DNA of 64,000 nt from Sediminicoccus rosea (lineage in GTDB: Bacteria > Pseudomonadota > Alphaproteobacteria > Acetobacterales > Acetobacteraceae): positions 4,799,001-4,863,000 of the forward strand of contig NZ_CP137852.1 of the NCBI RefSeq assembly GCF_033547095.1, given 5' to 3'. The notes beneath the pieces were generated by a model, which saw nothing but the letters and a program-made list of their open reading frames with translations, made no database searches and was not told where the DNA came from. This document shows positions 1 to 64,000 of this stretch, piece by piece. Position numbers and translations under genes: made by a program. Within the stretch, counting starts at the first letter, position 1. Each line of letters begins with the position of its first letter.

Positions 1-612
1 CCCGCCTTCAACTTCCAGGCGTCGCTGGTTGATGCTGTTGCGCGCTGGTTGTCATCGCATCCGGAGTGGCTCTCACGGCTTCAACGCGTGGAAGCGCAGC
101 CCGGCTTCAAAGAAAGCGCAGCTCTCTGGATCGGACCTGCGCCCACCCTGTCGAACCAAGCGCCGCCTAACGAGCTGGAGCAAATGGCTCAGATTGCGAG
201 GAAGTTTGATGTCGCGGGCCGTGACGAGCGCAACCGTGCCCTCGGTCGCGCCGGGGAAGAGCGTGTGCTGGCTCATGAGCGTGCGTCATTGCGAACGGAA
301 GGCCGCGACGATCTCGCAAGGAAGGTACGCTGGGTCTCGGATGAGGAAGGTGACGGAGCCGGCTACGATATCGCAAGCTTTACGCCGGGCGGTCAGCGTC
401 GACTCATCGAGGTCAAGACAACAAACGGTTGGGAACGAACCCCCTTCTACATCAGCCGCAACGAATTGGCTGCCGCAGACACGCATCGTGCGGAGTGGTG
501 CCTCTTTCGTCTCTGGGACTTCGCGCGAGAGCCAAAGGCATTTGAGCTATATCCGCCGCTCGACGCCCATGTTTCCCTGACCGCCACGACCTTCATCGCG
601 GCATTCCAATAG
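1..612 (+). CDS. DUF3883 (NO VEIN C-terminal) nuclease-like protein, 5' end outside window
   Basis: The reading frame is open from the first base, so the gene is cut by the left edge. About 203 codons are visible, and a TTG at 49 is only an internal possibility. The visible part matches the DUF3883 family: an LGRAGEERV helix, then GAGYDI and RLIEVKTTNG. The Asp of GYDI (codon at 367) and the E-x-K of IEVK form a PD-(D/E)XK nuclease-like core, as known for this family. DUF3883 domains often end larger proteins linked to restriction or defence. Codon and base use look less GC-rich than the neighbours, which suggests transfer. The substrate is unknown. Confidence 0.75.
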   Translation, partial: PAFNFQASLVDAVARWLSSHPEWLSRLQRVEAQPGFKESAALWIGPAPTLSNQAPPNELEQMAQIARKFDVAGRDERNRALGRAGEERVLAHERASLRTEGRDDLARKVRWVSDEEGDGAGYDIASFTPGGQRRLIEVKTTNGWERTPFYISRNELAAADTHRAEWCLFRLWDFAREPKAFELYPPLDAHVSLTATTFIAAFQ

Positions 613-626
613 GCCAAGGTGGTGCG

Positions 627-1814
627 TTACCGCAGCGCCCGCGCCATATCGTCCAGGCCTTCCAGCGTCATCGGGAACATCCGCCCCTCCATCGCGTCCT
701 GGATGAGGCCGATGGAGGTGGTGTAGCCCCAGTGCTTCACCGGCGTGGGGTTCAGCCAGGCGACGCGGCGGAAATGCGCGGTGATGCGCTTGAGCCAGAT
801 TTTCCCCGCCTCCTCGTTCCAATGCTCCACGCTGCCGCCGGGCTCGACGATCTCGTAGGGCGACATGGAGGCGTCACCCACGAAGACCACACGCCAGTCG
901 GGGCCATAGGTGCGCAGGATCTCCCAGGTGGGGGTCTGCTGCTCCGCGCGGCGGCGGTTGGACTTCCAGAAGCGCTCATAGGGGCAGTTGTGGAAGTAGA
1001 GATGGACGAGGTGCTTGAACTCGCTCTTCGCGGCGGAGAACAGCTCCTCCGAGGCACGGATGTGGTCATCCATGCTGCCACCGATGTCGAGCAGCAGCAG
1101 CACCTTCACCGCGTTGCGCCGCTCGGGCCGCATCTTGAGGTCGAGCGTGCCGGCATTGCGCGCGGTGGCGCCGATGGTGCCGTCAATGTCCAGCTCATCG
1201 GCCGCCCCCTGGCGCGCGAAGCGGCGCAGGCGGCGGAGTGCCAGCTTCATGGCGCGCGAGCTGAGGGCCGCGTCATCGGCGAGGTCGCGGAATTCGCGCT
1301 TGTCCCAGACCTTCACGGCACGGCGGTGGCGTGAGCCTTCCTGGCCGATGCGCACGCCCTCGGGGTTGAACCCCTCGGCGCCGAAGGGCGAGGTGCCGTT
1401 GGTGCCGATCATGCGGTTGCCGCCCTGGTGGCGCTTCTTCTGCTCGGCGAGCCGCTCCTTCAGCGTCTCCATCAGCTTCTCGAAGCCGCCCATGGCCTCG
1501 ATCTTCTTCATCTCCTCGGGCGAGAAGAGGCGCTCGGCCAGCTTCTTCAGCCATTCCTCCGGCAGCTCGCGCGGGATGATCTCGCCGGTGATGGTCGTCG
1601 CCGGTTCCAGCCCCTTGAAGACCTGGCCGAAGACGACGTCGAAGCGGTCGAGGTGGCGCTCATCCTTCACCAGCGTGGCGCGGGCCAGGTGGTAGAAATC
1701 CTCGAGGTCGTAATCCGCCACGCCGGCCTTCATCGCGCCCATCAGCATGAGCCATTCGGTGAGCGAGGCGGGCAGCCCGGCCTTTCGCAGCTCGAGGATG
1801 AAGGGGGCGAACAT
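627..1814 (-). CDS. VWA domain-containing CoxE-like protein
   Basis: A 395-residue protein with an acidic helical N-terminal region, a Lys/Arg-rich middle and a C-terminal von Willebrand A-like domain. The metal-site motif reads DIGGS (residues 243-247) where classic MIDAS motifs have DxSxS. A later VGDASMSP segment supplies another Asp. CoxE-like VWA proteins work with MoxR-type AAA ATPases in assembling or activating metalloenzymes. The gene starts 4 bases after the stop of the MoxR gene, so the two form one transcription unit. No target enzyme lies next to the pair. Confidence 0.85.
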   Translation of the reverse strand: MFAPFILELRKAGLPASLTEWLMLMGAMKAGVADYDLEDFYHLARATLVKDERHLDRFDVVFGQVFKGLEPATTITGEIIPRELPEEWLKKLAERLFSPEEMKKIEAMGGFEKLMETLKERLAEQKKRHQGGNRMIGTNGTSPFGAEGFNPEGVRIGQEGSRHRRAVKVWDKREFRDLADDAALSSRAMKLALRRLRRFARQGAADELDIDGTIGATARNAGTLDLKMRPERRNAVKVLLLLDIGGSMDDHIRASEELFSAAKSEFKHLVHLYFHNCPYERFWKSNRRRAEQQTPTWEILRTYGPDWRVVFVGDASMSPYEIVEPGGSVEHWNEEAGKIWLKRITAHFRRVAWLNPTPVKHWGYTTSIGLIQDAMEGRMFPMTLEGLDDMARALR

Positions 1815-1818
1815 GGGC

Positions 1819-2697
<879 letters not shown>

Positions 2698-2750
2698 CTT
2701 CGCGCTTTCCTGTCTTGCGGCAAAGGGCGCGGCGTGTTTTCCCCCCCTTC

Positions 2751-3083
2751 ATGGACATCTACTTCGTGGCCCTGGTGGCGCTGGCCATCGCCGGCATGAT
2801 CGAATCGCGCAGCTCCACCCCCGGGCTGCGCCCGGACTATGAGCCGGCCGACCGCGCCTTCCGCTGGCTCGGCCGGTCCTCCTTCATCATGTGGCTGGTG
2901 CTGCTGGGCTTCGGTTTCTGGCAATTCGCCTGGTGGCAGCCGCTGGCGGGGCTGGTGGGCTCGCTCGCGGCCAATGCGCTCGTGCTGCAATATGGCGCCC
3001 GGCCCTATTGGCCGGGCGTGTCCATGGGGCTCGCGCTGCTGGGGCTCGGGCTCGCCAGCAAGATCTTCTTCGACGCGTTCTGA
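2751..3083 (+). CDS. small hypothetical membrane protein
   Basis: A 110-residue protein read from the ATG at 2751; an upstream TTG at 2715 would add an unlikely basic extension. Hydrophobic segments lie near residues 3-16, 43-62 and 65-82, with a further one at the C-terminus, so it is probably an inner-membrane protein with three or four spans. No family was recognised. It sits between the MoxR operon and a Spy-like gene, starting 25 bases upstream of the latter, and may be co-transcribed with it. Confidence 0.6.
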   Translation: MDIYFVALVALAIAGMIESRSSTPGLRPDYEPADRAFRWLGRSSFIMWLVLLGFGFWQFAWWQPLAGLVGSLAANALVLQYGARPYWPGVSMGLALLGLGLASKIFFDAF

Positions 3084-3107
3084 GGCCCGCGGTGCTATAG
3101 GCGTGGC

Positions 3108-3650
3108 ATGATCCGCGCCCTTCTCATCGCATCCGCCCTTTGTGCCAGCCCCGCACTCGCCCAGCACGCCATCCCCTATTCGGGGATGCAGCAGCGCGAG
3201 ATCCGCGCCCTCTCGCCACAGCAGGTCGAGGATCTGCTGGCCGGGCGCGGCATGATGCTGGCGCTCGCCGCCGAGCTGAATGGCTGGCCCGGGCCCATGC
3301 ATGTGCTGGAGCTGGCCGGGCCCCTCGGCCTGACGCCCGAGCAGCGGCGCGAGACCGAGGCCCTGATGGCCGCCCACCGGGCCGAGGCGCGGCGGCTCGG
3401 CGCCGAGATCGTGGAGGCCGAGCGCGGCCTGGACGCCGCCTTCCGCGAACGCCGGATCACGCCGGCGGAAATCACCGCCAAGACCGAGCGGATCGGGGCC
3501 CTGCAGGCCGCGCTGCGGGCCGAGCACCTGCGCACCCACCTGCTGCAGACGGCGCTGCTTTCCACCGCGCAGGTCACACGCTACGCCGAGTTGCGCGGCT
3601 ATGCCGGCGGCGCCGCGTCCCCCGCGCCGGCGCATCGCCACCGGCACTGA
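3108..3650 (+). CDS. periplasmic Spy/CpxP-like (heavy-metal sensor type) protein
   Basis: A 180-residue protein with a clear signal peptide (basic start, hydrophobic core, cleavage after ASPALA). The mature part is almost wholly alpha-helical. It contains an LGLTPEQRRE segment like the LTxxQ motifs of the Spy/CpxP/ZraP group and ends in a His-rich tail (HRHRH) that could bind metal. Members act as periplasmic chaperones or metal-responsive proteins. It ends 6 bases before the convergent rppH stop codon. Family membership is inferred from the helical pattern and the LTPEQ motif. Confidence 0.6.
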   Translation: MIRALLIASALCASPALAQHAIPYSGMQQREIRALSPQQVEDLLAGRGMMLALAAELNGWPGPMHVLELAGPLGLTPEQRRETEALMAAHRAEARRLGAEIVEAERGLDAAFRERRITPAEITAKTERIGALQAALRAEHLRTHLLQTALLSTAQVTRYAELRGYAGGAASPAPAHRHRH

Positions 3651-3656
3651 GGCTGT

Positions 3657-4148
3657 TCAGGCGGCAAATCGGGAAAAATCCACCGCGAGCCGCTCATAGA
3701 TCGCCCGCTTGAAGGGCACCGCCATGCCCGGCAGCTCCGCCAGCCGCGCCCAGCGCCAGGCATCGAATTCCGGGTGGGGGTCGAGGTCGAGGCGGATGTC
3801 GGCATCCTCGCCCAGGAAGCGCAGGGCGAACCATTTCTGCGTCTGGCCGCGATACTTGCCGCCCAGCGCCTTGCCGATCAGCTCGGGCGGCAGGTCGTAG
3901 TTCAGCCATTCCGGGTGCTCGGCCAGGATCTCGGCGCGGGCGGTGCCGATCTCCTCCTCCAGCTCGCGGAAGACGGCGACGGCCGGGTCCTCGCCCGCAT
4001 CCATCCCGCCCTGGGGCAGCTGCCAGCCGCCGGGCGCGCCCTCGGCATTGGGCATGTCGGCTCGGCGGGCAACGAGGATCAGCCCCGCCGCGTTGAACAG
4101 GACAGCCCCCACATTGGGGCGATAGGGCCAAAGGGACAGATCTTTCAT
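3657..4148 (-). CDS. rppH: RNA pyrophosphohydrolase (Nudix)
   Basis: A 163-residue Nudix hydrolase. The Nudix box starts at GGMDAGED and continues to RELEEEIG, with the catalytic Glu residues in REL-EE-xG. The N-terminal YRPNVGAVLFN and the WQLPQGG segment are typical of RppH, which removes pyrophosphate from the 5' end of mRNA to trigger decay. The start overlaps the stop of the polysaccharide deacetylase gene (ATGA). The ctpA / deacetylase / rppH order is common in alphaproteobacteria. Confidence 0.92.
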   Translation of the reverse strand: MKDLSLWPYRPNVGAVLFNAAGLILVARRADMPNAEGAPGGWQLPQGGMDAGEDPAVAVFRELEEEIGTARAEILAEHPEWLNYDLPPELIGKALGGKYRGQTQKWFALRFLGEDADIRLDLDPHPEFDAWRWARLAELPGMAVPFKRAIYERLAVDFSRFAA

Positions 4149-5203
4149 CGGGTGGCGATCTCCGGGCGGCGGACCAGGGCGGTGACGGGGGCCAGCGCCA
4201 CCCCGCGGGCATCGAGCCCGCCGCTCCAGGCGGCAAGGCGCTCCAGCGACACCGGCGTCACCTCGCCCAGATAGCCGAGCGCGCCACCGCGTTCCCGCGC
4301 CAGGCGTTCCAGCTGCGCGAGGCGCTGCTCGATCTCGCCGCGCGTATGCGGCTCATCCACCACCACATCCACGGTGAACCCCCAGGCGCGCTGCGGGTGG
4401 GGCGCGCCCGGGCGGGCGTCGAAATAGAGCAGGCCGCGCGCGTTCAGCGCCAGCTGCATCTGGGCGAAGGGCTCGGCCAGGGCGGCGAAGCGGTCGCCGC
4501 GCATGGAGGTCAGCGCACCGACGGCCCCGACATGGCCGGGAAAGCGCGCCAGCAGCCATTCCAGCCGCTGCGCGTTCTCGCCGGCCGAAAGCCCCGTCAG
4601 CAGCGCGCGGTGGCCGGGATCGTTCATCGGGAAGCCGGTCGGCTCCATCGGCAGGGCCAGCAGCGTCTCGAAGCCGCGCTCGCGCGCCGCCTCGATCAGG
4701 GGGATGGGGTTGGGCGCATAGGGGGTGAAGGCGAGGGCGACGTTGCGCGGCAGGGTGCGGATCGCCTCCTCCGAGAGCCCGGCGCGCAGGCCGATGCCGC
4801 CCAGGATGAGCGCCACGCGCGGGCGCGGGTCCTGCCGGTCGAAGGGGCGGGCATAGGCGCGCATGGGCATGCGGCCATCCGGGCCGATGCGCGGCAGGGC
4901 GCCGGCCGCCGTGAACTCCACCAGGGCCGGGTCCACATGCCGCGCCAGGCTCTCCGGCACGCCGCGCGGCGGTGGCGGCGCGGGCGGTGGCGTCTCGATG
5001 GGGGCCAGCGCCAATTCGGCGGTGGGGGCGGCGGGCGGGCCGAGCACCGCCAGCGTCACGCCGCCGCCGCCAAAGGCCAGCACCGCCACCAGCCAGAAGA
5101 CGCCGAGCCAGATCCAGCCGCGTCGCCCGCCCTGCGTGTTCAGGCTCTCCTCGGGCGGGCGTTCCTCAGACGGGCGTTCCTCAGACGGGCGTTCCTCAGA
5201 CAC
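4145..5203 (-). CDS. divergent polysaccharide deacetylase family protein
   Basis: A 352-residue protein with a charged cytoplasmic N-terminus made of three SEERP repeats and one PEES variant, a single membrane anchor (about residues 28-52), a Pro-rich linker and a periplasmic NodB-like barrel. Segments such as RVALILGGIGL, LALPMEPTGFPMNDPG and VGALTSMRGD fit the divergent polysaccharide deacetylase family (old name DUF610). That family usually follows a ctpA-type protease and probably acts in envelope maintenance. It lies 19 bases after ctpA and overlaps rppH. Confidence 0.85.
   Translation of the reverse strand: MSEERPSEERPSEERPPEESLNTQGGRRGWIWLGVFWLVAVLAFGGGGVTLAVLGPPAAPTAELALAPIETPPPAPPPPRGVPESLARHVDPALVEFTAAGALPRIGPDGRMPMRAYARPFDRQDPRPRVALILGGIGLRAGLSEEAIRTLPRNVALAFTPYAPNPIPLIEAARERGFETLLALPMEPTGFPMNDPGHRALLTGLSAGENAQRLEWLLARFPGHVGAVGALTSMRGDRFAALAEPFAQMQLALNARGLLYFDARPGAPHPQRAWGFTVDVVVDEPHTRGEIEQRLAQLERLARERGGALGYLGEVTPVSLERLAAWSGGLDARGVALAPVTALVRRPEIATR
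5155..5202 (-). repeat. 15-bp tandem repeat coding for SEERP
   Basis: Three near-identical 15-bp units plus a diverged fourth unit encode the SEERP repeats at the N-terminus of the deacetylase. Each unit keeps the reading frame, so copy-number change would only lengthen or shorten the cytoplasmic tail. Confidence 0.8.
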
Positions 5204-5222
5204 GGCGGGCCGGGATCTCCCG

Positions 5223-6626
5223 TCAGCGCTGCGCGCGGCGCTGCGGGTTGGCCGCCATGGCGCGCACCAGCGAGAGGCCCTGCTGCAGCTGGAAATCCGT
5301 CTCGGGCTTGGTGATGTCGAGGGTGGGCCAGCCCTCGGGCGGCTGGCTCTGCACGCGGTCGGTGATGGAGGCGGGCAGGTTGAGCGGCGGCAGCGTCACG
5401 GTGGGCGGCGCGGGCGTGGCCGAACCCTCGGCCCGCAGCGAGCGGCGGAGATCCTGCTCGCGCTCGCGCTCGCGCCCCGGGGCGGCGGCGGCGGTGGCCT
5501 GGGCATCCTGGCGGGTGGCGCGCACCTCGAAATCGGGCACGATCCCGGTCGCCTGGATGGAGCGGCCCGACGGCGTGTAGTAGCGCGCCGTGGTCAGCCG
5601 GATCGCGCCATTGTTGCCGCCGAGCGGCATGACGGTCTGCACCGAGCCCTTGCCGAAGCTGCGCGTGCCCAGCACCACCGCGCGGCGATGGTCCTGCAGC
5701 GCGCCGGCCACGATCTCGGAGGCGGAGGCCGAGCCGCCATTGATCAGCACCACCATGGGCAGGCCCTGGGTGATGTCGCCCGCGCGCGCGTTCCAGCGCT
5801 GCGCATCCTCCGGGCGGCGGGCGCGGGTGGAAACGATCTCGCCCTGGTCCAGCAGGTCATCCGTGACCTGCACCGCCTGGTCGAGCAGGCCGCCCGGGTT
5901 GTTCCGCAGGTCGAGCACGACGCCGCGCAGGTTGCCGCCGGCCTGCTGGCGCAGCGTGGTCATGGCGCGGCGCAGGTTCACCTCGGTCTGCTCGTTGAAG
6001 GAGGTGATGCGGATATAGGCGATGTCGTTGCCTTCCAGGCGGAAGCGGACCACCTGCGGGCGGATCACGTCGCGCGTGATGGAGATCTCCAGCGGGCGCG
6101 CCTCGCCCTCGCGCCGGACGGTGAGGCGGATCGAGGTGCCGCGCTCGCCGCGCATCTGGTCCACCGCCTCCTGCAGGGTCATGCCCTGGGTGGAATTGCC
6201 GTTCAGGTGGGTGATGAAGTCGCCCGGGCGGATGCCGGCGCGGGCGGCCGGCGTCTCGTCGATCGGCGAGATGACGCGGATATAGCCACCCTCCTGCGTC
6301 ACCTCGATGCCGAGGCCGCCGAACTCGCCGCGCGTCTGCACCTGCATGTCACGGAAGTTGCGCGGGTTGAGATAGGCGCTGTGCGGGTCGAGGCCGGTGA
6401 GCATGCCGTTCACGGCGTTCTCGACCAGGTCGCGATCCTGCACCGGCTCGACATATTCCGCGCGCACGCGAGCGAAGACGTCGCCGAAGAGCTGCAGCAG
6501 GCGATAGGTCTCGGCGCGGCCGCCATCGGCCGCACCCTGCGCCCAGGCCGCGACGAGCGGGCCCACGATGATGCCCGCCGCGAAGGCGCCCGCCACGGCA
6601 GCGGTGGTCCCGACCTTGAGCTTCAT
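5223..6626 (-). CDS. ctpA: S41 family C-terminal processing peptidase
   Basis: A 467-residue protein read from the ATG at 6626, which gives a clean N-terminal signal or anchor (MKLKVGTTAAVAGAFAAG). The order is signal, a dimerising helical region, a PDZ domain (around GGLGIEVTQEGG and the RAGIRPGDFITHLNG loop) and the S41 protease core. The core shows NNPGGLL, the nucleophile serine in GGSASASEIVAG and the lysine in SFGKGSVQT, the Ser/Lys dyad of CtpA. It degrades or trims periplasmic proteins, including cell-wall hydrolases. The C-terminal tail is low-complexity. Confidence 0.93.
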   Translation of the reverse strand: MKLKVGTTAAVAGAFAAGIIVGPLVAAWAQGAADGGRAETYRLLQLFGDVFARVRAEYVEPVQDRDLVENAVNGMLTGLDPHSAYLNPRNFRDMQVQTRGEFGGLGIEVTQEGGYIRVISPIDETPAARAGIRPGDFITHLNGNSTQGMTLQEAVDQMRGERGTSIRLTVRREGEARPLEISITRDVIRPQVVRFRLEGNDIAYIRITSFNEQTEVNLRRAMTTLRQQAGGNLRGVVLDLRNNPGGLLDQAVQVTDDLLDQGEIVSTRARRPEDAQRWNARAGDITQGLPMVVLINGGSASASEIVAGALQDHRRAVVLGTRSFGKGSVQTVMPLGGNNGAIRLTTARYYTPSGRSIQATGIVPDFEVRATRQDAQATAAAAPGREREREQDLRRSLRAEGSATPAPPTVTLPPLNLPASITDRVQSQPPEGWPTLDITKPETDFQLQQGLSLVRAMAANPQRRAQR

Positions 6627-6721
6627 CCAGCGAGCCTCATTCCCAGTGGTTCCGGACGCCCCATGGCTGATGCGCCCGAATGTTTCACACATGCGCTCCG
6701 CTGATGGCACGCGGCACCGCG

Positions 6722-6736
6722 CCGGGCAAAGCCCGG
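6722..6736. other. perfect 6-bp hairpin in the region upstream of ctpA
   Basis: CCGGGC, a 3-base loop and GCCCGG lie in the 230-base interval between the end of the NeuD-like gene (6857) and the ctpA start (6626), both on the minus strand. It may end transcription from the acyltransferase or fold in the ctpA leader. No T-run follows. No gene is seen in this interval. Confidence 0.4.
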
Positions 6737-6856
6737 ACTGCGCCACGCAATACCCCATCATCACGCACTTGAAAGCTTAAAGCTTCCGGAACGCCGCGCA
6801 ATAAATCCCGACATGCGGCTTGGGGGTGCGAATGCAACCCCGTGTCACGCTTTGTC

Positions 6857-7456
6857 TCAGACGCCTCGCGGCAGGGAACGGGCGGGCGCGCCGGCCAGCA
6901 CGGCCCCCGCGGGCACATCGGCCCGCACGGTGGCGCCCGGGCCCACCACGGCATCCGCGCCGATGCTGAGGTTGGGCGCCACCACCGCCCCCGCCCCCAC
7001 CACGGCCCGCGCGCCCACCCGCACGCCGCCGCAGAGCACGGCGCCCGGGGCCACATGCGCCCCCTCCTCCAGCACCACGTCATGCTCGATGATGGCGCCC
7101 GTGTTCACCAGGGCGAGGCGGCCGATGCGCGCCAGCGCGCCCAGCACCGCGCGCGGCATGACCACGGCGCCCTCGGCCAGTTCCGCGCTGCGGGCGCGCA
7201 CCACCGAGGGGTGCAGCAGCACCGGCAGCGGGCAGCCCAGCCGCGCCGCCGCCTCCAGCCGCAAGCGGTTGCCGCCGAGGGCGATCAGCAGCGGCCCGCC
7301 ATCATGCGCCGCCTCGTCCCCCAGCACCGGCAGGCCGAGCATGGGGGGAAGGGGTGCCCGCGCATCGAGGAAACCGCGCGGGGCGAAGCCGGCATCCCAG
7401 GCCGCCTCGCAGACGGCGCGCCCATGGCCGCCGGCGCCGAGAATCAGGACATGCAT
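6857..7456 (-). CDS. NeuD-like sugar O-acyltransferase
   Basis: A 199-residue protein starting MHVLILGAGGHGR, with an N-terminal Rossmann-like PglD domain and a C-terminal left-handed beta-helix built from hexapeptide repeats (GAVVM, GAIIEHDVVLEEGAHVAPGAV, GAVVAPNLSIGADAV and so on). This is the architecture of NeuD/PglD acetyltransferases that modify sialic acid or bacillosamine-type sugars. The catalytic His is probably in TGAIIEHD. No nucleotide-sugar genes are next to it, so the substrate is open. An alternative start lies at 7468. Confidence 0.85.
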   Translation of the reverse strand: MHVLILGAGGHGRAVCEAAWDAGFAPRGFLDARAPLPPMLGLPVLGDEAAHDGGPLLIALGGNRLRLEAAARLGCPLPVLLHPSVVRARSAELAEGAVVMPRAVLGALARIGRLALVNTGAIIEHDVVLEEGAHVAPGAVLCGGVRVGARAVVGAGAVVAPNLSIGADAVVGPGATVRADVPAGAVLAGAPARSLPRGV

Positions 7457-7522
7457 GGGAATAACCATGTGGTGGAGTCGGGGATTTCGTGTAGGAGGTC
7501 CGGGCCAGGGAGTTTTCGGGAC

Positions 7523-9070
7523 ATGCGTGATCTGGATTTGTTGCGGCTGGAACGCCGCGTCGGGCTCATGCTCGCCCCCCTGGCGGAGCAGCCCGGCGCC
7601 ACGATCGGCGTGACGCGCGACGGCGTGCTCCTGCTGCGGCGCTCGGTCGGCCTCGCCTCGCTCGACCTGCACATCCCGCTCGGCGTGGCCAGCTGTTTCC
7701 GCATCGCCTCCGTCTCCAAGCAATTCACCTGCGCCGCCATCCTGCTGCTGGAGCGCGACGGGCTGCTCGGCGTGGATGATCCGGTGCGCCGGCATTTGCC
7801 GGAACTGCCCGAATCGCTGGACAGCATCACGCTCGATCACCTGATGCGCAACTCGTCCGGCCTGCGGGACATGCTGGAATTGCTGCGCCTGGGCGGGGCC
7901 GACCTTGCCACCCATCTCGATGCGGCCGAGCTCGACGCCGCCATCGCCCGGCAGCGGACGCTGAACTTCGCCCCCGGCTCGCGCTTTCTCTACTCCAACA
8001 GCGGCTTCTGGCTGCTGGGGCGCGTGATCGAGCGCATCTCGGGCCAGAGCCTCGCGGAGTTCCTGGAGACGCGCATCTTCCTGCCGCTCGGCATGACGCG
8101 CACCCGCCACACGCCGGATCTGGCCCGCCCGGTGCGCGGCCTGGCGACCGGCTACCTGCCCGATGGCCTGGGCGGCTTCACCACGGCGCGGCACGGCTTC
8201 CCGCTGGGTGGCGAGGGCGGCCTCGTCTCCTGCGTCGAGGATCTGGCGCTCTGGGCGCGCAGCCTCTCGGTGGGCGGGCTCGGCAGCGAGATCGAGACGC
8301 GGCTGCAGGCCACGCTGCCCTTCACGGGCGGCGCCATGAACCGCTACGCGCTGGGGCTGGAGGTGGAGGAGTGGCGCGGCCTTCGGCTGGTCAGCCATGG
8401 CGGGCTGTGGCCGGGCTACAAGACGGCCTTCCTGCGCCTGCCCGAGAAGCGGCTGACCGTGTTCGTGCTGGCGAACAACGCGGCGCTCGACCCGCACCAC
8501 ATGGCGCTGCAGGTGCTCGAGGCGGCGCTGGGCAATGACCCCGCCCTGCAGCCCGAGCCGCCCCCGCTGGACCATGCGCCGATGACCGGCACCTGGCTGA
8601 GCGAGGCGGAGGGCCTCTCGCTCGACATCGGCGCGGATGGCACGGCGCGCATGCACGGCGTGCCCTTCGCCCTGATCCCCACGACGGATGGGCGGATGAG
8701 GGCCCGCCGCGGCGCCTTCCCCTTCCGCGCCAGCCTGCCCGAGGGCGATGCGATGGAGGTGGAGTTCGACGCCGGCCACCGCGCCCTCTTCCGCCGCGCC
8801 GCGCCCATGCCTCCGCCGGCGCTGGACGGCGTCTGGCATTGTGCGGAACTCGCCGCCGAATGGCATATCCGGGATGGCGTGATGCGGGCCCTGGGCCCGG
8901 TGCGGCGCGGCCCGCCTTCCGCCATCACGGCGCTCGGGCCGCGGCATCTGCGGATCGCCATGCCCTCCTCCCTCTTCGAGGGCTGGGCCGATGCGGTGCT
9001 GGCCGAGGATGGGCGCAGCCTGGTCGTGAATGCCAGCCGGGCGCGGGGTCTGGTCTTCACCCGCGCCTGA
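7523..9070 (+). CDS. serine hydrolase of the class C beta-lactamase / D-aminopeptidase type
   Basis: A 515-residue protein read from the ATG at 7523. The catalytic SxxK motif is SVSK (in RIASVSKQFT), the YxN motif is YSN (in LYSNSGFW), and the third motif reads HGG (SHGGLWPG) rather than KTG. An HxG third motif is characteristic of DAP-type D-aminopeptidases, which release N-terminal D-amino acids. About 170 C-terminal residues form extra beta-rich domains, also as in DAP. There is no signal peptide, so it is probably cytoplasmic. It diverges from the NeuD-like gene across 66 bases. Confidence 0.82.
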   Translation: MRDLDLLRLERRVGLMLAPLAEQPGATIGVTRDGVLLLRRSVGLASLDLHIPLGVASCFRIASVSKQFTCAAILLLERDGLLGVDDPVRRHLPELPESLDSITLDHLMRNSSGLRDMLELLRLGGADLATHLDAAELDAAIARQRTLNFAPGSRFLYSNSGFWLLGRVIERISGQSLAEFLETRIFLPLGMTRTRHTPDLARPVRGLATGYLPDGLGGFTTARHGFPLGGEGGLVSCVEDLALWARSLSVGGLGSEIETRLQATLPFTGGAMNRYALGLEVEEWRGLRLVSHGGLWPGYKTAFLRLPEKRLTVFVLANNAALDPHHMALQVLEAALGNDPALQPEPPPLDHAPMTGTWLSEAEGLSLDIGADGTARMHGVPFALIPTTDGRMRARRGAFPFRASLPEGDAMEVEFDAGHRALFRRAAPMPPPALDGVWHCAELAAEWHIRDGVMRALGPVRRGPPSAITALGPRHLRIAMPSSLFEGWADAVLAEDGRSLVVNASRARGLVFTRA

Positions 9071-9079
9071 CCGGCCAGC

Positions 9080-9316
9080 CTACATGGTGCGCGCCTTCAG
9101 CGCGTCCAGGTGGTTCATGCTGAGGACCACGCGGCCCCCTTCCACCGAGGCGACAGCGCTGACCGGCAGGTAGTGGTGGTGCCGGCCGCCATCGGGGTCA
9201 TCGTTGCGGGTGAGCTTGATCCGCTCGCCCTCCAGATGGTCCACCGTGCCGACATGGTTGCCGCAGCTGCCGACGACCTCCATGTGTTCCGTGATCTGGT
9301 CCTGCATGCCGCTCAT
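9080..9316 (-). CDS. DUF2171 domain-containing protein
   Basis: A 78-residue protein starting MSGMQDQITEHMEVVGSCG, followed by VGTVDHLEGERIKLTRNDDPDGGRHHHYLP. This is the pattern of DUF2171, a PRC-barrel-like small domain of unknown role seen in stress-related alphaproteobacterial proteins. It converges with the serine hydrolase gene 10 bases away. A longer start at 9382 is possible, but it would add residues unlike the family. Confidence 0.75.
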   Translation of the reverse strand: MSGMQDQITEHMEVVGSCGNHVGTVDHLEGERIKLTRNDDPDGGRHHHYLPVSAVASVEGGRVVLSMNHLDALKARTM

Positions 9317-9391
9317 GGCCTTCACTCCGTCTTGTTGCAGCCGTTGGAACGTGGGGCCCGGGCCCCGGTTGCCGCCCGGCATGGAGGGGCG

Positions 9392-9431
9392 GGCCAGGGA
9401 GAGTTACGCCCGTTATCCACAGGCCCTGGCC
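9392..9431 (+). promoter_or_regulatory. DnaA box inside an inverted repeat upstream of dnaB
   Basis: A perfect DnaA box (TTATCCACA) at 9413-9421 lies 48 bases before the dnaB start. It is framed by an 8-bp perfect inverted repeat, GGCCAGGG at 9392-9399 and CCCTGGCC at 9424-9431. The match to the TTATNCACA consensus is direct. A regulatory role for DnaA at dnaB is inference. Confidence 0.6.
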
Positions 9432-9469
9432 ATGGCGGCGGGCGGTGGGCGGGAGTATGGAGGGGGCAC

Positions 9470-10975
9470 ATGAACAACATTCCTCCGCCGCCGGACGACC
9501 GTGGGCTTTTCGGCCTCGGCTCGCGCCTGCCGCCCGCCAGCCTGGAGGCCGAGCAGGCGCTGCTCGGCGCGCTGCTCGCCAACAACAAGGCCTATGAGCG
9601 CGTCAGCGAGTTCCTGGAGGCCGAGCATTTCGCGGATGCCATCCATGGCCGCATCTACAGCGCCATCCGCCGCCGGGTGGAGAATGGCCAGCTGGCCGAT
9701 GCCGTCACCCTGCGCCACGAATTCGAGCACACCGGCGAGCTGGCCGAGGTCGGCGGCCCCGCCTATCTGGCGCAGCTGCTGGGCGCCATGGTCGGCATCG
9801 TCAATGCCGGCGAATACGGCAAGCTGATCCATGACTGCTACATCCGCCGCCAGCTGATCGACCTGGGCGAGCAGGTGGTGAACCGCGCCTATGGCTCCGA
9901 GCCGGAGCTGGAGGGCAAGCACCAGATCGAGGCAGCCGAACAGCAGCTCTTCGACCTCGCGACCGAGAAGGCGAGCGAGGGCGGCGCCATCAGCTTCGAG
10001 CGCGCGCTGATCCGCGCCGTCGAGATCGCCGCCAAGGCGAAGGAGAGCGGCGGCGGCGTCTCAGGCCTCTCGACCGGGCTGCGCGACCTCGACGCCAAGA
10101 TGGGCGGGCTGCACGACAGCGACCTGATGATCCTCGCCGGCCGCCCCGGCATGGGAAAGACCGCGCTCGCCACCAAGATCGCCTTCGGCGCGGCGCGCGC
10201 CCTGCTGCGCGAGGCGGAGGAGACCGGCGGCAAGCCCGGGCAGGTCGCGATCTTCTCGCTGGAAATGAGCGCCGACCAGCTGGCCAACCGCCTGCTCTCG
10301 GAAGCCAGCCGCATCCAGGGCGACCGCATCCGCCGCGGCGAGATCAGCCAGCGCGAATTCGACCATTTCGTCGGCGTCAGCCGCGAATTGTCGCAGCTGC
10401 CCATCCTGATCGACGACACGCCCGCCATCACGCTTTCGGCGCTGCGCACGCGCTGCCGGCGCATCCAGCGCACCAAGGGGCTGCGCTTCCTGGTGGTGGA
10501 CTACCTCCAGCTCATGCGGCCCGCCGCCGGCACGCGGCCGGAATCGCGCGTGCTGGAAATCAGCATGATCACCCAGGGGCTGAAGGCCATCGCGAAGGAG
10601 CTGTCCATCCCGGTGATGGCGCTGTCCCAGCTCTCGCGCGCGGTCGAGCAGCGCGAGGACAAGCGGCCGCAGCTGAGCGACCTGCGTGAATCCGGCTCGA
10701 TCGAGCAGGACGCGGACAGTGTTTCGTTCATCTACCGTGACGAATACTATTTGAAACAAAAAGAGCCCAAGATCACGAACTTCCCGGATGACGCGAAGTT
10801 CCAGGACGCCATGACCCGCTGGCAGCAGGACATGGAACGCGCCCACAGCAAGGCGGACCTCATCATCGCCAAGCAACGCCATGGCCCCACCGGGACCATC
10901 CCGCTCTTCTTCGAGGCCGAGTTCACCCGCTTCGGCGATCTCGACACCACGCATGAGCAAAGCTATGGCGATTGA
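9470..10975 (+). CDS. dnaB: replicative DNA helicase
   Basis: A 501-residue DnaB. The N-terminal domain begins PPASLEAEQALLGALL, the standard opening of the family, and is followed by a linker and the RecA-like helicase domain. Walker A GRPGMGKT lies at about residue 224, VVDYLQLM serves as Walker B, and QLSRAVEQR and DLRESGSIEQDAD follow. The ATG at 9470 has AGGGGG 3 to 9 bases upstream. DnaB unwinds the fork in 5' to 3' direction within the replisome. Its stop abuts the alr start with no spacer (TGA then ATG). Confidence 0.97.
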   Translation: MNNIPPPPDDRGLFGLGSRLPPASLEAEQALLGALLANNKAYERVSEFLEAEHFADAIHGRIYSAIRRRVENGQLADAVTLRHEFEHTGELAEVGGPAYLAQLLGAMVGIVNAGEYGKLIHDCYIRRQLIDLGEQVVNRAYGSEPELEGKHQIEAAEQQLFDLATEKASEGGAISFERALIRAVEIAAKAKESGGGVSGLSTGLRDLDAKMGGLHDSDLMILAGRPGMGKTALATKIAFGAARALLREAEETGGKPGQVAIFSLEMSADQLANRLLSEASRIQGDRIRRGEISQREFDHFVGVSRELSQLPILIDDTPAITLSALRTRCRRIQRTKGLRFLVVDYLQLMRPAAGTRPESRVLEISMITQGLKAIAKELSIPVMALSQLSRAVEQREDKRPQLSDLRESGSIEQDADSVSFIYRDEYYLKQKEPKITNFPDDAKFQDAMTRWQQDMERAHSKADLIIAKQRHGPTGTIPLFFEAEFTRFGDLDTTHEQSYGD

Positions 10976-12016
10976 ATGCCCCATGGCCTTTTGACCATTG
11001 ATTGCGGCGCGGTGGTGCGGAACTGGCGCCGGCTCTGCGAAACCCATGCGGGCGGCGCCGTCGCCGCCGTGCTGAAGGCCGATGCCTATGGGCTGGGCGC
11101 CGCCCCCATCGCGCGCGCGCTGCGCGATGCCGGCTGCCGGCATTTCTTCGTCGCCACGGTGGAGGAGGGCGAAGCCCTGCGCGCCACGCTGGGCGAGGGC
11201 CCCATGGTCGCGGTGCTGGGCGGCTTCCCGGCCGGCAAGCACGCGGGACTGACGCCCGTGCTCAACAGCCTCGATGACGTCGCGGCCCATTCGGGCCCGG
11301 CCATCCTGCATGTGGACAGCGGCATGTCCCGCCTCGGCCTCGCGCTGGATGAGCTGGAGAAGCTGGCGGATAACCCGGCGCTGCTGGACGGTCTCGAGAT
11401 CCTCTATGTGATGACGCATCTCGCCGCGGCGGAGGATCCGCAGCATCCGTTGAACCTCGTGCAGCTCACGCGCTTCAACGAGGCCTGCCTGCGCCTGCCG
11501 CGGGCGCGGCGCAGCATCGCCAATTCCTCGGGCATCTTCCTCGGCCCCCGCTTCGGCAGCGAGCTGGCGCGGCCGGGTGCCGCGCTCTACGGCCTGAACC
11601 CGACGCCGGGGCGCCCCAACCCGATGGAGCCGGTCTTCACCCTGACGGGTCAGGTCCTGCAATTGCGGAACATCCCGCCCGGCCAGACGGTGGGCTACGG
11701 CGGCGCTTGGCTCGCGACCCGGCCGAGCCGCATCGCCACCATCGGCATCGGCTATGCCGACGGGCTGCCGCGCGCGCTGGAGGGCCGGCTCAAGGGCCGC
11801 TATCGCGGTCAGGAATTCCCGATGGTCGGCCGCGTCTCGATGGACCTGATGACCTTCGACGTGACCGGCATCCGCGCCATGAAGGCGGGCCGCTGGATCG
11901 AGATCATCGGCCCGCACCAGGATGCCGACATGGTGGCCGGCATGGCGGGCACCATCGGCTATGAACTGCTGACCTCGCTCGGCCGGCGCTTCCGGCGGGA
12001 CTACCTCCCGGCATGA
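10976..12016 (+). CDS. alr: alanine racemase
   Basis: A 346-residue PLP enzyme that makes D-alanine for peptidoglycan. The PLP lysine is in AVLKADAYGLGA near the N-terminus, the catalytic tyrosine region is in GYGGAW, and GRVSMDLMTFDVT is the conserved C-terminal segment. It is a little shorter than most Alr proteins (about 360). The start codon follows the dnaB stop directly, so translation is probably coupled. The end overlaps mlaE by 4 bases. Confidence 0.95.
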   Translation: MPHGLLTIDCGAVVRNWRRLCETHAGGAVAAVLKADAYGLGAAPIARALRDAGCRHFFVATVEEGEALRATLGEGPMVAVLGGFPAGKHAGLTPVLNSLDDVAAHSGPAILHVDSGMSRLGLALDELEKLADNPALLDGLEILYVMTHLAAAEDPQHPLNLVQLTRFNEACLRLPRARRSIANSSGIFLGPRFGSELARPGAALYGLNPTPGRPNPMEPVFTLTGQVLQLRNIPPGQTVGYGGAWLATRPSRIATIGIGYADGLPRALEGRLKGRYRGQEFPMVGRVSMDLMTFDVTGIRAMKAGRWIEIIGPHQDADMVAGMAGTIGYELLTSLGRRFRRDYLPA

Positions 12017-12798
12017 CCCGCTTCCTCGACGCGCTCGCGCTGATCGGGCGCGGCCTGATCGGCGCCTGCCGCACCCTTGGCGATGTCGCGATCTTCGCGG
12101 CGGTGGGAGTTTCGCACCTGGTGCGGCCGCCCTTCCACTTCCGGCAATTCTGGCGGCATTTCGTCGAGATCGCCTATTTCTCGTTGCCCGTGGTGGCGCT
12201 CACGGCGCTCTTCACCGGCATGGTGCTGGCGCTGCAGAGCTTCACCGGCTTCTCCCGCTTCAACGCCGAGAGCGCCATCGCCAGCGTGGTGGTGCTCTCC
12301 GTCACGCGCGAATTGGGGCCGGTGCTGGCGGCGCTGATGGTGGCGGGCCGGATCGGCGCGGCCATGGCGGCCGAGATCGGCACGATGCGCGTGACAGACC
12401 AGGTGGATGCGCTGACCACGCTCTCGACCGACCCGATGAAATACCTCGTCACGCCGCGGCTGCTGGCGGCGACGCTGGCCATGCCGCTGCTGGTGATCGT
12501 GGCGAACATCCTGGGCGTGCTGGGCGGCTTCCTGATCGGCACGGTGAAGCTCGGCTTCGTCGCGCAGACCTATCTCGACAACACCTGGGACGTGCTGGAG
12601 GTGATGGACGTGGTCAGCGGCCTGGTGAAGGCCGCCGTCTTCGGCTTCATCATCGCGCTGATGGGCAGCTGGTGCGGCTACAACAGCAAGGGCGGCGCGC
12701 AGGGCGTGGGCCAGGCGACGACGGCGGCGGTGGTGGCCTCCTCCATCCTCATCCTCGCGCTGGACTATGTGATCACCGAGGCGTTCTTCTCGCGATGA
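12013..12798 (+). CDS. mlaE: MlaE family lipid ABC transporter permease
   Basis: A 261-residue inner-membrane protein with five or six hydrophobic segments. The signature includes FTGMVLALQSF, ESAIASVVVLSVTRELGPVLAALMVAGRIGAAM and EIGTMRVTDQVDAL, all typical of the MlaE permease that moves phospholipids between the outer and inner membranes. It overlaps both alr (ATGA) and mlaF (ATGA). The substrate-binding MlaD and periplasmic MlaC genes do not follow here. Confidence 0.93.
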   Translation: MTRFLDALALIGRGLIGACRTLGDVAIFAAVGVSHLVRPPFHFRQFWRHFVEIAYFSLPVVALTALFTGMVLALQSFTGFSRFNAESAIASVVVLSVTRELGPVLAALMVAGRIGAAMAAEIGTMRVTDQVDALTTLSTDPMKYLVTPRLLAATLAMPLLVIVANILGVLGGFLIGTVKLGFVAQTYLDNTWDVLEVMDVVSGLVKAAVFGFIIALMGSWCGYNSKGGAQGVGQATTAAVVASSILILALDYVITEAFFSR

Positions 12799-13574
12799 GC
12801 ACCTCCACCACCCCCAAGATCCGGCTGCGCGGGCTGCAGAAATCCTTCGGGCCGAAGCGCGTGCTGGATGGCGTGGACCTCGATGTCCGCGCGGGCCATT
12901 CCATGGTGCTGCTGGGCGGTTCGGGCTCCGGCAAGTCGGTCACCATCAAGTGCATCCTCGGCCTCGTCACGCCCGATGAGGGGCTGATCGAGGTGGACGG
13001 GCAGGACATCTCGAAGCTCTCGCGGCGGGACCGGACGGCGCTGCGGGACCGCATCGGCATGCTGTTCCAGAATGGCGCGCTGTTCGACAGCCTGCCGGTC
13101 TGGGAGAATGTCTGCTTCAAGCTGCTGGCGCAGAAGCGCATCACCCGTGCGGCCGCGCGCGACAAGGCGGCCGAGGTGCTGGCCCAGGTGGGCCTTGCCG
13201 CCAGCGTGGGCGACCTCTCGCCGGCCGAGCTTTCGGGCGGCATGCAGAAGCGCGTGGCGCTGGCCCGCGCGGTGGCCTCGGCCCCCGACATCATCTTCTT
13301 CGACGAGCCCACCACCGGCCTCGATCCCATCATGGGCGCGGTGATTGACGGCCTGATCGTGGATTGCGTGGAGCGGCTGGGCGCCACCGCCTTCTCCATC
13401 ACGCATGACATGGCGAGCGCGCGCCGCATCGGCGATGACGCGGCGATGATCCACAAGGGAAGGATCGTCTGGACCGGCAGCGCCGAGAAGCTTGGCGAGA
13501 CGGGCAATGCCATGGTGGACCAGTTCGCGCGCGGCGAGCGCGAGGGGCCGATCCAGATGGAATTGCGCAAGTAG
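12795..13574 (+). CDS. mlaF: MlaF family lipid ABC transporter ATPase
   Basis: A 259-residue ABC ATPase read from the ATG at 12795. Walker A is GGSGSGKS, the signature is LSGGMQKR, Walker B is IIFFDEPTTG, and the switch His lies in SITHDM. LSGGMQKRVALARA is the form usual in MlaF. It powers the MlaE permease in retrograde phospholipid transport. The start overlaps the mlaE stop, which shows coupling. The next gene converges from 13585, so this operon ends here. Confidence 0.93.
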   Translation: MSTSTTPKIRLRGLQKSFGPKRVLDGVDLDVRAGHSMVLLGGSGSGKSVTIKCILGLVTPDEGLIEVDGQDISKLSRRDRTALRDRIGMLFQNGALFDSLPVWENVCFKLLAQKRITRAAARDKAAEVLAQVGLAASVGDLSPAELSGGMQKRVALARAVASAPDIIFFDEPTTGLDPIMGAVIDGLIVDCVERLGATAFSITHDMASARRIGDDAAMIHKGRIVWTGSAEKLGETGNAMVDQFARGEREGPIQMELRK

Positions 13575-13584
13575 GGCTACCGCC

Positions 13585-15477
13585 TCAGGAGGCGCGCGCC
13601 GCCTCGATGATCTCGCGGAAGAGGCGGGCCGGCAGGGTGCCGCCGCGCACGTCATCCATCCCCGTATTGTCGTCATTGCCGAGCCAGACGCCGATGACGA
13701 GCGGGCCCGAGGGCAGTTGCACGAAGCCCATGAACCAGGCATCGCGATAGTCCTGCGTCGTGCCGGTCTTGCCGCCGGTGACCAGGCCCGGCATGGCGGC
13801 GGCGCGGCCGGTGCCGTTGCGGACCACGCTCACCATCATGTTCCGCATGCGCTCGGCGGCCTCGGCGCTGATGACCTGGGCGGGCTCGGTGCGGGGCACG
13901 GGAAGCGCGCGGCCCTCCGCCTCGACGCGCTGCATGCCGTAGGGGGTGATGCGCCGCCCGCCATTGACCATCGCGGCATAGCCGGCGGCGAGGTCGATCA
14001 GCTTCACCTCGCCCGTGCCGAGCGCGATGGAGGCATCGCGCGGGAAGCGGCCATTCACGCCGAGGCGCATGGCGACATCGGCCACCCCGCGCGGCCCGCC
14101 GCCCATCTGCATGACGCGCACGGCCGAGGTGTTGACCGAATGGGCGAAGGCCTCATCCAGCGTGATCGAGCCGCGCGTGCGCCAATGTCCGTTGGACGGC
14201 GACCAGCGGCCCATCTGCAGCGGCCCGTCGCTCACCTGGTCGAAGGGGGATGCGCCGTGCTCCAGCGCCGCCAGATAGACCATCGCCTTGAAGGTGGAGC
14301 CCGGCTGGCGGCGCGCATCGGTCGCGCGGTTGAAGGGGCTGCGGCGGAAGTCGCGCCCGCCCGCCATGGCGCGCACCGCGCCCGTATTGGCATCGAGCAC
14401 GACAACGGCGCCCTGCCCCACCCGCGCCTCGCGCCCCGCCTGGTCGAGCAGCGCGGCCAGGCGGGATTCCACCGCATTCTGCCAGCGCGGATCAAGCGTG
14501 GTGCGGATGACGAGGTCGGCGCTGCCGGGGAAGGCGCTGGGGATGTCCTCGAAGATCCAGTCGGCGAACCAGCCGCCGTTGCGCGAGGGGCGCGGCGGGA
14601 TGGTCATCTCCTGCACGGCGCGCTCCATCTGCTCCGCCGTGATGGCGCCGGTGGCGACCATGGCGGCCAGCACGTCCCGCGCGCGGGCCATGGCGCCGTC
14701 GGGGTTGGCGCGCGGGCTGTAGCGCGAGGGCGCCTGCGGCAGGCCGGCCAGGATGGCGGCCTGGGGCAGCGTGAGCCGCCGCGCCGAGACGCCGAAATAG
14801 AGCCGCGCGGCCGCATCCACCCCATAGGCGCCGCCGCCGAGATAGACGCGGTTCAGGTAGATCTCGAGCAGCTGGTCCTTCGTGAAGCGGTTCTCGAGCC
14901 AGAGTGCCATCAGCGCTTCCTGCACCTTGCGCCGCGTGCTGCGGGCCGGGCTGAGGAAGAGATTCTTGGCCAGCTGCTGGGTGAGCGTGGAGCCGCCCTG
15001 CACCACCTCGCCCGCGTTCCAATTGGCATAGGCGGCACGGGCCAGGCCGATCACGTCCAGGCCGAAATGCTGGTGGAAGCGGCGATCCTCGATGGCGAGC
15101 AGGGCGGCGGGCAGGTGCGGCGGCAGGTCGCGCAGGCGCAGCGTCTCGCCATAGAGATCGCCCTGGGTGCCGAGCAGCCCGCCCTCGGCCGTCTGCAGGG
15201 TGACGCTGGGGCGGCGCTGATGCGTCAGCGCCGTATCGGCGCGGGGCATGTCATGCGTGAACCAGATCAGCAGCGCGCCGGCCGCGAGCAGGCCCCAGAT
15301 GAGCAGGATGATGGCCGCCCGGAGCAGCATCCCGCCCAGGCTGCGGCGGCGCTTCGACGGCGCGGCGGCGCGCCCGCTGGATTTTGGCCCGCTCGGGGGG
15401 GACCGTGGTTCGACCCGGGGGGAGGGCCGGCTGGCAGGGGCCGGGGTTCGCAGCCTTGCGGCCGCCACTCTCGGCAT
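13585..15477 (-). CDS. class A penicillin-binding protein (PBP1 family)
   Basis: A 630-residue bifunctional peptidoglycan synthase. A basic, Pro-rich cytoplasmic N-terminus leads to one membrane anchor (about residues 50-72). The GT51 glycosyltransferase domain follows, with EDRRFHQHFGLD and GGSTLTQQLAKNLF. The transpeptidase domain has the nucleophile serine in PGSTFK, SVN as the second motif and KTGTT as the third. It polymerises and cross-links glycan strands in the periplasm. It lacks the long insert of PBP1A and is nearer in length to PBP1C or short PBP1A types. It diverges from accD. Confidence 0.93.
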   Translation of the reverse strand: MPRVAAARLRTPAPASRPSPRVEPRSPPSGPKSSGRAAAPSKRRRSLGGMLLRAAIILLIWGLLAAGALLIWFTHDMPRADTALTHQRRPSVTLQTAEGGLLGTQGDLYGETLRLRDLPPHLPAALLAIEDRRFHQHFGLDVIGLARAAYANWNAGEVVQGGSTLTQQLAKNLFLSPARSTRRKVQEALMALWLENRFTKDQLLEIYLNRVYLGGGAYGVDAAARLYFGVSARRLTLPQAAILAGLPQAPSRYSPRANPDGAMARARDVLAAMVATGAITAEQMERAVQEMTIPPRPSRNGGWFADWIFEDIPSAFPGSADLVIRTTLDPRWQNAVESRLAALLDQAGREARVGQGAVVVLDANTGAVRAMAGGRDFRRSPFNRATDARRQPGSTFKAMVYLAALEHGASPFDQVSDGPLQMGRWSPSNGHWRTRGSITLDEAFAHSVNTSAVRVMQMGGGPRGVADVAMRLGVNGRFPRDASIALGTGEVKLIDLAAGYAAMVNGGRRITPYGMQRVEAEGRALPVPRTEPAQVISAEAAERMRNMMVSVVRNGTGRAAAMPGLVTGGKTGTTQDYRDAWFMGFVQLPSGPLVIGVWLGNDDNTGMDDVRGGTLPARLFREIIEAARAS

Positions 15478-15594
15478 GGCGAGGCTTTAGCATGGCGGGC
15501 GGGCCGGTGCATCAGGGAGTTTGGGGCGGGCCCTCCCCGCTTGACCCGCGCCCCCCGTCCCGCCATCTCCATCCCGTCGCAGCGTCCGGAGCAT

Positions 15595-15704
15595 CCGGCC
15601 GCACAGCGGCCGGCGCGCCGCGCCCGCCCTCCCCGCCCGCCGCACCCCATGCGGCGCGAAGGCAAGGCGGCGGAGCCGCCGCCCGCCGTCTGAGGGCAGA
15701 TAAA
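15595..15704 (+). repeat. three-hairpin element, copy 1 (upstream of accD)
   Basis: Three consecutive hairpins: CCGGCCGC/GCGGCCGG at 15595-15613, CGCCGCA/TGCGGCG at 15638-15656 and GGCGGC-GGA-GCCGCC at 15666-15680. They are followed by TGAGGGCAGA at 15691-15700, just before the accD ATG at 15706. A second copy with the same plan lies at 63672-63752. Stem sequences differ but pairing, the GGA loop of the third hairpin and the TGAGGGCAGA tail are kept. Confidence 0.7.
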
Positions 15705-15705
15705 G

Positions 15706-16575
15706 ATGAACTGGATTTCCGAGTGGGCGCTGCCCAAGATCAAGACGCTCTTCGGCACCTCGCGCGAGATGCCGGACAATCTCTGGCACCAGTGCCCGAG
15801 CTGCCAGAAGATGATCTTCCAGACGGACCTGGAGAAGAACCTCCGCGTCTGCACCCATTGCGGCCACCACATGCGCCTCTCGGCCAAGCAGCGGCTCGAC
15901 GCCACGCTGGATGAGGGCTGGCAGAAGATCGAGCTGCCCAAGGCGCCGGCCGATCCGCTGCGCTTCCGCGACCAGCGCCGCTATTCCGAACGCCTGCGCG
16001 ATGCCCAGACCAAGTCCGGCATGGATGACGCGGTGGTGGTGGGCCATGGGCAGATCGAGGGCCAGCGCGCCGTCGTCGCCGTCTTCGAATTCGCCTTCAT
16101 GGGCGGCTCCATGGGCGCCGGCGTGGGCGAGGCCATCGTCACCGCCGCGCGGCTGGCCGTGCTGCAGGATGCGCCGCTGATCGTCTTCGCCAGCTCCGGC
16201 GGCGCACGCATGCAGGAGGGCGCCGTCAGCCTCATGCAGATGCCGCGCACCGTGATCGCAACGCAGATGGTGAAGGATGCGGGCCTGCCCTTCATCGTCG
16301 TGCTGTGCGACCCGACGACGGGCGGCGTCACCGCCAGCTTCGCCATGCTGGGCGACATCCAGATCGCCGAGCCGGGTGCCCTCATCGGCTTCGCCGGGGC
16401 GCGCGTGATCGAGCAGACGGTGCGCGAGAAGCTGCCCGAGGGCTTCCAGCGCGCCGAATACCTGCTGGAGCACGGCATCCTCGACATGGTGGTGAAGCGC
16501 GCCGAGATGCGCGAGACGCTGGCGCGCGTCATCCGCCTGCTGCGCGCCGCCGAGGAAGCGCCGGCCGCCGCATGA
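15706..16575 (+). CDS. accD: acetyl-CoA carboxylase carboxyltransferase subunit beta
   Basis: A 289-residue subunit. The N-terminal zinc ribbon is CPSC...CTHC (about residues 28-50), followed by the crotonase-fold carboxyltransferase domain with SSGGARMQEG and GVTASFAMLGD. With AccA it transfers the carboxyl group from biotin to acetyl-CoA, the first step of fatty acid synthesis. It overlaps folC by 4 bases, the accD-folC order common in proteobacteria. Its leader carries the three-hairpin element. Confidence 0.97.
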   Translation: MNWISEWALPKIKTLFGTSREMPDNLWHQCPSCQKMIFQTDLEKNLRVCTHCGHHMRLSAKQRLDATLDEGWQKIELPKAPADPLRFRDQRRYSERLRDAQTKSGMDDAVVVGHGQIEGQRAVVAVFEFAFMGGSMGAGVGEAIVTAARLAVLQDAPLIVFASSGGARMQEGAVSLMQMPRTVIATQMVKDAGLPFIVVLCDPTTGGVTASFAMLGDIQIAEPGALIGFAGARVIEQTVREKLPEGFQRAEYLLEHGILDMVVKRAEMRETLARVIRLLRAAEEAPAAA

Positions 16576-17858
16576 CCGGCGCAACAGCGGGCCGTTCGGA
16601 GGCCATCATCGAGCGGATGCACGCGCTGCATCCGAAGCTGATCGATTTGAGCCTGGGGCGTCTCGAAGCCCTGCTCGGCAAACTCGGCCATCCGGAGCGG
16701 CGGCTGCCGCCCGTGGTGCATGTGGCCGGCACCAACGGCAAGGGCAGCACCTGCGCCTTCCTGCGCGCCATCGGCGAGGCGGCCGGGCAGCGCGTGCATG
16801 TCTACACCTCGCCGCACCTGGTCCGCTTCCATGAGCGCATCCGCCTCGCCGGCGAACTGGTCGGCGAGGAGGCGCTGAGCGACGCGCTCGAGGAGGTGGA
16901 GCGGGTGAATGGCGAGACGCCGATCACCGTCTTCGAGATCACCACCGCCGTCGCCTTGCTGCTGTTCAGCCGCGTCCCGGCCGACCTGCTGGTGCTGGAG
17001 GTGGGGCTCGGCGGGCGCTTCGACGCGACCAATGTCATCGCCGCCCCGGCGGCCACGGCGATCGCCAGCATCTCCATGGACCACATGGATTTCCTGGGCG
17101 ACACGATCGGCAAGATCGCCTTCGAGAAGGCCGGAATCATCAAGCCCGGCGTGCCCTGCGCCACCGGGCGGCAGCAGGATGAGGCGCTCTCGGTCATCGC
17201 CGCCCGCGCGGCCGAACTGGGCGCGCCGCTGCTGGCGCGGGATGCGGCCTGGCGGATGGAGCGCGAGGGCACGGGGCATCGCTTCACCGATGGCCAGGGC
17301 ACGATCCTCCTGCCCGAGCTCGGGCTGCGCGGCGCGCACCAGCCGGACAATGCCGGCATCGCCATCGCCGCGCTCCGTGCCTGGAAACCGGCCTGGCTGA
17401 GCGAGGACGCCATCATCCGCGGCGCGGCGGCGGCCGAATGGCCGGCACGCATGCAGCGGCTGCGCGGGCGCCTCGCCCCGCCCGCCCCCTGGGAGCTCTG
17501 GCTGGATGGCGGGCACAATGCCGGCGCCGGCCAGGCCCTGGCGGCGACGCTCACGGAATTCCGGGATCGCCCGCTGCACCTCGTCATCGGCATGAAGCAG
17601 GGCAAGACGGCGGCGGGCTTCATGGCGCCCATCCTGCCGCTCGCCAGCAGCGTCACGGCCGTGGCCGAGCCCGGGCAGCACCTGGCGATGACGGTGGACG
17701 ACATCGTCGCGGCGAGCGGCGGCGTGGCCAAGCCGGGGCCGGATGTGCGGGCGGCGCTCACGCGGATCCTGGCGGAGGAAGCGCCGGGGCGCGTGCTGAT
17801 CTGCGGCAGCCTCTACCTCGCGGGTGAGGTGCTGAAGCTGGACGCCGCCGCTACTTGA
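16572..17858 (+). CDS. folC: bifunctional folylpolyglutamate / dihydrofolate synthase
   Basis: A 428-residue Mur-ligase-like enzyme starting at the ATG that overlaps the accD stop. The ATP loop is GTNGKGST (in HVAGTNGKGSTCAF), and LEVGLGGRFDATN and SMDHMDFLGDTI are typical FolC segments. It adds glutamate to dihydropteroate and folates in the cytoplasm. The 3' end overlaps the convergent SH3 gene by 8 bases. Confidence 0.95.
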   Translation: MTGATAGRSEAIIERMHALHPKLIDLSLGRLEALLGKLGHPERRLPPVVHVAGTNGKGSTCAFLRAIGEAAGQRVHVYTSPHLVRFHERIRLAGELVGEEALSDALEEVERVNGETPITVFEITTAVALLLFSRVPADLLVLEVGLGGRFDATNVIAAPAATAIASISMDHMDFLGDTIGKIAFEKAGIIKPGVPCATGRQQDEALSVIAARAAELGAPLLARDAAWRMEREGTGHRFTDGQGTILLPELGLRGAHQPDNAGIAIAALRAWKPAWLSEDAIIRGAAAAEWPARMQRLRGRLAPPAPWELWLDGGHNAGAGQALAATLTEFRDRPLHLVIGMKQGKTAAGFMAPILPLASSVTAVAEPGQHLAMTVDDIVAASGGVAKPGPDVRAALTRILAEEAPGRVLICGSLYLAGEVLKLDAAAT

Positions 17859-18726
17859 TCTCTTCGTCCGGCAGGACGCCAAAGATCTCGCCGCGCTTGA
17901 TGAAGCCGCGGCGATCCTGCACCTGCACCTCGCACCAGTCGCTGCCGGCCTCGCAGCCGCGGATGCGGCCGATCACGCCGGGCTTGAGGCGGGCGACGGG
18001 GGCGGCGGAATCCTCGGCGCGGCGGCGCAGCGGGATCTCGGCGCTGGGCTCGCCACGCACGATGAAGGTGCGGCGCCCGGGCTGGAGGTTGGAGGCGGCG
18101 AGCCAGCCTTCCGCCCCATCGGGGTCGCGGATGCGGCGCCACTGGTCATGCTCGCGGATGATCTGCACGGGCAGGTCGGCCCGCTGGTAGCGCCATTCGA
18201 CCGGGAAGCGGCGGTCGGGGCCGACGCGCAGGTTCACGTCATTGGAACGCAGCGCCGCGAAGCGCGGCATGGGCAGGCCGGTGACGCTGCCGATGGGCGG
18301 AATGGGCTCGGGCGGCGGCGGGGCGGCGGGCTGCGGGGGGGCCGCGGCGGCGGCTCCGGCGGCGGCGGCGGCCGCGGCAGCCGCTGCCGCGGCGGCGCGG
18401 CGCTGCTGGGCCTGCTGACGCTGCTGGGCGGCGGTGGGCGGCTGGCGCTGCGCGGTGTTGGGCCGGGCAGCCGTTCCGCCCTGGGCGGGGCGGGCCTGGG
18501 GCGGGCGGGCCGACTGGCCCTGCGCCGGGCGCTGCGCCTGACCCTGGGCCGGGCGCGCGGCGGGGCGCGGCGTGGTGCCGCTGGCCGAGGATGTGGAGGA
18601 TGCGGCGGGTGCCGTGGCCGGGCGCGGCGGCGGCACGCTGCCCTGCCCGCCCAGGCTCGATTGCGCGGCCGCCCCGCCCGCGAGGGCGAGGACGCAAAAC
18701 GCAGCGAGGGTGAGGCGAGCATGCAT
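17851..18726 (-). CDS. exported SH3 domain-containing protein
   Basis: A 291-residue protein with a signal peptide (MHARLTLAAFCVLALAGGAAAQ), then about 130 residues of low-complexity Pro/Ala/Gln-rich linker with a run of alanines. A C-terminal pair of bacterial SH3-like repeats (SNDVNLRVGPDRRFPVEWRY and later GVIGRIRGCEAGSDWCEVQ) completes it. Such proteins usually bind cell wall or act in envelope stress. It is the last gene of a long minus-strand run and overlaps folC at the 3' end. The start at 18726 is chosen for the signal peptide. Confidence 0.82.
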   Translation of the reverse strand: MHARLTLAAFCVLALAGGAAAQSSLGGQGSVPPPRPATAPAASSTSSASGTTPRPAARPAQGQAQRPAQGQSARPPQARPAQGGTAARPNTAQRQPPTAAQQRQQAQQRRAAAAAAAAAAAAAGAAAAAPPQPAAPPPPEPIPPIGSVTGLPMPRFAALRSNDVNLRVGPDRRFPVEWRYQRADLPVQIIREHDQWRRIRDPDGAEGWLAASNLQPGRRTFIVRGEPSAEIPLRRRAEDSAAPVARLKPGVIGRIRGCEAGSDWCEVQVQDRRGFIKRGEIFGVLPDEEIK

Positions 18727-18767
18727 CGCCCCTCTGGATGCCAAGCCCCGCCGCGCCGGGTCAAGCG

Positions 18768-19139
18768 TCACAGGGAAATCACCTGCCCGCCGCCGACAGC
18801 GCCGAGGAAGGTGACGATGCCGGCCAGCTCCGTGCCCGGGGCCAATTCCTCGCCTTCCAGCCCCTCGGCCTTCAGCCCCGCCTCGCAGGCGATGCGGCGG
18901 ATCTCCAGCGCACGGGCGGCCTCCATCAGGGTCGTGATGGTGGCGACGCCGGCGCGGGCCAGCTCGGCCTCGCGCGGGTCATGTTCAAGCGGGGCGGCCT
19001 TGAGCAGCAGCCGGCAGCCGCCATTCGTGGCGAAGAGCGTGACCGGCCGGCCGAGCGCGGCGGCGGCGGTGGCCAGCATCAGCGCGTAATGCGCCCGCTC
19101 ATGCCCGCCCGAGATGAGCAGCAGGCCGAGCGCGTTCAT
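18768..19139 (-). CDS. DsrE family protein
   Basis: A 123-residue protein with a DsrE/F-like Rossmann fold: an N-terminal beta strand LGLLLISGGHERAHYALMLATAAAALG, then VTLFATNGGC and later an IACEAGL segment. Cys residues at GGC and ACE are candidates for sulfur transfer, though the family role here is unknown. Its start overlaps the MoeB-like gene stop (ATGA). Pairing of a DsrE protein with an E1-like adenylyltransferase suggests sulfur relay, which is inference. Confidence 0.75.
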   Translation of the reverse strand: MNALGLLLISGGHERAHYALMLATAAAALGRPVTLFATNGGCRLLLKAAPLEHDPREAELARAGVATITTLMEAARALEIRRIACEAGLKAEGLEGEELAPGTELAGIVTFLGAVGGGQVISL

Positions 19140-19936
19140 GGCCCATGCGCCGAGAGGTCATGGATGGAGGCGTGCTCGCCACAGAGCGCGCAGGCGGGGT
19201 CGCGCCGCAGCTTCACGGTGCGGAAGCGCGCATCCAGCGCGTCCCAGAGCAGCAGGCGGCCGGACATGTCCTCGCCAATTCCGAGAATGACCTTGAGAAC
19301 CTCGGTCGCCTGGAGCGTGCCCATCACGCCGACGACGGCGCCGAGCACGCCCGCCTGGGAGCAGGTGGGGACCAGCCCCTCGGGCGGCATTTCGGGGTTG
19401 AGGCAACGGTGGCAGGGGTGGGGGGCGCCCTCATGCGCGCGGAAGACGGAAAGCTGGCCCTCGAAGCGCAGCACGGCGGCGCTGACCAGGGGCTTGCCCA
19501 GCAGGTGGCAGGCATCGCCCAGCAGGAAGCGCGTCGGGAAATTGTCGGTGCCGTCGCAGATCACGTCGTATTGAGGGATCAGTTCCTCGGCCGCCGCGCG
19601 GTCCATGCGGCGGGTGTGGAGTTCAAGCCGGACTTCGGGGTTCAGGCCGCGCAGCGCCTCGGCGGCGCTGTCAGTCTTGTGCTGGCCGATCCGCGCCGTG
19701 CTGTGCGCCACCTGGCGCTGGAGGTTCGACAGCTCCAGGTGGTCGTGATCCACGAGGCCGATGGTGCCCACGCCGGCGGCCGCCAGATAGAGCGCGAGTG
19801 GCGAGCCAAGGCCGCCCGCGCCCACCACCAGCACGCGCGCCTGGCGCAGCCGCGCCTGGCCGATCGCGCCCACTTCCTTCAGCAGGATGTGGCGGGAGTA
19901 GCGGTGCAGCTCGTCTTCGGTGAAATCGAGATCCAT
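19136..19936 (-). CDS. moeB: MoeB/ThiF-type adenylyltransferase
   Basis: A 266-residue E1-like enzyme. The ATP-binding loop is VVGAGGLGSPLALYLAAAGVG, followed by VDHDHLELSNLQRQ, CDGTDNFPTRFLL and two zinc pairs, CHRC and CALC. It adenylates the C-terminal glycine of a ubiquitin-like sulfur carrier (MoaD or ThiS). Without a C-terminal rhodanese domain it is the MoeB or ThiF form. An alternative start is 19945. It overlaps the DsrE gene, and no moaD or thiS is in the window. Confidence 0.88.
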   Translation of the reverse strand: MDLDFTEDELHRYSRHILLKEVGAIGQARLRQARVLVVGAGGLGSPLALYLAAAGVGTIGLVDHDHLELSNLQRQVAHSTARIGQHKTDSAAEALRGLNPEVRLELHTRRMDRAAAEELIPQYDVICDGTDNFPTRFLLGDACHLLGKPLVSAAVLRFEGQLSVFRAHEGAPHPCHRCLNPEMPPEGLVPTCSQAGVLGAVVGVMGTLQATEVLKVILGIGEDMSGRLLLWDALDARFRTVKLRRDPACALCGEHASIHDLSAHGP

Positions 19937-19986
19937 GGGCGGCATATGGGGTGGCGGGGGCCGGAAGGGGAAGCCCCGGCCCTTCC

Positions 19987-20463
19987 CTAGAGCAGCGCCT
20001 CGATCTCGCGCTTCAGCGCCTCGGGCTTGGTGGTGGGGGCGTGCCGGGAGACGACGTTGCCCTGCTTGTCCACCAGGAACTTGGTGAAGTTCCACTTGAT
20101 GCCGTCGCCCAGGATCCCGCCCTTCTGCTTCTTCAGGAAGCTGTAGAGCGGGTGCGCCTCGGCCCCGTTCACCGCGATCTTGGAGAAGATGGGGAAGGTC
20201 ACGCGGTAGCTGGTGTCGCAGAAGCTCGCGATCTCGGCATCGGTGCCCGGCTCCTGCGCGCCGAACTGGTTGCAGGGGAAGGCCAGCACCTCGAAGCCGC
20301 GGGGACCGTATTCCTCCTGCAGCGCCTGGAGGCCCTTGTATTGCGGGGTGAAGCCGCATTTGGAGGCAACGTTGACGATGAGCAGGGCGCGGCCGGCATA
20401 GGCAGACAGGCTCTGCTCGGTGCCATTGCCGAGCTTGGCGGTGAAGTCATGGACCGTCGTCAC
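19987..20463 (-). CDS. glutathione peroxidase family protein
   Basis: A 158-residue thioredoxin-fold peroxidase. The active-site cysteine is in NVASKCGFTPQY, the Gln in AFPCNQFGAQEPG and the Trp in IKWNFTKFLV, completing the Cys/Gln/Trp set of the family. It reduces hydroperoxides, and bacterial members often use thioredoxin rather than glutathione. It lies in the minus-strand run, 50 bases upstream of moeB. Confidence 0.93.
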   Translation of the reverse strand: MTTVHDFTAKLGNGTEQSLSAYAGRALLIVNVASKCGFTPQYKGLQALQEEYGPRGFEVLAFPCNQFGAQEPGTDAEIASFCDTSYRVTFPIFSKIAVNGAEAHPLYSFLKKQKGGILGDGIKWNFTKFLVDKQGNVVSRHAPTTKPEALKREIEALL

Positions 20464-20478
20464 GGAATTCTCCCTCGG

Positions 20479-21654
20479 TCAGCCGTGGCCCAGCTGCTGC
20501 TCCACCAGTCGGGCGAAGCAGCTGGCGCCGATCGGCAGCAGCGCGTCGTTGAAATCATATCGGCCGTGATGCACCGGCACATTGCCGTGCTCGGGCGTCA
20601 TCTGGCCCAGGAGCATGAAGGCGCCAGGGGCCTTCTCGAGATAATAGGCGAAATCCTCGCCGGCCGTCAGGGAGGGCAGGTTGGTCATGATGAGATCCTC
20701 CCCCACCACGTCCCGCGCCGCGGCCTCGAAGGCGGAGGCCTCCTCCACCGTGTTGATGGTGGGCGGGTAGGAGCGGCGGTAGTCGAGGCTGACCTCCACG
20801 CCATGGGCGGCGGCGATGCCGTGCACGGTCTGGTGGAACAGCTCATCCATCGCGCGGCGGGTGGCGGGCTTCAGCGTGCGGATGGTGCCGCGCATCAGCA
20901 CCGTCTCGGGGATCACGATCTGCGAGGTGCCGGCCTGGAACTGGCCGATGGAGAGCACCACCGTCTCATGCGGGTCCATGCGGCGGCTGACCAGGTTCTG
21001 GAGCGCCGTGTAGATCTGAACGGCGCAGGGCAGCGGATCGAGGCCGCGATGCGGCTGGGCCGCGTGGCAGCTGCGGCCGGTCAGCGTGAGGTCGAAGTAG
21101 TCCACGGCCGCCAGCACCGTGCCGGGGCGGATGGCGGCGGTGCCGAGCGGCAGGTCATAGGCGTTGTGGATGCCATAGACCTGGTCGCAGGGGTATTTCT
21201 CGAAGAGGCCGTCGCGCAGCATCTCCGCCGCGCCGGTGAGCCCTTCTTCCGCCGGCTGGAAGATCAGGTGGACGGTGCCGGAGAAATTGCGCGTCTCGGC
21301 AAGGTAGCGGGCGGCGCCCAGCAGCATGGTGGTGTGGCCATCATGGCCGCAGGCGTGCATCCGGTTGGGGATGGTGCTGCGATGGGCGAATTCGTTCAGC
21401 TCCGGCATGGGCAGCGCGTCCATGTCGGCGCGCAGGCCGAGCGTGCGGTTGCCCGGCCGCTTGCCGCGGATGACGCCGACCACGCCCGTGCGGCCCAGGC
21501 CGCGCTCCACCTCGATGCCCCAGGATTCCAGCTTCTCCGCCACGATCCCGCTGGTGCGGACCTCCTCGAAGCCGATCTCCGGATGCGCGTGGAAGTCGCG
21601 CCGCCATTCCGTCATCTCGGCGTGGAATTCGGCGATGCGGGGGATGGGCTGCAT
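20479..21654 (-). CDS. M20 family amidohydrolase (hippurate hydrolase-like)
   Basis: A 391-residue M20D peptidase. Metal-binding motifs are HACGHDGHT, FQPAEEG (catalytic Glu) and the C-terminal VHHGRYDFND, with a dimerisation domain inserted between. It matches aminoacylase / hippurate hydrolase enzymes that cleave N-acyl amino acids. It sits 11 bases downstream of the MaoC gene in the same run. The acyl group and amino acid used are not known. Confidence 0.92.
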   Translation of the reverse strand: MQPIPRIAEFHAEMTEWRRDFHAHPEIGFEEVRTSGIVAEKLESWGIEVERGLGRTGVVGVIRGKRPGNRTLGLRADMDALPMPELNEFAHRSTIPNRMHACGHDGHTTMLLGAARYLAETRNFSGTVHLIFQPAEEGLTGAAEMLRDGLFEKYPCDQVYGIHNAYDLPLGTAAIRPGTVLAAVDYFDLTLTGRSCHAAQPHRGLDPLPCAVQIYTALQNLVSRRMDPHETVVLSIGQFQAGTSQIVIPETVLMRGTIRTLKPATRRAMDELFHQTVHGIAAAHGVEVSLDYRRSYPPTINTVEEASAFEAAARDVVGEDLIMTNLPSLTAGEDFAYYLEKAPGAFMLLGQMTPEHGNVPVHHGRYDFNDALLPIGASCFARLVEQQLGHG

Positions 21655-21665
21655 GGCAGGGTTCC

Positions 21666-22520
21666 TCAGGCGAAGCGGAAGGCGCCGTTGCTGACGACGA
21701 CCACGTCGCGCTCGACGACGCGGGCGCGGAAGGCGGCACCGCCGGGACGATGCCAGATTTCCGTGCGGATCGTCTCACCCGGATAGACGGGCGAGGAGAA
21801 GCGCAGATCCATCGTGCCGAAGCGCGTGGTGTCGTAGTCGCAGAGGCCCTTCATCAGCGCGTGGCACACGACGCCGAAGGTGCAGAGCCCGTGCAGGATG
21901 GGGCGCGGGAAGCCAGCCTTGGTGGCGACTTCGGGGTCGATGTGCAGCGGGTTGTGGTCGCCGTTCAGGCGGTAATACGCCGCCTGCTCGGGGCGCGTGG
22001 GCAGGTCGAGAACGAGGTCCGGCATGCCCTCGGCCTCGGGGTGGGGGGGCTTCACCGGGCCCGAGGGGCCGCCAAAGCCGCCATCGCCGCGGGCGAAGGT
22101 GGTCATCGCCACCGTGGCGAGCTTCTCGCCGCTCGCGGCGTCACGGATCACGCGCTCGGAATAGATCAGCGCGCCCTTGCCGGCGCCGCGATCCACGAGG
22201 CCGGTGACGCGGGAGGTGCCGATGACCTCGCCGCTCACGGGCAGCGGGCGGTGCAGCGTCAGTGACTGCTCGCCATGCACCACGCGCACCCAGTCCACGC
22301 CGGTATCCGGCGCCTTGATCCAGAAGCCGGGATAGCCGAGCACCACCGCCATGGAGGGCATGGCGACCAGGCCGGGCTCATAGGTGAAGGGAAGCTGGCG
22401 CAGGTCCATCGGGTCCTGACCCAGGCCGATGGAGAGGTTGTAGAGCGCCACATCCTGCCAGCGCAGGCTCTGGCGGATTTCCGGGATGGGATAGGCGAGG
22501 AGCTTCTCCGCGACGATCAT
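21666..22520 (-). CDS. MaoC family enoyl-CoA hydratase-like dehydratase
   Basis: A 284-residue double hot-dog protein. The C-terminal half holds the hydratase 2 motif, YRLNGDHNPLHIDPEVA and AGFPRPILHGLCTFG, with the catalytic Asp and His. The N-terminal half is the degenerate hot dog. It probably hydrates trans-2-enoyl-CoA to the (R)-3-hydroxy form. The start overlaps the stop of the acyl-CoA ligase gene, so the two probably act on one CoA substrate. Confidence 0.9.
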   Translation of the reverse strand: MIVAEKLLAYPIPEIRQSLRWQDVALYNLSIGLGQDPMDLRQLPFTYEPGLVAMPSMAVVLGYPGFWIKAPDTGVDWVRVVHGEQSLTLHRPLPVSGEVIGTSRVTGLVDRGAGKGALIYSERVIRDAASGEKLATVAMTTFARGDGGFGGPSGPVKPPHPEAEGMPDLVLDLPTRPEQAAYYRLNGDHNPLHIDPEVATKAGFPRPILHGLCTFGVVCHALMKGLCDYDTTRFGTMDLRFSSPVYPGETIRTEIWHRPGGAAFRARVVERDVVVVSNGAFRFA

Positions 22521-24607
22521 TCGCCGATCTCCAGCACCGCATCGGCGGCGAAGGCGCCCTCGCCCTCCGGCAGGACGAGCAGCGGGTTGATGTCCACCGA
22601 GAGCAGGCGCGGGCCTGCCGCGACGGCGAAGGTGGAGAGGTTGGCCAGCGCCTGGGCCAGGGCCTTCACATCGGCCTTGCGGCGACCGCGCACGCCATCG
22701 AGCAGCGGGAAGCCCTTGAGGCTGCGGATCATCGCCTCGGCCTCCGCCACGCCAAAGGGGCAACGGCGGAAGCTTACATCCTTCAGCACCTCGATGAAGA
22801 TGCCGCCCAGGCCGACCATGGCGACGGGGCCGAAGACCGGATCGCGCAGCAGGCCGAGCGCCATCTCAACCGCGCCCTTGATCTGCTTGGCCACCAGCAC
22901 GCCCTCGATGCGCGCGCCGGGCGCGCGTTCGGCGGCGCGGGCGAGCAGCGTGGCGAAGCCTTCGCGCACCGCGGCCTCGCTGGCGATATCGAGCAGCACG
23001 CCGCCGATCTCGCTCTTGTGCAGGATGTCGGGGCTCAGGATCTTCATCACGACCGGGAAGCCGAATTCCCGCGCGGCGGCGACGGCCGCCTCCACATCGG
23101 CACAGGCGCGCTCGGGCACGGCGGGGATGCCGGCGGCGGCCAGGATGCGCTTGCCCTCGGCCTCGGTCGGCGTGGTGGCGGGCAGGCTCACTTGCGGCAG
23201 GGCGGGTGCGGGGGGCGTGGCGCGGGCGAAGGCCTCGCCGAAGCGGCCCATGGCGTGCAGGGCGACGACGGCGCGCGTCGGGTCCTCGAAGATGAGGAAG
23301 CCGTCCTTCTCATATTCGCGGATCATGTCGCGCGGCGCGATGATGGAGAGCGCCCAGAGACGGTCCTGGTGCTGGTCGGCCACCGCCTTCATCTGCGCGC
23401 GCAGCTTGGGCGCGACCGACTTGGAAGCCCCCACCTGGGTGAAGAAGCCGAGGCAGGAGGTATAGCCGCCATCCACCACCATCGCCGTCGCGAATTCGCC
23501 GATCAGCTCCGTCTGGTTGATGGCCTGGGCGGTGCAATCCACCGGGTTGCGCGGCGCGCAGAAGGGCACGAAGCCGCGCAGGCGCTCCTGCGCCGGCTGC
23601 GGCATCTCGGGCATCTCGAAGCCGATGGATTCCGCGACGTCCGAGATCAGCACGCCCGCGCCGCCCGAGACCGTCACCACGCCCAGCGTGTTGCGCACGG
23701 GGTAGATGCGCTTGGTCGCCGCATAGGCGATGTCGAGCAGCTCTTCGGTGTTGCGGGCGCGCACCACGCCGAATTCCTGCAGCACGGCATCGGTCACGGC
23801 GTCATCGCCCGCGATGCTGGCGGTGTGCGACTGCGCGGCGGCCTGGCCGAGCGCGCTGCGGCCCACCTTCATCATCACGATGGGCTTGCGGTTGCGGCGC
23901 GCGAGGTCGAGTGCGGCCAGGAAGTTCTTGCCCTCGCGAATCCCCTCAGCATAAGCGCAGATCACGTCCACATCGGGGCTTTGCGCCATCCAGCCCAGCA
24001 CGTCGCTCAAGGTCACCTCGGCCTCATTGCCGGTGGTGATGCAGATCTGCGTGCCGATCTCGCGGTCGCGCGCGATGGAGTAGAGATGCGTGCCATAGGC
24101 GCCGGATTGCGAGGCGATGCCGATGCGCCCGGGCAAGGGCCAGCCGCTCTCGAAGCTGGCCGAGAAGGTCGCGTAGAAATTGATCGCGGAGTTGAACAGG
24201 CCAAGGCAGTTCGGCCCCATCAGCCGCATCCCATGCTTGCGGGCGCTGGCCACCATCACATCCTGCGCGGCGGCACCGCCCGCATCCATCTCGGCGAAGC
24301 CGGCCGTGAAGACGATGGCGCCCTTGCAGCCACGGGCCCCCAGATCCTCCACGGCCTGCAACGCCGCCTGGCTCGGCACGGCCACGATGGCGACATCGGG
24401 CGTCTCGGGCAGGCTGTTCACATCGGCATAGCTTTTCAGCCCCTGCACCGTCGGGCGCTTCGGGTTCACCGGGTAGATGGCGCCCTGGAAGCCGCGTTGC
24501 AGCATATAGGAGATGGGGCGGCCGCCGATGCGCACGGGCTCGTCGGAGGCGCCGATGATCGCGATGGACCGCGGATTCACCACCGGGTCGAGCGAAGAGA
24601 AATCCAT
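22517..24607 (-). CDS. ADP-forming acetate/acyl-CoA ligase family protein
   Basis: A 696-residue protein fusing both halves of an NDP-forming acyl-CoA synthetase. A CoA-binding Rossmann domain (SIAIIGASDEPVRIGGRP, VNPKRPTVQG) is followed by a succinyl-CoA-ligase-like domain with the phospho-His motif SHTAS and a C-terminal ATP-grasp domain (PVVMKILSPDILHKSEIGGV). It interconverts an acyl-CoA plus ADP and the free acid plus ATP. No acetyltransferase domain is present. It is coupled to the MaoC gene downstream. Confidence 0.92.
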   Translation of the reverse strand: MDFSSLDPVVNPRSIAIIGASDEPVRIGGRPISYMLQRGFQGAIYPVNPKRPTVQGLKSYADVNSLPETPDVAIVAVPSQAALQAVEDLGARGCKGAIVFTAGFAEMDAGGAAAQDVMVASARKHGMRLMGPNCLGLFNSAINFYATFSASFESGWPLPGRIGIASQSGAYGTHLYSIARDREIGTQICITTGNEAEVTLSDVLGWMAQSPDVDVICAYAEGIREGKNFLAALDLARRNRKPIVMMKVGRSALGQAAAQSHTASIAGDDAVTDAVLQEFGVVRARNTEELLDIAYAATKRIYPVRNTLGVVTVSGGAGVLISDVAESIGFEMPEMPQPAQERLRGFVPFCAPRNPVDCTAQAINQTELIGEFATAMVVDGGYTSCLGFFTQVGASKSVAPKLRAQMKAVADQHQDRLWALSIIAPRDMIREYEKDGFLIFEDPTRAVVALHAMGRFGEAFARATPPAPALPQVSLPATTPTEAEGKRILAAAGIPAVPERACADVEAAVAAAREFGFPVVMKILSPDILHKSEIGGVLLDIASEAAVREGFATLLARAAERAPGARIEGVLVAKQIKGAVEMALGLLRDPVFGPVAMVGLGGIFIEVLKDVSFRRCPFGVAEAEAMIRSLKGFPLLDGVRGRRKADVKALAQALANLSTFAVAAGPRLLSVDINPLLVLPEGEGAFAADAVLEIGE

Positions 24608-24634
24608 GTTGTTCGTTTCCTCGGAGGTCTTTTG

Positions 24635-25729
24635 TCAGCCTGCCAGCAGGCTCTGGAAAATGGGCACGGCACGGTTGAGCTGATCCAGCGCCACGGATTC
24701 ATGCGGCGTATGCGCGGTCTCGATCGGGCCAGGCCCCAGCACCACGCAGGGCGCGATGGCCTGGAGCTCGGAGGCGTCGGTGCCGTAGGGCGCGGTGCGG
24801 GCCGCCTCACCGGTAATGGCGCAGGCGCGGCGGATCAGCGGGTGGTCGGCGGGCAGTTCGGGCGGGTGGCCCTCATGCGCCTCCTCCAGCGTCAGGCCAT
24901 TGGCCCGCGCCGCCTCGCGCATCACGGAAAGGACGGGCGAGGGATCGATCTTGTGGCTGTAGCGAAACTTGATGCGCGCCGTGGCTTTCGCGACGGTCAC
25001 GTTCACCGCGGTGCCGTGATTGTCCACCACCAGGTTGAAGTCGCTGAACACCGGATCATAGGCCGTGTCCTGCAGGCTCGGGTCGTTCCGCAGCCGCTCG
25101 AACATGGCCTTCACCTCGACGAGGAAGGGGATCAGCGCCCAGTTCGCGTTCAGCCCCTTGCCGGTGGAGGAATGCGCCTGCACGCCCTCGGCCGTCGCGG
25201 TGAAGGCGATATGCGCGCGATGGCCGCGCACCGGGATCAGGCTGGTGGGCTCGGCCACCACGATGCCGGCGAGGCCCGCCTTCTGCGCCAGCTTCGACTG
25301 CCCGGCGATGATGCGCGCCCCCTGCTTCGTCGTCTCCTCATCGGTCGTGATCAGCAGCGTGGCGCGGGGGGCCTGCTTCGCCGCCATGATGCAGGCGGCG
25401 ACCGCGCCCTTCATGTCCACCGCGCCCAGGCCATGCAGCACGCCGTCACGGATCGCCCCGCTCCAGGGGTCGTCGGTCCAGCCGGTGGCGGGCACCGTGT
25501 CCATGTGGCCGGAGAGGGCGAGGCCACCCGGGCCGCCGCGATGGGCCACCAAGGCGCGCTTCGCCACCCCGGCGCCATCCACATAATCCAGCCTTTCGAT
25601 CTCGAATCCGTCCAGTTCGGCCTCGATGCGATCGGCGACGGCGATGTTGGAGAGGTGGCTGCGGCTGTCCATCCGCACGAGATCGGCCGCGAGCCGGGCA
25701 AGTTCGTTTTCCCAAGGGAGGTTTTGCAT
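24635..25729 (-). CDS. argE: acetylornithine deacetylase / ArgE-like M20 peptidase
   Basis: A 364-residue M20 hydrolase read from the ATG at 25729. Metal motifs are SGHMDTVP, GLGAVDMKG and TTDEETTKQGA (catalytic Glu). YGTDASELQ and HTPHESV are the later metal-side segments of the ArgE/DapE group. It would release acetate from N-acetylornithine or a related N-acyl amino acid. It heads the long minus-strand run. The ArgE label is by family only, and use in a catabolic pathway is equally possible. Confidence 0.8.
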   Translation of the reverse strand: MQNLPWENELARLAADLVRMDSRSHLSNIAVADRIEAELDGFEIERLDYVDGAGVAKRALVAHRGGPGGLALSGHMDTVPATGWTDDPWSGAIRDGVLHGLGAVDMKGAVAACIMAAKQAPRATLLITTDEETTKQGARIIAGQSKLAQKAGLAGIVVAEPTSLIPVRGHRAHIAFTATAEGVQAHSSTGKGLNANWALIPFLVEVKAMFERLRNDPSLQDTAYDPVFSDFNLVVDNHGTAVNVTVAKATARIKFRYSHKIDPSPVLSVMREAARANGLTLEEAHEGHPPELPADHPLIRRACAITGEAARTAPYGTDASELQAIAPCVVLGPGPIETAHTPHESVALDQLNRAVPIFQSLLAG

Positions 25730-25775
25730 GGGGCGAGGCTTGCCCGAAGCGGGCTTGCGCGCAACCCTGGCCGGC

Positions 25776-26894
25776 ATGACCTCCTATCTCGATCCGCGTT
25801 CGGGCCGCACCTATCCGCTCGAAACCCCGCGCTGGTGCGGCGATGACCGCGCCCCCCTGCTGCTGACCGACCTGCCGGGAATCGGGCGGGACGACATCGC
25901 GCGCGGCGTGCGCAGCATCTGGCGCTATGCCGCCGCCCTGCCCTTCCTGCCGGCCCGGCCGATCTCCATGGGCGAGGGCTGCACGCCGCTCATGGAAATG
26001 GCCCTGGGCGAGGGCACCGCCCTGCTGAAATGCGAATGGTTCATGCCGACCGGCAGCTTCAAGGATCGCGGCGCCTCGGTGATGCTCTCCCTGCTGCGGG
26101 AGCAGGGGGTGACTTCGGTGCTGGAGGACAGTTCCGGCAATGGCGGCGCCGCCGTCTCGGCCTATGCGGCGGCGGGCGGCATGGAGGCGACCATCTTCGT
26201 GCCCGCCAGCACCAGCCCGGCCAAGACGGTGCAGAGCCGCGCCGCCGGGGCCCATATCACGCTGGTGCCGGGCTCGCGCCAGGATTGCGCGGATGCGGCG
26301 GAGCGCGAGGCGGAACGGATCTTCTACGCCAGCCACAATTGGCAGCCCTTCTTCCTGCAGGGCACCAAGAGCCTGGCCTATGAGCTTTGGGAGGATTTCA
26401 ACTTCCAGACGCCGGACAACGTGATCGTCCCCTGCGGGGCGGGTTCCAATGTGCTCGGCCTGCACATCGGCTTTTCCGAGCTTTTGCGCGCGGGCCAGAT
26501 CAGCAAGCTGCCGCGCATCTTCGCGGCCCAGCCGGCGAATTGCGCGCCCATCGCCCGGGCGGCGCTGGGGCTGGATCCGGTGGCGGCGCAGCCGACCATC
26601 GCCGAGGGGACGGCCATCGCGCAGCCCTTGCGGACCAGCGAATGCCTGCGCGCCATGCGCGAGAGCGGCGGCGGCGCGGTCATGCTGGCGGAGGATGAGA
26701 TCGCGGCGGCCTCGCTCATGCTGGCGAAGCGCGGCGTCTATGTGGAGCCCACCTGCGCCCAGGCGGCCGCCGCCTTCGGGAAGCTGCTCGCCTCGGGCAA
26801 GATCGCCGGGCGCGAGAGCACGGTCGTGGTTCTCACCGGCACCGGCCTGAAATCCACCCCCCGCTATGCCGAATTGCTGGGCGTGGAGATCTGA
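25776..26894 (+). CDS. thrC: threonine synthase-like PLP enzyme
   Basis: A 372-residue fold type II PLP enzyme. The N-terminus resembles threonine synthase (SYLDPRSGRTYPLETPRWC), the PLP lysine is in GSFKDRGAS, and SSGNGGAAVSAYAAAGG is the phosphate-side loop. It would convert O-phosphohomoserine to threonine, but related PLP lyases share these motifs. It diverges from the ArgE-like gene across 46 bases. A hairpin follows the stop. Confidence 0.75.
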   Translation: MTSYLDPRSGRTYPLETPRWCGDDRAPLLLTDLPGIGRDDIARGVRSIWRYAAALPFLPARPISMGEGCTPLMEMALGEGTALLKCEWFMPTGSFKDRGASVMLSLLREQGVTSVLEDSSGNGGAAVSAYAAAGGMEATIFVPASTSPAKTVQSRAAGAHITLVPGSRQDCADAAEREAERIFYASHNWQPFFLQGTKSLAYELWEDFNFQTPDNVIVPCGAGSNVLGLHIGFSELLRAGQISKLPRIFAAQPANCAPIARAALGLDPVAAQPTIAEGTAIAQPLRTSECLRAMRESGGGAVMLAEDEIAAASLMLAKRGVYVEPTCAQAAAAFGKLLASGKIAGRESTVVVLTGTGLKSTPRYAELLGVEI

Positions 26895-26915
26895 GCGCGG
26901 TCCGAGGTTGCCCGA

Positions 26916-26943
26916 GGGGTCCGGGGAGACCGTGGCGCCCCGG
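26916..26943 (+). terminator. hairpin after the threonine synthase-like gene
   Basis: CCGGGG (26921-26926) pairs with CCCCGG (26938-26943), followed by TTTCCTT. It begins with the decamer GGGGTCCGGG, which also follows the stop codons at 30992 and 47412. Confidence 0.6.
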
Positions 26944-26948
26944 TTTCC

Positions 26949-26976
26949 TTGACTTTCGAGGGGCCTTCGGTATATT
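26949..26976 (+). promoter_or_regulatory. candidate sigma-70 promoter for the M81 operon
   Basis: TTGACT at 26949-26954 and TATATT at 26971-26976 are spaced by 16 bases, each one or two bases from consensus. The AT-rich TATATTTT stands out in this GC-rich DNA. It lies just after a terminator and about 215 bases before the GTG at 27192, so it implies a leader of about 209 bases. Confidence 0.6.
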
Positions 26977-27025
26977 TTCCTAGAATGTATCTCATCATCC
27001 CCGCCCGCCTTTCAGCGTCACATCC

Positions 27026-27127
27026 ACCGCCTCGGGCGGTGCGCATCCCGGCCTTGCGCGGCGGGCTCCGGCGCGGATTTGGCGCCTTCGGGATTTGTCC
27101 GAAAGCGGGGTTCCGCCGCGGAGCCCC
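27026..27127 (+). promoter_or_regulatory. structured leader with five hairpins
   Basis: Five hairpins in series: ACCGCC/GGCGGT (27026-27040), GCGCA/TGCGC (27041-27059), GGCGC/GCGCC (27070-27086), TTCGG/CCGAA (27087-27103) and GGGGTTCC/GGAGCCCC (27107-27127, one G-T pair). Hairpins 3 and 4 both carry GGATTTG in or at the loop. No known riboswitch class was recognised. Confidence 0.45.
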
Positions 27128-27131
27128 CCCG

Positions 27132-27153
27132 GTAAGATCGTAAGATGGTAAGG
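27132..27153 (+). repeat. three tandem GTAAGAT-type 8-base repeats
   Basis: GTAAGATC (27132-27139), GTAAGATG (27140-27147) and GTAAGG (27148-27153) lie head to tail, about 40 bases before the M81 gene start. They could be a regulator binding site or an mRNA-level signal. Confidence 0.6.
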
Positions 27154-27191
27154 CGAGACGCCTTCCCGCAGTTCTGTATTGGAGACGGCCC

Positions 27192-28688
27192 GTGAGCCCG
27201 CGCATCGCCCTGTTGGGCTTTTCCATCGAGTGCAACCGCTTCGCGCCCATCGCGACCGAGGCGGATTTCGCCTATCGCTGCCTGCTGCGCGGCGATGCCA
27301 TCGTGACCGATGCGCGCAGCGCCAGCCCCCAGGCACTGGGCGAGATGCCGGGCTTCGTGACCGCCATGGACGCGACCGGCCCCTGGCAGCCGCGCCCCCT
27401 CACCCTCGCCATGGCCGAGCCCAATGGGCCGGTGGACCATGCCTTCTTCGAGAGCCTGATGGAGGAATGGCGCATCGGCCTGCGTGCCCTGCGCGGCCAG
27501 GTGGAGGGCGCCTTCTGCGTCATGCATGGCGCGGGGCTGACGACGGTGCTGGATGACCCGGAGGGCGCGGTGCAGGCGCTGGTGCGGGCCGAGCTGGGGG
27601 AGATCCCCTTCATCTGCACCTATGACCTGCATGCCAATGTCAGCGACGCCAATGTGGCGCTGAACGACGCCTATGTGGGCTATCTGACGAACCCGCACAT
27701 GGATATGCGCGCGCGCGGCGAGGAGAGCGCGGGCCTGATGCGCCGGCTGCTGAAGGGCGAGCGCTTCGTGCGCGCGCATCGCCGCCTGCCGATCGTGGCC
27801 CCCACCGTCTCGCTGCTCACGGCGCAGGGGCCTTATGCGGAGGTGATCAATCTGGGCCAGGAGCGCCGCGCCGCCGATACGCGCATCGTGAATGTCTCGG
27901 TGATGGCGGGCTTCGCCTATGGCGACACGCCCTTCAACGGCATGTGCGCCATCGTCACCGCGACCCACCAGGGCGCCGCCGATGCGCTGACCGATGAGCT
28001 GGCGGACGCCGCCTGGGCGCGGCGCGACCGCTTCGTGGCGAAGCTGACGCCGCTGGAGGAAGCGACCGAGCGCGCAATGACCAGCCCCACGCCGCTCGCC
28101 TTCGCCGATGTCGCCGACAATCCCGGCGGCGGCGGGCGCGGCAACACCATGTGGCTGCTGGAGGCGTTTCATCGCGCGGGTGTGCAGGGCGCGGTGTTTG
28201 GCGTGATCCATGACCCGGCGCTGGTGGCGGAGGCCAAGGCGGTGGGCGTCGGCGGCCAGTTCGAGGCGCGGTTCAACCGCGCGGCCGAACAGGACCCTTT
28301 CAGCCGCCCCTTCGCGGCCGAAGCCGAGGTGAAGGCGCTCTCCGACGGGCATGTGACGGGGCGGCGGGGCATCTTCGCCGGCACGGCGATGCAGCTGGGC
28401 GACACGGCCTGGCTGCGCCTGGGCGGCATTGACGTGGTGGTGATCAGCCAGCGCACGCAATGCGCGGACCCGGCCTTCCTGGAGCATCTGGGCATTGACG
28501 TGGGCGCGGCGCGCTGCGTCGTGGTGAAGTCACGCGGGCATTTCCGCGGCGGCTTCGACGAGTTCTTCCAGCACGAGCAGATCGTGGAGGTGGATGCGCC
28601 GGGCCTCACCTCGCCCATCCTCTCCCGCTTCGACTGGACGAAATTGCCGCGGCCCGTGCTGCCGCTGGATCAGGACGCCTCGCGATGA
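27192..28688 (+). CDS. M81 family (MlrC-like) metallopeptidase
   Basis: A 498-residue protein with a GTG start. It matches the M81 / MlrC group: RIALLGFSIECNRFAP at the N-terminus, GAFCVMHGAGLTT, CTYDLHANVSD and TNPHMDMRARGEES, which supply the His/Asp zinc ligands, and a C-terminal MlrC domain (GGRGNTMWLL onward). The founding member cleaves linearised microcystin, but most homologues have unknown amide substrates. It is the first of four overlapping genes and shares 4 bases with the next. Confidence 0.9.
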   Translation: MSPRIALLGFSIECNRFAPIATEADFAYRCLLRGDAIVTDARSASPQALGEMPGFVTAMDATGPWQPRPLTLAMAEPNGPVDHAFFESLMEEWRIGLRALRGQVEGAFCVMHGAGLTTVLDDPEGAVQALVRAELGEIPFICTYDLHANVSDANVALNDAYVGYLTNPHMDMRARGEESAGLMRRLLKGERFVRAHRRLPIVAPTVSLLTAQGPYAEVINLGQERRAADTRIVNVSVMAGFAYGDTPFNGMCAIVTATHQGAADALTDELADAAWARRDRFVAKLTPLEEATERAMTSPTPLAFADVADNPGGGGRGNTMWLLEAFHRAGVQGAVFGVIHDPALVAEAKAVGVGGQFEARFNRAAEQDPFSRPFAAEAEVKALSDGHVTGRRGIFAGTAMQLGDTAWLRLGGIDVVVISQRTQCADPAFLEHLGIDVGAARCVVVKSRGHFRGGFDEFFQHEQIVEVDAPGLTSPILSRFDWTKLPRPVLPLDQDASR

Positions 28689-29770
28689 ACCTCGATGAAC
28701 TGACCACGCCGGCTTTGGTGCTGGATCTGGGTGTGCTGAAGCGCAACCTGGCCATGATGCAGCGCGCCATCGCGCGCCACCCCGGCGTCGTGCTGCGGCC
28801 ACACCTCAAGACCGCGAAGTCGCGCGATGTGGCGATGTTGGCGGCACCCGATTTCGGCCCCGTCACCGTCAGCACCCTGGCCGAGGCGCGCTACTTCGCC
28901 GAGGGCGGCTGGCGGGACCAGATCTATGCGGTGGGGATCACGCCGCAGAAGCTCGATGCCGTGGCCGCGCTGAATGCCGATGGGGCGGATGTGAAGGTCA
29001 TCACCGATGATGTGGAGGCCGCCCAGGCCATCGCCGCGCATCCGGGAAAGATCCGCGCGCTGGTCGAGGTGGATGTGGGCGAGGGCCGCGGCGGCGTGCC
29101 GCCGGATGAGGCGCGGGCCATCGCGGCCGCACTCGGCGGGAAGCTCGCCGGCGTCTTCACCCATGCCGGCCACTCCTACGGCGGGCGCAGCATCCCCGAG
29201 ATGGCCGCGATCGCCGAGCTGGAGCGCGCGGGCGTGGTGCGCGCCGCTGACGCGCTGCGCGAGGCCGGGTTCAAGCTGGAGATCGTGAGCCTCGGTTCCT
29301 CCCCCACCGCGCTGCATGCGGAGAAGCTGGACGGCATCACCGAGATCCGCGCGGGTGTTTATATGTTCGGGGACCTGTTCCAGGCGCAGCTCGGCACCCA
29401 CCCCGAGGGCGATATCGCGGTGACGGTGCTGGCCAGCGTCATCGGCCGCAAGCCGGCGCGCGGCGCGCTGCTGCTGGATTCCGGCGCGCTGGCCATGAGC
29501 AAGGACCGCAGCACGGAGAAGGCGCCGCGCGACTACGGTTTCGGCCTGGTGCTGGACATGGATGGCGGGAACACGCTGGGCGAGCCGATCCTGACGCGGG
29601 TGCATCAGGAGCATGGCGAGGCGGTGCCCGCGCCCATGCTGCCCATCGGCACGAAACTGCGCGTGGCCCCCAATCATACCTGCCTGACAGCGGCCGCCTT
29701 CGACCGCTATCATGTGGTGGATGGATCGCGCGAGGTGATCGCCGTGTGGGACCGTGTCAACGGATGGTAG
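28685..29770 (+). CDS. DSD1 family PLP enzyme (D-threonine aldolase / D-serine dehydratase-like)
   Basis: A 361-residue fold type III enzyme. It opens with DELTTPALVLDLGVLKRNL, the PLP lysine is in RPHLKTAKS, and the C-terminal metal site is PNHTCLT (His and Cys). Such enzymes cleave D-beta-hydroxy amino acids to glycine plus an aldehyde, or dehydrate D-serine, with a divalent metal. It overlaps the M81 gene by 4 bases and the following Fe-S gene by 7, so it belongs to one pathway with both. The substrate is unknown. Confidence 0.9.
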   Translation: MNLDELTTPALVLDLGVLKRNLAMMQRAIARHPGVVLRPHLKTAKSRDVAMLAAPDFGPVTVSTLAEARYFAEGGWRDQIYAVGITPQKLDAVAALNADGADVKVITDDVEAAQAIAAHPGKIRALVEVDVGEGRGGVPPDEARAIAAALGGKLAGVFTHAGHSYGGRSIPEMAAIAELERAGVVRAADALREAGFKLEIVSLGSSPTALHAEKLDGITEIRAGVYMFGDLFQAQLGTHPEGDIAVTVLASVIGRKPARGALLLDSGALAMSKDRSTEKAPRDYGFGLVLDMDGGNTLGEPILTRVHQEHGEAVPAPMLPIGTKLRVAPNHTCLTAAAFDRYHVVDGSREVIAVWDRVNGW

Positions 29771-30171
29771 CGCATGAGGACTGGTCCGCGCTGCGGGCGG
29801 CGGAGACCCAGCGCATGCTGGCCGCCTGCACCCGCTGCGGCGCCTGCTTCGAGGCCTGCCCGATGGTGCCTTATGCGCGGGATGCGCGCGGCACCGATGC
29901 GAAGGCCGCCGTGACCGGCGTGCTGGATGTGCTCTCCGGCGGCGCCGGCGATGCGGCATCGCGCAACTGGATCAGCGTCTGCACGCGGAGTGGCTCCTGC
30001 AACGAGGCCTGCCCGGAAGCGGTGAATCCCATGCTCATGCTGCGGCTGGCCAAATGGCAGGCGCAGGAGGGGGGCGTGATCCCCAAGCGGGATGCGGCGG
30101 AAACCATGTCCCGCGTGAAGGTCTTCGCGCGGCTGTCTTTCACCGAGAAGGAACAGGGCGAATGGCTGTGA
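29764..30171 (+). CDS. HdrC/GlpC-like iron-sulfur protein
   Basis: A 135-residue protein with two ferredoxin-like cysteine clusters. The first, CTRCGACFEACP, is a complete CxxCxxCxxxCP site. The second, CTRSGSCNEACP, has Ser in place of the second Cys, so it may hold a 3Fe-4S cluster or none. The length and arrangement match HdrC-like subunits that pass electrons to an HdrB-like partner. It overlaps both neighbours, by 7 and 10 bases. The ATG at 29764 is preferred to an upstream GTG at 29746. Confidence 0.85.
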   Translation: MVAHEDWSALRAAETQRMLAACTRCGACFEACPMVPYARDARGTDAKAAVTGVLDVLSGGAGDAASRNWISVCTRSGSCNEACPEAVNPMLMLRLAKWQAQEGGVIPKRDAAETMSRVKVFARLSFTEKEQGEWL

Positions 30172-30992
30172 GCACCTTCTGGTATGGCTGCAACATGACG
30201 CGCCATGGCGAGATCATCCGCCTCAGCCAGCGCATCCTGGAAGCCGTGGGGGTCGAGGCCGCGCCGGTGGGTGGCCCCGGCGCCTGCTGCGGCAGCCCGA
30301 AGGAGAGCACACCGCGCATCGCCGAAGGCATGGCCGACCGGACGATGGAGAAATTCGCCGCCAGCGGGACGCCGCGGGTGATCACCTGGTGCCCCTCCTG
30401 CCACGCCAATCTCGATGATTTCATGGGGCAGACGAAGGAACAGAACTTCGACAGCCAGCATCTCTGCGAGGCGATCCATGAGCAGCGCGCGCGGCTCCAG
30501 CCCCTGCTGACTCAGCGGGTTTCGGCGCGCGTCTTCGTGGACCGGCATGTGGGCTTCCAGGGGCGGGTGCCGGTGAACGACATCATCCCCGAGTTGCTGG
30601 GGATGATCCCGGGGGTTTCCGTGGTGGACCACCCCTATCGCGCGCCGAGCTACATGTGTTTCGGCCTTGCGAGCGTGCCGGGTGCGCTCGCCGATGTGCA
30701 GCGGACCACGCTGGCGGCGATGCGGGAGACGGGGGCGGACACGCTGGTGACCATCTTCCACTCCTGCCACCGCGAGATGATCGGGCTGGAGCGGGACCAC
30801 GGCATCCGCGTGGTGAACTGGGTGCACCTGCTGGCCGAGGGCATGGGGCTGCCCTACGAGGATGAATACAAGGCCTGGCGCAACGCCGAGGACCCCATCG
30901 CGGCCATCGGCGCGGAGCGGGTGGCGGCGGCGGGAGAGGTCGCCGTCCGCAAGCTGGTCGAGCCCGAATTGACCCGGCCGAGGCTGGTGTGA
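30162..30992 (+). CDS. HdrB-like CCG-domain protein
   Basis: A 276-residue heterodisulfide reductase B-like protein. The first CCG motif is intact: Cys in FWYGCNMT, CC in GACCGSP and CxxC in WCPSC. In the second motif only single cysteines remain (YMCFG and HSCHREM), and the expected first Cys is missing. That suggests one non-cubane cluster and a lost second metal site. It overlaps the HdrC-like gene by 10 bases. No FAD-linked oxidase subunit follows, unlike the GlcDEF or GlpABC systems. Confidence 0.85.
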   Translation: MAVSTFWYGCNMTRHGEIIRLSQRILEAVGVEAAPVGGPGACCGSPKESTPRIAEGMADRTMEKFAASGTPRVITWCPSCHANLDDFMGQTKEQNFDSQHLCEAIHEQRARLQPLLTQRVSARVFVDRHVGFQGRVPVNDIIPELLGMIPGVSVVDHPYRAPSYMCFGLASVPGALADVQRTTLAAMRETGADTLVTIFHSCHREMIGLERDHGIRVVNWVHLLAEGMGLPYEDEYKAWRNAEDPIAAIGAERVAAAGEVAVRKLVEPELTRPRLV

Positions 30993-30993
30993 T

Positions 30994-31052
30994 GGGGTCC
31001 GGGGCCAAGGTTTTCCCCCTTGGGCCCCGGCGGGTGCAGGGCGGAGCCCTGG
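30994..31052 (+). terminator. double hairpin at the end of the HdrB-like gene
   Basis: Two bases after the stop, GGGGTCCGGG leads into a long hairpin (30999-31010 with 31018-31030, one bulge, T-rich loop). It is followed by CAGGGC-GGA-GCCCTG at 31037-31051. A similar arrangement stands at 47441-47493. It separates two convergent genes and probably ends both transcripts. Confidence 0.6.
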
Positions 31053-31060
31053 GTTGCCCC

Positions 31061-31513
31061 TTATCCTCCCAAAGCGGCCTTCACGGCGGGCCCGGCCTTG
31101 GCCATGTCCAGGCTCGCGGCATGCTTCGCCTTCAGCACGGCCATGACCTTGCCCATCTCCTTGATGCTGGTGGCGCCGGTTTCGGCCACGGCGGCGGCGA
31201 CGGCGGCGGCCAGCGCCGCGTCATCCATCTGGGTGGGCAGGAAGCTTTCGATCACCTTGATCTCGGCCTCCTCCTTCGCGGCCAGCTCCTCGCGGTTGCC
31301 CTGGCGGTAGAGCTCCACGGATTCGCGGCGGGATTTCGCCATGCCGCGCAGCATGGCGATGATCGCCGGCTCCTCCAGCGGCGGGCCGGGGCGGGCGGCG
31401 ATGTCCATGTCCTTCAGCTTGGCCGTGATCATGCGCAGCGTGCCGGTGGTCGCGGCATCCTTGGCGAGCATGGCGGTTTTCAATTCGGCTGTGAAACGGC
31501 TACGGAGGTCCAT
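31061..31513 (-). CDS. yqeY: GatB/YqeY domain-containing protein
   Basis: A 150-residue helical protein of the YqeY family: DLRSRFTAELKTAMLAKD at the start, SLYRQGNR-like ELYRQGNREELAAKEEAEI in the middle and a C-terminal tail-domain KEMGKVMAVLKAKH. YqeY domains resemble the tRNA-binding tail of GatB, and their role is unclear. AAGGA lies 8 bases before the ATG. It diverges from carA over 94 bases that hold a palindromic operator-like site. This yqeY/carA pairing is usual in alphaproteobacteria. Confidence 0.93.
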   Translation of the reverse strand: MDLRSRFTAELKTAMLAKDAATTGTLRMITAKLKDMDIAARPGPPLEEPAIIAMLRGMAKSRRESVELYRQGNREELAAKEEAEIKVIESFLPTQMDDAALAAAVAAAVAETGATSIKEMGKVMAVLKAKHAASLDMAKAGPAVKAALGG

Positions 31514-31571
31514 GGGATCAATCCTTACACGGGAAGTCGGGAGTGTTTTTCCCAGTGCGCCGGCTCCCGCC

Positions 31572-31600
31572 TTGCCCTGGGAAGTCATTTCCCACATAGT
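31572..31600 (+). promoter_or_regulatory. carA promoter with palindromic operator filling the spacer
   Basis: TTGCCC (31572-31577) and CATAGT (31595-31600) can serve as -35 and -10 with a 17-base spacer. That spacer is exactly the perfect palindrome TGGGAA-GTCAT-TTCCCA (31578-31594). Transcription would begin at about 31607, next to the ATG at 31608. GGGAAGTC recurs at 31531-31538. Each hexamer matches consensus at 4 of 6 positions, so the promoter call rests mainly on the geometry. Confidence 0.55.
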
Positions 31601-31607
31601 GTAGCCC

Positions 31608-32966
31608 ATGCGCTCCGTGGAAGACATCCTAGCCCTCATGGGGGGCGCCGAGGCCGCCGCCGCCCAATGCCAGGTCGGCACCGAGGCCATTCGCAAGTGG
31701 CGGCAGGCCAAATCCATCCCGGCCAAGCACTGGCCCGCGGTGCTGGCGGCCACCGGCCTCTCCCTCTCCGATCTCACCAGCGCGGCCCCAACGCCCCAGG
31801 AAACGCCCATGCCCGATCAAGTCCCCGAAGGTGCCACCGCCGTCCTCGTCCTGGACGATGGCAGCGTGCATTGGGGCCTGGGCTTCGGCGCGCATGGCAC
31901 GAACGAAGCCGAGATTTGCTTCAACACCGGCCTCACCGGCTACCAGGAAACGCTGACCGACCCCTCCTATGCCGGGCAGATCATCAACTTCACCTTCCCG
32001 CATATCGGCATCGTTGGCACCAACCCCGAGGACATGGAGGCGGCGACGCCGGTCGCCCGCGGCCTGATCGTCAAGCAGGACGTGACGGAGCCCGCCAATT
32101 ACCGCGCCACGCTGCACCTGCGCGAATGGCTGAAGCGGCATGGCGTGCCGGGCATCAGCGGCCTCGACACGCGGGCGCTGACGGCGCGCATCCGTGATGG
32201 CGGCGCGCCCAATGGGGTGATCAGCTTCCCGGCCGATGGCCGCTTCGACATCCCGGCCCTGCTCGCCCAGGCCAAGGCTTGGCCGGGGCTGGAGGGCATG
32301 GACCTCGCGAAGGAAGTGACGGCCCGCCAGGCCTATCACTGGGACGAGACCTGCTGGTCCTGGGGCAAGGGCTTCGGCGCGCAGAAGGCGCCCACGCATC
32401 GCGTGGTGGCGCTGGACTATGGCGCGAAGCGCAACATCCTGCGCTGCCTGGCCGATGCCGGCTGCGACGTGACGGTGCTGCCCGCAACGGCCACGGCCGA
32501 AGAGATCCTGCGCGAGAAGCCGGATGGCGTCTTCCTCTCCAACGGCCCGGGCGACCCGGCGGCGACCGGCGCCTATGCCGTGCCCGCCATCCAGGGTGTG
32601 CTGGCGGCGAAGGTGCCGGTCTTCGGCATCTGCCTCGGCCACCAGCTGCTGGCGCTGGCCCTGGGCGCCAAGACCTACAAGCTCGATCGCGGCCATCGCG
32701 GCGCCAACCAGCCGGTGCAGGACCTCGCGACCGGGAAGGTCGAGATCACCAGCCAGAATCATGGCTTCGCGGTGGACCCCAAATCCCTGCCCGAGGGCGT
32801 GGTGGTCACGCATGTCAGCCTCTTCGACGGCACGAACGAGGGCATCGCGGCGCCCGCCAGGCGCGCCTTCTCGGTGCAGTATCACCCGGAAGCCTCGCCC
32901 GGCCCGTCGGATAGCCACTACCTGTTCCATCGGTTCGTGGAGATGATGGCCCAGGCCAAGGCCTGA
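31608..32966 (+). CDS. carA: carbamoyl-phosphate synthase small subunit with N-terminal HTH-like domain
   Basis: 452 residues. From about residue 68 on it is a standard CarA: small-subunit domain (WGLGFGAHGTNEAEICFNTGLTG), then a class I glutaminase with the nucleophile Cys in FGICLGHQ (residue 342) and QYHPEASPGP. It hydrolyses glutamine and passes ammonia to CarB for pyrimidine and arginine synthesis. The first 67 residues form a Cro/YdaS-like helix-turn-helix (ILALMGGAEAAAAQCQVG, then EAIRKWRQAKSIPAKHW). A second start at 31809 has AGGAAA 5 bases upstream and would give the usual length. The ATG at 31608 has no ribosome site and may be leaderless. Confidence 0.93.
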   Translation: MRSVEDILALMGGAEAAAAQCQVGTEAIRKWRQAKSIPAKHWPAVLAATGLSLSDLTSAAPTPQETPMPDQVPEGATAVLVLDDGSVHWGLGFGAHGTNEAEICFNTGLTGYQETLTDPSYAGQIINFTFPHIGIVGTNPEDMEAATPVARGLIVKQDVTEPANYRATLHLREWLKRHGVPGISGLDTRALTARIRDGGAPNGVISFPADGRFDIPALLAQAKAWPGLEGMDLAKEVTARQAYHWDETCWSWGKGFGAQKAPTHRVVALDYGAKRNILRCLADAGCDVTVLPATATAEEILREKPDGVFLSNGPGDPAATGAYAVPAIQGVLAAKVPVFGICLGHQLLALALGAKTYKLDRGHRGANQPVQDLATGKVEITSQNHGFAVDPKSLPEGVVVTHVSLFDGTNEGIAAPARRAFSVQYHPEASPGPSDSHYLFHRFVEMMAQAKA

Positions 32967-32999
32967 CCCAGGTGGCCTGAACACAGGGAGAAACCGGAC

Positions 33000-33758
33000 A
33001 TGTTCGATCTCACGGGGCGCGTGGCGCTCGTCACCGGCGGCAATGGCGGGATCGGGCTGGGCTTCGCCCGCGGCCTGGCCAAGGCCGGCGCCAGCGTGAT
33101 GCTGGCCGGCCGCGACGCCGCCAAGAGCGAGGCCGCGCTCGCCGAACTGCGCGCGCTGGGCGCCCAGGCCGAGGCGGTGAGCGTGGACGTGACCAACACA
33201 GATTCCATCAAGGCGATGGTGGCGGCGACGGTCTCGACCTTCGGGCGGCTCGACATCCTGGTGAACAATGCGGGCACCAACATCCGCTCGCGCCCCGAGG
33301 AGACCTCGCTGGCCGATTGGCACACGGTGCTGAACACCAACCTGACCAGCACGATGTTCGCGGCCCAGGCCGCCTATCCGCACCTGAAGGCGGGCGGCGT
33401 GGGTCGCATCATCAACAACGGTTCCATGCTCTCCATCTTCGGCATGCCGCTGCATGCGGCCTATTCCTCCTCGAAGGGCGCCGTGGTGCAGCTGACGAAG
33501 ACGCTGGCCACCGCCTGGGCGAAGGACGGCATCACGGTCAATTGCGTGCTGCCCGGCTGGATCGACACGGCGCTGACCCGCGGCGCGCGGCGCGACATGC
33601 CGGCGCTGGATCAGAACGTCCGCACCCGCGCCCCCGCCGGCCGCTGGGGCACGCCCGAGGATTTCGAGGGCATCGCGGCCTTCTATGCGAGCGATGCGGC
33701 GGCCTACATCACCGGCACCTCCATCGCCGTGGATGGCGGATATTCGATCCAGGGATGA
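33000..33758 (+). CDS. SDR family NAD(P)-dependent oxidoreductase
   Basis: A 252-residue classical short-chain dehydrogenase. The cofactor loop is TGGNGGIGLGFA, followed by NNAGTN, the catalytic Ser in NNGSMLS and YSSSKGA (Tyr and Lys). The C-terminus ends SIAVDGGYSIQG. Substrates cannot be told from sequence; close relatives act on sugars or 3-oxoacyl compounds. It lies 33 bases after carA, with GGGAG before the start, and may be read from the carA promoter. Confidence 0.9.
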   Translation: MFDLTGRVALVTGGNGGIGLGFARGLAKAGASVMLAGRDAAKSEAALAELRALGAQAEAVSVDVTNTDSIKAMVAATVSTFGRLDILVNNAGTNIRSRPEETSLADWHTVLNTNLTSTMFAAQAAYPHLKAGGVGRIINNGSMLSIFGMPLHAAYSSSKGAVVQLTKTLATAWAKDGITVNCVLPGWIDTALTRGARRDMPALDQNVRTRAPAGRWGTPEDFEGIAAFYASDAAAYITGTSIAVDGGYSIQG

Positions 33759-33762
33759 CGCG

Positions 33763-34137
33763 GTGCCGCTGCCGGAATTCATGCAGATCGAGGCGCCCGT
33801 CTATGCGCCGCGTCGCACCCTCTCCCTCATGGAGACGGAGCAATTCCTGCTGCTCGCCGCCTATCACCTCTGGCGCGACGACATCTGGCCGATTGACGGC
33901 GAGGCGCTGGACAAGCTGCGCGGCGCCCTCTCGCCGCATCCCGTGCGCGACCAGAACAAGCAATTCGGCATGAACGTGCTGGAAATGGCGCTGGACCGGC
34001 TGACGACGGCGGAGCTCATCGAGATTCGCCGCCGCGGCATCGTGCCGACGCCGCGCGCGATCGAGGAGCTCGAGCGCGCCATCGCCGGCACGCGGAAGAG
34101 CGCCGAAGACATGCTGCGCAAGCTGCTGGAGGATTGA
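33763..34137 (+). CDS. hypothetical protein
   Basis: A 124-residue protein from a GTG at 33763, chosen because AGGGA lies 7 bases upstream; an ATG at 33781 is the alternative. It is mostly helical and charged, without signal peptide or membrane segment, and no family was recognised. It starts 4 bases after the SDR stop and overlaps the LysE gene by 1 base, so it is translated within this operon. Confidence 0.65.
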   Translation: MPLPEFMQIEAPVYAPRRTLSLMETEQFLLLAAYHLWRDDIWPIDGEALDKLRGALSPHPVRDQNKQFGMNVLEMALDRLTTAELIEIRRRGIVPTPRAIEELERAIAGTRKSAEDMLRKLLED

Positions 34138-34784
34138 TGCCCTCCCTCGAAACCCTGCTTGTCTTCGCTGCCCTCTCGCTCGGCCTGGTGCTGACGCCCG
34201 GGCCGAACATGCTCTACCTCATCAGCCGTTCCCTGGCGCAGGGAACGCGGGCGGGCATGGTCTCGCTGGCCGGCTGCCAGACGGGCTCGCTCCTCATCAT
34301 GCTTTGCGCGGCGGCGGGCATCACGGCGGCGCTGTTTGCCATTCCCTATGCCTGGGATGCGCTGCGCATCGGCGGCGCGATCTACCTCGCCTGGCTCGCC
34401 TGGCAATGCGTGCGGCCAGGCGCGACGCCCCTCTTCGCGCCGCGCAGCCTGCCGCCCGAACCGGATGCGCGGCTCTTCGCGGTCGGCTTCGCCACCGCAG
34501 CGCTGAACCCCAAGGTCGCGCTGTTCTATGTGGCGGTGCTGCCGCCCTTCCTCGACCCGGCGCTGGGCAACCTCTTCGTGCAGGGCGTGATCCTGGGCGC
34601 GGTGCAGATCATCATCGCCATCGTCTTCGACGGCATCCTGGTCTGGGGGGCCGCCGGCACGGCGCGCTTCCTCGGCACACGGCCCGGCTGGCTCGCCGTG
34701 CAGCGCTACGTGCTCGGCGCGGCGCTGGCGCTGATCGCGGCCAAGCTGGCCTTTGGCGAGGGTTTCTCGGGGGCACGCGGCTGA
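34137..34784 (+). CDS. LysE family translocator
   Basis: A 215-residue inner-membrane protein with about six hydrophobic helices. The N-terminal LTPGPNMLYLISRSLAQG is the LysE/RhtB signature, and FATAALNPKVALFYVAVLPPF is the second conserved block. Family members export amino acids such as lysine, threonine or homoserine lactones. It overlaps the preceding stop by 1 base and the following start by 1 base. Confidence 0.92.
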   Translation: MPSLETLLVFAALSLGLVLTPGPNMLYLISRSLAQGTRAGMVSLAGCQTGSLLIMLCAAAGITAALFAIPYAWDALRIGGAIYLAWLAWQCVRPGATPLFAPRSLPPEPDARLFAVGFATAALNPKVALFYVAVLPPFLDPALGNLFVQGVILGAVQIIIAIVFDGILVWGAAGTARFLGTRPGWLAVQRYVLGAALALIAAKLAFGEGFSGARG

Positions 34785-35047
34785 TGGTGGAATTCCTCGT
34801 TACGCTCCTCGTCGTGCTGATGCTGCTGGCGGGCTGCACGCTCGTCGCCATCATCGCCACCACCGCCTTCGGGCGCATGCTGCCGCGGCTGGAGCAGGCG
34901 CTCGGCCTCTCCATGCTGCTGATGGGCGTGCTGCTCTACCTCGTCTTTCCCGGCACGGGCGCGCTCTATGTGGTCGGCCTCGTGGCGCTCTCGCACGCCA
35001 TCGCGGGCGGGCTGATCTGGTATCGCAAGAAGGTGTTCGGCCGATGA
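34784..35047 (+). CDS. small membrane protein 1 of 3
   Basis: An 87-residue protein starting in the overlap with the LysE stop (TGATG). Two or three hydrophobic stretches (about residues 3-27, 40-57 and 59-77) are followed by a basic end, YRKKVFGR. No family was recognised. It is the first of three similar-sized membrane proteins linked by stop/start overlaps. Confidence 0.7.
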   Translation: MVEFLVTLLVVLMLLAGCTLVAIIATTAFGRMLPRLEQALGLSMLLMGVLLYLVFPGTGALYVVGLVALSHAIAGGLIWYRKKVFGR

Positions 35048-35313
35048 ACGGGTTCGTCTTCGCCCTCTTCGCGCTGGGCTATTCCGGCGGCGTGCTCTTC
35101 TGGCTGGCGCATGCGCTGAAGAAGATGTTCCCGCCGATGCGCGCGGCACTCACCGCCTTCGCCATCTCGGCCACCGTGCATGGCGTGACCATGTTCTTCC
35201 TCGAGCCCGAGCACGTCATCACCGCGCTGGCCTTCTGGGGCGTACCGCACCTGATCCTGCTGCCGGCGCTGCTGTATTCCGCCTGGCGTGAATCCAAGGG
35301 AGTGCAAGGCTGA
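35044..35313 (+). CDS. small membrane protein 2 of 3
   Basis: An 89-residue protein overlapping the previous gene by 4 bases (ATGA). Hydrophobic stretches lie at about residues 3-24, 34-51 and 58-78. HGVTMFFLEPEHVITALAFW is a distinctive segment with His and acidic residues inside or next to a membrane helix. No family was recognised. Confidence 0.7.
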   Translation: MNGFVFALFALGYSGGVLFWLAHALKKMFPPMRAALTAFAISATVHGVTMFFLEPEHVITALAFWGVPHLILLPALLYSAWRESKGVQG

Positions 35314-35570
35314 TGGAACAGATCCTCATCATCGTGCAGGGCCTCGTCTATTCCGGCCTCGTCGTCACGCTGCTCGCCAACCGCCTCTCCAAGGGCCGCC
35401 CCGGCGTGATCCCGATCCTGGCGGCGGCGGGCTCGCTGATCCTGCTGCACGGGTTGCTCACCTTTCTGATCCCGGCCGCCTGGCACACCACCTGGTACGT
35501 CTTCTGGGTGCCGGGCCACGTCATCACGCCCCTCATCCTGCTCTGGCGCCGGCGCGGCGCCCCAGACTGA
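35313..35570 (+). CDS. small membrane protein 3 of 3
   Basis: An 85-residue protein whose ATG overlaps the previous stop by 1 base. Three hydrophobic stretches (about 4-21, 32-52 and 58-77) end in WRRRGAPD. HGLLTFLIPAAWHTTWYVFW recalls the central segment of the preceding gene, so the two may be distant duplicates. Function unknown. carB starts 66 bases downstream. Confidence 0.68.
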   Translation: MEQILIIVQGLVYSGLVVTLLANRLSKGRPGVIPILAAAGSLILLHGLLTFLIPAAWHTTWYVFWVPGHVITPLILLWRRRGAPD

Positions 35571-35636
35571 ACACACAGCGACTGCACATTCCCCGGCGGC
35601 CAGCGCCCCGGAACTCCCCTTCTCCTGAGGTCCCCC

Positions 35637-38882
<3,246 letters not shown>

Positions 38883-38901
38883 AGTCCGACTCATGGAGGT
38901 G

Positions 38902-38925
38902 GGGGGCGCTCCCGCCCCCTTCTCT
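38902..38925 (+). terminator. intrinsic terminator after carB
   Basis: GGGGGCG (38902-38908), loop CTCC and CGCCCCC (38913-38919) form a perfect 7-bp stem followed by TTCTCT. It lies 19 bases after the carB stop. Confidence 0.7.
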
Positions 38926-38996
38926 CCCCCTCTCACGCCGGCGTGCCAAGCAAGAGCCAGCCGGCAAGAGGGACCGCCGCGAAGGAAGAAACTGCC

Positions 38997-39470
38997 GTGC
39001 AGAAGTTCCCGATGACCGCCGAGGGGCTGGCCAAGCTGGAAGAGGAACTGAAGCAACTGAAGTCCGTTGAACGCCCCGCGATCATCGTGGCGATCGCGGA
39101 GGCGCGCGCGCATGGCGACCTCTCGGAAAACGCCGAGTATCATGCGGCGCGCGAGCGCCAGTCCTTCATCGAAGGCCGCCTCGCCGAGCTCGAGGCGATC
39201 ATCCCCTCGGTCGAGGTGATCGACGTGAGCAAGATGACGGGCAGCCAGGTGCGCTTCGGCGCGCGGGTCACCATCATCGACGAGGAGACCGAGAAGGAGA
39301 CGACCTATCGCATCGTCGGCCAGTATGAGGCCGACATGAAGACGGGCTCGATCTCGCTCTCCTCGCCGCTCGCCAAGGCGCTGATGGGCAAGAAGGTGGG
39401 TGACAGCGTGGAGGTTCCGACCCCGGGCGGCGCCCGCGCCGTCGAGATCACCGCGGTCGCCTTCAACTAG
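38997..39470 (+). CDS. greA: transcription elongation factor
   Basis: A 157-residue GreA. The N-terminal coiled coil begins [18 protein letters not shown], the tip acidic residues lie in [17 protein letters not shown], and the C-terminal FKBP-like domain ends in [17 protein letters not shown]. It rescues backtracked RNA polymerase by stimulating transcript cleavage. The GTG at 38997 gives the standard length and has GGAAG about 9 bases upstream; an ATG-less extension to 38943 is unlikely. Confidence 0.95.
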
Positions 39471-39474
39471 CGCC

Positions 39475-40677
39475 ATGCAGCTCTCCCTGGCGGATCTGCG
39501 CGCGGCCGCGGCGCGCATCCATGGCCGCGTGCTGCGCACGCCCAGCATCGAGAACCCCGCCGTCTCCCATGCCTGCGGTGCGCGCGTCTCGCTCAAACTC
39601 GACAACCTGCAGGCGACCGGCGCCTTCAAGGAGCGCGGCGCGGCCAACCGCCTCGCCCTGCTGTCCGAGCGCGAGCGTGCGGCCGGCGTCATCGCCATGT
39701 CGGCCGGGAATCATGCCCAGGCGGTGGCGCGCCATTCCACGCTGCTGGGCATCGCCTCCACCATCGTGATGCCGCGCTTCACCCCCTCCAACAAGGTGCT
39801 GCGCACCGAGGGTTTCGGCGCGCGCGTGGTGCTGCATGGCGAGAACCTGGCCGAGGCCGCGGCCCATGCCCACCAGCTGGCCCGCGCCGAGGGCCTGACC
39901 TTCATCCACCCCTATGACGACCCCGGCGTGATCGCCGGCCAGGGCACGATGGCGCTGGAGATGCTGGAGGACGCGCCCGACCTCGACGCGCTGATCTTCC
40001 CGACCGGCGGCGGCGGCCTCGTCACCGGCTGCGCCGTGGCCGCTCATGCGCTGCGCCCTGGCATGCCGGTCTACGGCGTGGAGGTGGAGGGCTACCAGGC
40101 CATGCGCCAGCGCCTTGCCGGCCAGCCCGTGCAGGTGGGCGGCCCCACCATCGCCGAGGGCATCGCCGTGCGCGACGTGGGCGAATTGCCGCTGGAGATG
40201 CTGAAGCGCCTCGGCGTCGAGATCCTGGTCGTGCCCGAGCGCGCGGTGGAGCAGGGCATCGCGCTGCTGGCCGAGGGCGCCAAGGTCGTCTCCGAGGGAG
40301 CGGGCGCGGCCGGCATCGCCGCACTGCTCACCTATCCCGAGCGCTTCGCGGGGAAGCATGTCGGCACCGTCGTCTGCGGCGGCAATATTGACCCGCGCAT
40401 CCTCTCCAACGTGCTGCTGCGGAACCTGCTGCGCGATGGCCGGCTGCTGCGCCTGCACCTCGACATCCCCGACCGCCCGGGCGTGCTGGCCGACATCGCG
40501 ACGCGCGTGGCCGATGCCGGCGGCAATGTGATCGAGGTGAGCCACCAGCGCCTCTTCGCCGCACCCAGCGTGCAGACGGCGGAGCTGGAACTCATGATCG
40601 AGGTGCGCGACCGGGCGCAGGCCGATGCCATCGTGGCCGCGCTCGAAGCCGGCGACTACGTGGTGCGGCGCGGCTAA
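39475..40677 (+). CDS. ilvA: threonine ammonia-lyase with ACT domain
   Basis: A 400-residue fold type II PLP enzyme. The PLP lysine is in GAFKERGA, SAGNHAQAVA is the Asn loop and FPTGGGGLVTG the phosphate loop. A C-terminal ACT-like domain (LHLDIPDRPGVLADIATRVA) points to allosteric control. It deaminates threonine to 2-oxobutanoate. The single-ACT, 400-residue form is the TdcB/ilvA2 type. It starts 4 bases after greA. Confidence 0.92.
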   Translation: MQLSLADLRAAAARIHGRVLRTPSIENPAVSHACGARVSLKLDNLQATGAFKERGAANRLALLSERERAAGVIAMSAGNHAQAVARHSTLLGIASTIVMPRFTPSNKVLRTEGFGARVVLHGENLAEAAAHAHQLARAEGLTFIHPYDDPGVIAGQGTMALEMLEDAPDLDALIFPTGGGGLVTGCAVAAHALRPGMPVYGVEVEGYQAMRQRLAGQPVQVGGPTIAEGIAVRDVGELPLEMLKRLGVEILVVPERAVEQGIALLAEGAKVVSEGAGAAGIAALLTYPERFAGKHVGTVVCGGNIDPRILSNVLLRNLLRDGRLLRLHLDIPDRPGVLADIATRVADAGGNVIEVSHQRLFAAPSVQTAELELMIEVRDRAQADAIVAALEAGDYVVRRG

Positions 40678-40705
40678 AGCGCGCCTGCCAGGCCGTTTCG
40701 GACAT

Positions 40706-40733
40706 CCGGGGCCAGGCCTGCGGCCCGCCCCGG
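40706..40733. terminator. bidirectional hairpin between ilvA and dctM
   Basis: CCGGGG (40706-40711) pairs with CCCCGG (40728-40733), with an inner GGCC/GGCC-type stem. It lies between convergent genes. No T-run on the plus strand. Confidence 0.45.
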
Positions 40734-40739
40734 AGAACC

Positions 40740-42059
40740 TCACTTCAGGAAATCCGGTTCGATCAGGCGCGGCAGGAGCAGCGCCATGTCCGGCCAGAGG
40801 ATCAACAGCGCCAGCACGCCCAGCATGGGCAGCAGCATGATGGTCACATCCTTCAGCGCGTCGATCACCCGCATCTCCGCCACCGCGCAGGTGATGAGCA
40901 GGCACAGGCCGTAGGGCGGCGTCACCAGCCCGAAGGCGAGCGAGACGATGCCGATCATCGCGAAATGCACCGGGTGCAGCCCGGCGGCCTCGGCGATGGG
41001 CTGGAGGATGGCGCCGACGATGATGATGGCCGGGATCGCATCCAGGAAGCAGCCCACCACCAGGAAGACACCGGCGATGAAGAAGCCCGTCATCGCCGGC
41101 CCCAGCTGCCAGGCGCCGACTCCCGCCATCAGGCCCTCGGGGATCTTGTAGAAGGCCAGCAGCCAGCCGAAGGCGCTCGCCGTGCCCACGCAGAAGAGCG
41201 CGACCGCCGAGAGCTTGCCCGTCTCGCTGAAGGCGTTCCAAAGTCCCCGCAGATTCATCTCGCGATAGACGATGATGGAGAGGAAGCCCGCATAGAGCAC
41301 CGCGATGCAGGCGCTCTCCGTCGCGGTGAACCAGCCGAAGATCTTGCCGCCGATGATGATGAAGGGCGTCAGCAGCGCCGGGATGGAGACGAGGAAGGAG
41401 GCGAAGACCTCGTTCAGCGTCGAGCGCGGATAGGTCGGATAGCCGCGCATCTTCGCATAGGCATGCACCGTGCCCATCTGCGCGAGGCCGATCAGCAGCC
41501 CCGGCAGCACGCCGGCCAGGAAGAGCGCGCCGATCGAGACGGTCAGCACGCCACCCCAGACGATCATCAGGATAGAAGGCGGGATGATGACCGCGAGCAC
41601 GGCCGAGACGGCGGTGATGGCGACGGAGAAGCTGTCGTCATAGCCCTCCTTGCGCTGCGCCTCGATGAAGAGCTTCGCCTGGCTCGCCGCATCCGCCGTG
41701 GAGCTGCCGGAGATGCCCGCGAAGAAGATGGACAGCACCACGTTCACCTGCGCGAGGCCGCCCGGGAAATGCCCCACCAGCGCGCGGGAGAAGCGCACCA
41801 GGCGGTCCGTGATGCCGCCGATGTTCATCAGGTTCGCCGTCAGCAGGAAGAAGGGCACGGCCAGCAGGATGAAGCTGTTGTAGGCGTTGAAGGTCTCCTG
41901 CAGCAGGAGCATCGGCCATAGCCGGTCCTCGATCAGCAGGATGGGCAGGCAGGCGAGGCCGATGGCGACGGCGACAGGCACGCGCAGCGCCAGCATCCCG
42001 AAGAAGCCACCGAAGAGGATCCACGCGGCCTGCGTGGAGGACAGCGTGCTGGCCCCCAT
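40740..42059 (-). CDS. dctM: TRAP transporter large permease subunit
   Basis: A 439-residue inner-membrane protein with about 12 hydrophobic helices, read from the ATG at 42059. VPFFLLTANLMNIGGITDRLVRF, VNVVLSIFFAGISGSSTADAA and LGLVTPPYG are DctM family segments. It forms the ion-driven transport channel of a tripartite system. The start overlaps the dctQ stop by 1 base. Confidence 0.95.
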   Translation of the reverse strand: MGASTLSSTQAAWILFGGFFGMLALRVPVAVAIGLACLPILLIEDRLWPMLLLQETFNAYNSFILLAVPFFLLTANLMNIGGITDRLVRFSRALVGHFPGGLAQVNVVLSIFFAGISGSSTADAASQAKLFIEAQRKEGYDDSFSVAITAVSAVLAVIIPPSILMIVWGGVLTVSIGALFLAGVLPGLLIGLAQMGTVHAYAKMRGYPTYPRSTLNEVFASFLVSIPALLTPFIIIGGKIFGWFTATESACIAVLYAGFLSIIVYREMNLRGLWNAFSETGKLSAVALFCVGTASAFGWLLAFYKIPEGLMAGVGAWQLGPAMTGFFIAGVFLVVGCFLDAIPAIIIVGAILQPIAEAAGLHPVHFAMIGIVSLAFGLVTPPYGLCLLITCAVAEMRVIDALKDVTIMLLPMLGVLALLILWPDMALLLPRLIEPDFLK

Positions 42060-42562
42060 CAGCCGCGCCCCCGCAGCACCTGGATGCTGTCCCACATGTG
42101 CTCGCCGGTGAAGAGCAGCCACGAGAAGCCGGCGATCGGCCAGGCGATGTGGATGGTCCAGAGCGGCAGCTCCGCCAGCTCGCTGATGCGGAACCAGGCG
42201 AACTCCGTGAACTCGATGCCGTACCAGAGGAAGACGGCGCCGAAGATCAGCATGAAGACATTGGCGACGAGATCCAGCGCCGCCTTGAACTTGCCGGTGG
42301 CCGAGGGGAAGAGGTCCACGATGAAGTGGCTCCCTTCCCGCACGCCGATCATCGCGCCGATCATGATCATCCAGACCAGGAGGAAGCGCGCCGCCTCCTC
42401 CGTCCAGATGTAGCGCGGGATCAACTCGGTGAAGCGCGCGAAGATCTGCAGCGTCACCGGGATGATGAGGATGACGACGGTGAGCACCACCAGCACATCG
42501 AGGAAGCGGCTGTAGAGGAAGGTGGCGCGGCGGAAGGCGCCGCGCGGCTGGTGGTGCGCCAT
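42059..42562 (-). CDS. dctQ: TRAP transporter small permease subunit
   Basis: A 167-residue protein with four hydrophobic helices. YIWTEEAARFLLVWMIMIGA and HFIVDLFP are typical of DctQ. It pairs with DctM in the inner membrane. It starts 4 bases after dctP and overlaps dctM, giving the usual P-Q-M order. Confidence 0.93.
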   Translation of the reverse strand: MAHHQPRGAFRRATFLYSRFLDVLVVLTVVILIIPVTLQIFARFTELIPRYIWTEEAARFLLVWMIMIGAMIGVREGSHFIVDLFPSATGKFKAALDLVANVFMLIFGAVFLWYGIEFTEFAWFRISELAELPLWTIHIAWPIAGFSWLLFTGEHMWDSIQVLRGRG

Positions 42563-42566
42563 CGGC

Positions 42567-43559
42567 TCAGCTGTTCAGCGCGTTGATGCGGGCGAAGATG
42601 TTCTCCGCCTCGATCTCCCGCGCATAGGTCGCCATCACCGGGGCCACGGCCGCCAGCATGGCCGCGCGGTCGGTGAAGGGGATGCGGCGGAGGCGCCCCT
42701 CGCCTTCCAGCCGGGCCAGGGTCTGCCCGTCCTCCGTGCTCTCCGTCTGGCGGCCGAAGACGCCGGCCTCGCGCCCGGCGCGGCGCACCGCCTCCTGCAC
42801 CTCGCGCGGCAGGCGCGCGAAGGTCTGCGCCGAGAAGCAGATGGGGCGCACCGTGATCGCGTGCTGCGTCATGGCGAGGTTGGGCGCCACCTCGAAGAAG
42901 CGCATGGCCAGCACGCCCGCGGCCTCGTTCTCGCCCGCCTCGAGCACGTTGTTCTGGATGGCGTTGTAGACCTCGTTATAGGCGATGACCTGCGGCGCCA
43001 TGCCGGCCGCCTGGAAGGTGCGGTTCCAGATCGGCGCACCCTGCACGCGCACGCGCAGGCCACGCATCTCCGCCATGTTCGAGACCGGCTTGTTCGCGAA
43101 GATGTTGCGGACGCCGCCCCCGGCATAGCCGATGAGCATGACGCGCGCGCGCCGCTCGACTTCCTGGGCCACGGGGGCCAGCAGGTCCTGGTCCATGACC
43201 TGGTTCCAATGCGCCAGGTCACGGAAGAGGAAGGGCGCGTCGATGAAGGGCGCGGCCCGGCTGAAGGTGGACATGTGCGCGGGCGAGACGATGCCGTAAT
43301 CCACCGCGCGCCCGGCCGACATGTATTCGAAATACTGCTTCTCGAGGCCGAGGCTGCTGTTGCGGTGCAGGACGAAGTTCACCGGCCGGCCGGCGTATTG
43401 CTTCACCAGCTCCTCGAAGCGCAGGAGCGTGCGGTTGAAGACGTGATCGTCATTGAACTGCACGGCGCCGTTCAGCGTGATGGGCGCTTGCGCCCGCACG
43501 ACGGTGGGCGCGGCGAGCAGGCAGGCGGCAGCGCCGCCCAGAAGCGTTCTGCGATGCAT
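42567..43559 (-). CDS. dctP: TRAP transporter substrate-binding protein
   Basis: A 330-residue periplasmic protein with an RR-containing signal peptide (MHRRTLLGGAAACLLAAP) that may use the Tat or Sec route. GMAPQVIAYNEVYNAIQNNVLEAGENE is the DctP ligand region. The binding Arg is probably in GLRVRVQG. The ligand is unknown, with organic acids most usual in this family. First gene of the transporter operon. Confidence 0.94.
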   Translation of the reverse strand: MHRRTLLGGAAACLLAAPTVVRAQAPITLNGAVQFNDDHVFNRTLLRFEELVKQYAGRPVNFVLHRNSSLGLEKQYFEYMSAGRAVDYGIVSPAHMSTFSRAAPFIDAPFLFRDLAHWNQVMDQDLLAPVAQEVERRARVMLIGYAGGGVRNIFANKPVSNMAEMRGLRVRVQGAPIWNRTFQAAGMAPQVIAYNEVYNAIQNNVLEAGENEAAGVLAMRFFEVAPNLAMTQHAITVRPICFSAQTFARLPREVQEAVRRAGREAGVFGRQTESTEDGQTLARLEGEGRLRRIPFTDRAAMLAAVAPVMATYAREIEAENIFARINALNS

Positions 43560-43657
43560 ATGCGGATCCTCCCTGTGGTTCCGTCTCACGGCGGTTTGCC
43601 CGCTCGCGAGGGGAAGCCTATGCCCGGGGAAGCTCCGAGGGGAAGAGCCTAAAGGGC

Positions 43658-44152
43658 CTAGAAGGGCACGCCCACCACGTTCTTCGCGGTCCGGATGGTC
43701 TGCAGCGTCTGCACCTTGTGAACGTTCTGCGCGCCGGTCAGCCGCGCGGTCAGCGCGTTCTCGTGCGCCGTGTCCCGTGCCACGAGTCGCAGCAGGAAAT
43801 CGCCGCCGCCCCGGATCATGTGGCATTCGCGCACCTCCGGCCAGCCGATGACCTCCGCCTCGAAGGCATCGAGCACCGCCTGCTTCTGGCTCTCCAGCCC
43901 GACGACGGCGAAGAAGGTGACCTCGAATCCGAGGGCCGTCGGCTCCACATCGGCGTGATAGCCGCGCAGCACGCCCGCCTCCTCCAGCCGGCGCACGCGG
44001 CGCAGGCAGGGCGGCGCGGAGAGGCCGACCCGGCTCGCCAGCTCCACATTGGTGATCCGCCCGTCGGACTGGAGTTCGGCCAGGATCCGCAGGTCAATGG
44101 CATCGAGTTCGGCCATGCTGGCGGGCGTTGTTTCGTTGCTACGGGGTGCCAT
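43658..44152 (-). CDS. Lrp/AsnC family transcriptional regulator
   Basis: A 164-residue regulator. The N-terminal HTH is DAIDLRILAELQSDGRITNVELASRVGLS, with the recognition helix at APPCLRRVRRLEEAG. The C-terminal RAM domain holds FFAVVGLE and VRECHMIRGGGDFLLRLV, the usual ligand-binding side. It diverges from trxB over 131 bases. A regulator of amino acid genes is most likely. Start 44116 (MAELDAID) is an alternative. Confidence 0.93.
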   Translation of the reverse strand: MAPRSNETTPASMAELDAIDLRILAELQSDGRITNVELASRVGLSAPPCLRRVRRLEEAGVLRGYHADVEPTALGFEVTFFAVVGLESQKQAVLDAFEAEVIGWPEVRECHMIRGGGDFLLRLVARDTAHENALTARLTGAQNVHKVQTLQTIRTAKNVVGVPF

Positions 44153-44283
44153 GCGGCGCAATATCCTTGCGGATGCAGCGAAGTGCAACCCACTCTCTTG
44201 TTCCGCATGCCAAGATGGGCAGATATGCGTCCCACGCACGCCATCCCCCCGCGTGTCCCACACGACAAGCTCCGGAATCGCCC

Positions 44284-45255
44284 GTGCCCGCCACCACCCC
44301 CACCCGCCTCCTGATCATCGGCGCCGGCCCGGCCGGCTATACCGCCGCGATCTATGCGGCCCGCGCCGGCCTCAAGCCCGTGCTGGTCGCCGGCATGCAG
44401 CCGGGCGGCCAGCTCACCATCACGACCGAGGTCGAGAACTACCCGGGCTTCGCCGAGGCCGTGCAGGGCCCCTGGCTGATGGAGCAGATGCGCGCCCAGG
44501 CCGAACATGTCGGCACCGAGCTGAAATACGACCTCGTCACCAGCGTGGACCTCTCCCGCCGCCCCTTCCGCGCGGAATGCGACAGCGGCGAGGTCTACCT
44601 GGCCGAATCCATCATCATCGCCACCGGCGCCCAGGCGCGCTGGCTCGGCATCCCCGGCGAGCAGGCGCTCTCGGGCTTCGGCGTCTCGGCCTGCGCGACC
44701 TGCGACGGCTTCTTCTTCCGCGGCAAGGACGTGGCCGTCATCGGCGGCGGCAATTCGGCGGTGGAGGAAGCGCTCTACCTCGCCAACCTCGCGCGCCACG
44801 TCACCCTCATCCACCGCCGCGACAGCCTGCGCGCCGAGCGCATCCTGCAGCAGCGCCTCTTCGCCAAGGAGAACGTCACCATCCTGTGGGACATGGTGAC
44901 CGAGGAGATGCTGGGCACGGAGGGCGCCCGCCCCGTCGCCCGCGGCCTGGCACTCCGCCACGCCCGCACCGGCGAGCGGCGCGAACTCCCGGTGGACGGC
45001 ATCTTCGTGGCGATCGGCCATGACCCGGCGACGAGCCTCTTCCGCGGCCAGCTCGCCATGGATGAAGGAGGCTATCTGATGGTGACACCAGGCGGCACCC
45101 GCACAAGCGTGGAGGGCGTCTTCGCGGCGGGCGACGTGGCGGACAAGGTCTATCGCCAGGCCGTGACCGCCGCCGGCACCGGCTGCATGGCGGCGCTCGA
45201 CGCCGAGAAATTCCTCGCCGCTCACGAAGCGGCACATGACAAGGCCGCTGCGTGA
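44284..45255 (+). CDS. trxB: thioredoxin-disulfide reductase
   Basis: A 323-residue flavoprotein from a GTG. The FAD loop is IGAGPAGYTAAIYAARAG, the redox-active site is CATC (in SACATCDGFFF), the NADPH loop is GGGNSAVEEALYL, and the C-terminal FAD site is GVFAAGDVAD. It reduces thioredoxin with NADPH. The GTG at 44284 gives the usual length. Its stop overlaps the LysR start by 1 base. Confidence 0.95.
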   Translation: MPATTPTRLLIIGAGPAGYTAAIYAARAGLKPVLVAGMQPGGQLTITTEVENYPGFAEAVQGPWLMEQMRAQAEHVGTELKYDLVTSVDLSRRPFRAECDSGEVYLAESIIIATGAQARWLGIPGEQALSGFGVSACATCDGFFFRGKDVAVIGGGNSAVEEALYLANLARHVTLIHRRDSLRAERILQQRLFAKENVTILWDMVTEEMLGTEGARPVARGLALRHARTGERRELPVDGIFVAIGHDPATSLFRGQLAMDEGGYLMVTPGGTRTSVEGVFAAGDVADKVYRQAVTAAGTGCMAALDAEKFLAAHEAAHDKAAA

Positions 45256-46148
45256 TGCCGCTCGACTGGGACAAGCTGCGCGTCTTCCACGCCGTGGCCG
45301 AAGCCGGCTCCTTCACCCATGCGGGCGAGACGCTGGCGCTGAGCCAATCGGCCGTCTCGCGCCAGATCCAGGCGCTGGAGGACGCCCTCTCCGTGCCGCT
45401 CTTCCACCGCCATGCGCGCGGCCTGATCCTCACGGAGTCGGGGGAGACGCTGAACCGCACCGTGCGCGAGGTCTTCGCCAAGCTCGCCATGACCGAGGCG
45501 CTGCTGACCGAGGGCCGCGAACGCCCGGCCGGGCGGCTGAAGATCACCACCACCACGGGCTTCGGCGGCTCCTGGCTCGCACCCCGCCTGCACCGCTTCC
45601 TGGAGATGTATCCGGAGATCAACGTCTCCGTGATCCTGGACGATGCCGATCTCGACCTCGCGATGCGCGAGGCGGATGTCGCCATCCGCATGCACCCGCC
45701 CCGCCAGCCGGACCTGATCCAGCGCCATGTGGCGAGCTTCGGCTGGCGCATCGTGGGCAGCCCGGACTACCTGAAGCGCCACGGCATCCCGCAGCGCCCG
45801 GAGGATCTGGACGCGCACAAGCTGATCGTCTGGGGCGACTACCGGCCGCCGGTGGAGGACATCAACTGGCTGGCCGAGATCGGCCGCAAGCCGGGCCAGG
45901 CGCGGCGCGGCACGCTGGAGGTGAACAGCCTGACCGGCATGCTGCGCGCCGTGCAGTCGGGCATGGGCCTCGCCGCCATGCCGGACTACATGGGCCCAGA
46001 GCTGGAGGGCCTGCTGACCGTGCTGCCCGAGCTGAAGGCGCCCAAGATCAACGCCTATTTCGTCTATCCGGAGGAGATGCGCGCCTCGAAGCGCGTCTCC
46101 GTCTTCCGCGATTTCCTCGTGGCGGAGCTGGCGGGCGCCAGCAGCTGA
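45255..46148 (+). CDS. LysR family transcriptional regulator
   Basis: A 297-residue regulator. The N-terminal winged HTH reads FHAVAEAGSFTHAGETLALSQ and then AVSRQIQALE, followed by a periplasmic-binding-like effector domain. It is coupled to trxB by a 1-base overlap, so it may respond to redox state or simply share the promoter. No divergent target gene is next to it. Confidence 0.93.
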   Translation: MPLDWDKLRVFHAVAEAGSFTHAGETLALSQSAVSRQIQALEDALSVPLFHRHARGLILTESGETLNRTVREVFAKLAMTEALLTEGRERPAGRLKITTTTGFGGSWLAPRLHRFLEMYPEINVSVILDDADLDLAMREADVAIRMHPPRQPDLIQRHVASFGWRIVGSPDYLKRHGIPQRPEDLDAHKLIVWGDYRPPVEDINWLAEIGRKPGQARRGTLEVNSLTGMLRAVQSGMGLAAMPDYMGPELEGLLTVLPELKAPKINAYFVYPEEMRASKRVSVFRDFLVAELAGASS

Positions 46149-46174
46149 GGTTTCCAGGGGGTGGCGGGGCCGGT

Positions 46175-46693
46175 TCATCGGGTCCGCCACTGCCGCATGT
46201 CACCGCCGGCCAGTTTCAGCAGCCCGCCACAGGCCTTGAGCAGGCCGCGCGGGATGGAGCCGAGATCCTCCAGCGCCTTCGCCACCAGCTTTTCGATGCT
46301 TTCGGACAAAGCCAGGTCCGGCAGGAAGCAGGGCGCGCAAGGCAGGGCCGAGCGCAGGCCCAACTCCTTCACCACCAGCAGCTGATGCAGGCTCGCCCGC
46401 CGTGCCACCCGGCGCCAGGCGCGGCAAAGCCGCTCCCTCAGGCTGTCGAATTCGGGGTTGGTCGCGGCGAAGAGCCAGCGGTCCAGCACGCCCGCCTTCA
46501 TCCAGCGCCGCAACTGCCGGTGCGCCGTGTCCCACTTGCCGAAGCGGGCCGGCATCTCGGACCAGATGCAGCGCGTCATCACCACATGGAAAATGCCGTC
46601 CAGCATCCGGCGCCGGTCCCGGCAGGGCCGGCCCCCAGCGGGGATCATCGGGGCGAGGAGGGCGTATTCGGCGTCGGTGAGGAGGGGCCGCAT
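46175..46693 (-). mobile_element. IS5-type transposase N-terminal remnant
   Basis: A 172-residue reading frame. Residues 1-75 match the N-terminal (DUF4096) part of IS5 transposases: PLLTDAEYALLAPMIPAGGR, RRMLDGIFHVVMTRCIWSEM and FGKWDTAHRQLRRWMKAGV. The following 95 residues do not show the DDE catalytic core. No terminal inverted repeats or target duplication were seen. It is either a decayed insertion element or a short protein derived from one. Confidence 0.6.
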
Positions 46694-46845
46694 TCTGTCG
46701 TTATAGGAACAAATGCAGAACATGCGCCAGGAAAAAAGACCTCGGGCGGCCGAGGGGCTTGCCCCCAGGCACCCCTTGCCATCACCTCTGCCGTGATCGG
46801 GCAACCGCCCCTGCGCGCGGGGGCATCGGAAGGGCGCGTCATCAC

Positions 46846-47412
46846 ATGAAGCCGGGCAGGGTCGCTGGGCGTCCGCCACTCACGCCGGATCAGCGCGGGG
46901 TGGCCATGGGCATGGCTTCGGCCCTGCTGGCGGCGGTGGCCGTCTTCAGCCTGGCGGCCATCCTGGGAGGGGCCTCGTCCGGCTTCGGTTCATCGCTCGA
47001 ATCCCGCCTGGAGGTGCTGGCCGCGTGCCTCCTGGCGCCGGCGGCCACCCTGCTCTTCTGCATTGCCCGGCTGGCGAAGCACCGCTTCTTCACGCCCGAG
47101 GACATCAACGGCAGCGCGCTGACCGAGGGAAGCATGCGGGCCAGGCTGCTCCAGGCGCTGCTGCAGAACACGCTGGAGCAATCGGCGCTCGCCCTGCCGG
47201 TCTATCTCCTGGGCGCGTTGCTGTTGCCGGGCCACCTGCTCGGCCTTGTACCGGCGGCCGCCGCGATGTTCCTGACCGGCCGCGCGCTGTTCTATGCCGG
47301 CTACGCGGGCGGGGCCGCATCAAGGGCCCTTGGCTTCGCCCTCACCTTCTACCCGACGGTTCTTCTCGCCGTGATCGCGGTCGGTGCCCGGATCCTTCGC
47401 CTGGCCGCCTGA
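46846..47412 (+). CDS. MAPEG family membrane protein
   Basis: A 188-residue protein with four hydrophobic segments. QNTLEQSALALPVYLL and RALFYAGYAGGAASRALGFALTFYPT are the MAPEG family blocks. Eukaryotic members are glutathione or leukotriene enzymes, and bacterial roles are unclear. Read from the ATG at 46846. It ends before a hairpin element and converges with asd. Confidence 0.85.
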   Translation: MKPGRVAGRPPLTPDQRGVAMGMASALLAAVAVFSLAAILGGASSGFGSSLESRLEVLAACLLAPAATLLFCIARLAKHRFFTPEDINGSALTEGSMRARLLQALLQNTLEQSALALPVYLLGALLLPGHLLGLVPAAAAMFLTGRALFYAGYAGGAASRALGFALTFYPTVLLAVIAVGARILRLAA

Positions 47413-47440
47413 GCCGGCGGCACAGGCCCATCACAGAGCC

Positions 47441-47493
47441 GGGGTCCGGGAAATCAAGAGCCCCAGGGCGGGTCCAGGGCAGCGCCCTGGACC
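47441..47493 (+). terminator. GGGGTCCGGG element with 10-bp hairpin between MAPEG gene and asd
   Basis: GGGGTCCGGG at 47441-47450 is followed by a perfect hairpin, GGTCCAGGGC (47471-47480), loop AGC, GCCCTGGACC (47484-47493). Same layout as 30994-31052. It stands between convergent genes and can act on both. Confidence 0.6.
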
Positions 47494-47507
47494 TCCCCCT
47501 CGGTCTC

Positions 47508-48503
47508 TTACTTCCGCAGCTTCTCCGCGATCTGCACCGCGTTCAGCGCGGCACCCTTCAGCAGCTGGTCGCCGCAGAGGAAGAAGTCGAGCCCGCGGTC
47601 GCCAAACACCGGGTTGGCGCGGATGCGGCCCGCTTCCACGTCGTCCTGGCCGGTGGCCGTGATCGGCATGGGGTAGCGCTGGGCGGCCGGCTCATCCACC
47701 ACCCGCACGCCCTTGGCGCGGGAGAGAACCTCGCGCGCCGCTTCCGGCGTCACGGGGCGTTCCGTCTCGATCGTCACGGCTTCCGCATGCACGCGATAGG
47801 TCGGGATGCGGACGGCGGTGCAGGAGATCAGGAGATCGGGCATGCCCATGATCTTCCGGCTCTCCCAGGCCACCTTCATCTCCTCGCGCGTGTAGCCATT
47901 GGGCTGGAAGCTGTCGATCTGCGGGATGACGTTGAAGGCCAGCGGGTGGGCGAAGACCTCGTTCTGCGCGGGCTGGCCATCCACCAGGACGCGGCGGGTT
48001 TCACGCTCCAGCTCGGCCATGCCTTCCGCGCCCGCGCCCGAGGCCGCCTGGTAGGTCGAGACAATGACGCGCTTCAGCCCGAAGGCCTGGCGCAGCGGCT
48101 CGAGGGCCACGACGAGGATGGCCGTCGTGCAGTTCGGGTTGGCGATCAGGCGATGGCTGCCGATGGCGGCCTCGTTGACCTCGGGCACCACCAGCGGCAC
48201 GTCGTCCTCCAGCCGCAGCGCGGAGGAATTGTCCACCACGGCCACGCCCTGCGCGGCCAGCGCGCGCGCATGTGCCTTGGCGAAATCGCCCGAGACGGCC
48301 AGCAGCGCGAGGTCGAGGTTGCGGGCGCCGTCCGGGCTATAGGCCTCGATCGCGACGTCGCCCCAGGGCGTGCTCTGCTTGGTGCCGGCCGAACGCGTGG
48401 AGGCGAAGAGGCGAAGCTCCGTCACGGGGAAGTGCCGCTTGGCGAGCACCGCCACCAGTTCCTTGCCGACCGCGCCCGTGGCACCGATCACGCCCACACG
48501 CAT
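47508..48503 (-). CDS. asd: aspartate-semialdehyde dehydrogenase
   Basis: A 331-residue enzyme read from the ATG at 48503. It has the NADP loop [13 protein letters not shown], the catalytic Cys in [13 protein letters not shown], and [14 protein letters not shown]. It reduces aspartyl phosphate to the semialdehyde, the branch point to lysine/DAP, threonine and methionine. It has the usual length and all key segments. It diverges from a short conserved gene at 48667. Confidence 0.95.
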
Positions 48504-48666
48504 CACACATTTCTCCTGATGAAACCGGCGCTGTGTAGCCCAGGCCCGGGCGCACGGAAACCGCCCCTGGCGCAAGGCAGGTGAGCGCCGCGCAACCGCC
48601 GGCACCCCGCGACGTTCCCGGCATCTCCGCATCATCCCGAAGCGGCCAGGGCCTGGACCACGCGCG

Positions 48667-48900
48667 ATGACCCTCAGACAGCTCAACCCGCCTCTGCCGA
48701 TGACCACGCCGCACGGGCCCGGCCTCGCGCATTTCGTGATGGATTACGGGCCGGAATCCCACCTGCTCTGGGTGGTCTTCCTGGATGCCGACGGCGCCTG
48801 CTGGTCCATCCCCAACCCCGAGGTGCGCCTCGCGCCCAATTGGTCGCTCGGCCGCCGGCCGCGGAAGTCATCCCAGCCCGGACTCACCGCCATCGGCTAA
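48667..48900 (+). CDS. short conserved hypothetical protein
   Basis: A 77-residue protein. The core [41 protein letters not shown] and [11 protein letters not shown] resemble short proteins common in alphaproteobacteria (from memory, without a search). No signal peptide or membrane segment. Role unknown. The region after it (48901-49035) holds no gene that can be supported. Confidence 0.6.
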
Positions 48901-49035
48901 AGGCTGCGGCGGCATCGCCGAAACGCAGACTCAGCCGCTGGGCCAAGCCTGGGCCATGCGAAGTGACCGCAGCGTGGTCGAGGGGATGGCGTGGCGCGGC
49001 GGAAGCCCGGTCCATCCGCGCGGCAGCGGGCGCGC

Positions 49036-49872
49036 TCAGGCCGGCTGCAGGCGGGTGAGGCGCGAGGGGTTGATCTCGGCCAGCAGCACGCTGCCATCCG
49101 GGTGCAGTGCGATGCCATGCGCGCCGTTCAGCACCGCCCGCGCGCGGCCCACCAGGGCACCGTTGCGCGAGAAGACCGAGAGGCGCGGCACCTGGTCCGT
49201 CACCCACCAGTTCCCCTCGGCATCCGCGCCGATATCCATGGGTTTGTGCACGTCGGTGATCTCGCGCAGGAATTCGCCCTGGGCGGTGAAGATCTGCACG
49301 CGGCTGTTGTCGCGATCCGCCACCGCCACCTCGCCGAAGCCGTTCATCCAGACGGCGTGCGGCGTGCAGAATTGGCCAGGGCCGCGCCCGGGCTCGCCCC
49401 AGCCGCCCTCGGGCGTGCCATCGGGGCGGAAGCGGTGGATGCGCGAGGCGGCATAGCCATCGCCCACGAAGGCCGTGCCGTCGGGCGCGAAGCAGATGTC
49501 GCAGGGGCTGTTGAAGGGCGCGCCCGGCCCGTGCCGCGAGCCCAGCGCGCCGAGCCGTTCGCCCTCCGCATCGAAGCGGATGATCTCATGCGCGTCGCGA
49601 TCCACGACATGCACGCTGCCATCCGGCGCGACGCAGAGCATGTGGCCATCGGCGACCGATTCGCCCCAGGCATCCAGCCGCCGGCCATCGGGGTCGAGCA
49701 CGATGACGGTGGGGATTGCCGGGTCCACATAGGGGTCGGCGCGGAGCAGCACGTAGATGCGCCCCTGCGCGTCCACCGCCACGTCGCTGACACGCCCCGC
49801 GCCATCCGGCACGGCGCCCCAGGGGCGTTGGATGCGATAGCGCTGCGCGCCGAGCGTCACGAAGAGTTCCAT
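49036..49872 (-). CDS. NHL-repeat (SMP-30/peptidylglycine lyase-like) protein
   Basis: A 278-residue beta-propeller read from the ATG at 49872. Repeats share the pattern DGSVHVVDRDAHEIIRFD, DGTAFVGDGYAASRIHRF and GEVAVADRDNSRVQIF. This resembles NHL proteins such as the peptidyl-alpha-hydroxyglycine lyase group and SMP-30-like enzymes. No signal peptide. It diverges from ureD across 49 bases. Function not known. Confidence 0.8.
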   Translation of the reverse strand: MELFVTLGAQRYRIQRPWGAVPDGAGRVSDVAVDAQGRIYVLLRADPYVDPAIPTVIVLDPDGRRLDAWGESVADGHMLCVAPDGSVHVVDRDAHEIIRFDAEGERLGALGSRHGPGAPFNSPCDICFAPDGTAFVGDGYAASRIHRFRPDGTPEGGWGEPGRGPGQFCTPHAVWMNGFGEVAVADRDNSRVQIFTAQGEFLREITDVHKPMDIGADAEGNWWVTDQVPRLSVFSRNGALVGRARAVLNGAHGIALHPDGSVLLAEINPSRLTRLQPA

Positions 49873-49921
49873 GCCGGAAAGCTTGCCACGCGAGCGGCTT
49901 GGCGGCCAAGCTTCCTGCCGC

Positions 49922-50713
49922 ATGATTCGACATCAACGCGCCATCGGCGCCGCATCGCTGGAAGTGGCGGCGCATGGCCTTGCCCGCCTTGCCCAGGCCT
50001 CGCCGCTGCGCATCCTCTTCCCGACGCCGGAGCCGGGGGCGGCGCTGGAGGCCGCTTTCGTGAATGTGGCCGGCGGGCTGGCGGGGGGCGATTCCATCAC
50101 CGCCGGCATCACGCTCCAGGCGGGGGCGCGCGCCCAGGTCACGACCCCCGCGGCCGAAAAGGTCTATCGCAGCCTGGGCGACACGTCCCGCATCGCCACG
50201 CGGATCGAGGTGGCGGAGGGGGCCGTGCTGGAATTCCTGCCGCAGGAGGCGATCCTCTTCGACGGCGCGCGGCTCACGCGCGGCATGGAGGCGCGGGTGG
50301 CGCCGGGCGGCACGCTGCTGGTAGCGGAGGCATTGGTGCTGGGCCGCATCGCGCGCGGCGAGGTGTGGCGGCAGGGCGCCCTGCACGACCGCTGGCGCCT
50401 GCACCAGGGCGAGCGGCTGGTCTGGGCCGACGCCATGCGCCTGGACGCCACGCAGCGCGATGCGCCCTTCGGCCTGGATGGCGCGGATTCCCTCGGCATG
50501 ATCCTGCTGATGGCCGAGGACGCCGCCGCGCATCGCGAATTGGCGCGAGAACTGACGGCGGGCGCGGCCTCACTGGTGCGGCCGGGGCTCCTGCTGCTGC
50601 GCTTCCTTGGCACGGCGGGGGCGGTGCGCGGGGCGATGGCGGCGGCCATCCCCGCCTTGCGCGCGGCGGCACTCGGCCTGCCGCCCGTCCTTCCAAGACT
50701 GTGGACGTGCTGA
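49922..50713 (+). CDS. ureD: urease accessory protein UreD
   Basis: A 263-residue protein read from the ATG at 49922. FVNVAGGLAGGDSITAGITLQ and VTTPAAEKVYRS are the UreD signature, followed by GAVLEFLPQEAILFDGAR. UreD binds apo-urease and, with UreF and UreG, forms the nickel-loading complex. First gene of a complete ureDABCEFG operon; ureA starts 24 bases later. Confidence 0.95.
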   Translation: MIRHQRAIGAASLEVAAHGLARLAQASPLRILFPTPEPGAALEAAFVNVAGGLAGGDSITAGITLQAGARAQVTTPAAEKVYRSLGDTSRIATRIEVAEGAVLEFLPQEAILFDGARLTRGMEARVAPGGTLLVAEALVLGRIARGEVWRQGALHDRWRLHQGERLVWADAMRLDATQRDAPFGLDGADSLGMILLMAEDAAAHRELARELTAGAASLVRPGLLLLRFLGTAGAVRGAMAAAIPALRAAALGLPPVLPRLWTC

Positions 50714-50737
50714 GGCATCCTGTTCCATGATGGTTTT

Positions 50738-51040
50738 ATGCAACTGACCCCCCGCGAAAAAGACAAGCTGCTCATCGCCATGGCCGCCCAGGTGGCGCGC
50801 CGCAGGCTGGAGCGCGGCGTCAAGCTCAACCACCCCGAGGCCATCGCGCTGATCACCGATTTCGTCGTCGAGGGCGCGCGGGACGGCCGCTCCGTCGCCG
50901 AGCTCATGGCCGCGGGCGGCGAGGTCATCACCCGCGCCCAGGTGATGGAAGGGGTGGCCGAGATGATCCACGACATCCAGGTGGAAGCCACCTTCCCCGA
51001 CGGCACCAAGCTCGTCACCGTCCACAACCCGATCCGTTAG
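50738..51040 (+). CDS. ureA: urease subunit gamma
   Basis: A 100-residue subunit with [23 protein letters not shown] at the start and [14 protein letters not shown]-type [10 protein letters not shown] and [15 protein letters not shown] at the end, all standard. It is part of the (ABC)3 urease that hydrolyses urea to ammonia and carbamate. It has full length. Confidence 0.97.
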
Positions 51041-51049
51041 AGGACCGCC

Positions 51050-51355
51050 ATGATCCCAGGTGAAATCCTCTGCCCCGAGGGCGAGATCGAGCTGAACGCC
51101 GGCCAGCCCGTGACCGAGATCGAGGTGGCCAACACGGGCGACCGGCCGATCCAGGTCGGCAGCCATTACCACTTCTCCGAGACCAACCCGTCGCTGACCT
51201 TCGACCGGGCGGCCGCACGCGGGCAGCGGCTCGACATCGCGGCCGGCACGGCGGTGCGGTTCGAGCCGGGGCAATCGCGCATGGTGCGCCTCGTGCCGTT
51301 GCGCGGCGGGCGCGTGGTGCATGGCTTCCGCGGCGATGTGGAAGGGAAGCTGTAG
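51050..51355 (+). CDS. ureB: urease subunit beta
   Basis: A 101-residue subunit starting [18 protein letters not shown], with [18 protein letters not shown] and the conserved [16 protein letters not shown]. Its stop directly precedes the ureC start with no gap. It lies 9 bases after ureA. Confidence 0.97.
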
Positions 51356-53065
<1,710 letters not shown>

Positions 53066-53076
53066 GGGCCCAGCCG

Positions 53077-53637
53077 ATGCACGACATCCTCCCCCGCGCC
53101 ACGCGCGTGGCAGCCCCCGGCAGCTTCACCGCCGATGCCGAGGTGAGGCTCGACTTCGATGACCGCTTCCGGCGCCGCAAGCGTTACGAGACGGCCGGCG
53201 GCATCCCCTTCGTGCTGGACCTGGCCGAGGCGCAGGTGCTGCGCGAGGGCGACGGGCTGATCCTCGATGATGGCCGCGTCATCCTGGTCCGCGCCGCCGA
53301 GGAACCGTTGGTGGAGATCCGCGCGCATAACGCGGCGGAGATGATCCGCCTCGCCTGGCATCTCGGCAACCGGCATCTGCCCGCCGAATTGCAGGAACAG
53401 CGCATCCTGATCCGCGAAGATCACGTGATCGAGCAGATGCTGCGCGGCCTCGGCGCCCATATCCAGAAGGTGCGCGCGCCCTTCAACCCGGAGGGCGGCG
53501 CCTATGGCGAGCACAACCGCTCCTCCCACCAGCACCACCATGGGCACCACCATGGGCACCACCACGGCCACGACCACGGCCATGAGCACGACCACCATCA
53601 TGGCGACGGGAACCATCACCATCACCACGGTGACTGA
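53077..53637 (+). CDS. ureE: urease nickel metallochaperone UreE with long His tail
   Basis: A 186-residue UreE read from the ATG at 53077. The N-terminal peptide-binding domain (LDFDDRFRRRKRY) is followed by a metal-binding domain with AWHLGNRHLPAE and DHVIEQMLRGLGA. The last 41 residues contain 23 His, many in HHHG units, coded by repeated 12-base blocks, suggesting nickel storage as well as delivery. The end overlaps ureF by 8 bases. Confidence 0.95.
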   Translation: MHDILPRATRVAAPGSFTADAEVRLDFDDRFRRRKRYETAGGIPFVLDLAEAQVLREGDGLILDDGRVILVRAAEEPLVEIRAHNAAEMIRLAWHLGNRHLPAELQEQRILIREDHVIEQMLRGLGAHIQKVRAPFNPEGGAYGEHNRSSHQHHHGHHHGHHHGHDHGHEHDHHHGDGNHHHHHGD

Positions 53638-54297
53638 CGCCGATCTCTTCCGCCTGATGGCCTGGACCTCGCCCGCCTATCCGGTGGGCGGCTTCAGCTA
53701 CAGCCACGGCATCGAGATGGCGGTGGAGGAAGGCCGGCTGAAGAAGCAGGCCGACCTCGTCGCCTATATCGCCTCCGTGCTGCGCCAGGGCGCGGGGCGG
53801 GTGGATGCGGTGCTCTTCGCCGAAGCGCATCGCGCGCCGGATGAGGAAGTCCTGGATGAGATCGCCGAACTCGCCTTCGCCTGGCGCGGCACGGCGGAGA
53901 CGGCCCTCGAATCCACGCAGCAGGGTGGCAGCTTCGCCAGCGTGACCGTGTCCTGCTGGCCCGATGCGCGCTTCGCGGCCTTCGCCGCGCGGCATCGCGG
54001 GCGGCTTTCGCATGCCGTCGCCTTCGGCGCGGCGGCGGGCATGGCCGGCATTCCGCTGCGCCCCGCCCTCTTCGCCTTCCTGCAGGGCTTCTGCGCCAAC
54101 CTCGTCTCGGCCGGCGTGCGCCTCATCCCGCTCGGCCAGACCGATGGGCAGATCGCCACCGCGGCGTTGCAGCCCATCATCTCCGAATGCGCCGATGCGG
54201 CGCTGACGACACCGCTGGAGGAGCTGGGCACGGCCGCGCCGCTGCTCGACATGCTCTCCATGCGCCACGAAACCCAATACACGAGGTTGTTCCGCTC

Positions 54298-54301
<4 letters not shown>
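53630..54301 (+). CDS. ureF: urease accessory protein UreF
   Basis: A 223-residue helical protein from a GTG at 53630, which overlaps ureE by 8 bases. [29 protein letters not shown] is the UreF signature. It bridges UreD and UreG during nickel loading. An in-frame ATG at 53600 would read through the ureE His-tail DNA and add residues unlike the family. The stop overlaps ureG by 4 bases. Confidence 0.94.
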
Positions 54302-54933
<632 letters not shown>

Positions 54934-56256
54934 TCAGCGGCGGGCCAGGCTCAGCACGCCCGCCATCACCGCCAGCACCGCCCCGCAATAGAACCCCATC
55001 CACGGCCCCGCCAGGGTGAAGCAGGCCGCCGCCGTGGTCGCGCCCAGGCTCTGCCCCAACACGCGCGCCGTCGCCTGCATGCCGCCCGCGCTGCCGGCCC
55101 GGTGACGGGGCGCGCTGGAGAGGATCGCGCGGTTGTTCGGCGCCTGGAAGCAACCGAAGCCGATGCCCGCCAGCAGCAGTCCCAGGCAGACCCAGAGGCT
55201 GGCGGGGATGCTGCCGAGCAACAGCAGCGCCAACGCCAGCACGCCGCCCCCCGCCGCGACCGGCAGGGCCGAGGCGGTGCGGTCGGCCAAGCGCCCCGCG
55301 ATGGGGGCCAGCAGCCCGACAGCGAGGGGATAGGGCGTGATGATCAGCCCGATCTGCACCGGCGTGAATCCGGCGGTCGAGAGGTGGAAGGGCATGGAGA
55401 TGACCGTCACCATATGGGCGGCGAACATGCAGATGGAGGCACCGATGGCGAAGCGCACGGTGCGGATGCGGAGCAGGTCCAGCGGCAGCAGCGGCACGGA
55501 GCGCGCCATCTCCCGCCGGATCAGCAGCCCGCCGACGAAGAGGCCGAGCGCCAGCGCCACCAGGCCCAGCACCGGCCAGTGCAGGATGAGGTCCAGGCCC
55601 AGGAAGACCAGGCCGAAGGCCGCCACGTTCATCGCGGCCGCGCCGAGGTCGAAGGCGCGCGCCTGGCGCGGCACGTCGGGCAGCACCTTCGCGCCGAAGA
55701 TCAGGGCGGCGAGCCCCACGGGCAGGTGCACGAGAAACACCGCCGGCCATTCCGCCACCGCCAGCACCGCCGCGCCGAGCGAGGGCCCGGTGGCCGAGCA
55801 GAGCGCCACCACCATGGCATTGAAGCCGATGGCGCGGCCAAGCTGCGCGATGGGATAGGTGTGGCGGACCAGGCCCGACATCAGGCTCATCACAGCCGCA
55901 CCGCCCAGGCCCTGGGCGATGCGCGCGGCCAGCAGCGTCTCGAAGCTCGGCGCCAGGGCGGAGCACAGGGCCGCCAGCAGGAACAGCGCCAGCCCGGCAT
56001 TCCAGACGCGCTTGAACCCCGCGATCTCGCCCAGCGCCGCAAAGGGGATGAGCGTGCCGACGACGGTGATCTGGTAGGCATTCACCACCCAGACCGATTC
56101 CGCCGGCGTCAGGCCGAGATCCCGCGCCGCCGAGGGCAGCGCGATGTTGACCATCGCGGCATCGAGCACGGTGAGCGCGATCCCGGCCGCGATGCAGGCG
56201 GCGGCGCGGGTGCGTCTGGGCTCCGGGAGGCCGTCTGCCTCCGACTCGGGCGTCAC
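54934..56256 (-). CDS. MFS transporter (DHA2 / EmrB-QacA type)
   Basis: A 440-residue inner-membrane protein with about 14 hydrophobic segments. Motif C-like and D1 segments are visible: LDAAMVNIALPSAARDLGL, then VWVVNAYQITVVGTLIPF. This points to proton-linked drug or small-solute transport. The start overlaps the nitrile hydratase alpha gene by 4 bases, so it is co-translated with that enzyme and may move its substrate or product. The plain family call would be drug efflux. Confidence 0.88.
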   Translation of the reverse strand: MTPESEADGLPEPRRTRAAACIAAGIALTVLDAAMVNIALPSAARDLGLTPAESVWVVNAYQITVVGTLIPFAALGEIAGFKRVWNAGLALFLLAALCSALAPSFETLLAARIAQGLGGAAVMSLMSGLVRHTYPIAQLGRAIGFNAMVVALCSATGPSLGAAVLAVAEWPAVFLVHLPVGLAALIFGAKVLPDVPRQARAFDLGAAAMNVAAFGLVFLGLDLILHWPVLGLVALALGLFVGGLLIRREMARSVPLLPLDLLRIRTVRFAIGASICMFAAHMVTVISMPFHLSTAGFTPVQIGLIITPYPLAVGLLAPIAGRLADRTASALPVAAGGGVLALALLLLGSIPASLWVCLGLLLAGIGFGCFQAPNNRAILSSAPRHRAGSAGGMQATARVLGQSLGATTAAACFTLAGPWMGFYCGAVLAVMAGVLSLARR

Positions 56257-56861
56257 GCCGCGTGCGAGACCTTCCGCGTCGCCTGCGGGAGGGAGACGCC
56301 CACCAGATGGTCGCGCGAGACGATGGCGGTCAGCTCATCCTCGCTCCAGCCCTCGGTGCCGGGCGGGCGCAGGGGCAGCACCATCCAGCGGAAATCCGCT
56401 GTGCTGTCCACCACGCGCACCTGCACGCCCGCCGGCAGCACCGTGCCGAATTCGGCCAGCACGGCGCGCGGCTCACGCACCGCGCGCGAGCGATAGGCGG
56501 AGGATTTGTACCAATGCGGCGGATAGCCGATCACGGCGCGCGGATAGCAGGAACACAGCGTGCAGACGACGAGGTGATGCACGCTCTCGGTGTCTTCCAG
56601 CACGCCGAGCGGCGGGTTGCCCTTCATGGAGACGCCCATGGCCTCGGCCGCGGCCGTGCCGTCGCGCAGCAGGAAGGCGCGCCATTCCGGGTCCACCCAG
56701 GCGCGGGCCACCATGCGGGCGCCGGTCTCGGGGTTCGCGCGCTCGGCGATGGTCCGGCGCTGCGCGATCTCCTCCTCGGTGACGATGCCGCGCGACTTCA
56801 GCGCGGCGACGAGCTTCTCGAGGAGGGCAACGCTCTCCGGGCGGGGTTGGTAGCCGGCCAT
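56253..56861 (-). CDS. cobalt-type nitrile hydratase alpha subunit / thiocyanate hydrolase gamma-like
   Basis: A 202-residue subunit. The metal-binding claw motif is VCTLCSC (in VVCTLCSCYPRAVIG); the Thr in CTLC is the mark of cobalt, where iron enzymes have Ser. PPHWYKSSAYRSRAVREPRAVLAEFG and RPPGTEGWSEDELTAIVSRD are conserved. The two outer Cys become sulfinic and sulfenic acid in the active enzyme. The motif is shared with thiocyanate hydrolase gamma. The gene overlaps the split beta gene upstream and the MFS gene downstream. Confidence 0.9.
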   Translation of the reverse strand: MAGYQPRPESVALLEKLVAALKSRGIVTEEEIAQRRTIAERANPETGARMVARAWVDPEWRAFLLRDGTAAAEAMGVSMKGNPPLGVLEDTESVHHLVVCTLCSCYPRAVIGYPPHWYKSSAYRSRAVREPRAVLAEFGTVLPAGVQVRVVDSTADFRWMVLPLRPPGTEGWSEDELTAIVSRDHLVGVSLPQATRKVSHAA

Positions 56862-57172
56862 CACGCTTCCTCCAGCCAATGTTCAAACAATTCGATCAGC
56901 AGCGTGTCCCCCGCCTCGCCCTCGTTCCAGACGGGCGGCTGGTCGAACAGCACATGATAGAGCACGCGCGGCGTGGCCGGGCGGTTGAAGGCGATGTCCT
57001 CGGGGTTGGGGAAGGTGCCCAGCGCCCGCGCCACCGTGCCCATGCGGCCGCGCACATAGTGCGGCGTGCGCAGGTGCAGCCGCGCGATGCGCTCGGGCCG
57101 CGCATCCTTCACCCGCACGCGCTGGCCCGGCTTGAAGCGGGCGGCAGCGGTTTCACCCACGCCGGTGCTCAC
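56861..57172 (-). CDS. nitrile hydratase beta C-terminal domain as a separate subunit (thiocyanate hydrolase alpha-like)
   Basis: A 103-residue protein from a GTG at 57172. RFKPGQRVRVKDARP, TPHYVRGRMGTVARALGTF and VLYHVLFDQPPVW...DTLLIELFEHWLEEA match the SH3-like C-terminal half of nitrile hydratase beta, here as its own gene. The start overlaps the N-terminal-half gene (GTGA) and the stop overlaps the alpha gene. Separate halves are known in thiocyanate hydrolase and three-subunit nitrile hydratases. Confidence 0.85.
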   Translation of the reverse strand: MSTGVGETAAARFKPGQRVRVKDARPERIARLHLRTPHYVRGRMGTVARALGTFPNPEDIAFNRPATPRVLYHVLFDQPPVWNEGEAGDTLLIELFEHWLEEA

Positions 57173-57465
57173 TGCAATTCCTCCCAGCTGGCCGCGCCCT
57201 TGGCGAGCATGACGGCGGCAATCGCCCGCAGCCACTTCTCGTAATAGGTCAGGCCGAAATACTCCGCTTCGGGCAGGCTTTCGATGTTCAGGCGCTGCTC
57301 ATCCGTGGTCAGCAGGCCCTTCTCGCGCAGCACGGCGCGCAGCGCGTCCACGCGCTTGCCGAAATCATCCGGCGGCGCGTCGTCATCCGGCTCGACCGGG
57401 GTGCAGCGGAAGCGGGGATTGCCGCCCAGGTCATGCTGGGCGGGAGCGGGTTCGGGCGTGTCCAT
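57169..57465 (-). CDS. nitrile hydratase beta N-terminal domain as a separate subunit (thiocyanate hydrolase beta-like / accessory protein)
   Basis: A 98-residue protein. AQHDLGGNPRF near the start recalls the HDxGG opening of nitrile hydratase beta, and EYFGLTYYEKWLRAIAAVMLAKG is the helical YYExW segment. In the region that usually reads IERMxP the sequence has IESLPE, so a conserved Arg appears to be Ser (hand alignment from memory). It could instead be the cobalt-loading activator, which shares this fold. First gene of the four-gene unit. Confidence 0.78.
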   Translation of the reverse strand: MDTPEPAPAQHDLGGNPRFRCTPVEPDDDAPPDDFGKRVDALRAVLREKGLLTTDEQRLNIESLPEAEYFGLTYYEKWLRAIAAVMLAKGAASWEELQ

Positions 57466-57557
57466 GGCGTGAGCCTACGCCCGCCGGCCGCGCCCTCGCA
57501 ACGGGTGTGGCGCCGTATCTTCACCGCTTCGCAAGGTGGCGATGGCATGGTTTCGCC

Positions 57558-58145
57558 ATGGCCCTTCGCTTCCCCTCGGCCGGGGCGCTGTCCGAGCGCC
57601 TGGCCCTCGCCACCCGCGCCGATGCGCCGTTGCTGCTGCTCGCGGCCGACGAGGCGCCACCGGTGCGCCTCGCCGTCGCCGCCAACCCGCATGCGCCGCG
57701 GCTGGCCGATGCGATCCTGGCGCGCGATCCGGTGGCGGAAATCCGCGCGCGGCTGGCCCGCAAGCTCGCCGTGCATGCGGCGGAGCTGGCGGGGATGGGC
57801 TGGGCAAGGCTGCGCCGCCTGGCGGAGGACAGCGCGCCCCAGGTGCGCCACGCCGTGGCCGACACCCTGACCGACCTGCCCGACGCCCCGCATGACCTGG
57901 TGCTGGCCCTGGCACGGGACCCCGAGCCGGGCGTGAGCGAGCCACTCATCCGCCTCTCCCGCGTCCTGACCGAGCCAGACCTGATCGAGCTGGTGCGCCG
58001 CCCGCCGGTCGCGGAGGCACGGCAATCCGTGGCCCGGCGGCTGAACCTGACGGAGCGCGTGGCGCGCGCCATCCTGCAAACCGGCGACACGGCGGCGATG
58101 GCCGCGCTGCGCCGCAACCCGACCGCCCGGCTGCCGCGCGAATGA
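57558..58145 (+). CDS. DUF2336-like HEAT-type repeat protein
   Basis: A 195-residue helical protein read from the ATG at 57558. It contains repeats of about 25-30 residues with the pattern APPVRLAVAANPHAP, AEIRARLARKLAV, APQVRHAVADTLTDLPDAP and PGVSEPLIRLSRVLT. These look like the leucine-rich or HEAT-type helical repeats found in DUF2336 proteins. Probably a cytoplasmic scaffold. Function unknown. It diverges from the nitrile hydratase unit over 92 bases. Confidence 0.65.
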   Translation: MALRFPSAGALSERLALATRADAPLLLLAADEAPPVRLAVAANPHAPRLADAILARDPVAEIRARLARKLAVHAAELAGMGWARLRRLAEDSAPQVRHAVADTLTDLPDAPHDLVLALARDPEPGVSEPLIRLSRVLTEPDLIELVRRPPVAEARQSVARRLNLTERVARAILQTGDTAAMAALRRNPTARLPRE

Positions 58146-58180
58146 ACTGACACGGCATGGACAACCGGCGGCAAAGGTCG

Positions 58181-58213
58181 GTGTCATGGAAGCTTCACAA
58201 ATCTGAAACACGC
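58181..58213 (+). promoter_or_regulatory. candidate Pho box upstream of pstS
   Basis: Three 11-base steps start GTGTCATGGAA, GCTTCACAAAT and CTGAAACACGC. The first two resemble the CTGTCAT-type half-sites that PhoB binds with 11-base spacing. The site ends 64 bases before pstS, and phoB is the last gene of the operon. Matches are imperfect. Confidence 0.5.
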
Positions 58214-58277
58214 TGGTCTCCCGGGGCGCCTATCCGCTGCGCCACCCACCGCCCCTCCCCTGCCCGGGCGGACCAAC

Positions 58278-59357
58278 ATGGAGATCACCGTGAACCGTCG
58301 CTCCCTTCTCGCCCTGACCGCCGGCGCTGCCGCCACCCCCTTCCTGGCGCGCGAGGCCTTCGCCCAGGCCGCGACGATCACCGGCGCCGGCGCCACCTTC
58401 CCGCGCCCGCTCTATGAGCGCTGGTCGCAGGCCGCGCGCGAGCCGCTGGGCGTCACGCTGAACTACCAGTCCATCGGCTCGGGCGGCGGCATCAACCAGA
58501 TCACGGCCCGCACCGTGGATTTCGGCGCCTCCGACGCGCCGCTCAGCACGGCGCAGCTGACGGAGCGCAAGCTGATGCAGTTCCCCTCCGTGCTCGGCTC
58601 GGTGGTGCTCAGCGCCAACCTGCCCGGCGTGGCCGACAATGCGCTGCGCCTGACGCCCGAGATCATCGTGGACATCTTCATGGGCCGCGTGGCCCGCTGG
58701 AACGACCCCCGCCTGGTCGAGCTGAACCGCGACATCCGCCTGCCGAACCTGCCCGTCTCCCCCTGCTACCGCGCCGATGGCTCGGGCACGACCTGGGTCT
58801 TCACCACCTATCTCTCCCGCGTGTCGGATGCCTGGCGCACGGGTCCGGGTGCGGGCACGGCGATCAGCTGGCCCGCCGGCAACGGCGCGCGCGGCAATGA
58901 GGGCGTGTCCAACATCATCCGCAACACGCCGGGCGCCATCGGCTACATCGAGAATGCCTACGCCGTCGTGAACCGCATGACGACGACGCAGCTCCGCAAC
59001 AAGGGTGGCCGTTTCCTCGCGCCGGAAATGCCGGCCTTCCTGGCCGCCGCCGCCGCCGCCGACTGGACCGTGCCGAACTTCGCCGCCGACACGATCGACC
59101 TGGCCGATCCGGCCGCCTGGCCGATCACCAGCCCGACCTACATCCTGCTGCCGATCGACCCGCCGGCCGACAAGGTGGCGGCCAGCCGCAACACCATGCG
59201 CTTCTTCGACTGGGCCTTCCGCAATGGCGGCGACATCGCCCGCCGCCTGGAATACATCGCCCTGCCGACCGCGGCGCATGACCTGATCCGCGCCGCCTGG
59301 GCGCGCCAGGTGCGCGACCCGTCCGGTGCGGCGGTCTGGACTGGGGCCGCGGCCTGA
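58278..59357 (+). CDS. pstS: phosphate ABC transporter substrate-binding protein
   Basis: A 359-residue periplasmic protein with an N-terminal NRRSLLAL signal peptide of Tat-like form. The phosphate-binding region begins TGAGATFPRPLYERW, with SIGSGGGINQ, DFGASDAPL and YRADGSGTTWVF. It captures phosphate for PstCAB. First gene of the pst operon; a strong hairpin follows its stop. Confidence 0.96.
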   Translation: MEITVNRRSLLALTAGAAATPFLAREAFAQAATITGAGATFPRPLYERWSQAAREPLGVTLNYQSIGSGGGINQITARTVDFGASDAPLSTAQLTERKLMQFPSVLGSVVLSANLPGVADNALRLTPEIIVDIFMGRVARWNDPRLVELNRDIRLPNLPVSPCYRADGSGTTWVFTTYLSRVSDAWRTGPGAGTAISWPAGNGARGNEGVSNIIRNTPGAIGYIENAYAVVNRMTTTQLRNKGGRFLAPEMPAFLAAAAAADWTVPNFAADTIDLADPAAWPITSPTYILLPIDPPADKVAASRNTMRFFDWAFRNGGDIARRLEYIALPTAAHDLIRAAWARQVRDPSGAAVWTGAAA

Positions 59358-59366
59358 GCCATCACC

Positions 59367-59394
59367 CGCCGGCCGGGCTCGGGCCCGGCCGGCG
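59367..59394 (+). terminator. 12-bp perfect hairpin between pstS and pstC
   Basis: CGCCGGCCGGGC (59367-59378), loop TCGG, GCCCGGCCGGCG (59383-59394). No clear T-run follows. It may protect pstS mRNA or partly end transcription so that PstS is made in excess of the membrane subunits. Confidence 0.6.
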
Positions 59395-59420
59395 CCCGTC
59401 TCTTTCCAAGGTTTCCTTCC

Positions 59421-60383
59421 GTGCAGCCATCGCCCCCCGCCCCGGCACGCCGGAGCTCCGGCTCCATCGGCGATCTCGTCTTCGAATGGTTGTGCCGGGG
59501 CGCGGGCGTCTTCGTCCTGCTGCTGCTGGGCGGCATCATCGTCACCCTCTTCATCGGCGGCCTGCCGGCCTTCCGGCAATTCGGCCTCGACTTCCTCATC
59601 AGCACCCGCTGGGACCCGGTGGAGGGGCGTGAGCAATTCGGCGGCGCGGTCGCCATCGTCGGCACCGTGATGTCCTCGATCCTCGCCATCATCCTCGCCG
59701 TGCCGCTGGCCTTCGGCATCGCCTTCTTCCTGACCGAGCTCTCGCCCCCCTGGCTGCGCCGGCCGATGGGCACCGCGATCGAGCTGCTGGCCGCCGTGCC
59801 CTCGATCATCTTCGGCATGTGGGGCCTCTTCGTGCTGGTGCCCTTCGTGCAGCGCAACATCCAGCTGCCCTTCGGTGAGACGCTGAGCGAATTGCCGCTG
59901 GTCGGCTTCCTCTTCCAAAGCACGAACTTCGCCGGCACCTCCATCTTCGCCGCCTCACTCGTGCTCGCCATCATGATCCTGCCCTTCATCGCCGCCACCA
60001 TGCGCGACGTGTTCGAGCAGGTGCCGCCGGTCTACAAGGAAAGCGCCTACGGCCTGGGCGCCACGCGCTGGGAGGTGATGAGCGGCGTGGTCATCCCCTA
60101 CACCCGGATCTCGGTGGTGGGCGGCATCATGCTCGGCCTGGGCCGCGCGCTCGGCGAGACGATGGCGGTGACCTTCGTCATCGGCAATGCGAACCGCATC
60201 GCGACATCCTTCTTCGACCCGACGACCACGATCGCCTCGGTCATCGCGATGGAGTTCCCGGAGAGCCTGGCGGGCGGCCTGCAGCAATCCTCGCTCTTCG
60301 CGCTGGGCTTCCTGCTGTTCCTCATCTCCTTCATCGTGCTCGCCTCGTCGCGCTACCTGCTGCGCTCGCGGCTGAAAGGCTGA
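59421..60383 (+). CDS. pstC: phosphate ABC transporter permease PstC
   Basis: A 320-residue permease from a GTG with AAGG about 9 bases upstream. Six or seven hydrophobic segments, with the ABC-permease EAA loop at ESAYGLGATRWEVMSGVVIPYTR. ALGETMAVTFVIGNA is typical of PstC. It pairs with PstA. Confidence 0.95.
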   Translation: MQPSPPAPARRSSGSIGDLVFEWLCRGAGVFVLLLLGGIIVTLFIGGLPAFRQFGLDFLISTRWDPVEGREQFGGAVAIVGTVMSSILAIILAVPLAFGIAFFLTELSPPWLRRPMGTAIELLAAVPSIIFGMWGLFVLVPFVQRNIQLPFGETLSELPLVGFLFQSTNFAGTSIFAASLVLAIMILPFIAATMRDVFEQVPPVYKESAYGLGATRWEVMSGVVIPYTRISVVGGIMLGLGRALGETMAVTFVIGNANRIATSFFDPTTTIASVIAMEFPESLAGGLQQSSLFALGFLLFLISFIVLASSRYLLRSRLKG

Positions 60384-60387
60384 GGCC

Positions 60388-61299
60388 ATGAGCGCCACGA
60401 CCGACCTTCACGCCATCGCCATGCGCCCGCGGGATGAGCGCGCGCGCCGCGCCCGTGGGCGCCGCCGCCGTCTGGTGGACCAGGGCATCCGCCTGTTCTG
60501 CCTGGCCGCGACCGCGGTCGGCATCTTCTTCCTCGCCTCCATCCTGATCACGCTGGTCTGGCGTGGGGCGGCGGCGATCGATCTCACCGTCTTCATCACG
60601 GATTTCCGGCCGACCACCTATGGTGACCCGGATGCCGAGAAGGGCGGCCTGCTGCACGCCATCCTGGGCAGCTTCGTGCAGGCCGGCATCGGCGTGGCGG
60701 TGGGCACGCCCATCGGCATCCTGGTCGGCACCTACCTCTCGGAATATGCGCGGCAGACGGCGCTGGGCAATGCGGTGCGCTTCGTCTCGGACGTGCTGCT
60801 CTCCGCACCTTCGATCCTGGTCGGCCTCTTCATCTACCAGATCGTGGTGCTGCCGATGGGCGGCTTCTCGGGCCTCGCGGGCGGGCTCGCGCTCTCCATC
60901 ATCGTCATCCCGGTGGTGGTGCGCACGACCGAGGACATGCTGACGCTGATCCCCAACACCCTGCGCGAGGCGGTGGTGGCACTCGGCGCGCCCAAGTGGA
61001 AGATGATCACGCTGGTCGCCTACCGCGCCGCGTTGTCCGGCATGGTGACCGGCATCCTGCTCGCCTTCGCGCGCATCGCCGGCGAGACGGCGCCGCTGCT
61101 GCTGACCAGCTTCGGCAACAACGTGGTGAACTGGGACCTGACGAAGGCGATGGCCAGCCTGCCGGTGGCGATCTACCAGCAGGCCAATTCCGGCTTCCCC
61201 GACCTGATCCAGATCGCCTGGGCCGGTGCGCTGATGATCACCGTCGGCGTCCTCCTGGTGAACATCATCGCGCGCACCCTGCTGCGCAAGCGCATCTGA
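60388..61299 (+). CDS. pstA: phosphate ABC transporter permease PstA
   Basis: A 303-residue permease with six hydrophobic segments after a basic N-terminus. Conserved blocks include [30 protein letters not shown] and the EAA loop [23 protein letters not shown], followed by [16 protein letters not shown]. It starts 4 bases after pstC. Confidence 0.95.
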
Positions 61300-61313
61300 A
61301 CGAAGGCATGGCC

Positions 61314-62156
<843 letters not shown>

Positions 62157-62167
62157 GGAGCACGACG

Positions 62168-62890
62168 ATGCCCAACGGTTCCCCCTCGCACATCGTGAAA
62201 TCCTACGAGGAAGACCTCAAGCGCCTGCGCGAGATGATCGCCCGCATGGGCGGCCTGGCCGAGCGCCAGGTGGCGGATGCGGCCGATGCGCTGATCCGCC
62301 GCGACAACAAGCTCGCCGCCGAGGTCGTCGCCCGCGACAAGCTGCTGGACGACATGGAGCGCGAGGTGGAGCAGTTCTGCGTCCGCCTCCTCGCGCTGCG
62401 CCAGCCCATGGCGCAGGACCTTCGCCTCATCATCGCCTGCATGAAGATCAGCCAGGACCTGGAGCGCATCGGCGACTACGCGCGCAACGGTGCCAAGCGC
62501 GCCATCGTCGTCTCGCAGCAGCCGCTCCTCGGCAGCCTCAACGGCTTCGAGCGGATGGCCGAGCTGGTGCAGGAAAACCTCAAGGGCGCGATCGACGCCC
62601 TGGTCGAGGAGGACCACGCCCAGGCCGACGCGGTCTGGGCGAATGACGAGCCCATTGACGGCATCTACAACGGCATCTTCCGCGAGATGCTGACCTTCAT
62701 GATGGAAGATCCGCGGAACATCACCGCCGCCACGCACCTGCTCTTCATCGCGAAGAACATGGAGCGCATCGGCGACCACGCCACCAACATCGCCGAGCGC
62801 GTGCATTTCGCCGTGCTCGGCACGCCGCTGACGGAGGAACGCCCCAAGGCGGATGTCTCCACCTCGGCGGTGGTCCAGCCCCCGGCTTAA
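62168..62890 (+). CDS. phoU: phosphate signalling protein PhoU
   Basis: A 240-residue helical protein made of two PhoU repeats. Metal-binding motifs are DLERIGDYARN and NMERIGDHATN, one in each half. It keeps the Pho regulon off in high phosphate by linking PstB to the PhoR sensor. It starts 11 bases after pstB. Confidence 0.96.
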   Translation: MPNGSPSHIVKSYEEDLKRLREMIARMGGLAERQVADAADALIRRDNKLAAEVVARDKLLDDMEREVEQFCVRLLALRQPMAQDLRLIIACMKISQDLERIGDYARNGAKRAIVVSQQPLLGSLNGFERMAELVQENLKGAIDALVEEDHAQADAVWANDEPIDGIYNGIFREMLTFMMEDPRNITAATHLLFIAKNMERIGDHATNIAERVHFAVLGTPLTEERPKADVSTSAVVQPPA

Positions 62891-62902
62891 GGAGTGCGCG
62901 CC

Positions 62903-63619
62903 ATGCCCGAAGGCTTCCATGGCGGGGCCAAGCCCACCATCCTCGTCGTCGAGGATGAGGCCGCCCTGCTCGCCCTGCTGCGCTACAACCTCGAGCGCCA
63001 GGGCTTCCATGTGGAGGAGGCGACGGACGGGCAGGAGGCGCTGATCCGCATCGCGGAAGCCAAGCCCGACCTCGTCCTGCTCGACTGGATGCTGCCCGCC
63101 ATGTCCGGCATCGAGGTCTGCCGCCAGATCCGCCGCCGCCCCGCCACGCGTGACCTGCCGGTGATCATGGTCACCGCCCGCACCGAGGACCAGGACGCGG
63201 TGCGCGCGCTGGACACGGGCGCCGATGACTACATCGCCAAGCCCTTCGCGGTGGAGGCGCTGCTGGCCCGCATCCGCGCCCTGCTGCGCCGCTCGGCCGC
63301 CGTGCCGGCCAAGGGCAGCATCTCCTATCACGACCTGGCGATGGACCAGGACGCGCACCGGGTCACCCGCAATGGGCGCCCGCTGCACCTGGGGCCCACC
63401 GAATACCGGCTGCTGGAATTCTTCCTCTCCCACCCGCGCCGCGTCTTCACGCGCGAGCAGCTTCTGGACGCCGTCTGGGGCCGCGACATCCATGTGGAGC
63501 TGCGCACGGTGGACGTGCACATCCGCCGCCTCCGCAAGGCGATCAACGATGAGGGCGAGGTGGACCTGATCCGCACCGTCCGTTCGGCCGGCTACGCGCT
63601 GGACGCCGACGGCGGCTGA
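62903..63619 (+). CDS. phoB: phosphate regulon response regulator PhoB
   Basis: A 238-residue OmpR-type regulator. The receiver domain has ILVVEDEAAL, the phospho-Asp in VLLDWMLP and the Lys in DDYIAKPF. The C-terminal winged helix ends VDVHIRRLRKAI. AAGGAG lies 8 bases before the ATG at 62903. No phoR sensor gene is next to it, so the kinase lies elsewhere. Confidence 0.95.
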   Translation: MPEGFHGGAKPTILVVEDEAALLALLRYNLERQGFHVEEATDGQEALIRIAEAKPDLVLLDWMLPAMSGIEVCRQIRRRPATRDLPVIMVTARTEDQDAVRALDTGADDYIAKPFAVEALLARIRALLRRSAAVPAKGSISYHDLAMDQDAHRVTRNGRPLHLGPTEYRLLEFFLSHPRRVFTREQLLDAVWGRDIHVELRTVDVHIRRLRKAINDEGEVDLIRTVRSAGYALDADGG

Positions 63620-63671
63620 CCCGCCCGCCGGCAAGCGCCTCCATCGCAGCCCAGCCGTAGCTCCCGAGGAT

Positions 63672-63752
63672 CCGGCCGCACGTGCGGCCGGCGGAAAGCT
63701 TCAGCTTTCCGAAACCAAGCGCGCGGAGCGCGCGCCCGGCTTTTGAGGGCAG
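63672..63752 (+). repeat. three-hairpin element, copy 2 (after phoB)
   Basis: CCGGCCGCAC/GTGCGGCCGG (63672-63691), GGAAAGCT/AGCTTTCC (63693-63710) and GCGCGC-GGA-GCGCGC (63719-63733), followed by TGAGGGCAGA (63744-63753). Same order and tail as copy 1 at 15595-15704, with different stem 2 and stem 3 sequences. It lies between phoB and the convergent TPP-enzyme gene, and its tail runs up to that gene's stop. Confidence 0.7.
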
Positions 63753-63756
63753 AAAA

Positions 63757-64000
63757 TCAGATCACCAGTTCAATCAGGAAGGGCCCGGGGCGCGCGAAGC
63801 TCTGCGCCATCAGGTCGGCCACCTGATCCAGCGTGGTGGCCTGCGCCGCCTCCACGCCCATGGATTCCGCCAGCTTCACCCAGCCGATATCGGGGTTGCC
63901 GAGGTCCAGCATGTTCATCGCCGTCGGGCCCGGATTGGCGCCCACATTGCGGTATTCGCCGATCAGGATCTGGTACTTGCGGTTGGAGAGGATGATCGTC
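63757..64000 (-). CDS. TPP-dependent acetolactate synthase-like enzyme, C-terminal part
   Basis: Cut by the right edge. The visible 80 residues are the end of a large thiamine pyrophosphate enzyme: IILSNRKYQILIGEYRNVG, NPGPTAMNMLDLGNPDIGW and VKLAESMGVEAAQATTLDQV, then a closing ARPGPFLIELVI. This matches the C-terminal TPP-binding domain of acetolactate synthase or benzoylformate decarboxylase-like enzymes. Which one cannot be told from this part. Confidence 0.85.
   Translation of the reverse strand, partial: TIILSNRKYQILIGEYRNVGANPGPTAMNMLDLGNPDIGWVKLAESMGVEAAQATTLDQVADLMAQSFARPGPFLIELVI

Follow-up and report, generated by a model that had tools for sequence, protein, structure and literature searches.

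Does the three-hairpin sequence in front of accD in Sediminicoccus rosea act as a structured RNA, or is it one copy of a mobile repeat? The window, by which we mean the whole 64,000-nt stretch of NZ_CP137852.1 analysed here, holds two such sequences. The initial annotation had described stems that differ in sequence yet keep pairing, had taken this for selection on structure and had proposed a structured RNA, a REP-like mobile element or an mRNA stability signal. On re-reading the sequence we found both copies where the annotation had placed them, in the order and orientation described, with the CCGGCCGC first stem, the GGA loop and the TGAGGGCAGA tail. The best explanation, to which we give a probability of about 0.6, is a family of multi-copy GC-rich three-hairpin repeats, a non-autonomous MITE/BIME-like element.

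Two copies in the window and the family they belong to

The features of the two copies and their neighbours are as follows; gene calls come from a script that scores codon usage learnt from the window, and starts are approximate.

15591..15697, + strand: copy 1, type B element in the accD leader (alignment A3 row L002, genome BLASTN for the first hairpin, model matches)
15595..15613, + strand: copy 1 hairpin 1, CCGGCCGC, loop ACA, GCGGCCGG (sequence, fold)
15614..15658, + strand: copy 1 hairpin 2, outer arms CGCGCC (15614-15619) and GGCGCG (15653-15658) (family alignment, pair counts, sequence)
15638-15644 with 15650-15656, + strand: copy 1 hairpin 2, local stem of the initial annotation (sequence)
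15661..15687, + strand: copy 1 hairpin 3, outer GGC/GCC helix, internal loop and inner helix
15666-15680, + strand: copy 1 hairpin 3 inner helix, GGCGGC-GGA-GCCGCC
15691..15697, + strand: copy 1 conserved tail TGAGGGC, 8 nt upstream of the accD ATG (15706)
15706..16575, + strand: accD, acetyl-CoA carboxylase carboxyltransferase beta (Pfam Carboxyl_trans, Zn_ribbon_ACC)
62903..63619, + strand: phoB-like response regulator upstream of copy 2 (Pfam Response_reg, Trans_reg_C)
63668..63750, + strand: copy 2, type A element between the phoB-like gene and a convergent gene (alignment A2 row L003, BLASTN, model matches)
63672..63691, + strand: copy 2 hairpin 1, CCGGCCGCA/TGCGGCCGG (sequence, fold)
63692..63711, + strand: copy 2 hairpin 2, CGGAAAGC, loop TTCA, GCTTTCCG (sequence, fold, A2 pairing)
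63715..63739, + strand: copy 2 hairpin 3, outer CC/GG (sequence, fold)
63719-63733, + strand: copy 2 hairpin 3 inner helix, GCGCGC-GGA-GCGCGC
63744..63750, + strand: copy 2 tail TGAGGGC, 6 nt from the stop codon of the convergent gene
63757-63759: stop codon of the convergent gene, reading TCA on the + strand

The placement of copy 1 in the leader of accD was correct, and Pfam backs the gene assignment. Copy 2 had been described as lying after phoB: its first stem does begin 53 nt past the phoB-like stop in our gene calls, but the copy lies equally at the end of the convergent gene. Both copies fold better than their dinucleotide shuffles, with z-scores of -2.92 for copy 1 and -3.01 for copy 2 and with 0 and 1 of 200 shuffles, respectively, folding as well.

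The copies represent two subtypes. Type A (∼83 nt) has a short second hairpin, GGANCGC-TTCA-GCGNTCC, and type B (∼107 nt) a longer one. What stays constant is mostly unpaired sequence, namely GAAGCCAAG ahead of stem 3, CCCGGCGYYTGAGGGC behind it and the GGA loop. The outer GCC/GGC helix of hairpin 3 is backed by the accD copy, where the pair reads GGC/GCC. Some type A first stems read CGAGCC-GAATA-GGCGAG in the sequences and would hold a tandem G-A mismatch. At the accD leader of one relative (G019, copy L123) the loop of the first hairpin is swapped for an extra palindromic stretch and the stem still pairs.

We compared the sequences with known RNA families. When the whole window was searched against Rfam 15 at the gathering score the element was unmatched; the only hit was the 5_ureB small RNA (RF02514), a full-length match at 51507-51792 on the - strand with 106 bits. 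Other matches stayed below threshold: chance-level ones, among them IRES_Bip (15.5 of 40 bits) across the start of a copy in locus L014, and six weak ones to copy 2. A degenerate relative of the twister-sister ribozyme is suggested by one distant copy (L206, 1460-1546) that matches RF02681 over its full length with 29.4 bits (E 0.012 in 29.6 kb), but this lies below the gathering score of 34 and the family is absent among the matches listed for the window copy, five loci of the same genome and the other nine distant loci. Moreover GCGCUCAU of the model, which holds the cleavage step, reads GCGYYTGAG in the present family, and we regard a ribozyme origin as barely credible. An intrinsic terminator was likewise discarded: none of the 95 copies has a run of at least five T downstream of stem 3 on the element strand.

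The window copies have many relatives in the genome. With copy 2 as the query, BLASTN returned 52 matches from the own genome, many of which cover parts of the element and some of which are single hairpins. The covariance model R1, which covers the 3′ module with 41 positions and was built from 32 sequences, gave 95 matches at E up to 0.05, of which the weakest handful (truncated or E ≥ 1e-4) may be chance or decayed copies; since R1 includes the TGAGGGC tail, copies with decayed tails are missed. Coincidence of two copies is ruled out by the BLASTN and model matches across the genome, and the covariance-model search that the annotation had suggested returned neither two copies only nor stems without pairing, the results it had named as contrary to its reading. 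When neighbours at most 200 bp apart on one strand were grouped, the copies fell into 72 sites, of which 61 hold one copy and 11 an array of two to four; none of the 72 sites has a copy called within a gene. Tandem arrays at 4883327-4883725 and 4708052-4708449 both have periods of ∼119 bp, and those at 3258530-3258921 and 979409-979726 have periods of ∼117 and ∼94 bp.

Outside the own genome, which is counted in each of the following figures, R1 found the module in every one of the 21 genus genomes, at between 1 and 109 copies apiece. Within the family 43 of 249 genomes have matches, spread over 18 of 102 genera, and within the class 28 of 385 genomes, from 23 of 277 genera; copy counts for family and class are lower bounds and weak carriers may escape, because only 26 and 17 candidates were scored per genome. 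Exact-pattern matches in named records came from a Rubritepida, Neoroseomonas eburnea, Acetobacteraceae bacterium H6797 and Paramagnetospirillum caucaseum, in a search that may leave out records near the own genome. Plasmids and phages searched with copy 2 alone gave no match, nor did viral contigs searched with the exact pattern.

Pairing in the stems and what may maintain it

Pairing is kept throughout the family. In alignment A3 (type B) 98.3% of cells are paired and 12 of 23 pairs have changed on both sides, with 30 double-changed, 4 one-sided and 7 unpaired cells; none of 500 shuffles was as high and slid structures were at most 56.8% paired. Alignment A2 (type A) has 95.5% paired cells and double changes in 7 of 17 pairs, a number of pairs matched by 6 of 500 shuffles, and the module alignment A4 has 93.4% and 5 of 11 pairs, with 5 of 500 shuffles reaching 5 pairs. 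At the accD loci of relatives (12 leader copies and 3 neighbouring copies, in an alignment fitted to the model) 96.7% of cells are paired and 14 of 23 pairs carry double changes. The shuffle and slid-structure controls rule out chance or base composition. That the stems differ and still pair, as the annotation had it, therefore holds at the level of the family. The contrast it had quoted for stem 2 does not amount to column-for-column covariation: the CGCCGCA/TGCGGCG stem of copy 1 is local and overlaps the CGCGCC/GGCGCG arms shared by type B, and the two copies are of different subtypes.

The 6-bp stem 3 can be followed in 76 of the 95 copies, those with a module length of 41 or 42. Of its 456 cells 325 carry the reference pair; Watson-Crick pairs changed on both sides make up 107, mismatches 23 and wobbles a single one, and seven alleles account for 67 of the 76 copies; as the copies are related, the changes are not independent events.

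Two readings compete over what keeps the stems paired. In the first, the element is a functional cis-acting RNA, its hairpins and GAGGG tail forming a recruited translation or stability module whose pairing would be kept by selection on the RNA. The strong covariation in A3, A2, A4 and at the accD loci speaks for this reading, as does the fact that the unpaired linkers are the most constant parts. Against it, stem alleles jump, with the 107 double changes standing against a single wobble: point mutation followed by slow repair through selection would be expected to leave more intermediates, and module exchange or template switching fits better. Including the evidence on placement and turnover given below, we consider a functional RNA of this kind unlikely. 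The second reading places the covariation at the DNA level, through recombination between copies and template switching at palindromes, with no selection on the RNA. Besides the few stem 3 alleles and the near lack of wobbles, it is favoured by changes at single sites: positions 4969448 and 4939493 carry type A in one sister genome and type B in the other, and the second hairpin is altered at 3404216 between two relatives (G004 and G011) that have the majority of sites in common. Template switching at palindromes is described as a mechanism in the accessible part of PMC8794818. Such exchange creates pairing, but by itself it leaves unexplained the conservation of the linkers across families and the gene-edge rule described below. 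We regard it as a substantial possibility, somewhat short of even odds; it is compatible with a mobile MITE/BIME-like repeat and competes only on the cause of pairing.

Whole-allele changes, few wobbles and subtype swaps at one site mean that exchange or template switching could keep the pairing without selection on the RNA. As judged from these alignments selection on the RNA is not proven as the cause of the kept pairing, and the annotation's conclusion of selection on structure cannot be retained as it was worded, other readings accounting for paired stems too. Either way the stem alleles provide a clean test case for covariation from RNA selection versus DNA-level exchange, a question that bears on every RNA found by covariation.

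Placement at gene edges and turnover among relatives

Copies track gene ends and starts, a point the annotation had proposed to check, and they do so with one end. Of the 72 sites, 56 have a gene edge no more than 12 nt from the 3′ end (TGAGGGC), and 4 have one that close to the 5′ end, measured from the start of the first stem. That stem could be placed in 71 of 95 copies; for the others the 5′ distance was set to a fixed 45 nt. Uniform placement in the free space of each element gives 18.5 expected sites (sd 3.3) with a maximum of 32 in 20,000 trials, and random insertion does not explain the one-sided rule. Targeting of TNA, as found in TGA and TAA stops, is inadequate as well, since it would predict both ends equally.

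The downstream gene is codirectional at 23 sites, and at 16 of these the gap from tail to start is 6-8 nt, which favours a cis-acting role. At the other 49 sites the downstream gene points at the element, with its stop mostly 0-9 nt away; there the element is antisense in the reading of that gene, which argues against such a role. In element direction the upstream and downstream genes are (-,-) at 27, (+,-) at 22, (+,+) at 20 and (-,+) at 3 sites. Ordinary gaps of at least 20 nt in ∼190 kb of the own genome are codirectional in 60, convergent in 14 and divergent in 23 cases, so divergent gaps make up 3 of 72 element sites versus 23 of 97 ordinary gaps; this scarcity would also suit a cis-acting RNA.

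In relatives we collected 69 regex matches (mostly from the genus, a few from other genera), set aside 4 inside genes and regrouped the rest into 50 sites, 46 of them with both neighbours called. With arrays collapsed and the 5′ distance always taken as 45 nt, 27 of 46 sites have a gene edge at most 12 nt from the 3′ end and none has one so near the 5′ end. As 19 of the 46 sites disobey, the rule holds in relatives less strictly. It is obeyed in 22 of 34 stop contexts and in 5 of 12 start contexts, the latter figure counting against a translational module.

Before starts the GAGG of the tail sits at the Shine-Dalgarno position, and GAGG occurs within 20 nt upstream of 19 of 68 genes in the window. 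We infer that the tail may be used as a Shine-Dalgarno sequence; the GAGG in the tail of copy 1, by its position, is a possible candidate for accD. In the predicted fold of copy 1 this Shine-Dalgarno is paired with GCCCTC. Sequestration by GCCCTC was considered and rejected, as it comes from the fold of one copy and the partner is lost in some relatives as judged by eye; for a cis-acting RNA, too, a paired ribosome-binding site whose partner is not kept across all relatives is an adverse point.

The accD copy differs from the phoB copy in its persistence. Among the 18 genomes whose flank could be read, the model R2 detected an accD leader copy in 13, one of these being weak (E 0.0025), and in 5 it detected none; the contig of one further genome begins at the ATG and two genomes had no accD match. 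This copy was apparently inherited and not repeatedly inserted, and its retention is in keeping with a cis-acting function. The phoB copy is labile, being absent in G009 and reduced to the first hairpin in G019, which such a function would not lead one to expect. In G008 a copy separates the accD stop from the start of the following gene, which it precedes by 7 nt, and in G013 stop and start overlap as TGATG (both by eye).

Comparisons between sister genomes at ∼90% and ∼94% identity revealed copies present on one side, 4862710 in the own genome and 91430, 157814 and 58410 in G009, of which at least 91430 and 58410 are longer related forms. None of the empty sites in these comparisons had a clean insertion junction. 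The longer subtype (L160 and L162, on contig C9 of G009 at ∼58373-58522 and 91383-91501) has a fourth hairpin after GAGGGG (GCACGARGG...CCTTCGTGC), adjoins stop codons and is absent at the corresponding places of the own genome. Another palindromic repeat, with the tandem motif GGAGGCGTGAATC, lies on contig C1 of G011 near 1101832, 1133806 and 1207285 (L188, L189, L193), apparently directly after stops as judged by eye; at these places it is found in G011 and not in G004.

In sum we favour a passive mobile structured repeat of which one copy has turned into the accD leader. The family would have spread by transposition in trans. Copies in the genus may persist in untranslated mRNA flush with a gene edge, where they would do little harm, and before a start codon the element would bring its own Shine-Dalgarno-like GAGGG, which could aid persistence. 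In the mRNA the hairpins would form and act at most as generic structure, for example in 3′-end protection or insulation. The accD copy is probably old and would now give an untranslated leader and probably the ribosome-binding site. A more specific proposal is a ‘gene-boundary cassette’ specific in its orientation: an RNA module of three hairpins, derived from a transposon and placed or kept with TGAGGGC flush to the gene edge. It would replace the native ribosome-binding site before a gene and begin at the stop codon after one, a protein would read the conserved unpaired core across Alphaproteobacteria, and stems would be swapped as whole alleles; taken jointly, we think these propositions doubtful.

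Should the edge rule arise at insertion, it would point to a mobile element able to recognise gene boundaries or stop codons in one orientation. Should it instead reflect survival, the copies would form a natural series of mobile leaders, and a transposon relative may supply the ribosome-binding site of genes such as accD.

Transposon signatures and relation to known repeats

In genomes of three other alphaproteobacterial families (G046, G306, G531) the core lies inside an element of ∼146 nt whose ends, TAC[CT]AA...GGTA, are inverted repeats. Both ends were parsed in 11 distant copies (14 further matches had one end only). In 9 of the 11 the outer three bases read TNA and are identical on both sides; the tenth (L205) has TAA on both sides by eye, its right end being misparsed, and the eleventh (L220) has GAA and TAA. 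As the outer bases are identical and not complementary, they represent a target duplication, and together with the inverted-repeat ends this means that part of the superfamily consists of miniature transposons. The shared core suggests that the shorter form of the genus descends from such an element with terminal inverted repeats.

Copies of the genus showed neither a clear terminal inverted repeat nor a clear target duplication, filled and empty sites included. CCCTC, which would pair with the GAGGG tail, occurs in 7 of 67 of the 5′ flanks and in 0 of 65 control stretches, a weak trend. TNA stands at +2 of the 3′ flank in 46 of 138 distinct flanks from the own genome and relatives; the 5′ flank has no matching peak except at -20 (10 of 67), which we put down to the TGAGGGC tail of the unit before it where copies stand in tandem.

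Could a REP/BIME element mobilised by a RAYT (Y1 HUH) transposase account for these copies? They are palindromic and intergenic and form arrays at 11 of 72 sites. Against this, the Y1 search gave no match in 20 of the 21 genus genomes, the own one among them, whereas it was positive in 5 of 14 control genomes; it covered the Y1 type, and no transposase was tied to the element. The one positive genome of the genus, G016, has three matches, and R2 finds no accD leader copy there. TTGAT is the target of an IS200/IS605 element, and because the 3′ flank often reads R-TCA we considered an insertion of this type; it was dropped for want of a Y1 transposase.

A REP is defined, in the accessible text of PMC3733652, as a single palindrome of 20-40 bp with a GTAG/CGTC tag, and units of 83-107 nt with three hairpins fall outside this definition. 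This and the lack of a RAYT-type transposase in 20 of 21 genomes make a REP proper unlikely, and RAYT mobilisation appears highly improbable to us. Of the annotation's proposals the repeated structured element of REP/MITE-like habit thus stands and the REP itself does not.

Our literature search gave no description of the family for this clade, with CIR and RIME judged by their descriptions only, and the parts of the related repeat literature accessible to us contain no report of a one-sided gene-edge orientation rule. According to the same portion of PMC3733652, CGTC-tagged REPs are alphaproteobacterial palindromes without a dedicated transposase, as is the present family; they are reported missing from Acetobacteraceae, and unlike our element they are single stems of 8-9 bp with loops of 4-5 nt. 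The rhizobial RIME and A, B and C palindromes are mosaic intergenic repeats of Alphaproteobacteria (accessible part of PMC2573895) and resemble our family in this; the comparison is by description only, and identity with RIME is possible. The CcrM-associated CIR of Caulobacter (∼110 bp), as far as PMC2229807 could be consulted, is similar in size, clade, intergenic position and arms joined by a linker. It differs in its conserved GANTC sites: among the 71 copies whose first stem could be placed, GANTC occurs in 22. This is a distinction by description only that leaves identity with CIR possible. ERIC/IRU, RUP, YPAL/RU-2 and other bacterial MITE-like repeats are reviewed in PMC2229807. The terminal inverted repeats and target duplications of MITEs were not clearly seen in the genus; distant members of the present family possess both, the duplications being short. 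Like ERIC/IRU, RUP and YPAL/RU-2 as described there, the family is ∼100-170 bp long, non-coding and foldable as RNA, with many intergenic copies, and it differs from them in its three separate hairpins, its GC-richness and the one end that lies mostly flush with gene edges.
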